From the NCBI GenBank assembly GCA_036583965.1, contig JAZBQD010000026.1:1798001-1862000 (forward strand): a stretch of 64,000 nucleotides of DNA, read 5' to 3'. Position numbers and translations under genes: made by a program. Position 1 is the first letter of the stretch. Every line of letters starts with the position of its first letter. Below, in pieces: positions 1 through 64,000 of this stretch. Below the pieces are notes generated by a model, which was not told the DNA's origin, did no database searches, and worked only from the letters and a program-made list of their open reading frames with translations. The stretch is from Prunella strophiata. Taxonomy: Eukaryota > Chordata > Aves > Passeriformes > Prunellidae.

Positions 1-3000
1 TTTAGAAATTATAATCTCTGCAAACACAGCCTTTTAATCCAAAGGAAGGTTAGGAATAAACATTTCCAGGAGTGGTACCAGTATTTCCCAAGGTTTGCAG
101 CACAGTGCAAGGGAGCTCACAGCACTCAGCAACTTTCCCTCTGGAGAAGGAATACAGGTGAAAAAGAGCCTGGGCCAGGACTTTCCATGGCACTGAGATA
201 ACAATAATAAAATAATATAAATAATCACTCATAATAAAATCCCTCACTGACCTCAGGAGGTCAGAGACCCAGCAGTCCACCCCACTCCAAAGGGAGGCTG
301 CTGCTATTGCATTTTCTGTTGAAAAGGCTGAGTATCCTTCACCTTAAACAAACAATTGCTTTCTGTTTGATTTTCTTTGGTGATATAAGGATATCACCAA
401 AGGATGGATTTGATCTGAAAGCTTTGAAGGCCTGAGCTCTGCCCTGGGCTGGCACTTTCTCTGGACCCCCTCAAGCTGGTGATGTCCTTCCCATCCAGCT
501 CTTAGGTGATGCTTCTGTTCTGTGAGAAGTGATACTCAATCAATTATGTTCTCTCCCTTTTTTGCCTCCCACTTTTTGGCTGCACTATCTATTAGACTGA
601 GAGCTCTTTGGCAGGAGCAATGAGAGTTACCATCTGCCTGTGCAGTGAGGAGCACTCTTAGATGCAAAAAAAGAGAAATGCTTATGATAGCTCATCAAAA
701 GATCAATTAATGTTAAGGCAGAGAACACTGTAGTCAGGAATTCCCAACTTGTCCCAGCTTTAAATTCCACTTTTATCAGACAAATACTATCAAAAACTCC
801 TCTGAATTACTGGGGACCCTTCTTGAAGCTGCCAAATGTTTGAGCTGCAACTGCAAATCTGGTAAAGCTCTCTGTGGAAAGGCTGAGCACTGAGAGAAGC
901 TGGTTCCTCTGTGGAAAGGCTGAGGGAGACACAACGGTACAACTGAGAAATCCCTTAAATCTTTGTAGCCAATTAGCTCAGGAATTACCTGGTAAATGTT
1001 TAGCAGAACCTCTGTTCCCCACAACAAAAGCTACAAACGGTTCTCAGCACTCTACAGCAAGCTTAAACCATAAAATTTGCAACTCCAAAGTCACAAATCA
1101 CAGTTGTAAAAGTTGCAGTTACACAAGAGCACTGGATAAAATATTAAAAGCTATAATCTATAATACAAGCTGTGTCTCCTGCTGTCTGTCAGTGAGAGGG
1201 TGTCACCGAGCACTCCTGCACACCCTTGGTACAGAATGAGACATCTGACTCCCCTGCCAGTGCTGCAGACAATCAGCTTTCTTCATTTTTGCATGTCCCA
1301 CACTGCCAAGTGCTTGGAACAAAAGATGATGATAATAACAGATTAACTCCTGTTTTCTGAGCTCAGCCCAGGGAGCCATCACAACATGGTTTGTGCAATA
1401 TTCTCTAACAATCTGCAGTCAGACAGAAAAGATGTTTTTGAAATAACATGGCAGTTGCTCAAAGGTAAATCTCTAGGTTTTGATAAAATAACAATCCCCT
1501 TCAGCTAAGTCCATATAGGTGAAAGGAGAAAGAGAAGGAGCAGCAACATCTCATTCCTTCCCTCTCACAGCAGCCTCAGCCAGCTTAGCCCTGATCCCAG
1601 GTCGCTGTGTGCCCAGGCAGTGAGATCCTGGGGACTCACAACTGCAGCCCTGACATTCTGAAAGAGGCAATTAGCCTTTCTGTGCTTTCTAAATTTCTAC
1701 TCCTTGAAGAATGGGAATGGAACCAAATTGATGAGGGACATGTGGAGATGGGAAAAGCTGACTTGCTGTAAAGAGTGGAAAACAACTCCTCAGTACATAA
1801 AAAACAGGCTGGATTTATGGATTTGCTCTCTAGGCAAGAGTCTGAAAAGTGCTCCTGCAAGGCAAAGATCACACCACAGGTTCTCCTTTAAAGTGAGCAC
1901 ACTTCCTGTGCACATGGCTATGGAAACACAGTTGGTAAATAAAGACCAAGCAGCCCCAAACCCTGAGAACCTGCTGCATGCATTAACTCCTCAGGACAGC
2001 TCCAGGTATCCCTATTTCCTAGCAGAGCAGGATCTGATGGGGTGAGGATTACAGTGACATGGTATTATCCAGCACAGACTTCCAGATGTGAGGAAATGAT
2101 TGCTGCCACTTCTGTCTCTGTGATGAATCAGCAGGATCCCTGCTGCCTTCTCTTGACCCTTAAGGACAAGCCTGGGAGACCATGGGGGAAGGAGGCCCAA
2201 AAACTTGCCCAGTGCTGGCAATTCCCCCTGGCAAGCAACAAAGGTGACACTGCAGAGGGATCTGATGTGATTCAGCAATGCCTGGGGGTCTGGAGCTATT
2301 TTCCATTAAATTGGCACTGCTGTGAGACTCTGCTGTGCAATGTTCCACTCTGGGCTAAGGGCAGCCCCTGCCCAGCACTGCTGTTTGTTTTCCAGGGCAT
2401 TCCTCAGCAGGGGAATCCCAGCACCCACAGAGGCCAGGGTGGGGAATCCACCACCCCTCAGGGGCAGAGCAGCAGAGGAGCCTCCAGCCCAGGCTCTCCC
2501 TTCTGAGAGAAGCTGGCTGTGCAGCAGGAGCAGCAGGTGGAACAGTGCCTGCCTGAGCCCAGCATCCTGGGAAAACGAGGGGGTGGATGTGGAGGTGACT
2601 CAGCTCAGAGGAGCACTGTAGCTCAGCTGGAGATGAAATCCTGCTGAGCCTGAAGCAGTCTCATTATGGTTTTTAAAGGACTTTTTCCATGATGTGAAGA
2701 TACAGCCTAAGAAACTGCTTTGGCCAGTGTTTGTCACAGGTAACCCCAGCCCTCAGCCCCATTTCTTGGGCTTTGCTGGTTCCTCTTTTCACTCGAGCTC
2801 TCCTGAGCCCTGCTGTGATCTCCAGCCCTCATTATCCACTTGGAAGATGTCTCAAAGCCATACCAAGCCCTCCTTGGACAGGTACCAGTGTCCTTGTCAC
2901 CTCCAGCAACAAGGAATGAGCCTCTTCCCTCCCCTCACACAGACCTGGACCTGCTCCCAGCAGCACTTCATCAGAGCTGCAGCAACAACCTGAGGCTCAC

Positions 3001-6000
3001 CCTGACACTTCAAACTTCTCAGAACTACCTAATTGTGAGGAGAGTGACCCAAAAAACCTCCCCCACACACACACAAACACAGCATGACAGGAAATGTAAT
3101 AGCAAATGGATTTTGCCAGTGCAGCAGAACTGTTTTGAACACTTGGTGTGGACTCCAGCAATCTTGAAAAACCTTTTGAGGATTACCAAGCTCTGAAGTA
3201 GAAGTTTATTTTCTAAATACTGTGATGCAAGAACAGACCTGCAAGAGCAACTCTGCTGCTACTTTCCTTACAGTATCACCAGAAGGGAGCAAAAATATCT
3301 CCTATCTCTTCTGTGATACAGCAAATGTGCAAGGAAAGCAGTTCTGTTCTCTCTTCCTGTTGGGCTCCTCTAATCAAACAGAAAAGAATGGAAAAGGTTC
3401 TTCCTAAAGGCCATTAGAGTTTGCTAATTATTGTGAAATGAGGATCAGTTCAAAATAATGTGCCTTTTAAAATTTGCTAATATTTACACCATCCCTGAGA
3501 GGGGGAAAAAAGGACAGCGTGGAAGAATAAGAAAAAAGCAGTCTGCAAATGTTTCATTTCTCTCTCCTGTTCCCTAAAGCAGCATTAGTACCAGCTGAAG
3601 TCAGAAAGGGATATATTGAAATAGTTCTTGCCCTCCCAATGTGTTTCTGAGGAGTTGCACAGTGCAGGAGAGTTTGGGTGGAGTTACCCCAGAGAGGAGA
3701 ACACTCACAGCTTTTGAAGGACTTCTCCTTGTCAGAGACCTGTCAATCTTTTCTGTAGTTGAATTCAACTCACCTCTAAACAGAGAAACTCAGAGAAGCC
3801 ATTTCCAGAGCTGTGTTCCAAAGCTATGCAATACCTTGATTTGACAAAGAAACCAGCCAGTACCTGGTTGTGCAGAATACCTTTCTCCTCACACTTAGAC
3901 ACAACATTACTTTAGGATTTCAGCAGCCAAAATCATGGCCAAAGAAGTGCATGAAGCAGCTCAGGCTGATTATTCTCAGACAAAGATGTAACAGTTCTAA
4001 AATTCACTTTACAAGTTCAAAGACCTTATTACAAAACAGTGTTTGCTTAAACCTTCCATTGATGGACCTGGAAATAGCAGGAAGAAATACCCTGTTCTGT
4101 TGACACTAACAAACCACAGCTCATTCTTGACTTCCTCATTTAAACATGTCATGGCTTCACTGCTGGTTTTATAATCACCTTCAAAGCATTTAGTGTTAAC
4201 CAGAGATTCACAGACTACATGGGGTTCAAAGATCCTTCACCTCTTACAGAATCCTCTGGTCTAGAACTTCTGGTCTAACACCCTCCTCTCCTTTACATCC
4301 CCAATTGACATTTTACAGAATCATTCGTAAAGAAATCCTCTTTCACCAGGTCTCCAAGCAGACCTGCAGCTCTTTGTGCCTCAGTCTCTCTCCCCTGATC
4401 CCTGAGGCCTGCAGGACATGCAAAGCTTCAGGGATCCTCTCCCACCTGGAATCTCATTTTAAAGCCAACCCTTCATTTGCCATTTCTCTTTGAAAATCTA
4501 CATCACAAATGTGGTTCTTTCTATTTCTGGTGACATCCCAATAGAAGAAATATTTTATTAACAAGACTCCAGCAGGTCCTGTAAATACTGAAACCCCTGA
4601 GGCTGCATCATCTGGCAAGAACAACCTTCTGGATGGGGTTTGGATCAAACCAGCCACTGCAGCCAGCCCAGAGTCCCTGTTGTCTCATAGCAACAGGATC
4701 ATTTGCTGAGGAAGCAGCACTGATCACCAGCTGGAGCACTTTTTGTTGTGGCTTATTCATGAGGCAAAGTCAGATGCATCCATGGCTCTGAAATATCACT
4801 GGGACATGCCTTGAAACCCAATTTCATTTCATCCCCTGTGGCTGATGCTCACAACCCAGCAGCTACAAACAGGAGAAGGGTGCAGCTCTCTTCTTGTTTC
4901 CAGCAGCAATATTAGAAATACATTCAGGAATATTCATGACACTGAGCCACAAGGAGAAGCTGCAGCTCTTCACTGGTCTTTCTCAAGGCTACCTGAACCT
5001 ATCAAAGCTTCTTTACTGCTCCCCTCCCAACAATTTCTGGAACAAGGAGGATCTCACCATACTGGGTTTGTGTTGTGCTCAGTCCAGCAAGCAAAACCAA
5101 GTTTTTCCTTTAACAAGGAAAAAAACCAAGATTTCCTTTAACTTGGATCTAAAAGTAACAAAACCCCCAAGGGAACCCAAAAGGGTAATCATGAGCACAG
5201 TCAGCCTTACAGAGGTGTTTCTATACCAGACTGTTTGGTTTTGTGGGGAAATTTTTGTAATATTTAAGCCCAGATTTTACTAAATGAAACCTTTTGGATG
5301 AAACAGGAGAAAACCTGCTTGGCAGCAACCTTTTGAAAAATTTCTACATGTGAGATTTGTTCATGAGATGAGGTTTGCAATTACAAACCATAACCCAGTG
5401 AGAGGCAAGTGGCAATATTGTCATCATAAACTCCTGAGAAACAAGGCAAGAAACCCCCCAAATGTGTGATTTAGTGAGCTCCATGGAGCTGTGCTGAGAT
5501 TTGCTGTATTTGTGTGCAGCCTGCAAGAAAAGGATGTTTTCATCTCAGGCTGCAGGTATGACATGAGCATAACATAACTATGCTAATGGAAAAGCAACTA
5601 ATATATCAAATGGGATGTTCTGCCTCTGATTTGATGAGCCTGGAAATATTTGGCAATGAAGGAACTTTTGTGGTTTAATAAAAACCTGAACAATCTGTCC
5701 CTGTAACACCACATCCAGTATCCCGTAACTCCAAACAGCCAAACAAGAGCTGAACCTTGGCTGAGATTTCCAGTTGCTTTAAATGTTAAAATTGTTGCTG
5801 TATTATGAGAAGTGATAGCACTTTGAAGAAAAAGATCCCACTTTGAACATATTTAAAGAATAGCTCTGCTGAGGAAGAGGCTGCTATTTCCCCCTGTTGA
5901 TTTACAGAGTAAAACTGTGGTTCAGCAGATGGCTCATTAAATTTTTGCACTGTGACTGTAGTAGGAGAAGGAAAAAAGGAACAAAAAAGAACAAAACCAC

Positions 6001-8741
6001 ACCTCCTCACCACAACCACAGGAATAAGATGCACTGGCTGCTTGCTGTGCAATAAAAACTTTTTTTAGCTTTTATTCATGCACTGAGCAGCAGACAATAT
6101 CTAAACCTACTTTACAAGTTAATTCTCTTCATGTTTACAAGCCAGTCCCTATTTCAAGTGGCTTTGTTTGTGGATAAGACATCTCTTTATAGAAAAGACT
6201 GAAAATTCCATCTAGCATTTCCTGCTGTAATTTCTTTTCCTTAGAAGCCTTTAAAAGGGAAGATTCCTGTTCATGATCTGTACACCTTCTGCTAAAATCT
6301 GAGTTCCAAGTTTGGACCTCAGCAACAATCTTTATTGCCATCTATTCCATGGCCTGCCCTTCCTGTTTTCCAAAAACAAAATGCTGTATTTATTTTGAAA
6401 ATGGGATATCCTGTTGGAAGGCTTTGAGAAAAAAAAGAACATACTGAGCCTGGGACCTCAAGGATTCCTTCCGGTGCCTTAAGAGAAATAAAGAAATAGT
6501 TCTAGTCAAGAAAAGGAAATATGGCAGGAAAAAACACTTGGGAGTTACAATCAGAGCAATCCTAGAGAAATAAATAGTACAGAAATAATTAGAATTACAT
6601 AAATGGTTCTTTTTCCATGTATACCCACGGTCCTCATTCAGGAGCTGCAAGGAAAGGGGACATGACAGGACATTGGGAAGGGATGGCCACACAGCAAAGA
6701 TCCACACAGAGAATTGCTGCCATTGAAACAACCAACATTATTAGAGAATCCTATGAACCAGAGCTTCTAATAATATATTTAATTAGATGTAGGATCCTAC
6801 GCTCAACAAACGTTCAAATAAACGTTTTTAACCATGACTCTGTATTCTCAGAATGTCCAAACTCCATATAATTATGCCAAGTGAGTTCTAATTACTTCCT
6901 AGAAGTATCTATGCAGATAATCATCTACCCCCAGACTATCTCATGCTCAGTTGAGCAGCCATAGAAGTCCCAGTGTAACAGATTAGATTTGAGCAGAAAT
7001 ATTTATCCCACTGCTAGAAGTGCAAAGATAGAAAATATCTGCTAAATACTTTGATCTCCTTGAATATCAGACACTGTAAAAAGTATGAAATACCATTATA
7101 CAGCTGTAAAAGTGGAAACAAGGATTGTTATGCAAAACGAATGCAATGATGCGTTTATTCAAGCATACTGTCTTCCAAATAATCAGAATTTAAACTCAGA
7201 TACTCCAGAGAAAACTTCAGTAAATCACACTCTGCACAGCCCTGGAGAACTACACCTACAATGTAGCTTGAAGCCCAAGGATTGAGATTTTTTAAACATT
7301 GTATTGCCTGTGACTCATGCAATTATCACATCTTTATCCAGCTCCTCCGGAGCTCTTTGTTCACAATAATATTTTGCAGCAGTAAATTGCACATGCCGTT
7401 TGTTCTGGGCTAAAAACAACTGCCCCTCCCCTCAGCACCTTGGCAAGAAGAGCAAGCAGAGGAGCATCTCTGCCTTTTCCCTGTTGGAAAACTGCCCCTG
7501 GATCTGTTTGCTTTGAGTACCTTCACTCAGGTTGTGAGGGACAGACCAGCACAGTGAGCTCCCATGGATGGGGCACTCAGAGGTATTGTCACTTCCCAAA
7601 TAAACAGATTAAATGCCCACACATTGCTATTTTCAGTCCCTCTCTTGCTGCAGCATTGCAGGTGCTGTGCACTTAAAGCTGCACAGCCACAAACCTCCCA
7701 CAAAGAGACTTCAGAGCTTCTCTCAGGGTGATGTTGGAAGTTTTGCTTTTAACAACAAACTTGAATGTTTCCAACTCATGAGTTTTTATACCAGGATTTG
7801 CAGAAATACATTCAGCTAACCAGTACAAGTGAACCCAAAGTATTTGATTTATTTTTAATAATCTCATCTGGCTCATAATGAATTTTTAACAATGGCAATT
7901 GCAAGCCTACTACTTAGAGTAGCTTCCCTCAAAAGGGCACAGCCAACAGAAATAGCTGAAAGGCTCTTTTCGAGCTTCCTGAGTAATTTTTGAACCCTAG
8001 AAACCACTCAGAGAGCCATATGCAAGCTTACTGCTCACCAACCCATATTTCAGCTGCTGAGCATGAACTTGTGTCCTTAACAGGATGTTGGAAGAGACTC
8101 AGTCCAGTTCTCTCATTGACTTGAGCTCCTCTGTTCATAAACCATGGTGAAGAACAGGATTTTGACATTGGACCCCTGAACAGCTTAGGATTCATTGCCA
8201 TGAATTAAAGATTAAATAATGTGGCAACAGCAAAACAGAACTCGAGCTGTGCTAAAACCTGGCTCTAGGTTTCCTCAGCTGCTGTCCTGTATCTTTTATT
8301 TCTGCTCTCACCAAACAGCTGCACACTCACAAGTTTGGGCTGAGAAGCATCAGCAGTAGCAGGGAGCAGGGAATTGATTATGAGGTGCTGTCTGATGCCC
8401 CCTGAGCCCATGGCAGACAATGCAGAACCAAATACTCCCAATGCACTTTTCCCTCTGCAACTCCCATTTTTCTCCACGTAATTTATTTCTTTGCCTGTTA
8501 CTCCAGCAGTGACTTCTGTCCTTGTTTATGGCCTACTTTATTCGTGCAAACTCCAAATTCCTGCACCACTCTGAGGAGAGCCTTGAATATCAATGAGAAG
8601 AGAGCTTGGGGAGTTGACACTTATCTGGACACTTCAAATAAAACCATAAAATTTGGGTTTTTACACAACAGCATGGAGTTTAATTTCCAGGGATATAAAC
8701 AATTAGTTGGTTGGCTGGGGGGTTGTTTTGCTTAGAGGTTT

Positions 8742-8835
8742 TTGAAGGGGTTTTTTTGTTTCTTTTGGGTTTGGGGGTTTAGTCTTTTTGGGGTTTTTGG
8801 AGGGGGTCTCTTGGAGGTGGGAAATTGGTGGGGCA
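8742..8835 (+). other. G-rich, T-rich tract with quadruplex potential
   Basis: The + strand alternates T runs with G runs: several runs of three to five G separated by 3 to 12 bases, the densest part at about 8767-8816. That fits a relaxed G-quadruplex pattern with one long loop. A second purine tract of six G, one A and eight G lies at about 9205-9219. No function is shown by the sequence. Confidence 0.4.
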
Positions 8836-9071
8836 GTGGAGAAAGCTGGATGCAGGGATTCAGAGAGGGGATGATTTCTGTGCTAATGCTCTTTCACACG
8901 GAGTCGGGGGTGGGGATTCAATCAATGTCGGCATTAAACGGAGCTGTGAAACTTGCTGCAGGCAGCACTACATTGATCCTTTTTTAGCTTGGTCAATCAC
9001 CGAGTGCAAATGCGAGTGGCAGCTCACCGGTACTCCATCAGCCGGGGCTCTGCCCGTGCCATGGATTCAAA

Positions 9072-9085
9072 GTGCCACCTAGTGG
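9072..9085 (-). promoter_or_regulatory. Predicted CTCF binding motif
   Basis: Read on the - strand, the 14 bases CCACTAGGTGGCAC match the vertebrate CTCF core consensus CCASYAGRKGGCRS at every position. The site lies about 4.9 kb upstream of the CDX4 copy 1 start codon, inside a CpG-richer stretch. CTCF sites often mark domain boundaries or loop anchors, so this could insulate the CDX4 pair from upstream genes. A single motif match is weak evidence of occupancy. Confidence 0.5.
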
Positions 9086-12000
9086 GAATTGTCACTTCGG
9101 AGAGGCCACGGCGGTGACTTCCACTCAGGAGTAGGAAAATGTACTTGTGGATCCCTCACCTATGCTGAGACACTCTCCTATCCAGGGATATTTTCCATAC
9201 TAAAGGGGGGAGGGGGGGGAGCACACTTCCAAAAAGAAAAAAAATAAAAATTCTTGATGTTAGTTAAGAATTCGATGAAAATAATTCACATACTGTGGAT
9301 CCAGTGCTGTGCTCAGCAGCCAAATGCCCAAATCCAGAATGTGCTCCTAGAGCCAGGTGTTCACAGAGCTCTCAAAACCACCACCTAAGGTAAAGAATTT
9401 CCCCAGACAGGATTTAGCAGCCCTAATATTAAAACATAACACAGTTTCATTCTGAATTTAAAGGAGGGGTTTCCAGCAGCAGAGGAGGGATAACCACACA
9501 CACACAAACACAAAACCCCACGGATGGGAATGCTGGATCCCTTTTTGCTGAACTCAGCTGCTCAGTGAGCTGAGCAGGAATTCCCCCCAGCCTGGGGCTG
9601 GAACCTTGTGTTGTGCACCAGGTGTGAGCCAAGGGAGCTCTTTGTGGATGGGTTTTGCTCCTGTTCCTGTGGGCAGCAGGCACTGGACAGAGGCTGTGAT
9701 CTGTTTGCACTCCTGGGGAGGTCATGGAGCAGTGAATTATCAGGTTAAGGCTGCCACAAGTGTCACCACTTCCAATCCCATTGCAGCACACACAGCCCAA
9801 GGAGATCCAGAGCATTGCCAGGTGTTAAAATTCAAAGCACAGAGAACAACAGTGAGGAAAGGAGATTCTTTTTTTCAGAGCTAGGAGTATTCTCAGAGTT
9901 CTGGTGAGACAGCTGGTTACTGTAGCCATCCTAAAGGCTACAGTTATGTCAGCTGGAAGTTGGGGGCATTATTTTAAGAGCACAACAAAGACAATACATT
10001 TGAAGCACAGCTACTCTTTAGAGAATGCAAGACTAAAATCTCACAGCCCTGCTCTTGGCTCCTCACTGTCCTCACCTCCTGAGACCTTTCCCTGGTGTGC
10101 AGTGGATGTGACATTCCAGCCCTGTGGCTTGGTGCCACGTTGGATGGCAGGAGTGTCCCAGCCCTGCCTGCTCACACCCCAGCTCTGCCACTGCTCAGCA
10201 ATCCCACTCTGTATTGCAGCACCTTTCAGACCTGTTTAGCCCAGAAAATTCCTTGTAAAAGTTAATTTTTAAACGCCTGACACAGTCCATAACAGTCCAC
10301 TTCAGGTTTCAAGGGAGAGATGCTACCACTAATCAAACAGCAGAGCAAAAATCCCTGCAACATCCAGAATTCCAAACCAGGATTCTTCAGGAGCTTTGCT
10401 GCTTCCTCAGCTGGACATGTGACAGACACGAGTCCTGCTCCAAACAGAACTGAGCAGGCTGAGAACTTTGAAATCTGAATAAGGTCACAGTCCCTGCAAG
10501 CCCGGAAAGGTCTCCTTGCCATGCAGGCAGCTGACCAGCAGCTGTCCCCATTGCTTCACTGGAGTCAGAGATCAGGCTTGGAACAGCAACACGCCTCCAA
10601 AAATGGGTGCTGCTACTCTTTGGAGACCAAAAAAAGAAAAATAAAAGCTCAGAAAAAAATAAAACAGAGCTACTGGAGCTCTGTCAGTCCCTAGATAAGA
10701 AGATGGGATGTGTAGGAGAAGGTCTGCATCCCAGGACAGGGATGTGGTTAAAATGTGAGACAGATCAGCTTGGAGAAACAAGAACGGAGCCTTAGCAGAT
10801 GCATGGCTTTGTGACATGACAAAGGAAAGCTCTGGAGACTCATTCATGTAGCAGAAGAGGAATAATCAAAGTGGATTGGAGGAACCCAGTGTTGCTGCTT
10901 GGTCTCTGCCCACATCACCATCACCTGACAAAGCCTCCTTCAGAGATGTTTTCCCATCCAGGATCTCTGGTGGACACCAACTCCCAGCTTCAGAGGATGG
11001 AAACTATTCAAATTCAGAACCAGAAAAATGCATCTTAGAGAGGCCCGAGGGTGAAGGTGTTTTAGGATCATCTGAATAAAGTTCTTTTCCCTCTTGAGAA
11101 CTCAGGGTGGTTTCTCATTTCCATTCACTTTGCATTTGAGAACTTTTGAAAATATTTAGTTTTAAATTAACTATATTAACGTGTGATTATTCACATAGCT
11201 CCAGCAATTGCAGTTGAATGACTGTGGTTTAACTAATAGGTATGATTGAAATTATATAAATTGTAAAAGCTTGGACTAACCAAAGCTAAAGTACAGCCTG
11301 CTGGAGCCAGACCAACTTAGGGTACTCAGGAATCCAAAGGAAGCAGTTTCCTGCTTTGTGGGCACAGCATGAGGCCAGAGGAGCAAAAGCATTGTCAGTT
11401 CAACCATCCCAGATTGTAAAGCCCTTCCTTTAGGCAGTATGGAAGAGGAAAAATCTCCTTCCATTTCATTATATCCATCTATTATTGAAAGCATCAAAAG
11501 CTATTTTATGTGATTTTTCTAATACAAGGACTAATCACTATTGTACTGCTTTCAGTAGCTCCAAGAGACTAATGGAACCATTGTGAAATACAGACCAAAA
11601 TGTTCCTCCTGGAACAATGCTGCAGGGGGAGAGAATGAATCCATGGCTGGAGCCTGGTGTATCCAACACTCCTGAACACTGAACAAGGGCAGATCCAACT
11701 CAGCCCTTCTGCAGAGCTCTGTGCTGGGCTCTGTCAGGTACATAAAGCCTGCAGGAAAAGTTTCCTTGAATGAACGTAATCAGAACATTTTGCAGACAGC
11801 TGGAGGGCTCCAGTAAAGGAGCAAATGCTGCTTCTTCCTCTGATTTATTGCTACACCTGCACTCAGGAGAGGCTCTGAAATGCCTACAAGGATGAGGCTC
11901 CAACAGTTTTGAAGAGGAAGAAAGGAAATGAAATCAACTTACAACAAAAAGATGTAAAGGATCTTTCTTTGAAACTATTTCAACACTCAAGAGCTACTGA

Positions 12001-13437
12001 GCAACCACAGTGCTCTAAATTTGAGAAGGGAGAAAAACACTCAAGTTAAAGAATAGGAAGATCCCACTACATTAAAATCATACTTTAACTGCAGACAGGC
12101 TGTTCAGAGACACCTAATTCTAAATTGGACAACTGTGATTTATTTTGCTGCTGCAGCAGAATTGAGCAGTTCAGATCCATGACCCACTGATCACTGACTT
12201 CCCTGGATTTGAGCAGTCCTTCCCAGCAGCTCTGCTGGGTAATTTTGAGTGGCCAGCTGTCACAGATGTGCAAATTGCAAGTGAGTAAGCTCACATATGC
12301 AAGCAGCAGAAACAGCTTCTGGCAACTTCCCACCACCTAATGATTTTTAAAATACCTTTCAGCAATTACACCAGCAAAACATCAGCCCCCAAAAACAAGC
12401 AAACAAGCAAAAGAGCACAAATTTTACTCAAGTGCACAGCAGGAAAATCTGAAATACTCCAGGTATTCCACTGAATATAATTTCAGGTAGCTGTGCTTCT
12501 GAGATTATCAGTCAAAAAAGCTTTTTCCACAAGTCCAGCCCCAAGGCACACTATGAATGCAGCCTAAGGACACCGTTCTCTCACTACAGGAAACAACGGT
12601 GTTGCCAGGTGTGCAAAGTGATTCCTTCCTCCTGAGAACCTGGAAGTTTAAATGGTGTTAAAGTGCAAAAGACTCGGAGAAAAAATACACCTCTGAACAA
12701 AGAAAAAACTCATTATACTTTGCACCTGTTTAAGGAAAAACTCCTTTTAACAAGTCAAATCATTAATAAAGGTGCAATTAAGTATCACATCATTAAAGGA
12801 ACAGGAATGAAAACAGGGTGAAGTCCCATTAAGAGACAATGCTAAGGTATCCATCTCTTTAAAAAAAGAAATCCACACTTTCTCTCCTTGCTCCTGGTTA
12901 CAGATGATCTCTTAGGGATTTGTTACTCACAAACATAAGATTGCTCCTGAAAGTTAGGAAACTGCTTTCCTGAGCTAAAAAGCTATAATTTGTTCCCATA
13001 TTTTGAAGAAAAGGTGTTACTTATTGTGAAGGAGCACAGCAATGAGAACAAAAAAACCTTCAGGGAAAACTATCACTCATTTCAATATCACAACCAAGAC
13101 ATAAGCACAGGGAAAGTGACAAATTCTGCATTCTCTCAATAACAGATTCCCTTTCTGTGAACGTTGGAGGTTAGAATAGAGGAACTTCAATCACCGTGGC
13201 AAGCAGCCAGCTCATGAATAGCTTGCTAACATCAACAAGACTATTCGTATGAACAAATGCTCAAAATGACTATGAGATTTCTTGTATATCCTTTGTAATG
13301 GTAAAATCACTGGGATTACTGTGGTTTCTAAGTGCTCTCCCACACAGATGAAGAGCTGAAGTCAAGAAGAGTGCTCATGTGAGGAGCTCAGTAAGAGCTG
13401 CTGTTAAACACTGAACTGCTCCTTTGGTTTTAGCTTT

Positions 13438-13454
13438 AAAAAAAAAAAAAAAAA
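13438..13454 (+). repeat. Poly(A) run of 17
   Basis: A simple A homopolymer about 540 bp before the CDX4 copy 1 start codon. It has no obvious target-site duplication or element body. It is probably a microsatellite. Confidence 0.8.
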
Positions 13455-13685
13455 TAGAGCACATTGGAGCAGAACTACTACTGGACCAGCAGACACCAGG
13501 CTTTGACTAACTCTAAACGAGTGCCTGAAGTGAGATCCTGACATGCACTGCTCAAGAAAAATCCAACTTCTACTGCCTGAACAGTTATGGTTAACTACGT
13601 ACTCAGCTCTGCTGGAAGACCACGAGATTTCAAACCACATTCTCAAAGTAAAGAACGGGGCTGGCAATACATAAAGATCTGTGAG

Positions 13686-13995
13686 AAAGGAAGCACTGGA
13701 ACTAGCAGCAAGGTGGGGTTGCCTGCATGGGCAGCCCTTCATTTGAATGCAAATGTAATTTTGGGGCAGGCAGTTATCTGTGACATCAGGCAGGACCTTA
13801 GTAAACTGTTACCACCAGCACCTGGTAAAACCATTGTTAATCATGTGTAGTAAAGGGACATCAGGGCTAGCAGGAGTCATTTATAGAGCCAGGCTGGGCT
13901 AGAAAAGAGAGAAAGAAAGAGGAGGGGAAGGGAGATCAAACAAACCCTGCGAGGAGCAGGATGTCCCAGCAAGACAAAGGCAGGCTGTGAGCATC
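13686..13995 (+). promoter_or_regulatory. CDX4: CDX4 copy 1 proximal promoter and 5' leader
   Basis: About 140 bp (13686-13828) align with the region just upstream of copy 2 (36112-36245), which marks this as the duplicated proximal promoter. Visible sites are a perfect octamer ATGCAAAT at 13747-13754, a CRE-like TGACATCA with one mismatch at 13781-13788, an E-box CACCTG at 13819-13824 that is shared with copy 2, and TTTATAG at 13880-13886. The last could serve as a TATA box and also matches the CDX binding consensus, which would allow autoregulation. If it is the TATA box, transcription would start near 13910, giving a leader of about 85 nt. The start site is inferred, not seen. Confidence 0.6.
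13961..13990 (+). other. Upstream ORF in CDX4 copy 1 leader, 9 codons plus stop
   Basis: An ATG with A at -3 opens a nine-codon frame (MSQQDKGRL) that stops five bases before the main start codon. The same upstream ATG exists in copy 2, also exactly 35 nt before its start, inside the shared context CGAGGAGCARGATGT. The reading frames then differ in length. The conserved position suggests a real leader feature that tunes translation, but use of this ATG is not shown. Confidence 0.5.
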
Positions 13996-14443
13996 ATGTA
14001 CGTGAGCTATCTGTTGGATAAAGACAGCAGCATGTATCCGGGATCCGCAAGGTGCACCAGCAACAACCTGCCCGTGCAGAACTTCGTGTCTGCTCCAGCC
14101 TACTCTGACTACATGGGATACCACCCTGTGCCAGCCCTGGACACCCACGGGCAGCCAGCACCAGCCTGGGGCTCCCACTACGGCCCCCAGCGCGAGGACT
14201 GGAGCGCCTACGGCCCAGGCCCTTCCAGCGCCGTGCCCGCTGCCCACATCAATGGCTCATCCCCTGGCCAGGGCTCCTACAGCTCTGCTGAGTACAGCTC
14301 CCTGCACCCCGCTGCTGCTGCTGCTGCTGCTGCTGCAGGGTTACCTCCTGTAGATACAATCAATGCCCAGCAAATCTCTCCCAACAGCCAAAGGCACAGC
14401 TCTTATGAGTGGATGAGGAAAACGGTGCAATCCACTTCCACAG
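13996..14443 (+). CDS. CDX4: CDX4 copy 1, exon 1: N-terminal transactivation region
   Basis: Encodes residues 1-149 plus one base of codon 150. The start is ATG 13996, because it gives MYVSYLLDKDSSMYP, the caudal-family N-terminal signature; the GTG reading nine bases earlier is not a start. The exon contains a run of nine alanines (eight GCT codons and one GCA) and the caudal hexapeptide YEWM at residues 137-140, which in this family contacts PBX-type cofactors. It ends in a phase-1 donor (CAG|GTAGGA). CDX proteins are nuclear transcription factors of the ParaHox class that drive posterior Hox expression, axial elongation and blood formation. From 14057 to 14430 this exon is almost identical to copy 2, with one substitution and two extra alanine codons, whereas the first 20 codons and the last few differ. 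The start motif looks closer to CDX1/CDX2, but the gene tail is CDX4-class. Confidence 0.93.
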
Positions 14444-17400
14444 GTAGGAGGGCACGGAGGTTTTGTGCTGAGAAGAGGTTTTTACTTGTTGTTGTGTCAT
14501 TGTGGGGGTTTTGCCAGGTTCCCTGTTCAGAGAGAAGGATTCAGATTAACAAAGAGAGATCCTGGTTGCTCTGAAGGGTTCTCTTGCTAGCGGTTAAATA
14601 TTGGTTCAATTACTGGAGGTTTGGTTTGGTCAGTTGATTATTTCTTGTGTTTCTTGCTTGACCTTATAATCCTGTGGGAGATGAAAAGTAATGTCCTTTC
14701 ATTCCTCACTTCAGATATGTTTTTAAAGTTTGTGATATCCAATAGCTGCTTTTAATAGGAGTTCTGTAGATTGGGAAGAAACAGGAAGTCTTGTATTCAC
14801 CACCACCTATTCTTTACTTACTTTCCTCAAGTTTTGGAGTACCTAGGAAAAGTTCAAGTAAAATATGCACAGCAGGGGGTTGGCAGTAAGGCTTTCTACC
14901 AGAAACAACCCCTCCAAACCTCAGAACACTGAAACGAGATCTGTAAGATCAAACAATGAGTCAATGCTTCAAAAACAGGGATGATAAGGAAAGACTTGCT
15001 TCACTTTGTAGTAGCAGCTCTCAGAATATGCAGGAATACAAAGATCCATGGTAACACAGCCTGGTAATACAGCCACAGATTAGGCTCGGCTGCATGACAG
15101 TCAAGGAGTACAAAACAATTTTTCAATTGTATTTAAGCAGCAAAAATAAGCCATGAAGTTGGAGGGAAAGGTTCTGTTTGATTGGGAGGAGGAACAAGAG
15201 AAAAATATAAACATTGAGCATCCCTAAAACAAAAATCTGCACCCTGTATATGAAAAAATATTAAACAAGATAGGGGAGAAGAAAAAGATGGAAAACTGCC
15301 TGAAAAGAACAGAGACATAATCTGCTGTATAAAAGTATTTGATCCTCTGAGGTGCTGAGCAGCTTTGACATGCACTGAGATCAGCAGAAATTAGGGATTC
15401 TCAATTCCTCCCCTAAAGAAATGCTCCCAGTATTTCAGTGCTGCAGTCCCAGGAAAGTTCCTTCCCTTCCCCTCCCTCCCTCCACACCTGCCTGAAAATA
15501 AAAGTCTTCAAAGCAGGGACTGAATCAATCTCTGGTGGAAAAGCAGGTACTTAAAACAGACATTAGAGAATTGAAAGCAACTGCATAGAAAAGTTGTCTG
15601 TATTAAAATAATGCATCTAATTTTGGGAGAAAAATGGGCAGAGTCCTCCTCACTCCTGCTGAACTCATGGAGAGTCCACAGAATTCAATAAAGCAATCAG
15701 AACAGGCTGTTGCTCTGTGTGAATAAAAATTTGGGGGGATAAAAAAGTTTGTATTTTTAAAATCATAATTGTAATTTTAAAATTCTTCACTGAATATTAT
15801 CTAAGAAAAAACAAAAGAGGGCCTGTTTTGAAAAAACTTGCAACTTACTTTTGAGGAGTCCTTACAACATGCAACAAAATTGTTCATTGATTGTGGGATT
15901 TACAGATGGCAAAACCCTTGCTAAAAAAAACCCACTGCTCCTCATCCCTTCCTTACCTGCTTTGTGCTCCTCTGGATTCCAGTCACAGCAAGGGAGCAAG
16001 ACCTGATTTGTTCTGTGCTGTCCCTCTGATGGTGGGACACTGGGATAGATTGATACTGCACACACTCACATATGTACATAATATAAAATATCACATTCTA
16101 GCTGCTGCTCAAGAAGAACTTAGAGAATTCTAACTTTCCAAATTTCAAGACTGCAAAGGTCAGAGCATTCCCAGAGAGCTGGGAGTGTCTCCTTTCTGGA
16201 GTGGTCTAACAAGATATTGAGCATATCTATGTCCAGAACTGGAGAAATCAGCATGCCATAGAACAGACCCTCCCAAATGCCCATGGGCCAGTGGAATGCT
16301 ACATTTAAAAGCTACTGAGTGTTGCTCAGTTAGGGAAAAAATCCAGAGGAGGAATTCTCCTGCTGCTACTTTCCCTCTTGTATATATTAGTATTTCTGCT
16401 AGGCCAGGCAGGCTAAGTGCCAGCAGCTCTGCTTCATTGGAGTTGGTTCCCTTCTCTCCCTTCACTCCTTATCCTCTCTCTTTTTCTGTTTAAAAGCAAG
16501 GGCACTGGTATCCTTCATGGTTTCCCAAAAAATGAAATAACTTCAAACTATTTTCCCTTGCAGCAGTGGCAGCTCTAGGAAAGCAGCTGAGTGAGTTTGG
16601 TTCTGTAGATGCAGGTGTTGCAGTGATTTCAGGGGTGTGACCAGGCTCACTGCAAATGTTGTTTGCTTGATCATGATCAAACATCTAATAATTTTCTTAG
16701 ATGGAATCCAATTCTTTTTACATCCTTAAAGCTGTCTCTGTTCACTGAACATTATCTTCCTGTCACTTTACAAAACCTTTGGGAATTTCAGTAAAGGTCT
16801 GGTGTTGCAAGAATGAAGGAATCACACTTATTATTTATTAGCTTTCCTTATTCCCTGTGAATAGCTAGAGATGAAAAAAATGAGACTCAGACTTACCTGA
16901 AGTGATCACAACAGAAATCATTTAGACAAATTAATTTTGTTATTTATTCATTACAAAGCACTAATTATCAACTACTAACACTACCAATAATATTTCACTG
17001 TGAAAACAATAATTATTAAAGCAAGTAATTTTTGCAAGATACTCTCAGAAGTGTGCAAGAAATGTTCCTGTAATCTGATCCCTTTAAGACTGGGAGAGAT
17101 TCTTGCCAAAGGTTCACTCACTTTGAGCAGTCTGACTTGGAGCAGCTACAGAAACAAGGCTCTGAATCTATGGCATTCCCATCTCCAGAGATTTCATGGT
17201 TATCTTCTCTTACTGGTGCAGCCTCATGTCCTGACAGATGACAAACAAAACACTTTATTGCAATTTCTACCACTGCCTCATGCCCTCCAGGTCTTTTGAT
17301 AATGTTATCTACACAACCTAACCTGAAACAAAGGAAAAAATTATTTCGAGTTTTACTCTTTAACTTTAAAAACAACATCAGTGTAGAACCACGTGTTCAA

Positions 17401-19550
17401 CTGATGTAAAGTGAAATTTGTGAGGTTACCTGAAACCTCTGGAAGATCACATTATTTAATGTGAGATTATCATTCTGATTTAATGCTACTAGAATGCATT
17501 TCCTGCAGAAAAGTCCTGCTGAGGCTTTCATGCATCCTTCTTTCTCTGCCTGAAGGATGGCTGAGTGTCTGTCCCTGCCTTGGCACTGCAGGGATTGGAG
17601 CCTCAATGCAGAGCATGTAGAGTCCAGTGCCCTGTCTCTGCACTCCTCAGCCTGTTGAGGAACAGGAAAAAGCCAGTGTGTTTTGACTCAGAACACTTGA
17701 AGGGGAAGCACTGAGTACTGGGGATTTTCAGCCACAAACACTGAGAGAAAAGACTCCAACCCTTACACTGCTCCTGTCTCCTCAAGCTCTCCTTGGAGAG
17801 GGTGAGCACAGCCAGGACAAGGAGCAATTGTAACACAGAACAGAACAAAGGCACAGATAGAAATGTGAGGTGGTAATTCCACACACACACAAGCAAATTC
17901 TTTGATGGAAAGTAGAATAAAACCATCTTAGAAGAAGTTACAAATCTCGCCCTGTTGATTTCAGGATTTTTATGGAGCTGTGTCATCACTCACACAGGAA
18001 GCAGACTTGACTTTATGACTGTGTGAGAAAACAACACACACCTGTGGTAAAAGTGTGCCCAAAACACTGAGTTTGAGCAGGGAACTCCCAGGAGAATTTG
18101 CTCACAAAGCTGAAAGTGCACTTTAAGATCTGCACTTATACTACCATAAAACAGGGTGGGGGCACGTTTTGAAACAGGTGAACTGATTCAGATGAGAGAT
18201 TTTTCCTGCAGATGACAACTCTCCTATCATTCTTCTTCAATAAAAATTTACTCTGCAGACACAAAATACAGTTTTCTGCTGCTGATGACAGGAGAACTGA
18301 GAGCATCATGGCTAAAGGCACTGTAAATGTATCTCACTTAGTCTTTGAAGGAAGGAGTTATATTCCTTCAAATGGAAGGAAGAGGAGCAAGCCTCTTTAG
18401 AGGCCATTCCTGTAAAATGCTGAATGCTAAAGAACATGCAACACTTGGGAAAAATCTCAGCTAATCACTTTCCTTTTAGTCTATAGTCATTGGCAATGGG
18501 ATTTCCCCTGGTTTGCCACTCAGAAATCCACTGACATTTTCTGCAGGTTGAGTGCTTCTGCCTGTCCAGTCATTGCTTAAAGAGAACAAAAATGATTCTG
18601 CTGTGAATCCCATTCCTTCTCTAGATGAAGATGAAAAGTTTACACTAGCAAAGGGAAGAAGAGAATTTGGCCAATGAGCTTTATTCCAGAATAACAGAAC
18701 ATATTCAAAATTGAAAACATAAGGGAAAATTCAAGTCTGATGAAAGGTTTCAATTCTGATTCTAGTTCTGGTTTTCCAGCATGAACAATCTGAGCATATA
18801 TAAAAGAACAGATGAGCAAGACATAGCAGAAAATACAAACACAGAATTACACTGAGTTTCACAAACCTTTAGCACCTAACTTTGCAGTGATGCACAGGAC
18901 CAGGACACCTATTTATTACACCAAGGTTTCTGGCAGGAATATTATATAAGATTGGATCTATGTCACATTTTCTAATACAGTGGCTGGCGGGGTTTTTTTT
19001 AAATTTAGCTTATACAGAACATCATGTGTAGCACAATGTTTGTCTTCAAAATTATTTAAAATTACTTTTGCTTCACAATTTCAATTAAGTCAGTGAAATT
19101 ATTGACTTAAGTCAGGGAGAATTTGCCCTTTATTTTTTTCTATGCTTTTAAAGTACATAAGTAGTTAGAGTAGCTAAACAAAACTGAGGCCTGATATCTG
19201 TCAGTCTATATAAACTCAAAAATTAACATCAGTTTTATAATACTAAAGTAACAGAGAGATGCAGGTGGAAACTGAGCATATCCTCAGGCCAGAAGCTATT
19301 TGACATTTTTGGGATGATTTAAGGTAACATCCAGTCACCAAGGACAGACATAACTTCCTCTGAAACACTGCTAAACCCCTGGAATCCAGGCTGCAATGCT
19401 TTGTCAGCAATCCCACAGTAATCCCACACTATCCTATCCTAGGACATCTTCAGGCACCTTCTGATTTTATGAGAGATGCTGATGTCAGTGCCTGCAGAAT
19501 ACTCCTGAAAAGTTAAGAGAGGAGGCTCTGAAAGAGGGCCCAGGGCTGGT

Positions 19551-19844
19551 TCTAATGCTAATTTATTTTGCTTTGTAAACAAGTTGTGAGGTCCGATGGT
19601 GGAGGGTTTTTTTTTCCTTTCCTGGCCTACATTGTCTGAGGTTTTGAGGCCTATCTGTCATATTGAGGCAACAGACCCTTTTAACACTTCACTTTGCTTT
19701 GATATGCACTCTTGTCTCTTCCTTCTCCCTCTTTTCTTCAGGAGTTATATTGCCGGAAAGGGTGATGATTTTCACAGCAAATAAAGAGGCCTTCTCCCAG
19801 CTTTATTGTCTTCAGAAGAAATACTCTGTGAATTTTATGACCAA
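19551..19844 (+). promoter_or_regulatory. Duplicated intron 1 element A (copy 1)
   Basis: Bases 19622-19844 (223 bp) are identical without a mismatch to 39987-40209 in copy 2; similarity continues at a lower level back to about 19551. The block holds a TCF/LEF-type CTTTGAT at 19697-19703, a CDX-type TTTATTG at 19802-19808 and AATAAA/TTTATT at 19780-19785. This combination suits a Wnt- and CDX-responsive intronic enhancer. It also contains a long pyrimidine tract ending in CAG at 19741, which resembles a splice acceptor, and an open frame shared by both copies. An enhancer is my preferred reading; a cassette exon is the alternative. The identity itself is directly visible. Confidence 0.6.
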
Positions 19845-20851
19845 TGGGAAAGCTGTTCCCTTCCCCCAGCTCAAAACTCAGGCCAGTCAAAAATTGCCAG
19901 AGTGGGTGTGATGGAGCAGCATTGTTAAACTGTACCCACAAAAACATTTCCAGCTCTGAAATGTCTGATTTCTTGCTGGTCCAAAGGCACTCCTCAGCAG
20001 TCACCAGTGCAAAAGAGGGGTTTGACAAAACTCCCTCTTCTTACATAGCTCATAAACCCAGGAAATCCACTCCCCCAGCACAAAGGCAGGCAGGCTGCAA
20101 AGGTAACTGCTTCAAAGCCCTTTTTGTTTCATTTCTCTTCCACCCAAGCATCAATAACCTCTGCAACCACAATTCCATGGTGTGACTGTCCATGCCAGAA
20201 CATATTCCCTACAGAACTCACACAGTACTGCTGATTATAATTTTAATCTGTCACTAACAAAAGATAGATTAATTAAGATGGTACAAAGTCAAATGTTGGC
20301 TATTCCACTCACCTAAGTGAGGAAAATATGCAGGATTCCATTAAAGAGTTGGATTAATACAAGGACTTTTATCATTGCATCATTAATTCTGCTATTATGT
20401 CCTGAGAAGTGAAGAACAACTTCCCACTGTCTGTGGGGTGAATCCATTAGTCCCACCTCAAATTTTACTCAGGTAATATTTCTCCTAGAAATAAAATGCA
20501 ATTGAAATTAAAACCAATAGGTCTGCAGAACAAAGTGGATCTGCTCTGTCTAACAGAGAATTCAGAAGCTAAACTCCCAAACTGTTTGGGGATGGGTTCT
20601 GTTGCTGCTGTTTGTTAACTCTGGCAAATAAAAGTGTGCTTTGCCTTTGAAAGGAAATGCCATGTGCAGACTAATTCCAGCCCAGCATCCAACAAAGGCA
20701 GGAGGAAGACTCTCACTGACATCAAGGAGAGTAAAGGCCTAACAAACTAAAGCATGGCTCTGCCAGAGCTAAAAGTATCTCTTGGAAGACTCTGGCAGAT
20801 CTCAGCTCCCACTGCCTCTTGTCTCTCACAGACAATATTACTCCACACATT

Positions 20852-20869
20852 AAAAAAAAAAAAAAAAAA
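20852..20869 (+). repeat. Poly(A) run of 18
   Basis: Simple A homopolymer in CDX4 copy 1 intron 1. A similar run of 19 A lies at 21426-21444, just after duplicated element B. No transposon body is recognisable next to either. Confidence 0.8.
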
Positions 20870-21281
20870 TCAAATTATTAAAGACAAGGTTTATGTGACA
20901 CATCAGAGAATTTTTCTCAGAGCATTCCTCAGAATCACCTTACTTTTGCTTTTTTACTTTCTAAATTATTTTCTTAACTTTAAGAAATAAATTAGATGTC
21001 AAAGCTCCCAATCTTCCTTCAAAAAGAATCCAGATATTATCAATTCCACTAAAAGAACCTGAGAGCTGCTCATGCAGAAATAAAGGATCTTATGGGAGAA
21101 AATTCTATTTTCCATGTACATTTAATTGCTTCTTCAGCTTAAAAAGAAAAAAAAAAACCAAACCCACAACCCTCTCCTATTCAGGTAATAAGGGTTTAAG
21201 CACTTAAAACCAGAAACAGGAAGATTTTTCTTGAAGTTTACCACCTTGTTTTGGCAATAGAGGAACATTTGATATTTGTCT

Positions 21282-21405
21282 GTGCCTTCTGAAAGAGAAT
21301 AGAGGTCAAGATAAGATCACCTTGTTGCTCTTTTGTGTACTCCATCTTAACAACACAAAGGACACTAAGGAAACATGTTAAACATTTTGTTCCCTAGAAT
21401 GACCC
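21282..21405 (+). promoter_or_regulatory. Duplicated intron 1 element B (copy 1)
   Basis: Aligns with 40714-40855 in copy 2 with many substitutions and small indels. Shared landmarks are GATAAGATC (21310-21318), a nearby TTTGTGT motif and CATCTTAACA. The GATA-type site and the HMG-like TTTGTGT are the best kept parts. Preservation after an old duplication, when the surrounding intron has lost similarity, suggests a regulatory role. It was not homogenised like element A. Confidence 0.45.
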
Positions 21406-24018
21406 CAAATTCTCATTTGAAGAGGAAAAAAAAAAAAAAAAAAACCCTTAACCAAACTACCAGTTAAAGAGATCAAAAGTTAAAAAATATCAAGTGAGGC
21501 ATTAAAGCACCACAGGTTACCATATGTTAAACAAACAATTTACACTTCCAGTGAAGGAAAACAAATGCCCTGGTATTTATGTGGACTGAACTGAATCACT
21601 GCTGTTCCTTAGAGACTCTACAATTCTTACCTTAACGTTGTAAAATTAGCAGCACTTTTCACTGGATTATCAGTGTAAACGTCACTGGGCTAATTCTGCT
21701 TCCACTGCAGTTTCACAGAGGTGGAAATGCCAGTGAATGAGAACGTCCTGCACATCTTCCCCAGCCAGGCAGCACCTTCACAGACAGGTAACAGATATGA
21801 GACAAAGGATTGAGCAGAACCCACAGCCTAAGGAGCAATCCCACACCTGTTTTCCCTATTGAAATTATTCCAAGTAATCAGGCTGATGGCCTTAAGAAGG
21901 GTTGGATGATGCCCAGAACATGGTAAAGGCACTATTGATGCTCCCCCAGGGTTGGAACATGGGAGCTGAAGGACCAAATTCTGATGAAGACTTGGTTCTA
22001 CAAGCCTTGGGGAGAGTCCTAGAGAACCCCTGTCTTGTAGGGTGAACCAGAACCATCCCCATCCAGGCTATAAAAGGATTTATTTACAGCTTTGCACTGC
22101 CCAGGACTCCAGTGCTCACCAACTCTGGCTCTGGGATCTATACAAATAGTGCAAAGAGGAGCAGAACCTGAAGAAACTCCTAATGCAAGCAGTAGGTTGG
22201 TAAGCCAAAAATTCTTAGAAATAGCCAAGTCCTGACTGTCAAATACTGGAAGAGGCAAAAGTGACCCTATATGGTGTGCATGGCAAGTGGAAAGCAATGC
22301 TTACTTTAAATATGTTCCTTAAAAAACAAAGAGACACCACATCTCCCTCCACAGATGGGGGAAAAACATTAATCCAAGAGTCTGCTGTAGTCCTGTACCC
22401 TGATTTCTGATCTTTGGGAGCTATGAAGGGGAGTGGGAAGGAGGGGCTGGGTAGGAATAGGCCTTTGGCAGCACTTAGAGATGGCCCTGCAGCTCCTCTC
22501 TCCAGCCAGGGAAAGCTGGTGGCTCTGGGGCTCTGTGCCATCAGGATCTACTCAGACACTAAAATGTTACCAACTCCATACCTGGGAATTTCACCCCATT
22601 CCAAATTAACTGCTCTTATAGAGTGGAATTGTTAGGAGCTTGTGGCACCTGTGTTTTGAGGAGTTAGGCATCCCTGTAACCTTGTCAGAAAAAGCTCTGT
22701 AAGCAAACAGGAGCTGCTGTGCAAAGCCACACAACACCTGCAGCAAGAGCAGATGGGTACAGGTACAAACACCTGAGTTCTGTTCATCACCTGGGAGAAC
22801 CTGAACCTGAGGGGGTTCTTCTGCTGCAGTGATTGCTGGAGGCACAGTTTCACAACCTCCAGCACCACAATGGAATACAGAGCAAAAAAATACTGAAAAT
22901 ATATTCCCTGTCCCAGACAATTCACTGGCTAAATATGCACATCTGAAGGAATGTCCATATAAATACAGGTCAAAAAAATGGTAAGATTGTGGTCAGCAAT
23001 GACAACACTGGTCTTAACACAACAATGATCCAATTTGTTAAAAAAAGTGGGAAGACCTCAGGCTTTGGCTTTAAGCAGGTGCTGATCTTCAATATATTGA
23101 TTCCCTACATCATAAACCACAGAGGAAGGGAGCCACCAGCAGCCTTTTCCATTCTCAGCTTTCTTTCAGAGCAGCCACACATTCTGTCCTCAGAAATGAC
23201 CCCGTATGGAATCCATAAAATTTCAGCTCCTTGCATCTGTGCTCCCTGGCTCCTGTCATCTGCCATTGCCTTTGAATGCCCTGGATGCTGCTGAGCCGTG
23301 TCTGCTCCACTCAGCTGCACCCACAGCTGAAGGGAGGCAGCAGTGCTGCTCCCAAAACAGCAGATGCTGCAGTTCCCTGCCCATTGTGAAGTATTATTGC
23401 TTGCCTTTTCTCTTTTTTATGAACTGTCATCTGAAAATCTATGTTACTGTTCCCTGGGCTGTTATCAGGTCATGGGCAGACTGTGCCAGACTTGATGGGA
23501 AAACACAACCTTCCAAATTGCAGGAACAATCACAACATTGTGGGAATTTTTCTAGCAACAAGAAGTGAGGAACTTTGGAAGCTCTCAGTTTTTTCTGTGC
23601 AGTAAAATGTCCTTCAAAATTTTCTCTGAGGCAGGTAAGAGTGTCAGCTCCAGGGACAGAGACAAGAGCAATGCAACACCAGGCAGGATGTTTGCAGCAG
23701 AGCTGGGAACAGAACCCAGGTCTCCTGGCTCCTTATTCTTACCAGGAATGCCTTCCCTTTCCCAAATGATAACACAGGGGTGATAAAGAACATGAGAAGC
23801 AGTTTATTATCTATTTACTAAGGAGCAAACCTAGTATCTGATGGTATGAACCTCTTGTGTTGTAAATCAAGACCGAGTCAAGGGAGTTACTCTGGGTAAG
23901 TGCATAGAGAATCAGGCCTAAAATCCCCCCAGATATTTTCAAATGTAAAGCCAGATATTTTGTGGTACTAAAGTGAAAAAATTCTAGCTTGAAGCAATGT
24001 GTTCTTCTTTCAAAACAG

Positions 24019-24164
24019 GTAAAACAAGAACGAGAGAGAAGTACCGAGTGGTTTACACAGATCATCAGAGATTAGAATTAGAGAAGGAGTTTCATTACAA
24101 CAGATACATTACAATCAGGAGGAAGTCTGAACTTGCTGCAAACCTAAGACTTTCCGAGAGACAG
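24019..24164 (+). CDS. CDX4: CDX4 copy 1, exon 2: first part of homeodomain
   Basis: Starts after CAAAACAG, completing glycine 150, and ends at ERQ|GTAGAG in phase 0, the standard caudal intron position between homeodomain residues 44 and 45. It encodes residues 150-198 and carries the conserved caudal stretch [19 protein letters not shown]. The homeodomain spans residues 155-214. Against copy 2 there are four amino-acid differences (R for K at homeodomain position 1, Y for C at 22, A for V at 36, R for G at 39) and about 21 base differences in 146. Arginine at homeodomain position 39, codon AGA, sits in the turn between helices 2 and 3, where copy 2 and mammalian CDX proteins have glycine. 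Confidence 0.93.
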
Positions 24165-27100
24165 GTAGAGTATGGATCACCCACCCAGGCTTTCCTTTGA
24201 ATTTATGACTGCTGCTGAGGAGATAACTGCACGGTAAAGAATACAGAAATGTTAATGCCTTGAGTAACCAAACACTGGTTTCCCTTTGCAGTAGAACCCA
24301 AACTAGGGCGGTGCAATAACCCAGGGAATGCACACACCATCTCTTTCCCATTCTGAGAAACACGAGTTAAACCACATCACCAAGATCCTGCCTGGATTTC
24401 TCTCTGGGCTGTGGTAGCAGGGAGAATTTCATGCTGAACTTTCTGAAGCAGAAGTCCTGGTTCTGCTGGGAATTCAGTGGGAATTCCATTACCAAATCCA
24501 CAAGGTCTGTCATAGCGGAGATGGAAGTGATGAGCTCAAGTATGTTCAGGACACTTGAAGGGTTTTGTTTCCTTGGCTGCCTTGTACCTTTTGTTAAAGG
24601 TTTCCTACATACTGTGCTACTCCTTTCTCCTGCCCCATTTCCTCCCCTCCAAATTCCACTTCTGTTCCCAGAAGATAAATCAAAACACAATCCCTTGATT
24701 AGGTCAGATTCACTATTGTTTTATGGGCTCTGCTGAGCAGGAATTGTCCAGAACCCACCCATTGTAGCACTGTCCATCCAACTTGAGCCTGGCTCACACA
24801 GCACATGCTGAGCTTACAGAAATGAAGAAGCAAACACCCACTTTGCACATATTCCTCAATCTGCTGCTGAATGCCAGGATTTAACTGTCGAAAATTAAAA
24901 ATTGTTTCAGCCAGGTATAAAAAATAAACTCTATGTCTTTTTGCTGGCTGTTAAAACATTAATAATTTGACTTAATTATGCTGAATTTGAACATTATGGC
25001 CCTGCTTCTGTAAACAACCAGTGATATTTACTTGAAATTTCCTAGCTTAGTGATAATTCCTGATGAATGTTTTGTAAGTGTATTTGGAGAAGTGAAACAA
25101 AAATATGTGATCTATTTCTTTGTATATATTGGGGAAACTTGGCAACAGCTTTTGCAATATTTGTTCTTCTTCACCATCATCAATATATCAAGAACAAAAT
25201 TAATTACAGTTTATACAACCTACATCTCTGAAGTGTTTTTTGAAAATAGAAAATTAAATAAGAAATACCTGATAGACTCCCACCACCACCCTTTTGTACA
25301 AATTAAGAAACTCCATCATATGAGCACAACTGAACATGCACTGTTCTATCCCAAGTTTTTCTGCACACTACCTAAAACCTCAGCTGATTTTCTGGAAAAA
25401 CTTTTTCCCTGCCTCTGCCAAAATCCAAAATTCCCTGGAAGGAATATCTCAAAAGGACAAAGAAAAATTGTTTAAACAAGGAAGGAAAGATGCAATATCT
25501 AATGAAGAATGAAAAGGCAAAGTGAAGCACTGCCACATAGGAAGGATACAGAAATAAAGGAGATGATGAGAATGAGAAAGAAGAGGAAAAATCAGACTTC
25601 AGGGGAAGAGAGATTTGCACTGAAAAAAGAATTGAAGGGTAGGAGGGTAACAGGTGAAGAACAAGTCAGACAGATGAAACTGGACCTGTCAGCTTTTAGT
25701 CTGACATTACAGACCTGCTCTTACTTGGACTTATTTGATAATTGGCACACGACCCTGCAGTGCCTACTAATTCCTCTCTGCAGATCTGCTTCTCTAGCTC
25801 AACAACAAACCAGAATAAAAACCTCAGTTCACAGGCAGGTAGGAACACTGAAGCCAGAGGGTAATTCTGAAATGTTGGTTTAGTTTTTAGACTCTTTCAT
25901 CTTTTCATACATTTTGGCAAATGTATGAGAGAAATTATGAGATGGATTATCTCTGCACAGTCAGAATGCAAGAGATCTGAGAGGGCTTGAGACTGGTTTA
26001 ATAGAATATAATTTGGTACTCAAATGATATTCCAGAACTAAGACAACAAAAGGCACTGCCAAACATCTCAGATGGCAGCCTGGGACTTAAGAGACCTGGA
26101 TTAAATTTACATGGGCTTTGCATGTATTTGAATCCTTCAACTGTAAAATGGAATTGTAATGCCTCAAGGAGAAGCACCCTGAGATTGTCACAGAGAGTCC
26201 TTAAGATGTTTTGTTGGGCTTCACCAGTGATCTTCTTTTAAAATGCAGCCTGGTAGCCACAGGTGTTATCACCTCTCACTGTTTTACCTCCTTTCCAATC
26301 ATTATTCTCTTTCCCCTTCTAGTTTCTAGCAAAAAATAACTGAACAGACCAATATTTCTCAGCAAAATATTGATTGTTTTCTCTTTGGGTTATAGAAAAT
26401 GGTGACAGAAGTGTTTCCTTTGCTGTCTGAACAAGAAAACACAACAAATCTCAATGAGCTAGCTTGACTTATTACACTGACTAGACATGATCCAGAGCCA
26501 CTTCCAAGGATAAACAGCTGGAGTGCACAGCTTTAAATCCAACCCTGGGGATTCACATCCAAAGCCAGTCCAGCTACCACAGAACATTTCACACCTCAAC
26601 AAGTTCTGCAGTATTTTCAGCTGACCATTACTCACCTTCAGCTCACATCCTCACTTGTCCCACCCCAATCAAGATCCACCTTCAGCAGTTCCTTCATTCC
26701 TTCCCAAAGGTGGCTGAGTGCCTGTGACAGGGCAGGGACACTGGTGGCAATGGATTGTGTGGGGAGCAGCAGCAGATTCTGGCTCCATCTACAAATGAAA
26801 TAGAAAGCACTCAGCTATTCAGGCACTGCTATGACAATATTCTGAATTAATGTTGTGCTTTGCTGGTGAAATTCTGCTCAGAAGTGAATTTCTATTGGCT
26901 TCCACACTGGAACTCGCTAATTAATGTGCACCATCCAATCAGGAAAGCTTTTGTGCCTCAGTTTATAGGCCAGTAGCAGATCTTGGCTTGTCCTGACTAA
27001 ACCATGCAGTTTTCAGTGTAACAACACTTTTGCATAATTTTGGCAATCACTAGGACACACGAGATTCTGTTCCGTTAGATTTTGTTTCCAAAAACTAAAC

Positions 27101-27350
27101 AAATCAAAGCTCATTTAATAAAGAAATAACTGAACTAACAACTAAATTCACTTTTTATCAAGCTATTAATAAATATTTTATTACTAGATAGGAAAGATTA
27201 CCTGTATGAAAAACAAGCAATCAGCTCTGTTGTCTCAGTTTGTCATTGCCTTTCCAAGTGGTTCTCATGCCACCGATTTTCCCTAAATTCACAAATGACC
27301 ACATTCAGTCTGGTACCAACTGAAAACAATTTTCCTCTGCTCCTCTGCAG
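24165..27350 (+). other. CDX4: CDX4 copy 1 intron 2 (3.2 kb)
   Basis: GTAGAG donor and TCCTCTGCAG acceptor. No similarity to copy 2 intron 2 is visible by eye. An AT-rich stretch at about 24950-25080 with TAATTA- and TGTAAACA-like sites, and one at about 26890-26990 with CCAAT, TAATTAATG and TTTATAGG, look like possible conserved noncoding elements but cannot be confirmed here. The 147-codon frame at 25032-25475 resembles no known protein. Confidence 0.75.
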
Positions 27351-27605
27351 GTGAAAATCTGGTTCCAGAACCGCAGAGCCAAAGAGAGGAAACTAATGAA
27401 GAAGAAAATGACTCACTTTGATGGCAGCAGCCTGGGCTCTCTGCAGAGTGACTCTGGCTCCGTGAGCCCGATGCCAGTCCCCGAGGCACAGACTCACTCG
27501 GAAATGCCCGGCTCGCTGTTCCCAGCGCCGCCGCCCCCGGCCGCGCTGCCCTTGGGCGCCTTGCAGCACGGGGGGACCCTGCAGCAGGTGGTGGCCTCGC
27601 AGTGA
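27351..27605 (+). CDS. CDX4: CDX4 copy 1, exon 3: homeodomain helix 3 and C-terminus
   Basis: Starts VKIWFQNRRAKERK, homeodomain recognition helix 3 with W48, Q50 and N51 intact, then a basic KKK run. It encodes residues 199-282 and ends at TGA 27603-27605. The part after the homeodomain (FDGS...QSDSGS..SP) is shared with copy 2 and mammalian CDX4, and the final LQQVVASQ parallels IHQVIVSE of copy 2. In between lies a proline- and alanine-rich GC-rich segment, about 16 residues longer than in copy 2. The total of 282 codons is close to human CDX4 (284). The intact reading frame, splice sites and helix 3 indicate a functional gene rather than a pseudogene. Confidence 0.93.
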   Translation: MKIWFQNRRAKERKLMKKKMTHFDGSSLGSLQSDSGSVSPMPVPEAQTHSEMPGSLFPAPPPPAALPLGALQHGGTLQQVVASQ

Positions 27606-27908
27606 CCCTGCGGGGGAGCCACGGTGGCACTGAGCCCACGGAGCGGCACCGCAGCACTACAGGACCCGGGGGGGGTCCCCAGCGTGACACAGCCTGGGGC
27701 ACACAAGCTGCACGGACACTAAACCAGAGCCACCTGCCAGGTGTGCAGCACAGCAGGAGCTCCCGAGGGCCAGGGAACTGCAGGAGTCCCTCGGGAAGGG
27801 GACGCCTGTGCCACAAGGGCAGGAGCCCCCGGCCCGGGAGCAGCTGGGGAGGCACGGGCAAGGAGAGCCCAGCAGCAGCCACAGCCACTTATTCCACTGC
27901 AGACACAA

Positions 27909-27914
27909 AATAAA
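27909..27914 (+). terminator. Candidate poly(A) signal of CDX4 copy 1
   Basis: The first AATAAA after the stop codon, about 304 nt downstream, suggesting a 3' UTR of roughly 320 nt that is GC-rich. Cleavage is not shown; another AATAAA occurs near 28485. Confidence 0.45.
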
Positions 27915-27930
27915 GCAGCAAACTTGGCCC

Positions 27931-30900
27931 AGGAAATGAGTCCCACCCTGCTGAGGCAGCTGTGCCCGAGGATATTGCTGCTCCTTTGGTCTCCACAGCA
28001 CAGGTTCCATGCACTGATCCCACTCGGGGACTTTGCAGTACATGCTTCTTGAGAAAGGCAAACCTGGCTGATGTGTTTTGACCCACTTGATGGAAAGCCT
28101 GGAGCCGGGTGGTTGCACTCACTACATGTTAAGGGCAAAGGTCAGGGATGAGTTTTTGGAATTTTTGGGGGTTTGACAGGTATGATTTCCAATGCTCCAT
28201 ACACTGGTATAAACAGGCACTCTTCAATCTTGCTATAAATATTTTGAAAGCATTCTGGAATTGCGAATCTTGGCCCAATTTTATTTTTGGACAAAGAAAA
28301 CTCATGTCAGATTCATTTTGGATCCTAAAAGAAAGAGCAAAGCGGGGCAGAAATCCTTTTAAAAAGCATAAATGTTTCAAAAAGTGATTGCATTTCATGA
28401 GACAGCAGAGCCCATGGATAAAGATGCAATAATTGCATTCAACCAATTTTAAATCTGGTCCAGTTTTATGAGTTATTGTGACACTAATAAAATTTGAGAA
28501 GCCAAATTAATAGAAGAGAAAGCAAACAAAATACTTCACTTAAAATAAAGCTCTCAGCATTTTTCATGTGGGTCTCAATTCCTGAAGGGCTGATCCCTTC
28601 CACACTAATCAGAATTTGGTAGGTAATTAATACTTAACAATAATCTGGATACTTATTTCCCCAGTATGATTCCCAATTGCACGCACAAAACTTTTGTCTC
28701 CAAAGGGAAAATTTTTAGAGCACATGAGTGATTTGGGAAGTTATACCCTCATTGTCTAAAGCAGTTTAGAAATTTAGGATGCCTATCCTCAGTAATTTCC
28801 ATCAAGGTATCCCCTGAAATCTCTCTGTCACTGTTGCAAAAAAGACTTAGGAGCATTAAGTCATTTAGGCACTACATTCTTGGGTTTGTTCTTTAATTAA
28901 AACAAATAGTACTATTAGAGTATCAAAATGTTGATGATGTGAAATTACTTTGTATATAAAGAGCATTAAAATAAATGCCTTTTTTCATAACCATTTTGCA
29001 ATGTGTATCAACTACTGCAGCAAGTGAGCCTGCAGATTTTCATGATTAGTCCGTTCTTGAATTGCAATATCAAATTTAAAAGAAGAGTGATGGTAAAAGA
29101 GTTTAGAGAAATCAGAGGAGCATGGGAAGAACAGGATGGTTCAGGGAGCCAGCAGCTTTCACTACTTAGTAATTGGATTCATCATTTTGTTTGCAAGAAG
29201 GACAGTGCTAAACAAAGGTAGAGTCCAGTGAAATGGAGAAGGTGCACTGTAAAATGGTAAAATTCCCACTCATTCCTGTCCCAGTGGTGCTCCATTTGCT
29301 GCCAACAGGTAACAGGGGAGAGGAAGAAGCTGCAACTCAAAGTTCAGCAACAGAAAGTCTCCAACTGATTTCCACATGGTAGGAAAAGAGAAACATGACA
29401 AAGGGCACAGGGAAGAAAAGGGATTTCCCATCCTCATCAACGAGCATTGCAACCAAACTGCTCCCCCAAAAAAGAGCCATTGGATCTACTCAAAAGAGGA
29501 ACCCACTGGAAATACACAGCACAGCCATTGTGCTGGCAGAGGGAAATGTTAGAGATCTTATTCACATATACACAAATATTTAACTTAACAGAGACTGCAA
29601 AAGCTCCAATAGGAAAAGCATCCTTACATTGGCCAATTAAATGGAATTGTGCTCGCAGACTAGAAAAAAAAAATCTAGATTTAGACTTTCAAAAGATAAA
29701 ATACAGAGGGAAATTTTGTCTTTTGCACTGATATACAATAAATTAAGACCTAGTTCTAGCTAAGTGATCAGAAGCCTGGCCCCAGGGTTCTGCAGAATAA
29801 GGTACACAGCTACCTATTTTAGTCACATTTTCATGACACAGCTTAATTTCACATTAACATTTCTAAAAGGAAAAAAGTACTTCAAGGAAGAACTTCAAGA
29901 AATGTTTCTGAACACAACATCTTTCTCTTTAAAATTATTTAAACATCATTCAAAGAGAGTGGGATCTGGCAGAACGACCTGGTTTATCTTGTTTACATGT
30001 AGAAGAGTTATTGAGGAAGATAAGTGACCACTTTGAAGATCTGCTTCATTTCTGCTCCAGTTTGCTGAAAGCATGCTTGCTATAGGTTGCTATGTGTTTC
30101 CAATCAGAAGTTGTTAAGTACACAAAATAAGGCTGGATTTTATTTGCAGAAGCACATGTTCAAAGGTTAAAATTTATTGCTCCAAAAGCAGTATCTATAA
30201 ACCAGGGCAATACCTTAGAGATTATTAACCTTCTAGTTATGCCAGTGGCTGTTTAAGTAGTTCGATTTTTTTGTAAGAATTCCCAGCAACCTCTCCAGTT
30301 AAGTATTTCCAATGGGCTCTAATCCTTTAAACAGTTGCACACCAAACCCCAAAAGGAGTGATTTTTCTCTAAGAAGCTTGTGCAGTGCTGTTAACTTGCT
30401 GTACTCTGTCCAAATAAAAATAAGAGAGACAGAAAATTGCAGACAACTCAGCTGAAATTATTTGGGTGCATTTACTGTGGGTTATGAAATACTGGTGCCA
30501 TCCTCAGGCTAATACTCACTTTCTTCCTGACTTTGGGTATATCAAATAACTCATCACTTTTATCACATCTGAAAACTCAGGACACTAAAGCAGAGTACTG
30601 TGAAGATTGATTGGTTGTTAGGGAAGTGCCTTGAAGAAGAAAAGCATACCTTAGGCTACATCACAGGAATATCTAAGCCCTTAATCCTAATTGTGATTAA
30701 AAGAACTATCAAGGAATATCCAATTTTCAGAGGAATTCACTAAACTTTAAACCCTGTTTCCCAGCTAGAACTGTGATCTAGATAGTACAAAAAAAATCAA
30801 ACAAACAGCACCTTCTACCAAATCTTGCAATTAAGCAAAATATACAATTCAAAATGATATTTCTAGAACAAAATATTCAATTCTTGCATAGGGGTTATAC

Positions 30901-33900
30901 AATCATTAAGGGACATAGGAGAGAGCATCAAGTATGTGTCACCTTCTACCCAAGGGAGTTTCAAAAATATGTTAGTAGTGGATGTTACCATAAACATTAA
31001 AAAGCAGATTTCTGCTTTAGCTCCCTGGTTTGGTTTGCTGAGGCAGTCCAGGGGCACTGAAATGACACATCCCTGAAAATGACTCACAGTCACATTTCAG
31101 ATGGCACTGGATGCTAATTGGACACAATATTGTGCAAAACTCACCAGATAAAGAAATAGGCACAGGTTTTATGATGAAAATGTTTGCCAGCTGTTTTCAT
31201 ACCCAAAGAGCACAAATCTTTTCAATTCTCTAAAAAGAAACCCCTGTTCATAAATGTCTGACAATAAAGGGAGAGGATATTGAGATCCACCTATTGGTCA
31301 TCCAAGCCACAACAAACAGTCCCTCTGAGGCAGCAGAGACTCTACATGGATAATAACCCCAGAGTTAAATGTGTGGGGCAGAAATGCCAGGCTGCCAGCA
31401 CCAGAAAGCTGCTGGGGGTGGCAGGCAAACAGGGAAGGCAATGAATTCCTTTGTCACCTCCTGCAGGAAACCCCAGACCAAATAATGCCTGCAGGATTCA
31501 CAGGGAGCACCCAGCAACCCCACCCAGCCACACCTGGGCAGGAGGGATCAGCTCAGAGCCCAGCAAGGAACCAAATCAATGGCAATCGAGGAGCTGCTGT
31601 TCATTTTCATGGGTCTGCTAAAGAATTGATTTACTCTGGGGTTCACACACAGGCTCTGTAACTCCTGCTGAATTCAAGCTGCTTGTGGAGCAGTAAGGAA
31701 TGCTCTTATTTCTGTCAGTATTGATTTTAAAGCAGAAGTTAAATCATTTTGCTAAAGACTTCTCCTTTAGCTTCAGACCGTTCCATCCTGGCAAAAATGA
31801 TGCAGTTTATCCATTAAATATATTAATAAAACACATTTTAACATTTAGAAATTAAAGGTAAGTCATTAGCAGCAGTTAGAAAAACAGAAGTGGGGTAGAC
31901 AGAAGGGTAAATACAATCAGCTCTCTTCCAGCTACTTTTCATCATTTTTTCAAAAGGATTTCTTAACAACCAAAATTTCAGAGCATGAAATTAAACCAAA
32001 TACCACTGAGGAAGGCTTCACAGACAGCTGGCATCTTTATTTCTTCTGTTACTCTCTTATGAAAAACAGATCCCCAGTAGGGATCAGAGACACAGGGCAG
32101 AACTGAAATTGTGCTATATCCCTTCTTCCTTTTCCCCAGAAGATTCAGTTCAGCAAGTGAGAACAGCTCAGTCAGCACTGTTCATTCAGCTCTCTGAGCT
32201 GTGCCACATCTGCCATGTGCACATGCTTGCATTTCAAGCCCTGAAAATGAGACCTAAGTAGGGTTCTGTATATTAAAAAAGCCCAATTTAAAAGGGCAAA
32301 TAAAAATTTCAGAAGCTTTTTGTTTGTTGAAACTTCAGTAAAAGCAAAAGCTGCCTCTTTAGCTGTGGTTTAAGATTTTAAACCCATCTGCCTTCCTTCA
32401 TCACTAGTTGGGTTTTTTCCCAACAGAACTGCCCTCAGCTGACAGCCAACCATGTCCTGACTGACCTTTCCTCAAGATTCCTACTGCTGCCTAAGAATTT
32501 TAAGAGGAATGAATGTGCATACAAACCCATTTTGAATATATGGTCAGTAACACCTCCAAGAAACTGCATTAGAACAATCATCAATACAGAGTTCCCTAAC
32601 AAAATCCTGAGTGTGAAATTCCAAGCATGCAGCTTTAAAAGCATGGTCTAGGAGCATTCCTGAGCCTGCAGTGTTACTGGAGTGGTCATCTGGAGGCAAG
32701 AAAACAAACCTGAGCCACAAAGGGGCACATTCAGCTCACCTGCTTTTTGATTCTCCAGAACAAGAGAGATTTTACATCATTTTAATGCTTAAAAGACAGA
32801 CAGATTATTGTCTTCTTATCTCCATATAAAAGGAAGAGTAATTTTATGAGTAAGGGTTCCTAATAAAAACTATCAGAGTTGTAAACACCTTTAATGTAAG
32901 TTATCACTCTACAGGCAAGTTTTAAAGTAACAGTAGTCCTGAAATCGCAGTTTTAATAGCTGTCATTAAAACACTTAATTGCACGTTTGTGATTATGTTA
33001 TTATTACTGGGGTGGAATTGCTCTCTAGAACAGCTCTTATACAATAGGGCACCATCTCTACTGCCTGTACAAACAAACCCTTTAGAGTTCCAGTAGGTGA
33101 GCACCACACTTGTTGTTACTGATAGTTTTTCATCAATCACTTGTTAGAAAACTAGAAAATTTTCTTCCCCAAAGATCTCAAAGTACATTTGATTTAACAC
33201 ACACAAAACTTCACTTTAACAACCACTGAGAACAACTCCCATGGCCACTGGTTTAGTAGATAAATTACACCTGGCATTTGAACAGGTGAAAATAAAAAAC
33301 CAACCTTGGGAGTTCAGTTTTCCTGGCAATCCATCTCTCTGAATTCTGCCAAGGAGCACAGCACTGCTGCTGCCAGTGCCACACAGATCTGTCCTGTTTC
33401 TGCAGAAAATGCTGCAAATACAAGACTCCACATGGCTGAGCTTTCTGGATGTCCAGCCCACTGCCTCAGAACTGTTTTCCTTCCCCACCACCCCAGAGTG
33501 TCCAGAGAGGGCCCATGCTTCCACCAGCACTTTACACAGGCAGAACACCAAACCCTTCCTCCACCCACTGCCATCCCCCACACAGTCCAAGGCAATGGCA
33601 ATTCACTTCTTCCCTTCTTTTTTGTGCTCCCTGAAAGCCATGCCCACCAGAGACGCCCCTGGAACTGCAGCCTAAGTTACTGCACTGAAGGTGCAGTGGT
33701 TCTGTGGCTCTGAAGCTGATGGCATGCTGGACCTGAGCAGGAAGGAGCTGAGCATGGCCAACAATGATCCTTGGAAGGCAGACTTGGATTAACAGTCCAT
33801 TAGCTGTCAGCAAACAGAGAGCTACCCCAAAATTTTGGTAGCCTCAAACTACAAGACAACATGCAAAGGCACGGCTCCTTTTTAATATCTCCACCCTGTT

Positions 33901-36111
33901 CTGTTACACAAAATAGGAGATATCAGACACTGGGTGCAGATCATTTGAACATTGCCATTTTAGTTATCTTATTCTCACTTTGGTGTCAAAAATCTGCAGT
34001 CCTCCTCAGCAATCTTATCCTGCTATGTAAATCTTTTCAAACAAAATGCCTTATTCAAAGCTTTCTATTGTTAGCTGATATCAAATCAGTGTAGCAAATT
34101 GCCATCGGAGTATCTTGATCTAATTATGTTCTGGAAAGAATCGAAATAGAACTAAAGAAAATTCAGATAATGGAACAGGCAAAACAAGAAAGGGAAAGGA
34201 GGAGCATAAACAAAAGATAAAAGAAGAACAGAGAATAAAGGATAACGCTCTGAGATACAAAAAATATGATTAAGTGATACTGAAATTGTGGGGGTATGTG
34301 CAGAGACAACCCATAAAGCAAGAGGAACCCCAGGGATTTAAAATGTTCCCATCATCTACTGCAGAATATGAGATTACATCATTCACAGGGATGTGAAAAT
34401 GGTGTGTTTGGGGCTGAGCTGAAATCTCTGAGCAGCCAATGTTCATGGATGCCCTGTCAGTGGATGTAGATGGAGCCAATGGTGCCAAAATCCTTCCTCT
34501 CCTATGGATCTGCCTATGACTGACAGCCCTGCACAGCACTCAGCAATTCAGGGGAATTTAACTATGGGATAATGCTCACAAACAGGATAAATATTCCAAG
34601 GATACAGGAAACACATCTTCTTTAATTTTGATGACATCCAGTAGCTAAAAAAATCTGTGAGCTCTCAAAAATTTTGTTACAATTCTGTGTCTTTCAAGAT
34701 AAAGGGAATAAGAGCCTCTTTCCATTTATTTGTAATGTCTGTTTTTAGAAGGGTACACCAATTACAGAAGATCTTCTCTTTTCCATGCACTATCCCATGC
34801 AACTTGCCTCAATATTCTGAGGATCCCAATGCTTAATGTAGAATTCTGTCAATGTACCAAAATTAATTACAAAGATTTTGCTACATTTCTCAGTACAAAT
34901 TCTTTCCCCCAAAACCCAGTCCTAAAGAGAAGAGGAATATCTTTCCTGTCTGTAAGTACACACTTAGAATCCTTTAGTGCTGGAATTAGAAGGGATGTGT
35001 GAATACGAGCAGTGTCAAGATACAAAGGATACTGAATGAAAACCCACACCTCTGTAAAGGGAAACAACTCATTGTAATTTGCACCTCTTTTGCAAGCATA
35101 GCCCTTACAAATAGCTCATTGCAAAGAAACCCATCCAAAATAAAAATACAGCGAACTCACTCCACAAATTGCAGCTACACAACCCAGAGAGGCAATTCTA
35201 AAGTCCTAGGGTGTGGTTTAGTTCTCCTGTTAATAACAAGCTGTTAGTAACAGGATATAAAGCCACTTTCAGAATCATTTTTCTCAGAGGGACCCGAACA
35301 TTGACCCAGGGAGCATCCGTGTGTCACAGAGCAGCATCAGGGCACTTCTGATTCACAAACTTAACAAGCCAGATGTCTCTCCCTGCTGATTTCCCTGGCC
35401 CAAGCTGCCAAGGAAAGCAGACTATAGCCAGCAGCCTCAGAGGAAGGAACCAGCCTCCTTTCAGGCAGATAAAGGTTGGCTTGGAACAGAAGCCAACAAT
35501 ATTCCTGGGCCTAATCAAAGACTTTTTTCACTACTTTTTACAGTAATTTTCTTTGTACTTCTGGCACCATCTTTGTTAGGAAGATTTATTGTCTGCTTTT
35601 TAAAATTTATCAGTTTGCAATGGCCACCAGATGAAGGGATCTCTTAAATCACTCTGTATGGGGAGAGTGTGAACATGTGTCTTCCAGTCAGAGCTTTAAA
35701 TCTCCCATTCTGGAAAACCTCTTACAAACATCAACAATGTGAGGAACATTTTTGAGATGTTTATACTCAAGACTTGCTGTTTACAAGGGGCTCTATATTT
35801 TGAATTTATTGAAACACAATTATTCAGTCTGACTTTATCCGTTAAAGATTTAAAAGGAAATTTAATTATATGAGAAATTAAGAGAGTAACAGATTTATTG
35901 TTGATTTTTAATACCTGACAAAATAAAGGTTTCAGATAAGAAGAATGTTAAACATTGCTCTTATAGTTACCACTCTAATTTATTTTTAAAAGGTCGATTT
36001 ACTTAACTATTTTAGGTTACAAATCCAAGCAACTATTGCATCATCTTACAGGACTGGGATCACTGTTGAATATCAGGGCAGGATAATAGGATAGATAAAA
36101 GTTCTCTGAAA
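27931..36111. other. Noncoding DNA between the two CDX4 genes
   Basis: About 8.2 kb of AT-rich sequence. Open frames on either strand, such as those at 31371-31661 and 33306-33713, resemble no known protein and overlap others in different frames, as expected by chance. I see no transposon body that could have carried the duplication and no direct repeat at its edges. Enhancers of copy 2 could lie here but are not evident. Confidence 0.65.
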
Positions 36112-36391
36112 GAGAAAGCACCAGAACCAGCAGCAAGGTGGGGTTGGTCAGCCCTTCATTTGAATGTAAATGTAATTATGAGGCAGGCAGTTGGGCTGAC
36201 GTCAGACAAGATCTTGGTAAACCATTACCACCAGCACCTGGTAACACAGTTGATAATAAAAGAGGATGAAGTAGAAGATTCCAAGCAGAGTGGCATTATT
36301 AGAGAAAACCAAAAACAAATATTTTTGAGCAGTAAAAGAAGACACCGAGGAGCAAGATGTTGTGACGCCGTGTTTACAGTCTGGGACAGCC
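36112..36391 (+). promoter_or_regulatory. CDX4: CDX4 copy 2 proximal promoter and 5' leader
   Basis: Aligns over about 135 bp with the copy 1 promoter. It has a perfect CRE, TGACGTCA, at 36197-36204 where copy 1 has one mismatch. It has ATGTAAAT at 36164-36171 where copy 1 has the perfect octamer. The E-box CACCTG at 36235-36240 is shared. An AT-rich GATAATAAAAG at about 36252-36262 may be the TATA box, placing initiation near 36290. The spacing from E-box to TATA-like element is about 45 bp shorter than in copy 1. Confidence 0.6.
36357..36365 (+). other. Minimal upstream ORF in CDX4 copy 2 leader
   Basis: ATG TTG TGA, 35 nt before the main start, at the position homologous to the copy 1 upstream ATG. 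The local context CGAGGAGCAAGATGT matches copy 1 except for one base. The frame is only two codons. Ribosomal use is not shown. Confidence 0.45.
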
Positions 36392-36830
36392 ATGTACGTG
36401 AGCTCGCTCTTGGAGAAGGAGCCCAGCATGTACCCAGGATCTGCCAGGGCCAGCAACAACCTGCCCGTGCAGAACTTCGTGTCTGCTCCAGCCTACTCTG
36501 ACTACATGGGATACCACCCTGTGCCAGCCCTGGACACCCACGGGCAGCCAGCACCAGCCTGGGGCTCCCACTACGGCCCCCAGCGCGAGGACTGGAGCGC
36601 CTACGGCCCAGGCCCTTCCAGCGCCGTGCCCGCTGCCCACATCAATGGCTCGTCCCCTGGCCAGGGCTCCTACAGCTCTGCTGAGTACAGCTCCCTGCAC
36701 CCCGCTGCTGCTGCTGCTGCTGCAGGGTTACCTCCTGTAGATACAATCAATGCCCAGCAAATCTCTCCCAACAGCCAAAGGCACAGCTCTTATGAGTGGA
36801 TGAGGAAAACGGTGCAAACCAACACTGCTG
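36392..36830 (+). CDS. CDX4: CDX4 copy 2, exon 1: N-terminal transactivation region
   Basis: Encodes residues 1-146 plus one base of codon 147. The start at ATG 36392 gives MYVSSLLEKEPSMYPGS, resembling the mammalian CDX4 start with its LLEKE motif. It carries seven alanines, YEWM at residues 134-137 and a phase-1 donor (GCTG|GTGAGT). From 36450 to 36817 it matches copy 1 with one silent substitution (serine TCG versus TCA, at 36652) and two fewer alanine codons. Sequence on both sides, within the same exon, is clearly diverged. Which gene donated the shared sequence cannot be told without an outgroup. Confidence 0.94.
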
Positions 36831-38595
36831 GTGAGTGCAAATTCAACTTCCAACCTCAGAAAGCATCTTCTGCTATCACTGAGCTTAGAAATAATTAACT
36901 TTACTTGAAGCACAGAGGTTGGTGGGCCATTTATGGCATTTATTTAACCTACTGCTGTTTAATGCAGTTTGAACTAAATTTGTGCTAGTTTCACTTTCTC
37001 CCATAAAGGCTTTCTGTGGTTGCTGTAGTGGAATGGCTGATGTGGTCAGACACGGCTGGAGCTCAGCTCCAGGAATCCCTGTTGGAACACTCTGTAAATG
37101 TAAAGCATTTTGTGTGATAAACATGATAATCATGGAAGTGTTATGGAGCAATGCAGCAACATTTAACAGTTACAGACAGAAATACTACACAGTTATTTTG
37201 TGCTACAGGGCAGATATCAATATAGAATCAGGTTGATCTTTTTCAACCTTATAGACTTCTCAGTAATTATAAAGAAAACCATGTGCTCTGATCTAATTGC
37301 AGTGATTATGCAATTTTCTGCAATTTCCCTGTGTCTCATATTTTTCTGCCTAGATTTATTAGGTGAGCACAAATATTCCTAGAGAAGCAATCTGACTCAA
37401 ACAATCAGCATAGACTATTTTGTTTGCAGATCACATAATTCCTTGGTTAAGCTTCCTTTTAATTTAATTTCACATCAATTTTACTTTCCTTACATGCCAG
37501 AATTTTTCAGTTTCCACAATTACACAATTAAAAATCTCTTTTCTGCAAGTGCCACTCACTGATGTGCCTGTTCTTGCCACAAGCTGCCTGCCAGATGAAC
37601 ATTTCCATGTATATTCCCAAGGTGGAAACTGGGTGTAGCAAGGTTTGCTAAATCTGTGGGTCAGATTAAAAGTAATGTGTATGTTAGGGAGCATCAAAGA
37701 AATGCTCAAAAGAAAGCAGAGCAATTACAATTGGAGCAATCTTAGAAGACACAGAAAATCTGCACTGCTGCTTCAGACAGAATCCTCCTTCAAATGCTTA
37801 TTACTCAGGGCAAAATTAGCCTGGTAATTGTTTCTTAATTATAAAGCAGGCACACATTGTTTTGCCTCTGTTACTAAATATAAAAAGGCTGGTGTACATT
37901 AGGATATCACAATGCTCTCCTGCCACTTGGAGCCTCTACAGAGGCCTTCAAAGCCAGGCAGATTCAGTCTGCTTTCCTCCCTTCTGTATACTCATGTAAA
38001 TCCCAGTAACTTCATTAACATCATTGGAGATTGCCAGGTGTAGAAGTGATGCAAGACTTGAGTGTAGATCAAATTCAGCTGAGACTGCTGAATGTCAATG
38101 AGGCAGCCCTGGCTGTGTCATGTTGGCACTGAATTTTCAATGTGTGGCATTCTTAAAGAATAACATTCTTAAAGTTTAACACACTTAAAAATCTAAATCC
38201 TTGCTTTACGCTTATTGAACAGTCTTGGAAGACCCTGCAAGGTTTCTCATGTGCTTGTCCAAATTTATAAAATGTACTTGTAATTCAGAGACATTGTTTT
38301 GCCCCTAAATTCATCTCTAAATTCATCCTGCTTACACAGGATTTACAGACATTCTGAAATACTTTATGAACCATTCGGGACAGGTGGAACAGAGCCCATC
38401 AACAGCGGCATGTCCTGAGGCTGTGCATTCCTAGAACCCAATCCTTTGAAGTGTTAAAAACAGCCGAGGACTTCACAGAAGTGAGCTCAAGGCATCAGCC
38501 CACCTTAAAAAAAGAGATCGTGAGAGTAAAGCACAAATGTGGTAATTGTGCAAAACAAGAAAAGTACCAAAGAGATTTAGCTTTTCATTAGTGTT

Positions 38596-38618
38596 AAAAA
38601 AAAAAAAAAAAAAAAAAA
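38596..38618 (+). repeat. Poly(A) run of 23
   Basis: Simple A homopolymer inside CDX4 copy 2 intron 1. No recognisable element precedes it. Confidence 0.8.
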
Positions 38619-39932
38619 CAAAAACAGACAAACTAAAAATTTTAATGCTGACACAGAAAACATTGTGATAAATGGAAGAGAATTCAAATAAATTACAATG
38701 CTAAAATTATGCACTGCTCTGTGCCATCCTTATCAGTGTTTCCTCTAGAAGAAAACTGACTTGATGCCATTATAACCCCTCTTTGAAACACACTTGCTGT
38801 TTTTCCTTATTGCCATAATATTATTTATGTTATCAAAGTAGCTACTGGTTCCTCTCCTTCAATGTTATCACTGCTTAATAAAGTTCATTGCTTTAAAATC
38901 CCAGAATTACAGCCCTAAACTCCACAAATACATTTCTATGCATAAACATGTGTGTGTCCTTAACTCCACCAGTGTGTACACACATCAATGTATGTGAGCA
39001 GAATGGAGTAACAGAAACCACAACACATCTAATTAGATGAGAGAGCCTCTTGAAATACTGTCCTAAAGACAGTGGGAATTATTTTGAGTGAGGAGATGTC
39101 AGTGGGAGTTGTTTCCTCTCTGTTTAGACTCCATTAAATACACTACATTCTGATTCAATATTCTTATTTAGCATTTGATACAAAATAAAATTCAAATGCA
39201 GGTAAAGTGAAATTGATCAAGTCAATCTTCAGGATGAAACAAGATCAAAGACAGAAGTACTCTGTCCTTTCAACAGATAAAATGTGATTTGAAATGAAAC
39301 ATCCTCATGACTAAAGGACCATAACTGTATATTCAGAACCAACCCTTGTTTTACTTCAAAAACACAAACATTGCAAATATACAAAGCAATAAGAAATTTT
39401 TGAAAAACCAAACATGGAAAGTGGGCTTGGTAAAGAGACCTTCCCAGTCGGGCCCTCCAAGTGAGGAAAAGAAGATCTAAAGAATTCCTGACAGTCTGAT
39501 CCTGGTTTTACTGAAAATCTATGATAAAATCTACCACTCACTTCAGTTATGCTGAAGCAGAACTTCCAATTATTTTCTAAACACTGTGTAATCAACAGGG
39601 TAAGATGTGTATTTTCTTACAGAGAGCAAGAGAACCTTCAAAGTGTAAAACTTACTGAAAAGGTCCTGGAAAAAGGTTTTAAAACTTCATATGAAACTTC
39701 ATTTGGGAGTGAACCTTCTCAGAAAGAGAAGGGACTTTTAACAGGACTAAACAAAAGATCAACTATGATTTTCATATGTTACAAGCTCAGCCACAGGAGT
39801 TTTTTCAAACTATAGGCAACACATTTTATGTCTGTTTAAACAAGCTGTGACGTACAAGTAATTCAGATTACAGAACAGCAGAAACATGGCCAGAAAGCAA
39901 AACAGAATAGCAGGAAAAAAGGCCAGGCCCCT

Positions 39933-40209
39933 GCTTTAATGCTAATTTATTTTTCTTTGTAAATTAGTTGTGACATCTATTTTCCACTGGCCTACATTGT
40001 CTGAGGTTTTGAGGCCTATCTGTCATATTGAGGCAACAGACCCTTTTAACACTTCACTTTGCTTTGATATGCACTCTTGTCTCTTCCTTCTCCCTCTTTT
40101 CTTCAGGAGTTATATTGCCGGAAAGGGTGATGATTTTCACAGCAAATAAAGAGGCCTTCTCCCAGCTTTATTGTCTTCAGAAGAAATACTCTGTGAATTT
40201 TATGACCAA
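39933..40209 (+). promoter_or_regulatory. Duplicated intron 1 element A (copy 2)
   Basis: Bases 39987-40209 are identical to 19622-19844 of copy 1 over 223 bp. Upstream, 39933-39986 aligns imperfectly. The TCF/LEF-type CTTTGAT (40062-40068) and CDX-type TTTATTG (40167-40173) are in the same places. The acceptor-like pyrimidine tract ends in CAG at 40106. Similarity stops abruptly after 40209. It lies 3.1 kb after exon 1 here, against 5.1 kb in copy 1. Confidence 0.6.
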
Positions 40210-40713
40210 GGGGAATGGGGAAAACTACTCCTTTTCTCCACCCCCTCAAATCATGGTTATATTTGCTGATTATAGTGAGGCCGGAATAACCTTGTTGAAT
40301 TTTAACTTGTTTTCAAAGATTCCCTGTAAGCCCTCAGTTTACAAGGAGACTGAATATCTATACTATTGTTAGCATTAGAACTATCTCTGAGGGCAAATAT
40401 TTCAAAGCCAGCGATTTGTACCATGAAAAAAGTAAACTTAGTTGAATGATTTAGTCCTGCAAATTTAGGCAGGAAAATCTTCCATGCTGGAAGTTGAAGT
40501 GGCATAGGATTTGGGAAAATATCCCTAATTATGCTTATTTCAACTATGTCTACCTTCAGATAAAAATATCCCAGCCTGTCCTTGGTGTCGGTCCAAAATT
40601 AAAGAGAACTGAGGAAAAAATATTCCTTCATCTATTTCTGTCCCTTTTTCTTCTGCTAAGATGAAAGCGTCTGACATTTGTTTAGGGCTTGTAAATTCCA
40701 AACCAATTGGCTT

Positions 40714-40855
40714 GTGTTTCTGAATGTGAAAGGGGTTCTTGATAAGATCTCCTTGTCGCTCCTTTGTGTGGCGTGTGCTTCATCTTAACACCTCAATGGA
40801 TTTTAGGGAACCACTTTAAAGGAGTCTTTGTCCTACAGTTTGTCCCAGAAAACTC
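40714..40855 (+). promoter_or_regulatory. Duplicated intron 1 element B (copy 2)
   Basis: Counterpart of 21282-21405, with GATAAGATC at 40741-40749, TTTGTGT, and CATCTTAACA. It lies about 0.5 kb after element A, against 1.4 kb in copy 1. Divergence is moderate. It is probably an old regulatory element kept in both copies. Confidence 0.45.
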
Positions 40856-41779
40856 ACATCAAAAAAAACTGGGAAGATCAGAAGAAAAAAGGAAAACTAT
40901 CTAGTTGGCTGTTGAAAGTGCAAAGGAGAACAAATAAGTTGAAAACTGATCTCTCTGGACTATTATTACATCAAGAATTGCTTAAAAATTATATTAAATG
41001 AGAGATACAGTCTAAATATTTAGTAATACTTCTCTTAACAGTATTTATCTGGTATATCTAAGAATATTTCTTTTATACATTAGAAAGAAGATGATCCTGA
41101 AATCCTTTTACAAGATTTTATTGCCTCATCTTACAAATTGTCAAGTACCTCCAACTCTAAAGGGAAGCCCAGCACAGAGTACTCTCAAGAATATTTTACA
41201 GACACCTTGCAAGACTGGACCTTTTTTGAAAAAGTACACAAAATTATTATTGAACTTCTAAGTTTATCTTATGGCCACACAAGAAAGGAAAAGTATTTCT
41301 AGTAGGACATATCTTTGTGCTACAGAAACAATCTTTAGAAACTCAGATAAAGAATTAGGCCACAGTACTACTGCATAAATTGTGACTGAAGCTCAGTCTT
41401 GAAATCCTGGGTATTTATGCTCTCACAGACACAGAAGTCTCTTCACTGAGCACTGAAATGAAACTCCTTTGAGATTAATATAGCCAGCACCAATTATGTA
41501 CTGCTATGAATTATTTAAGATGCTTCAGGGTGTTTATCACTTAAGAGCTTCATATTTAAATATATGTTTACAGAGAGGAGAAATAAAGAGGGAAGGACAG
41601 TTATGGTAACCAATACTCTGTTACTTCACCCTGCACCTCTATTCCTCCTCTGTACCACAGCAAACAATCCCATACAAGTGTTCTGTAGTTTAATTAATGC
41701 CTGGGAAATGCCTGAGATGTTTGCAAGCTGCTATGGAAAATCCAACTCAATGTATGAATAATCTTTCTTTTCTAACCAG

Positions 41780-41925
41780 GTAAAACAAGAACAAAGGAAA
41801 AGTACCGGGTTGTTTACACAGATCACCAGAGGCTGGAATTAGAGAAGGAATTTCACTGCAACAGATACATTACAATCAGGAGGAAGTCAGAACTGGCAGT
41901 AAACCTGGGACTCTCCGAAAGACAG
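41780..41925 (+). CDS. CDX4: CDX4 copy 2, exon 2: first part of homeodomain
   Basis: Encodes residues 147-195, same length (146 nt) and phases as copy 1. The homeodomain spans residues 152-211. It reads [20 protein letters not shown] then HCNRYITI, with cysteine at homeodomain position 22 and VNLGL at 36-40; that combination matches mammalian CDX4 (which has ITIQ instead of ITIR) rather than CDX1 or CDX2, where position 22 is tyrosine. Splice sites are canonical, ending at ACAG|GTACAG. Confidence 0.95.
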
Positions 41926-44405
41926 GTACAGAGAGCACCCTCTCAGGTGTGCCCACAGTGCCCGGGCACTGCCAGGGCACACAGCAGCAGCCTCCTCCTG
42001 CCTCTCTGCACTTGACACACAGAGAATCCACTACACAACCCCACAGGTTATTATTATTATTAACAGGCTAATTTGACAGAACCCTCCAGTTATATGGAAC
42101 TCAACATTAGGAGTTAACTTTATACATATATATAACTTATAAAAAGTAGTTATTACTTTCTAGCTTGCTAGCCAGCTGAAATTAAAACACTTCAGCTTAA
42201 CAGGGTCTTAGCTATGGTCCCAAGAGTTACAACATTCATAATTTTATTTCTTCTTGAAATCACACCAAAATATGGCCAGCAAAAAATCCAAAGCATTTGA
42301 TATATTTCAGCTGGAAGACAGGAAAGTTAAAACTCAATCCAATGAGATATCTATGTGGTTTTTTGTTACAAATATATTGCCACAAATTCCACAGACCACA
42401 TTCTTCCTGTCAGATTTCAACATATTCGGGGGGGTTTTACAGCTTTGGATTTTCAAGTCAGGATCTCTCTTTGCCACTCCTATGTGTAGCCAAGACTATC
42501 CATGCAGGAAATGTTCAAGTGCATACTTGGATCGTTGCTCCCTTGGAGAGCAGCTCTGCCTTCACTCATGTCTAGTACATATTTAATCTCTGTCCTGGAT
42601 AAAGCCAGGCTCCTGGGCAGGGCACAGCTACCTTAGCCATGTGATACAGACACTAAAGGAATTCAGGATGAGAACTCCCTAAAACCCCTGTGTTGGAGAG
42701 CACTTCTCTCAAGCACAGCTCTGCAGTGTGTGGAAATAATAACTGCTGGATCCAAGTCTCCAGAATAGCAATGGTTCTGCTACAGCTGGAGGAAAAGGGT
42801 GATACTGAATTAGTCATCTCATTTAAAAACCAGATTATTGCCCTGAGGTAAATATTAACTAGAGATCTTTCTTCTTAGAATTTTACAAGCTTTTGTTCTT
42901 TCTAAATATACACATTCAGGTCTCTTAAAATGTTCCTTTCAGTGACCTCCTCTAATTCTGCACTCAGTCTGTGGAAGAGCATGGAATAGAGAGGGACCAA
43001 TGGAGGCTGGAAGTGTAGGAATGCAGAGACAATCAGTGGGATTTCAGGATCAAGCACTGGGATTTTATAAACATATTTTAGTGCAGTGATGTTCAGTCCC
43101 AGACCCAAATAGTACAGAGTGCACTGCACAGACTGTGAGTGCTCCCAGGCAGGAACAACAAAAACCAAGTTTATCATGGATGGAGTAAGTTTGTCACACA
43201 GTAGGATAGAGCTGCACTGGAAAATTTTCAGAGAATTTCAATTATGAGAGATTTGCAACCTCCACCTTAATGTTATGCAAGCTGGCTGATTTAGAACACA
43301 GACATGCCTGGAGTCACCAGTGATCCTGCAGAAAATCAGCAGTTTCCTTTTACAGACCTGCTGCTCCTAATGCCACCCCATTTTTACCTGGTAAAGTTCC
43401 TTCAAGTATAACATAGACAAAATACATAACTGATCAGCATTTCCACAGGACAGACAAAGCTAAATGCTTCTTCATGCCAATACCAGGGAGGCAGTAAAAA
43501 ATAAATATAAAACACTGAGATTTTTCATAACAAAGCAAGGGTATAACTTTCTATATTGTACTGTATTCAACACACCTTAAAGGCTGTAACAAATACTGTG
43601 AATTAAGAACACAGTTAGCAAACAGGCAAACACAAACAGAAGTTCCTCATTCTCACTTTCACATAAGGAAATAAAATAGAGATACTTAAAGTAGATTTTA
43701 AACACATAAGTCTTTCAGCTGCACAATGAACCTGGGAAATTGACTGTCTTTAAGTAATGCTGATATATCTATTTATACATATAACATATGTATAAGTATA
43801 TATGTATCGTTAAAATACATGTTTAAATATATATTCAAGTAATAAAAAGTCAAAACTTTTAAATACATAAGAAAATATGCACACACAAAAATCAGTCATA
43901 ACATAAATGAAGAAAAAGAATGATCACTACTTGACTTTGAATTAATCTGTAACACAGATAATAAAGAAAACTTCACAATTAATTCATAATTGCATCTTCT
44001 TAAATTATGACAATGGCAAAGCTGAAATTATGAACTCTGTGGCCTCTGAGTCTCAATGAGTTAATTGATTTCTGTGTTCCTAAATATAACACAGTGTGTT
44101 CACTTTACACCAGGCCCAAGAAAAAAAGAAATCAAGAAAGAAAAAAATCAATTTTCCATTGGTTATTACGCCAAAAATTAATACAGAACTATGCTAAATC
44201 TTTTCACTCCACAAATTCAGTATTTTGTTTCTGGAGGGTTTCTTGGTTTGGTTTTAGCTTTGGGGCTTTTTTCCTTTTTTGGGGGGCTTTTTGTTTGCTT
44301 TGGGTTTTTTAAATAGTGTTTTTGAACCTACATTGCTATTGTTATGATTACTGTAAAAGGTTGAGCAGCACTTTGAATTAATCAGGTATCATTTATAATC
44401 CCCAG
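41926..44405 (+). other. CDX4: CDX4 copy 2 intron 2 (2.5 kb)
   Basis: GTACAG donor and AATCCCCAG acceptor. It contains a short TTA repeat near 42050 and an AT-rich alternating TA stretch at about 43762-43835. No second gene is visible. Confidence 0.8.
43762..43835. repeat. AT-rich low-complexity stretch
   Basis: Interspersed TATA, ACATAT and TATGTA units with local self-complementarity. It is a degenerate AT microsatellite inside CDX4 copy 2 intron 2. Confidence 0.6.
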
Positions 44406-44612
44406 GTGAAAATCTGGTTCCAGAATCGCCGAGCAAAAGAGAGGAAAATGATCAAGAAGAAAATCTCGCAGTTTGATGGCAGCGGGGGCTCAGCTCAGAG
44501 CGACTCTGGTTCACTCAGTCCAAATGAACTGTCAAATTCTCTGTTCCCACCACCACATGGAATAAATGGATTACAGCCTAATGACATTCATCAAGTCATA
44601 GTTTCAGAATGA
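44406..44612 (+). CDS. CDX4: CDX4 copy 2, exon 3: homeodomain helix 3 and C-terminus
   Basis: Encodes residues 196-263 and stops at TGA 44610-44612. Helix 3 (VKIWFQNRRAKERK) is complete. The following MIKKKISQF and the final residues QVIVSE match mammalian CDX4 closely, so I take this copy as the direct counterpart of mammalian CDX4. It also lies next to CHIC1, as in mammals. The tail lacks the proline-alanine segment of copy 1. The total is 263 codons, about 20 fewer than human CDX4. Confidence 0.95.
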   Translation: MKIWFQNRRAKERKMIKKKISQFDGSGGSAQSDSGSLSPNELSNSLFPPPHGINGLQPNDIHQVIVSE

Positions 44613-45040
44613 ACAGAGGGAAAAAAACCAGAACAGGAAAAAAGTAAAAGTAAGAATGGATTTCTCCACCACTGCCACCTCCCACCTTGGAAATGCAACT
44701 TCTCAAGGGACCATTTTCATTTATCTGCCTTCAGAGTGCTGATTTCTAAGCAGGAAATCTGAGCCTATAACCAAAATATTTTAATTATTGCAAAAATCTC
44801 AGGGACTTTGTGCTGCTAAGATTCATCTCTCGGTATCTTTGCTTGCAGGTAATTTGCTTCAGACACTGACACAAAGAATGATACAGCTGAAGATTCAGTA
44901 CAGGTAGTTCTAGTCTGATCATCCATCTACACAGAAAACTAAGAGAACTGATTATAAAAAAGAGTCCTATTGCAGAAATATAACAATCTGGGTGTGTTTG
45001 GTTTGTTCCATTTATATAATTAGAGGAAACCATAGATGTT

Positions 45041-45046
45041 AATAAA
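45041..45046 (+). terminator. Candidate poly(A) signal of CDX4 copy 2
   Basis: An AATAAA about 430 nt after the stop codon, in AT-rich sequence. Another AATAAA lies at about 45380. Which one is used is not known. Confidence 0.35.
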
Positions 45047-48000
45047 TTTTTACACTTAAATGGACTGGAAAGGATGCTACTTTTTGAAAACAGCAAAACC
45101 ATTTAAAACACTTCTAAATGCTCAAGGAGCATAATAATGTTGCTATACCAACATATTGCATTTAATTAAATAACACAGATCATCTCTGCCCTGTGGAATT
45201 ATATTCAAGCAATAGTTACAGATAGAGAATATACCAAATTTGCCAATATTTGTTCCACTGTAAGAAATGCAGGAATTTCTCATGTACATTAGGAAATGCC
45301 AGAAAATTTGGAAAACAAGTATTACATCAATCTTCTAGGACTGCACAAAAATTATTGCTCAAAAATCCGAGCACAAATGGAATAAAAACAGAACTGCTAC
45401 TACAAGCAAACCACCAACAGGAAATAAAGAATTTGCTTGATGTCTTTAAACATTGGAAGTGAAACAGGAGCAGTCTCAGGCCACTGATTTTATCCCTAAC
45501 ACTTATTTGGGGCTGAAGACAACAACTCTCCCAAAGCAGCTGAGAGGGTATTTTGAAGCTGTCACCTGCAGCTGAGCAGTCACAAAAGTATGTTCACTTC
45601 ATGGGCATTCCTGAAAGAGCACAAATTAAGGACATGATCACAGTGGGGTTTGCTTTAATTACTCTTCCACATTGGCAGATGAGAAGGTAGCAACGGTATC
45701 TGAGAGACAAGCAATGAGTCTGGCAAAAGTAGAAAGAAAACCCAAAGCACTAAAAAAATCCCCAAGCCCTTCAGTAGTACTGTTCTTTGGAATTTCTTAA
45801 TATGACCTTTTTACTAGTGTAGAAGTAAACAGCTGTATTGGGAAGATTTAATATTCCTGAAAATGTCAAGGAGAGCAAAGGTAATAAAAAGGGGAAAAAG
45901 CAGAACACAAACAGAAAACAGCATTATGAAAATAATGCATCACTTATTTCAGCAACATCAAACTCTTGCTCTCAGAAACAGCAGAATAAATTCTGCTTTT
46001 CTTCATGTCAATGAGCATCAATAATGCACTGACACCATGGACAGAACTTGTCAAACCTCTCATCATCTGGATTCAAAACACTAGATAAATTTGAGGATAT
46101 GTCTCATCATTCCCCATTTATTTTTAAAATAACTCTGTTAGAGTAACTCCATGAAAGCAATTCTGTTGGAAGTTACAAGAATAACACTCATCAGAACTAA
46201 ATTCTGAATTTTATCTTTGTAGACATAAATGTCTCAAACTAAACTAGGAAGAAGTCCTCTAACATAGATTAAGACCTTACTCACTGTAAACACTTTGTGG
46301 GTGGCTCCCCAATATATTTTCTAGTTGTCTCCTATCATATGGTTCAAACAAGTGGGTGTATTCTAATGCAAACAAACTGTAAACAGAAAATCTTGTGTAT
46401 ATAAATAGTTATAAAACTCAGCCCAGTAAGAAATTGAGACTACATCTGCACGGCTTTAACTCAGGATCTCCTAAATCTGCTTGCTGATGTTCCAGTGGGA
46501 TCACAGGGACATTTTAGGAGCAAAAGCACATTGTGGAACATGCACACACAGAGCTGGTTCTGTTCAGATTCACAAAAATGCACATGTGACACACACAAGC
46601 CTTTTTTCTCTGTTCTTCAGTCAAATAAATAGGAGTTTTTTTCCTTGGGAGAGGAAGTTTCCCCTGTTCCATCAGCACCTCTACCTGGGTTGCCCTTCTA
46701 TACATGAAGGATGTAGAAGGATAAAATAATCTCTCAGGAAATTCAGACTTTAGATATACAAGAAAAAAGGGAAGTGAACCTTTACCTCAAATCAGGGGCC
46801 ATTTCTATGGAAACCAGGAGAGGGCTTTTGTGAGGCTTAGCAGCAGCACAGAAATGGAGAGAGAGAAAACTTCTAGTTTTCAGATTGTTTTTTTTCTCTG
46901 ATCAGTTTTTATATCAACAAGGAGGAATGGCAAGTACAGCTATAACACACAACATGTCATTCATTATATTTGTGTATTAGAAATGCATTGCTTCAGATTT
47001 CCCTCCTCATTTATGACAAAATTGAAATGAAACACAGTAATTTACCAGGTTCACATTCAATATATTCAAATCATCATCTTGCAGATTCTAACCAAGCTCC
47101 AGGCAGTCAGGAAACACCACCCTGCCCTGACAAACTGCTCAGAGGAGCCACTGAAGCCACTGACTGCACTCAGAACAACCACAGCTGATAAAGGAATCAC
47201 TCTCAATGAACCCATTTTGGATGTTTTTACAGTTGGAATGGAATACAAAGCACCTCCTCTGGCATGCTTAATATCAGTCTTGTCAATAAAAACTGTTTCT
47301 CTTTTTCATGATCTTAATCCCAAATTTTATCCATCAGATGTGTTTTAAATGTATCCCAAGCATATGTTAATAAATATTTAGGGGAGAATCTCTTTCATCT
47401 ACTAGAAAATGATCTCTAAGCCCACAGAGTGGATCAGATTATCTTCTCTGACTACAGTTAAGTCAAGTAAGAAGTTATTCCCCTTATCTGTTGCTGTGCA
47501 TAACTACCCCCAATATGGATCATAATGTCCTTTTCAACCTAAGTGCAGTGGCACAGCTGTTTCTCAAAATAATCTAAGGAAAAAATTATTAAACTCTTTT
47601 AGACTAACCAGGATATTTTTTAGTAAACTCCATCAGAGAGTGATTAAGTGCAGTCAGAGTATCAGCTCAGGAGGCTGAGAAGCCAGTGTCCTGGTTTAGG
47701 GCAAATTTTGAATTGTGGATTTTTAGAAAGCAAATATAAGTTCTTTTGATTGGTTTTGGAAAATATTTCTTTGGAGAAAAGTGGAAAAAAACTGTTTATT
47801 TGATAGGTAAAGTATTTACTAGCATAAAAAGTGAACAATACAAAACAACCAAACTTGTCACTGTTTTGAAGACATGACAAATGTAGAGGTTTTTTTTTGT
47901 GAGGTGCAGCTCAGCCCCCTCAGTCTGTGATCAGTCCCTCTGGTGCTGGAATACAGCATCTCGAGCCCAGTGGGCTACAGGTGTGAGCTTTTGGTGTTTT

Positions 48001-49392
48001 TCTGGGTTTTTAGTCTACAGCAGGTTATGAACAGTTCTAAGAAAAAGAAAAAATACAGTTTGGGGAACTTCTCTGCCTTAGCTAACTAACTAAAAAACAA
48101 AGGAGAGCTCTCTCCTGCTGTCCACTGCAGCCAACACAGTCTAGGAGAAGGATGCTGGGGAACAAGTGCAGTTTCTGGTAATAAACTCCACACTTCTTCC
48201 TCCCTTTGCTCTCAGAACTAGTTTTAAAGGTGCAGAGCTTAATATCTAGCATAAACATAACAGACAGTTGGGGATACAAGCATCATAAGGTCACTTCAGG
48301 ACAGCCAGACAGAGGGGAAAATGGCAAACAGCTCAAAGACAATCCTTACCCTGCCTCTTGCAGGCCTTAGACACTTTATTAGACTGCAGCTATGCCATGA
48401 GCCAGAAAACATCATCCCAAACCAAAATATAAATTGAGCACTTCATGCTGGCACACTTCAAAGGGTCATTAAGGACTCCAGGCCAGGCTGGCAGGAGCCC
48501 ATCCCTGGTCATGCTCTGCCAGCATGGGAACATGAGATCAGGATGTGCACTTGGATGGAGGGACCACAGTCAAAGCCCCAGCACAGTCAAAGCATTCCCC
48601 CATTTTCTGGGCAGCTGTGTTTGACCCTTCAGCATTGCTTCTGTGAGGGAGAAACTTCAGCAGATGTGATCAGCCCCTGTATTTAAATTTGTATTTACAT
48701 GGATGAAACGCTAAAGGCTGTAAATAACATTTTTCAATATTTATCTTTCTTCCTTTGAAGACTAAGGGACTTTAGTTGTACTCTCCATTAGCAGTGTTAA
48801 GCAATTAAAATAATAATAAATCAAATGCCATGCTTTGCACCCAGTGGGTCTCTTCCCCAAGCTCTCCAAGTTTCCTGTTTTTCAGTGCATGTAAACAGAA
48901 AACCATCACACTGTTTGAATTCAGCTGACTGACTGGTGGCTCCAGTTTGCAAAGGTAGTGAGCACCTTTAACACCATGCTGATATCAAAAGAAAACTCTG
49001 CATTACACGACTGTCTAATTCCAGCAGCCAGCAAATCCCTACTGACATTTATCTGAATCATCTTGATTCTTATGAGAATCCTGAGAGGTGCCAAAGCTTT
49101 GGCAGAACTGTTCTCAGTCCCACTGTCCAGAAATACTTCATCAAGAAGGGCCTCTGGCACAAACTGCTCCTGCTGACACTCAGTGTGGCACCACAGTAAA
49201 TTTGCTTTAGTAATTAACTTCTAAATACTGATCAGTGGGAGAAAATAAAGAAAAATACAGATGTGCCCTTAGTTAGAGATAGCTTAGACTAGAAATGGGG
49301 AAGTACCTCATTGTAAGATATTTACAATATCAGTTTATGAAGACAGAATAATTTAAACCCCTAACTGGCTGTTAGTAGTAGTCATCCTGGTC

Positions 49393-49424
49393 AAAAAAAA
49401 CAAACAAACAAACAAACAAACAAA
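49393..49424 (+). repeat. CAAA microsatellite
   Basis: A run of A followed by six CAAA units. It is a simple repeat in the noncoding stretch before CHIC1. Confidence 0.85.
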
Positions 49425-50949
49425 CCCTGAATTAGAAACTTGACAACCTCTTGAAACTTAGATTATTTTTGAAAATTGATCTACATAAGGTGTTTTCAGA
49501 ATAGGCAGCACAGAGCTGCAGACCCCTGCACAAAGCCAAAACCCTTCCAGACATTAGAACATATTTGTATCACAAAATCAGCTTCATTGAACCTCACACA
49601 TAACTCCTGACTTGCCTTTCTTCAACAAATGAACATATCCACATTTGCCTGATGAGGTCCACATTTCTACTTCTGAACAAAATAATGGGAACTTGCAGTG
49701 AGATGCAAATCACCTTGGGAAAAGAGTTTGCATAACCAAGAAGTATGAGGGTTTGTCCACCAGACTTATAACACATTCTCCAAACTCCATTATCCAACAA
49801 CCTCTTCCTGTGTGAAATGAGGGAATTCTGAGAGCCAACCTGACACCACTTGTTGTATGTCCTTCCTCCTGAAGAATGACTGTGTGGGGGTGATTTGTGT
49901 GGAACAAACAGGGGGAAAGGACATTGGAAAAAGACTCAGAATCTCTCAGGCCCACATTAACATTCCCTTTCCATGTTCTCCCAACAGTGCCTTTATTTGA
50001 TACTGTGCTTTGGTTTAACTCCTGGATTTCTGCTCTTTGTGTTTCATGCTCTATATAAGAACACTTCTGATTCCAAGAAAGGAAGTGATTTATGTGGACA
50101 AACATTGCCAGAGACTATCATCCTTCCACAAATCTTTCTGTTTTTATGGCATAACAGTTTCATCAAATAAACAGCATCCTAAAGAAGTACTGAAAATGAA
50201 GCTTCTATTTCTTCCTTTGAAGCCATAAAGTTTGATAAGTCATGCTGAAAAAACTCCCTGTAGTATTGACTTCTCAAACCCAACACTAAACAGACATTCT
50301 TTAAATACAGACATGGGACACAAAAAGTGTTCTTTCTAAAACAGTCTATTTTTACCCAGATGGTCATTGTTCCTGTGGGAGAGAACACATACACATTTTT
50401 TAAAAATCTGTTGACACTTCAGCTGATCTTTGACTTCAACCTATTATTTAAAAGCACAATTTGTTAAATATGAGGGTGCTATAGTAAAGTACCTTTTCCA
50501 ATTAAAAACACTTATTTTCTTGGTTTGTTAACACTTCAGACCCTTCATTATAAAGAGGTCACACAATAGGTTCATTTTACACTCAACTTCAGCAAATTAT
50601 TGTACCACCTGCTCTGGAGCTTAATGCCACATCACAATGTGTCCTTCTGGCACAATGTCCATTTAAATGTCTGTAACATTGGCTTGTTTATGAAATCAAA
50701 ACCCAGGTTGCATTAAATGGAGGTTTTTCAATTAAACACGAGACTGTGCTGAATGTGTTCCTGTTTGCCACACCTTGCCCTAACACCTGAGTGTCACCAC
50801 TGTCACATTGAATGTCACAGCTGTACATCCTTGCAGACAAGTCCAAGGGATTTATTTCACTTTCCAGCACACATTCTGCTTGTCCCTTGCTCTTTCATCC
50901 TGGTGAAATTTTCAAGACATTTTTATTGGAATAACACTGAACACATGTG

Positions 50950-51066
50950 AGCCCTGAAGTGTCCAGGGCAAGGCTGGACAGGGCTTGGAGCACCCTGGAC
51001 AGTGGAAGGTGTCCCTGCCCATGGCTTTAAGTCCCTTTCAATCCAGACCAGTCTGTGGTTTTATGA
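50950..51066 (+). mobile_element. CR1 LINE 3'-end fragment
   Basis: Recognisable phrases of the avian CR1 3' end occur in order: an aggctggacagggcttggag block, gtggaaggtgtccctgccca, and a degenerate ccctttcaatccagacca tail. The fragment is 5'-truncated, mutated and lacks coding sequence, so it is an old dead copy. It supports a bird (or other archosaur) source. Confidence 0.7.
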
Positions 51067-52343
51067 CCTTTCCCACAGACAGTTCACCAAAGCAGGCATC
51101 AAGCAAGACAGTCTCAACTGAATATTAAAGCCCACAATGCAAATGCACAGCATCAGAACTATAATTTCTTCCAGTGCTCTCAGTTACAACACTCACCTTT
51201 TTGGTTTCCACACCAGTTAAAACAAACATTCAGAATTTAACTGAGTAAAATAAAGACCAGTACCTTATTAATACACCTGTATATAACTTTATTACAGTTG
51301 TTTCAATACTTTCTTTCCATTGGTTATGAGCCTATATAAAGATGAAGATGAGTAGAAAAAACATCAGATCCTTAAGTATAGAATAATTTTCTCTTTATCA
51401 TTTTTCTAAACAGACTGTATTTTCAGTATTTGGTCAATTACTTTCTCTGCAATTTACTGCAATGTTCAACACTAAGTAAGAAAAAAGTATTTTGACAAAA
51501 ATAGGAGAACAAAATTTCATTTTATAACAATTTGCCTCTTAATTTTTTTTCTCCAGCTTAGAGTGTGATTTACCTGCAGCTCCACATAAGATGGATGTGC
51601 TGAAGTAAGAGCACGCAGCACTGATATAACTGTAGTTCATAAAATGTTACTTTCAGAGACGACAAAAATTTTCACTGTCAAGTCATCTGCATTTTGCTGC
51701 AGTCTAGAAACTCCTGAAAAACAATAAAGATGATTTATGAGGGAAGTATTTTCCTGGAAACAACAGACAGGGATGGAGACCCATTTTTACCTCATGCAGG
51801 AGGAGGTGAGCTCATTCCCTAGAGTACCTGCAGGTCAGGAATTCTGATTTGTACACAAACACTTTCTAGGAGCTACGCTAACACTAAGAAGGACCAATAC
51901 CCCCCTCATAATTTTGTTTTCCATTCTTCTATTGCAATTACAAACACCATTTGCAGTAGGTGAGTAATTAAGTTCTTACTACCTCAATAATAGCTTACGC
52001 CTGTGTGCTGATGGGGGCATTCCCCTGAAGTATTCTGAGGGAATTTTTTTCCCCAGTTTTGCTGTTCCTATGTGGATTTTCTTCCCTCTCACCACCCCAT
52101 CACGCTGCACACAACTCACTTTCCAAACCCACCAACAAACCCCAAAACTCCGGGAAAACTCCACAACCCCCGCCCTCCCTTCGCTTCACCTCAGGTACCA
52201 CGGGGAGCGACACAGCGGGCAAAAACAGGAGCGGGAGGGCGGAAAGCGCTACCCGGGATGTTTTTATTAAAACCGTCACAGAAACACAGTTGGAAAAGAG
52301 GTGAAAATAAAGGAGGATCAGCACCTGCCCCCACCTTCCCTCA

Positions 52344-53273
<930 letters not shown>

Positions 53274-56200
53274 TAAGGAAGGAGCGGGGGCAGCGTGAGG
53301 GGCCGGTGTGGCGGGGCGGTGGAGCCGGGCGGGAGAGCCGGGAGGGGTGAGGGCAGCGGGAGCACCGTGCCCCGGCCCTGACGGCCCCAGCCTCCCGCCC
53401 CGCGGGGCCGAGAGCCGCAGCCCTGCGCCCCCCTCCCCGCTCTGTGAGGGGAGCTGTGCTGTGAACGTGGGCATTTTCCGGTAGCTCGAGGAAACCCCCA
53501 GCCGTGAATGAACAGCCGGAGTTAGCTGTCGGGTGCAGAGGCTGCAGCGCAGCCCTGGCAGCCCTCCCTGGTTGCTCCTCTTTATCCAAACAATTTGTTA
53601 GATAAAAAGCAAAGTCCACGCGATGCGAGGACGAACAGCCTGTTCGAACCATCTCGCTGTGACCCTTGTGTGCCACAGCTGAGCCAGGGAGCCCCCACAC
53701 TGCACTGCAGAGGAGACTCCTGCCTGTGCTGTACTTTATCTGCCTCAAACTTAGTTGAGAGTTTGGTTTAGATTGAGTGTTTTTATCACTGGAACACAGC
53801 GTGAGCCAGAATGTTTGCTGCTCATTTAAACAGTTGAACAGAAGACGAGCAAGCTGTGTTTCCTTATATGTAATGTTTACTCGTAGGGATTTTCTTAGTA
53901 TTCCTGCTCCAGCAAGCTGAAGAATTAATAGAAGCAAGTGCATCCTTAACAAGTTGTTGGTTGTCACGTTAATTTTCATGACAGGGAGGGAGGTATTGAA
54001 ATTTATGTATTGCACAGACCCACCAAGCTGTGTTTCTTTGGCTCTGTCTTTGGATTGCATAAAACCCCCATTTCTCTCTGTAAAGAGGTGCAGTGTGATC
54101 TAAGTGCCTGCAGCAGAAGCACTGCGTGGGGAAGGCTCTCCCCTGCCATGGGCAGTGCTGTTGGACCTGTGTCCTCATGGGAGCCTGGATCAGGCTTGCA
54201 TTGAGCTGCTGCCAGTGGGGAGTTGCTCTGCTGCATCGCAGTGCATTTGCTGGTGCAGATGGGATTTCTTTGTGTCCTCACCCCAAACAGCTGCTGGCCT
54301 GACTAAAGGAGAGGTGGAACACAAGCAAGATGCTCAGAATACCAAGTACCCGTCTTAGGAGTTACCCTGACTTGAGGTGCTGAACTGGAAAAAAACATTA
54401 CACACTCATCTGCTTTGCTTTCTGTGATGCTTTTGTGTTAGTGATGTTACTTACAGTTCCTTCTTGGCTCCAGCACCTTTTTGGGATGGGTAGGAGCATC
54501 TCCAAGAACTAGGGATGCCTACATGAAAAAAGAGCATTCTTGTCAGTGAAGTGGAAATCCTTAGCTAACTACATGAGCTGAATCCCCATCTAACTTATTT
54601 TCCCTTTCTCCCACCCCTCTCGGCTTTCTTCCTGTAACAGGACCTACCTGCATGGTAGGAGGCAGCTTTTATCAGCTCCTGCTGTATTTTTAAATCTCCT
54701 TATACTGATAAAAACAGTTCCTGGATGTTACCAGTAAAATGCAAGTAAACCCTGGATACTGGAGTACATAATCCTAACCTCCTGTTAAATGGGAGCTGGT
54801 TTGCTTCCCAAAGAGTTTGTGTGTTGGAGCTCTGTCACTTTCTGATCACACAGAGGCTGCTGCTTTTGAAATCAGTTGGCTGCAGAAGCAGCCTGCTCCA
54901 GTTACTGAAGGGAGAGACGTCATCCAGGAGAACCTGGGTTTGTCTGCTGAACCTGTCTGGAGTACTGCTAATGAAAATGTCTGTCCTGACAAGTCAGACA
55001 TTATTAAAAAAAGAAAATAAGTTTTCTTTATAAAGCCATTGTTCTTCTTGGAGTTTTGTTTCAGATGTCTCCTGTTTCTCAACTGACACTGGCCTTCTTG
55101 AATAGAGAAGGGATAATTCTCAAATTCCAGGGTCATCTGCTTCAGCTTTTCAAGTCCAGTTCTCTTATGAAACTCCCAAGTTGGTAGATTCAAACACTTA
55201 GTTTCTTGCAAGAGACTTTTTATTCTTATGACCTTGTGAGTGAGCTGCTCACTCTAACAGAGTAACTATTCTGCAGTATCCAACAGTACTAAATATAAAT
55301 TCCAAGAGTTTTCTGAGGGTATTTAGCAGGATCTTGCTTTTCCCACTTTGCTTTTATTAGCCCTTTTATTACCCCTGTGCATGGTAAGAGTGACCATGTG
55401 AAGTGTATTTGTTTCATTTGAGTCAGAGAGGATGTGTGTAAAAATGGTTGGCAAAATCTATGTTCATCTTGTCCAGGATTCTTTGAAGAAATTCTGTCAT
55501 ATTTATTGTCTTTGAAAGCTTTTGAATTTTAGCACAGATAAATGAACTAGGTCCTAGTAAATGCCTTTTCTTCTGCAATTCCATTTTGATGAGTTATAAA
55601 CACCTTGTCTGCTGTTTCTCCCATAGTCAGTGCTGACTGATTGGTGTATCCAAGTATGCTCCACACAGACATTTGTAGTGAAGACTGAGTCATGCCTAGC
55701 AAAGCAAAGGCAATAACTTCCAAAAACAGAGCAGTAAGCAAACTGTAACTTGGTTATAGGGTTGTATTTATCTGCTACAATTTTTCCATATCATTAAGTC
55801 TTTTTGGATGGATGGTAATGAGGTAATGAAATAGCAATTAAATATATTTTTGCCATTAGTTTCCAGCTTCCTGCTGAAGTCTGCAAACCTCCTCCTAGTC
55901 TTGGCTAGAAGTTAGCTTTTGGTGTTCTGTCCTGTTTTCTGCAGGAGTGCCCCAGGGACCCACAGTCCAGGTGCTGATGAAAAGTTTATTTTCATCAGCT
56001 GGGGAAGGGAGGGAAGACACAGTTGAGATAACATTTGAGTATTATCTGGTATTGTTCCACCTTCCACATATTTAAAATAGCAAATGACCTCAGCCTTCCA
56101 CTCATTACCAAAAGACTTCATTTTCCAAAACATCATCCATGGGTAAGGATTCTTGGATAGTTCTGTTGGACTTCACAGGAAAATGTTCTGAACTGGGGAA

Positions 56201-58094
56201 TGTTAAATGTTCAAGAAGATTTCAGCTCAGGGCTCTTGAGGAATGTCATCTTTACCCTCTAGTGTTGGCCAAAGCTCAGCTGATAGCTCATAAAGAGTGG
56301 TGTGGGATCTGAGCTCCACTCTTGCAGAGAGGTTAAACATAACCTGGATTAGATGTGGGGAAAGGAGCTGTGCTCCAAGGGGGTTGGAGAGCTTCACTAA
56401 ACAGGTTTAACTTGTGCAGTCTAGTAAGGCTGATTACTATCTATAAATACAGGAGTGGGAGAACTGAGAATGAGGTGAGGTTTAAGTCAAACAAAATAAA
56501 AAGGCAAAGCACCTTGAAATATTTCTCTTCTACATGTAAGAAAGTATTTCCAAACTCTTCCTGTTTCAGTTCTGGGGACAGAAAACCTGAGCTCCAGCTT
56601 TGTGAACTAATAAACATTATCTTGTGGTACCTGTTACAGGTGAAGTTTGCAACTGGTGGTTCAAGATGTTCATTTCAGCCTTTAACTGAGGGATTGATGC
56701 ATTTGTCTTAATATAGCTCCCTAGGACAAGCTGTGTTCTCAGCACTGCATATGGGGGAAAATGAGGTGATGGGATTTGCCTGATGCCATCCATGAAAACA
56801 GGGAAAGAGGGCCAGAACTGCAAGTGAGGTCATCCTGGTTCTGTTGCAGCCTCTAGGAAACAGTGCCTGGCTCTCAGAGGTACTTGTCATGCAGTGAGAA
56901 AAGTGCAACCAAAGGATGTGGGTGACTGATCTGAATTTCTAAATGTTACACTTTGGGCAGCTTGCACTGAGGAGCCACAGAACTGGCCCAGAAATAAATC
57001 ACCAACTGCTGTTTTAAATGACTTAAAGGACAGCTACTGGAATTGATGTTATTGTGATTTTTAAATGTACTGAATTTTAGAAGATTTCATAGGCCTGCTC
57101 ATGCTAGATCACTAGTCTAGTGTAGGAAGTCTAATTAAGTCAATTACCTCTTGATCAATACTTTAGATTTTAACTTCTTTACATGAAAGATTCTAATAGC
57201 ACTTCAGTACTTTCACAGAGTTGCCTGTGAAGCTGTACAACTGTATAACATCCTGCTTCAATCTTTTTATTTTATTTGGCTGTTGAGTCACCCCTCTGCT
57301 CCATCTAACAGGAGTTTAATGTTTCTAAGCCCTATAGTAAGTAATCACAGAATAGTCTGTAAAACTTCCAGAGATATTTTAGTAAAACTGTGCTAAAGGC
57401 CATCAGTGATTCTGACTAAATATAGTATTTAAAGTATAGTTAAAACATAAAGTTATGTTCTTTAGCCACTCACTGGTGTCAGTGTGAGAGATGCCTTTCT
57501 GTAACTCAGGTTTCCTGGATGTGCTGCAACTGAAGGGAGTGTTTTGGCAACTAATAAAAATTTGGGGTTTTAATATGTTTCATGACAGCAGCTTTGAAAT
57601 GTAACCCAAAACATATTGTGATTCCTAATCAGAGTTCTTAATCAAAAAGCACTAATTTATCTTGTTCTTTATGGAAATTGGGGTGCAATGGGAATTTTCA
57701 TGAGTATATTTGATCAGTGAGATAAAAGACACTACCTGTGGCTTAGGAGGTGTTTGAACTCTGAATTGTTGAAGGTCAGAGGAGGGTTCTGAGGCACAGC
57801 TGGTATGTTTGCTCTTTTTAAAAATTTCTTTTGCTGTTTCCTAAGCTGCTGCTCCTGGCCACTGTAAGAATCAGTGTTGTGGACAAGATGGACCTTTGGC
57901 ATGATTTAGTGGAATTAGTCTGTTAGATAGGTAGAGTAAATAATTCTTGAATTTTCCAGTAGTTCTTTTATTATGTTTTCTGATTGCTCCTGCTTGTGAT
58001 CACTCCAGGTTGTTCCATTGCTGATTGCACTGAAAAGTCTGTGTTGTTCCTCAAAGCAAGCTTGTGAATGTACTTTATAATTTTAGGTGGTTTG

Positions 58095-58117
58095 TTTTTT
58101 TTTTTTTTTTTTTTTTT
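58095..58117 (+). repeat. Poly(T) run of 23
   Basis: Simple T homopolymer in CHIC1 intron 1, with no recognisable transposon attached. Confidence 0.8.
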
Positions 58118-58590
58118 AAGACTGAAAAGACTACTTCATTGCTCTCCAAGCTTCCTTAAAACTAAATATATAACATTACAAAACCTGGAAGATTTCAGCT
58201 TGAAAAGGTACAAAGATGTGGAGGTTGACTTGCCAGATTACAGAGAATGGAAATGTGCTATATTAGTAACCTTTGTGCTTGCCTAAAATCTTACTGGTTT
58301 TACTGTTTGGGGGTTTTTGTAACATTTTACATGACTGCTGCTCTTTACCAGAGGCTATAACTTAAATTATTCATGGAAGGACTGGATTGAACTTCACCAG
58401 TGTTGTTGCCAAACATTTCAGTTACTGGATTTCTAGAGCCAGCACAAGTTCTTCTGTCCTGCCTCTCTCTTCTTTAAGGCTGTTTTGAGTTTTTGTTACT
58501 TGGGAACAATTTCCACTGTCAGTTTTGGGTATCTGGGGTGTTACACAGTGCACAGGAGTGTGTATGTGTGATCTAATGATGGGCACTGAT

Positions 58591-58653
58591 GTCCAGGGAA
58601 AGGAGTTGGAACCTTTAAGGTCCCTTCCAACCCAAACCATTCCACAATTCTGT
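58591..58653 (+). mobile_element. CR1 LINE 3'-end fragment
   Basis: Contains GGTCCCTTCCAACCCAAACC followed by ATTC-type tail units, the hallmark avian CR1 3' end. Only about 60 bp remain, so it is a short, inactive relic in the sense orientation within CHIC1 intron 1. Confidence 0.8.
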
Positions 58654-59606
58654 AATATTTCAGCCATACTGGTATTGGTACCAGGGACCAGTTTGGAGTA
58701 TGGCAGGTGTCAGTTTGACTCAAAGCAAAGTTTATTTCTTCAATAACTCCTACAATACCAAATGTATTTGTGCTCTTCTTTTTGGCAGTGATTCTTTCAG
58801 GTATTTTGATTTTTTTGGACACATATACTCAGGAGATAGTTTAGCAGAGCTGATTTGATGTACAATATATTTAACTTTCATCAAACATACAGATTGTAGC
58901 TGAGGGCCAGCTGCTGCTGTATTGTGTTAAATTACTGAATTTTAAAGGTTCAGGAGTTTTGGAATAAGTGGTAACAGGTTTACAAGCCAAATCCAGCTCC
59001 CTGGAGCTTTCACTGGTTATAATGAAAACCTTTTGCTCAAACCCCAAAACACTTCAGTGAAGAGTAGTCACAGTGGTACCCAAAACTTAATTTTCTTGAA
59101 CTTCTTAGTTGTTGTGAAACTATCCTTTGTGTAGGCTCTCATGATGTGCCTTAACTGAGCCCAAAGGAAGTTTTTAAAACCACATGGCTGTAAATTTCTA
59201 AGATGATGATGAATGGGTTCCTTAAAACAAACTTCATCTGTTGCATGTGGAGCAGTTGCATGTGTAAGAAAGTAAAAGGATTGTTGAACCTGGGATTTCA
59301 TAGCTGGAGGGCTTTTTCTTACAGAAATCAAAGATTGAAACTTGCTGCCATCCAATTGGAAAAGAATTTTTGCACTTCTGGAGGTACTGAAGTAAGGCAC
59401 CAAGCTGTGTTTGTCTGGAAATGACTGAATGGTGCACGAGACCTTGTATTAATTTAGACCAAAGCTGGTGAAATAATGCAAATGTAAGGGCAAAAGAAAT
59501 TAATAGTGGTTTATTTTTAAAGTAAAAACTCTTATTACATTTTTTAATTAAGGGAAACAAAGTAAGTTAGGTGGAATATATTTTGTTTGTCTCTTTTGTT
59601 TTCAAG

Positions 59607-59661
59607 GTTTGGCTTGAGCAACAAGTTTGATACAGAATTTCCTTCTGTTCTGACAGGGAAG
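59607..59661 (+). CDS. CHIC1: CHIC1, exon 2
   Basis: A 55-nt exon, too short to stand out as an open frame alone. After TTTTCAAG it completes valine 57 and encodes FGLSNKFDTEFPSVLTGK, which matches human CHIC1 directly after RGAGHITV. The donor GGTAAGTG follows in phase 0. Together exons 1 and 2 give 75 codons. The cysteine-rich hydrophobic part should follow downstream. Confidence 0.93.
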
Positions 59662-62600
59662 GTAAGTGTGAGATTAAACTGTTCTTTTCAATGGGAGGAG
59701 CCAGTGCATCCAGTGGTTTCTGTGTTGGATACCTGAGCATGAACCCACTAAGAACTGTTCCCTGTGGCCTGTGTGACCCAGCTGCTCACTGCCCAGCCCC
59801 TCAGTGTAGCTGGAAACAAGAAGGATTTGCAGTGATTGTTATCATTATTGACATTCCAAACTCAGCAAAGCTCACCGTGGATCCGACTGTTTCCATGCAG
59901 ACATGAAAGCAACATCACTTACCTTTGCTTTTTAAATACCTGGAGTTTGTACTCCCTCCTGGATGAATTAAATCAGTACAAATACTAGACCTTTCTTTTG
60001 AGTAGGCCTGACAAGCCTTCAGTTTGTTTAGACAAATCTCTGGAAGTGAATCTGTTTTATCTGAAGCTTTACAGAACAAAACATAGTGTTAAAGTGTACC
60101 AATTAAGTAGGTTTTTAGTACATTTTCACAAATACCATTTAGTTCTGAAAATCAGTGGTGACAAGTGTCTTGCTTTCTCTGGAGTCTTGTCATCTTACTT
60201 AATGCAAGTGTAAGAAACTAATTTGTAACTATTAATTCAGTCTTCACTAAATTCTTAATTTTAAATTATTTTTGTAATTGTATCTTTTTAATCTTTTAAT
60301 TGCTTAATTCATTTTCTCTTGATTTTTTTTCTTCCTGCTGTTTCACTCTAGAGCTTTGTTTTTGCTGCAATTTATATCCCCCTTGTATATCTTTTCCAGA
60401 ATTTGGGAAGAAAAGAGTTTATTTGGCTCTTTCTACTTTGTCTCATGTCATCCCATAGAGCTGCACTCCCTCTGCAGCCCCTTGCAGAGGTTGAGTCATA
60501 CCAACAATCCACCAAACACAGCTGGCTGGTTGCTTTTGCTTCTGCCAGATCCATCTGGGCTTTCTCCTACTGCATTTTCCCACCAGAGTACAATGAATTA
60601 AAACCCTTGTGTTGGGGTTGTCCAGCTGTTCTGACAGCAGTACCCCTGAAAAGCAGGTTCTGCTTGGAGTTTTTGGGTGCTGAAAATCAGCCTGGGAATT
60701 TTAGGATCTCACTGAGCTCAGAAAGACAAATCCTACTGATTCCAGTATGAGGGCTGCTGACAACACTTTGCATTTCACCACCTTATCTGAGGCTTATTCT
60801 TTTCTGGGAAGCTCTTTCTGATCACTGAATAGCCACAGTACATTTTGGAAAAAGCAATTTTTATGTACTTTTGCTCAAGTTGTAGTTTATTATAAATAAG
60901 CCTGTGGAAAATCCCAGGCAAGAAACACTACAACTAAATTTAATTATATCATTTAATCTCTTTCTGTCTCTCTAAAATATATTTGGGTTATTAAAAAAAC
61001 CAACCTGCAACCAGGTCTACACTTTTTAATACCAGCATCAATGGCTGTCACATTTTCCACTTGATTGTCCTCCTGTTGTTAAATAGACAGTGACCAAAAG
61101 CTTAATTTAAAGTTCACTTGAGTGCTTGGACTTAATTTAGCAAAGACAGAAAAGAGGAAATTCTTCTATTGGCATTTACCCTTCTTGTTCTGTCGGTGTA
61201 TTCAGTGCTGCAGGAGTGGCATGGGCAGGGATTTGCTGTATATAGGGATGCTCCTCTGCTGAGAATCTTGATATTCTGTTATCTTGTGGATTTGAGGGGC
61301 TTTCTGAGCAAGGAAATGAATTCCCTTTTGTCAGGGGAGAACACAAATCAAACAAGATAGTAAACACATTTTTCTTCCTGCCTGCCACCACTGCCATGAA
61401 AGACATTAAAAACCACAGTTGTGGGTCTTTCAGTTTTTAATACTTCAGTCAATTGCAAGAAATAAAGAATCTGCTTCTTCCTCTGGTTGAGGCAGTCAAT
61501 CATCTTAATCCCTATTGAAATGAAAATTCAGTCATTTTTTCCAGTTAGAAGTTTTTCTTCAAATACCCTTTTAAATAATTCACAATAATCAGTATTGTAG
61601 TCAACTGAGACCCCACTTTAACATCCTCTGTTGTTAAAATGTAATTTTTTTGCTTTTTATAAAATCAAAATTTATGAATAACAGTGACTGTTTATATTTA
61701 CAAATTGGGATTAAAGTCTTTACTCTGAACTTGCATTGGTCCTCAGCTACTCTAAGACAGTGTCATAGTTTATTCATATTGCCTGTGTAACATTAAGTTG
61801 AATGGCTTTGCTGTCCCCTGGGAATTGATATTAATAATAAATCCCATCTGCTAATGGAGTGGAAGAGATGAAGCCATTAGATGGGCCTGATGGAGTTCTC
61901 AGTGGTACTGGTTTTCTTTTGAATAAATACAGATGTAAAAGATGTAGGTTTTTAAAGCAGGAAGAAAATCCTAGTTAGAGAAAACTCTGTGGCTACACCT
62001 TTCTCCCAGAAGCACAAACTTTTGGGATTTATGACACATTCTTGTGTTAGTAATTTCCTTCAACTTCCTGCTCTCAGTTTGCCCATGCACATAATGATGG
62101 CAGCAAACCTGATTTTCTTTTTCTGGAATCCTCCTTCACCCGTTTTCCCAGTCTCCAGTTTTTACAGAGCCTGCATAGCTGTTGTAGGTTAGCCTAGAGC
62201 TACATGCTTGTAATTACATCTTCAGTGTTTAATTGAGACCTCATTTGTTGCTCTCCTTGGGAGAGGTGAATGTGTACATTTGAGGGTAAAGCATAGACAA
62301 TAAAATAATAAAGGAAAAGAAAATCCCAGGTACATCAGATGTTTGGTGTAGCTAATTCAGCTGGATTAATATTTGTCTTGCAGGATGAGACAGAAACTCA
62401 CCTGGTTTGTAAATCCCAAGCCAGGCTTCTTTTCAGAGGAACATTACAAGAAAAGATTTGACTACACTTAATAGAGAGGCAATATTTAACTTTTAATAAT
62501 GTAATTGGACCTTGGCCTAAATTGGAATGCTGGTTAAATTTAAATTCTGCGTGCTACAGGTTTACAGGATTATTAATTCCTATTAAATAAGCTTTTAACA

Positions 62601-64000
62601 AAATGTCCTCTGTAATATGGAGCACAATAGCAGCCACTGCTCCAGGTGACCAGAAGATGATGGAGGCGGTGATCCTGAAGGGGAAAAGTGGAATTTCCTG
62701 CTCTGATCTTGGAACAAAAGGGGTCCTGCCCAGAGAGGAGTGTGCAGTGCAGGGCAGGGTGAGCCATAAAGTGAGGGCTGGGCATTGTGGTGCTGTGTGA
62801 TTGATAGGGCTGCTGATCATGATGATTGAAGGAGAAAGCTCAGGCCTGCTGGGCCTTGCTGGCTCCCTTCCTGTGTTTGGAGATCCTCTGCATCCTGTTG
62901 TAAAATATTATGACACCCCCTCCTTTCCTTTTATGTTTTTTTTTGTTTTGTTTTTTCCCTCCTAAAAGGAGCTAATGTCCCTTCCCAAGGTGTACAGCAC
63001 AGCCAGGAGCAAAGTGCTTATCTCGTTCTTTTCAAGAGCCAGACACAAACTCTCCAAGAGATTTCAGAATTACTCAAAACTGAGCTTTCTTAAGGGACCT
63101 GTCTTTGTGCAGGAGGAGCTGTTAATTCTGTTGTTTGAAATTCATCAGCCCCTTCACATATACCTTTCAAAAGCTGTACCTGCAAGAAGGCAAGAGTTAA
63201 AATTTTGTCAGAAAATCAACAGTTCTGTGGTGACTTTCATTTGGATTCCCTTTCATTATTAGATTAGAACAATTATTTACAGGTATTTTGTTCTTAATCA
63301 CTGTGTAACAATGCTTAACTGTCACTGAGCTGTAAACTGAGCAACAAAATTATGATTTCTTCTGTTTATCACAACATGAGGCTTATCTTGATCTCCAGTT
63401 CCTTTAGTCTCAGATGAAGATGTGTCATTAGTGACAGAAATATTTGTTGTGATTCCATTTCCTAAAGGCAGAAACAATCCAATAGCTGGGGTTAGTCAAA
63501 AGCATCTTAAGTAATTTCATCTCATGTTGTAGCCAAGAGATTCACCTTTATATGAAAATATTTGGTGACTTGGCAGGTAGTGGTGCTTTCATAATATTAA
63601 GGTAAACATCAGACCAAAACTCCTGAAATGGGAATTTTCTGTTGCTTAATGGCATCCAAAGTTGGTTTCTGGTTTAGCCATTTGCTCTGCAGGAATGAGA
63701 TTACTTCAGCTTTCATCTTAAAATGTAGGAACATGTTACCCTGATGTGAACAGTCCCTAAAAATTATTATCACAGGAAAAGGGAATCTCCATGGGCTTTC
63801 TTTTTAGGTCCCAAATTTTTCTGCCAGCTGTGATCTGGGAATCTGGTTGAGTTCTCTTTGTTTTGGATGTTACCACTGATAAGGGTTATTCTTGTTAAAC
63901 TAAATTCTGGGCTGTGCCATTCCATTGTCTTTGGCAAGTTTGTTCAGCTGGATTTGGAGGTTGGGCTGTGTTGTTGTCAAGGTCCAGTAAACTTTGTGTC
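59662..64000 (+). other. CHIC1: CHIC1 intron 2, 5' part (runs off the window)
   Basis: Starts GTAAGTG. I looked for the next CHIC1 exon, whose protein should include a segment like KTSIGRVNACLKKAL, and did not find it before the window ends, so the gene continues beyond 64000. AT-rich stretches at about 61840-61910 and 62440-62620 look like possible conserved noncoding elements. A T-rich tract lies at about 62936-62960. Confidence 0.75.

What the first reader, a model, noticed from the sequence alone, without database searches (positions are those of the whole stretch)
14057..14430. Exon 1 homogenised between paralogs: a sharp gene-conversion tract
14057-14430 and 36450-36817 differ by one silent base (14259 A versus 36652 G) and two alanine codons over 368 aligned bases. 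The first 20 codons of the same exon carry about 14 differences plus an indel, and exon 2 is about 14% different. Such a step inside one exon cannot come from uniform divergence. The tract is GC-rich, as expected of GC-biased conversion. It keeps the transactivation region shared while homeodomain and tail diverge.
Basis: partly seen in the sequence, partly recalled or inferred. Interest (0 to 1): 0.88.

Follow-up and report, generated by a model that had tools for sequence, protein, structure and literature searches.

The report
Twin CDX4 genes sharing one exon
Birds carry two neighbouring, anciently duplicated body-axis genes (CDX4 type) whose DNA-binding halves have grown apart while the middle of their first exon keeps being copied from one gene to the other, so that each bird species examined has its own matched version.

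Summary
In this songbird-like window two tandem CDX4-type genes share 14057-14430 / 36450-36817 with one silent difference and a two-alanine indel. Synonymous divergence is 0.011 in this core, against 1.36 in codons 1-20 and 0.95 in exon 2. In nine of nine bird species for which I identified both copies among the listed hits, the exon 1 cores are 96-100% identical within a species; between eight of them the same gene's core is only 49-83% identical. Exon 1 rejects copy A as one clade (p-AU 1.3e-7). Exons 2-3 recover it and reject within-species pairing in all five species tested. This is recurrent interlocus gene conversion, seen from quail to songbirds, with signs of it in early squamates, caecilians and perhaps turtles; frogs and present lizards show none recent.
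Further: an unreported 223-nt identical tract in intron 1; copy A is an overlooked Cdx gene, probably older than crown tetrapods; Xenopus "cdx4" belongs to copy A, mammalian CDX4 to copy B. GC bias is undecided and a selective reason was not shown.

The parts
13996..14443 (+). Copy A exon 1 (paralog-specific codons 1-20, converted core, paralog-specific last 4-5 codons)
   Evidence: Caudal_act PF04731
14057..14430 (+). Converted core in copy A exon 1
   Evidence: 1 substitution and a 6-nt indel against 36450-36817
19622..19844 (+). Second identical tract, intron 1 of copy A, 223 nt exact match to 39987-40209
   Evidence: only two matches reported in the genome
24019..24164 (+). Copy A exon 2 (homeodomain part, marker LRLSERQ)
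27351..27605 (+). Copy A exon 3 (end of homeodomain, tail ..LQQVVASQ, stop)
36392..36830 (+). Copy B exon 1 (copy B groups with mammalian CDX4 on exons 2-3)
36450..36817 (+). Converted core in copy B exon 1
39987..40209 (+). Second identical tract, intron 1 of copy B
41780..41925 (+). Copy B exon 2 (homeodomain part, marker LGLSERQ)
44406..44612 (+). Copy B exon 3 (tail ..HQVIVSE, stop)
13673..13875 (+). Collinear upstream block of copy A, about 67-90% alike in 60-base steps to upstream of copy B (36098 on): duplicated but not homogenised control
21287..21382 (+). Collinear intron 1 block, 71% alike to 40718-40820: unconverted control

Best explanation
Two direct-orientation CDX4-type genes about 22 kb apart arose by a duplication that probably precedes crown tetrapods (copy B groups with mammalian CDX4; the six mammalian sequences put in the tree are all copy B). 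In birds the two are repeatedly homogenised by non-reciprocal transfer (interlocus gene conversion), mostly within codons about 25-137 of exon 1, with, in this species, a second identical tract in intron 1. The step behind this is inferred: the core is the longest uninterrupted homologous block (about 370 bp), so it stays above the length and identity that recombination needs, and each conversion renews the similarity for the next one. Exons 2 and 3 are short (146 bp, and about 80-110 bp of homology) and bounded by diverged introns; with the paralog-specific ends of exon 1 they lie beyond the tract and diverge. The result is an activation region that changes fast between species but is shared by both genes within a species, joined to paralog-specific N-termini, homeodomains and tails.
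For: Silent-site step inside one exon. Within-species core identity in birds: window 115/115, Cyrtonyx 114/114, Manacus 108/110, Sylvia 105/106, Formicarius 102/106, Calyptomena 102/104, Pitta 98/99, Grallaria 99/101, Melopsittacus 98/101; between the first eight species the A-A core is 49-83%. The exon 1 tree pairs the two copies in 8 of 8 of these species, and in 7 of 8 in the careful tree, where Formicarius is unresolved. Exon 1 rejects A as one clade: lnL 662 lower, p-AU 1.3e-7. Exons 2-3 hold A as one clade (SH-aLRT 95; 99/93) and reject within-species pairing in all five pairs tested (window, Cyrtonyx, Manacus, Pitta, Rhinatrema; p 2.5e-3 or less). Over eight birds, 95 A/B substitutions in residues 1-155 fall 49 in 1-24, 5 in 25-137, 33 in 138-149 and 8 in 150-155. 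Noncoding control blocks of the same duplication are 71-82% alike. Birds (100/99) and squamates (98/90) each form an exon 1 clade holding both A and B.
Against: DNA was available only for the window; other species rest on predicted proteins named by cluster representative. No conversion event was observed; direction and tract length are unknown. The reported mean avian non-crossover tract is only about 32 bp (PMC12047795, passages), so a 370-bp core needs many events or rarer long ones. Frogs (39/110, 43/110, 54/110) and lizards (65/112, 65/101, 50/81) show no recent homogenisation, so the proposed length rule alone does not suffice. Where the core evolves slowly it is alike between species too (Calidris A and Morus B 107/112) and says little; the window core is also at zero distance from Sylvietta B. 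In one exon 1 tree Rhineura B strayed to the amphibians and Rhinatrema did not pair with itself. The 223-nt intron tract could also be extreme conservation.
Confidence: 0.95

Rival explanations
1. Purifying selection on the activation region keeps both copies alike without any exchange.
For: The region is a named domain (Caudal_act PF04731), and some motifs in it recur in all tetrapod groups aligned.
Against: Silent sites are also nearly identical (dS 0.011). The region differs strongly between species (49-83% among eight birds) while near-identical within them.
Confidence: 0.01
2. Assembly or annotation artefact: collapsed or polished repeats, or one exon 1 joined to both exon 2s by gene predictors.
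For: Many bird entries are marked partial, some from short contigs. Some species entries are duplicates or mispredictions of one copy (Merops, Nipponia, Pavo).
Against: The window copies differ inside the tract by a base and a 6-nt indel and lie 22 kb apart in a stretch without N. Each of the nine bird pairs carries different N-terminal residues in its two copies. The tract ends in similar places in independent species. Equal longest-contig lengths put both copies on one contig in six of seven other main pairs.
Confidence: 0.03
3. Recent independent re-duplication: the pair is young in each lineage, and exons 2-3 of one copy evolved fast.
For: Within-species clustering of exon 1 alone looks like young duplication.
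Against: Exons 2-3 place sauropsid and amphibian A in one clade (99/93). dS in exon 2 is 0.95, and most intron and flank sequence finds no match between the copies.
Confidence: 0.01
4. Conversion persists because birds lack PRDM9 and recombination stays at promoter-like sites, making exon 1 a lasting hotspot.
For: PMC5519329 and PMC12047795 (passages): PRDM9 absent in birds; recombination enriched at CpG islands. Exon 1 is presumably next to the promoter, and nine of nine bird pairs convert.
Against: PMC5519329 reports PRDM9 loss in Xenopus and two salamanders (extent in amphibians unclear), yet three frog pairs show no sharing; turtles have PRDM9, yet turtle A and B cores of two species are 107/112 alike, though turtle cores are slow (B to B 103/112). 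CpG observed/expected in the tract is only 0.37-0.41. The intron tract is not near a promoter.
Confidence: 0.2

Closest known systems
engrailed / invected of hexapods (Peel et al. 2006; not held; known here from passages of PMC3199776)
   Same: Linked homeobox paralogs for which gene conversion has been described
   Different: Described in those passages as a convergently transcribed pair; here a direct-orientation pair in tetrapods. Which part converts in that pair I did not see
Dlxa/Dlxb of the annelid Capitella teleta (PMC3199776, passages)
   Same: Partial gene conversion inside a linked homeobox pair, found with a GENECONV test
   Different: One species, a 150-bp fragment in the homeobox and adjoining intron, inverted pair; here the homeodomain escapes and exon 1 converts in many species
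BMP8A/B, DDX19A/B, TUBG1/2 of mammals (PMC2720389, abstract and outline)
   Same: Two paralogs with concerted evolution of specific segments for over 100 million years
   Different: Not transcription factors (recalled); here the converted part is an activation region and the diverged part the DNA-binding half, in birds and probably other tetrapods
CDX4 in the three-gene account of Cdx (PMC4522105, PMC2701559, passages)
   Same: Copy B is this gene; an ORF resembling CHIC1 follows it (name and synteny recalled)
   Different: Those papers count three Cdx genes in vertebrates such as chicken and Xenopus; this bird has at least four Cdx homeobox loci, and Xenopus cdx4 groups with copy A

Membership tests
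Interlocus gene conversion / concerted evolution | Higher identity between paralogs within a species than between orthologs | tested here: met
   96-100% within, 49-83% between, eight birds
Interlocus gene conversion / concerted evolution | Tract with sharp edges, silent sites included | tested here: met
   window DNA only
Interlocus gene conversion / concerted evolution | Conflicting trees for converted and unconverted parts | tested here: met
Interlocus gene conversion / concerted evolution | Direct observation of transfer or A/B-shared polymorphism | not testable with these tools
   no reads or population data held
GC-biased gene conversion | Tract richer in GC than comparable unconverted sequence | tested here: inconclusive
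   core GC3 0.68-0.69 exceeds exon 2 (0.43-0.51) and B tail (0.29) but not A tail (0.88); GARP share high in birds but higher in mammals
CDX4 subfamily (copy B) | Groups with mammalian CDX4 on exons 2-3 | tested here: met
   28-row clade 99/95
CDX4 subfamily (copy A) | CDX4 type rather than CDX1 or CDX2 | tested here: inconclusive
   Caudal_act and homeodomain; separate loci in this genome carry homeodomains read as CDX1 and CDX2 types; tandem with copy B; no tree with CDX1 and CDX2 was built
PRDM9-independent promoter hotspot | Elevated recombination at CDX4 exon 1 | not testable with these tools
   no recombination map held

The most novel reading that the evidence does not exclude
A ParaHox locus in which two genes have shared one recombining activation module for much of tetrapod history: the activation region evolves fast as a single unit passed between the genes, while the DNA-binding halves specialise. 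The same old duplication hides an extra Cdx gene, so Xenopus cdx4 and mammalian CDX4 are paralogs rather than orthologs. An intronic element in the pair is kept identical by the same exchange.
Probability: 0.6. Interest if true: 0.85.

Novelty: new variant of a known kind. Interest (0 to 1): 0.72.

Why it matters
Gene conversion in homeobox pairs is known from invertebrates (engrailed/invected; annelid Dlx, where it lies in the homeobox: PMC3199776, passages). Here one exon of a vertebrate developmental regulator is homogenised again and again across birds while its DNA-binding part escapes. That gives a natural experiment on why conversion persists or stops: birds convert, lizards seem to have stopped, frogs show none. 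It also means that trees of exon 1, or of whole proteins, can mislead on orthology. The tree of exons 2-3 indicates that the frog gene called cdx4 is not the ortholog of mammalian CDX4. That would help explain the 'functional orthology' puzzle noted in PMC2701559 (passages) and would change the usual count of three Cdx genes.

Tried and rejected
GC-biased conversion from base composition: mixed, left undecided. PRDM9 loss as the sole cause: frogs do not fit, and turtles may not (with PMC5519329). The intron tract as a proven enhancer: motif counts are weak (three TTTATK and one Ets-like site, each count reached in about 5% of random 231-base pieces of the window; TCF-like in 25%; motifs recalled), and no other species' DNA was available. 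An amphibian-only second duplication: only weakly rejected (p-AU 0.039), so the pre-tetrapod age is likely, not certain. A third copy of exon 1 or of the intron tract in the genome: none reported. Whether Xenopus also has copy B: none among the listed hits, not decided. Papers: in five searches (1, 0, 15, 1 and 12 papers) no listed title or abstract start describes a tandem CDX4 pair or CDX4 gene conversion; most of those papers I did not open, and the library lacks most subscription journals.

Full report
What is there. The window is part of a 1.05-Gb genome in 838 contigs; its nearest protein relatives are songbird sequences. It holds two three-exon genes in the same orientation. Copy A has exons 13996-14443, 24019-24164 and 27351-27605 (282 aa). 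Copy B has exons 36392-36830, 41780-41925 and 44406-44612 (263 aa) (exon 3 ends). Both carry the Caudal activation region and a homeodomain. An ORF containing about 53103-53273 looks like the start of CHIC1, the usual neighbour of CDX4 (name and synteny recalled). The same genome has two further Cdx-like homeobox loci, on contigs C264 and C227, that read as CDX1 and CDX2 types (the naming uses recalled sequence features). So this bird has at least four Cdx homeobox loci, whereas PMC4522105 and PMC2701559 (passages only) count three Cdx genes in vertebrates such as chicken and Xenopus.

The observation. 14057-14430 against 36450-36817 shows one substitution and a 6-nt indel. Synonymous divergence is 0.011 in the core (1 difference in 87.7 sites), 1.36 in codons 1-20, 0.95 in exon 2 and 2.0 in exon 3; four-fold sites differ at 1 of 67 in the core and 21 of 36 elsewhere, p 2.5e-11; a 202-nt run was never reached in 100,000 shuffles. 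Noncoding blocks of the same duplication are 71-82% alike. A second tract was not in the finding: 19622-19844 equals 39987-40209 over 223 nt in intron 1, next to a 78% alike block on one side and poorly alignable sequence on the other. Searches of the whole genome reported each tract only twice.

Three protein searches listed the best 120 of 2300, 2818 and 6448 matches, together 159 distinct proteins. I aligned 100 rows: the two window proteins, 97 whole database proteins and one part of a predicted fused protein. Trees used 94 of 100 rows (six judged mispredicted were dropped) and 84 of 100 (16 dropped: those six and ten more that were incomplete, long-branched or mammalian). On exons 2-3 the 44 copy-A rows form one clade (support 95), and holding the two copies of one species together is rejected in the five pairs tested: window (p 4e-91, an extreme value I would not read literally), Cyrtonyx (4e-4), Manacus (1e-4), Pitta (1e-3) and the caecilian Rhinatrema (2.5e-3). 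On the exon 1 core, holding copy A together is rejected (lnL 662 lower, p-AU 1.3e-7). The eight bird species with both copies in the tree (window, Cyrtonyx, Manacus, Sylvia, Formicarius, Calyptomena, Pitta, Grallaria) pair within species in 8 of 8 cases and in 7 of 8 in a careful tree, where Formicarius is unresolved. The window pair is identical but also at zero distance from Sylvietta B, a close songbird. Cores are 96-100% identical within these species and 49-83% between them. A ninth species, Melopsittacus, has 98/101; its copy A row was left out of the trees because its homeodomain is mispredicted. Other bird species with two entries (Merops, Nipponia, Pavo) list one copy twice and were not counted. 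Over the eight, 95 A/B substitutions in residues 1-155 fall 49 in 1-24, 5 in 25-137, 33 in 138-149 and 8 in 150-155; gap differences, mostly single, also occur at 54-56, 79-81 and 105-123. So the shared stretch has similar borders throughout.

How far it reaches. In a careful exon 1 tree (84 of 104 rows, 20 dropped by id to lighten it), birds (100/99) and squamates (98/90) each form a clade holding both A and B. Turtle rows of both kinds lie together but unresolved. Caecilian A and B group (97/95), and Rhinatrema pairs with itself (95/99); in the quick tree it did not, and Rhineura B fell among amphibians. This suggests separate homogenisation in several lineages. Turtle A (Trachemys) and B (Macrochelys) cores are 107/112 alike, but these are two species and B against B is 103/112, so turtles are weak evidence. 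Against a simple rule: Rhineura 65/112, Eublepharis 65/101 and Lerista 50/81 among lizards, and the frogs Pelodytes 39/110, Rhinophrynus 43/110 and Ascaphus 54/110, show no recent sharing.

Age and a hidden paralog. On exons 2-3 (82 of 104 rows, 22 birds thinned out) copy A is a 40-row clade (99/93) of frogs, salamanders, caecilians and sauropsids. Mammalian CDX4 and sauropsid copy B form a 28-row clade (99/95). The join of that clade with amphibian B and lungfish is weak (87/42). Xenopus laevis and X. tropicalis 'Cdx4' (P0143, P0149) sit inside copy A; forcing them to join amniote CDX4 is rejected (p 4e-4), while an amphibian-only duplication is rejected only weakly (p 0.039). The duplication is therefore probably older than crown tetrapods, and frog cdx4 is probably not the ortholog of mammalian CDX4. 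[quoted passage not shown] In a tandem pair, neighbouring genes could not tell the two copies apart (inference).

Mechanism. Shown: sharing limited to a core, renewed in several bird lineages, with both ends of exon 1 and the homeodomain exempt. Inferred: the core persists as a substrate because it is the longest block of homology, and each conversion renews it. Promoter-directed recombination in birds, which lack PRDM9, may add to this (PMC5519329 and PMC12047795, passages), but frogs do not fit, and CpG observed/expected is only about 0.4 in the tract. GC bias is undecided: core GC3 is above that of exon 2 and the B tail but below the A tail, and bird cores are richer in G/A/R/P (0.42) than those of turtles, squamates and frogs (0.25-0.30) but poorer than single-copy mammals (0.51). 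Any advantage of a shared activation region is untested.

Limits. DNA of other vertebrates was not available, so the multi-species evidence is protein-level, from a database clustered at 90% identity whose species names are those of representatives. Pairs counted are only those I recognised among the listed hits; 62 of 159 listed proteins were never aligned (16 of these were added). The finding may be described outside the held library.

Noticed in passing
19622-19844 and 39987-40209: 223-nt exactly identical intron 1 tract between the two genes, next to a 78% alike block on one side and poorly alignable sequence on the other; possible regulatory element kept alike by conversion.
   Followed up: partly
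P0143, P0149 against P0136 (proteins): Xenopus 'cdx4' groups with copy A and mammalian CDX4 with copy B: hidden paralogy in a developmental model gene.
   Followed up: partly
53103-53273: ORF stretch resembling CHIC1 exon 1 (name recalled) in a GC-rich (61-62%) stretch at 52-54 kb.
   Followed up: no
27440-27605: Tail of copy A is very GC-rich (GC3 0.88) while the tail of copy B is AT-rich (GC3 0.29), though they lie about 17 kb apart.
   Followed up: no
P0001 (Melospiza melodia): Database protein of 363 aa fuses copy A homeodomain exons to a complete copy B, a likely gene-prediction error caused by the tandem pair.
   Followed up: no
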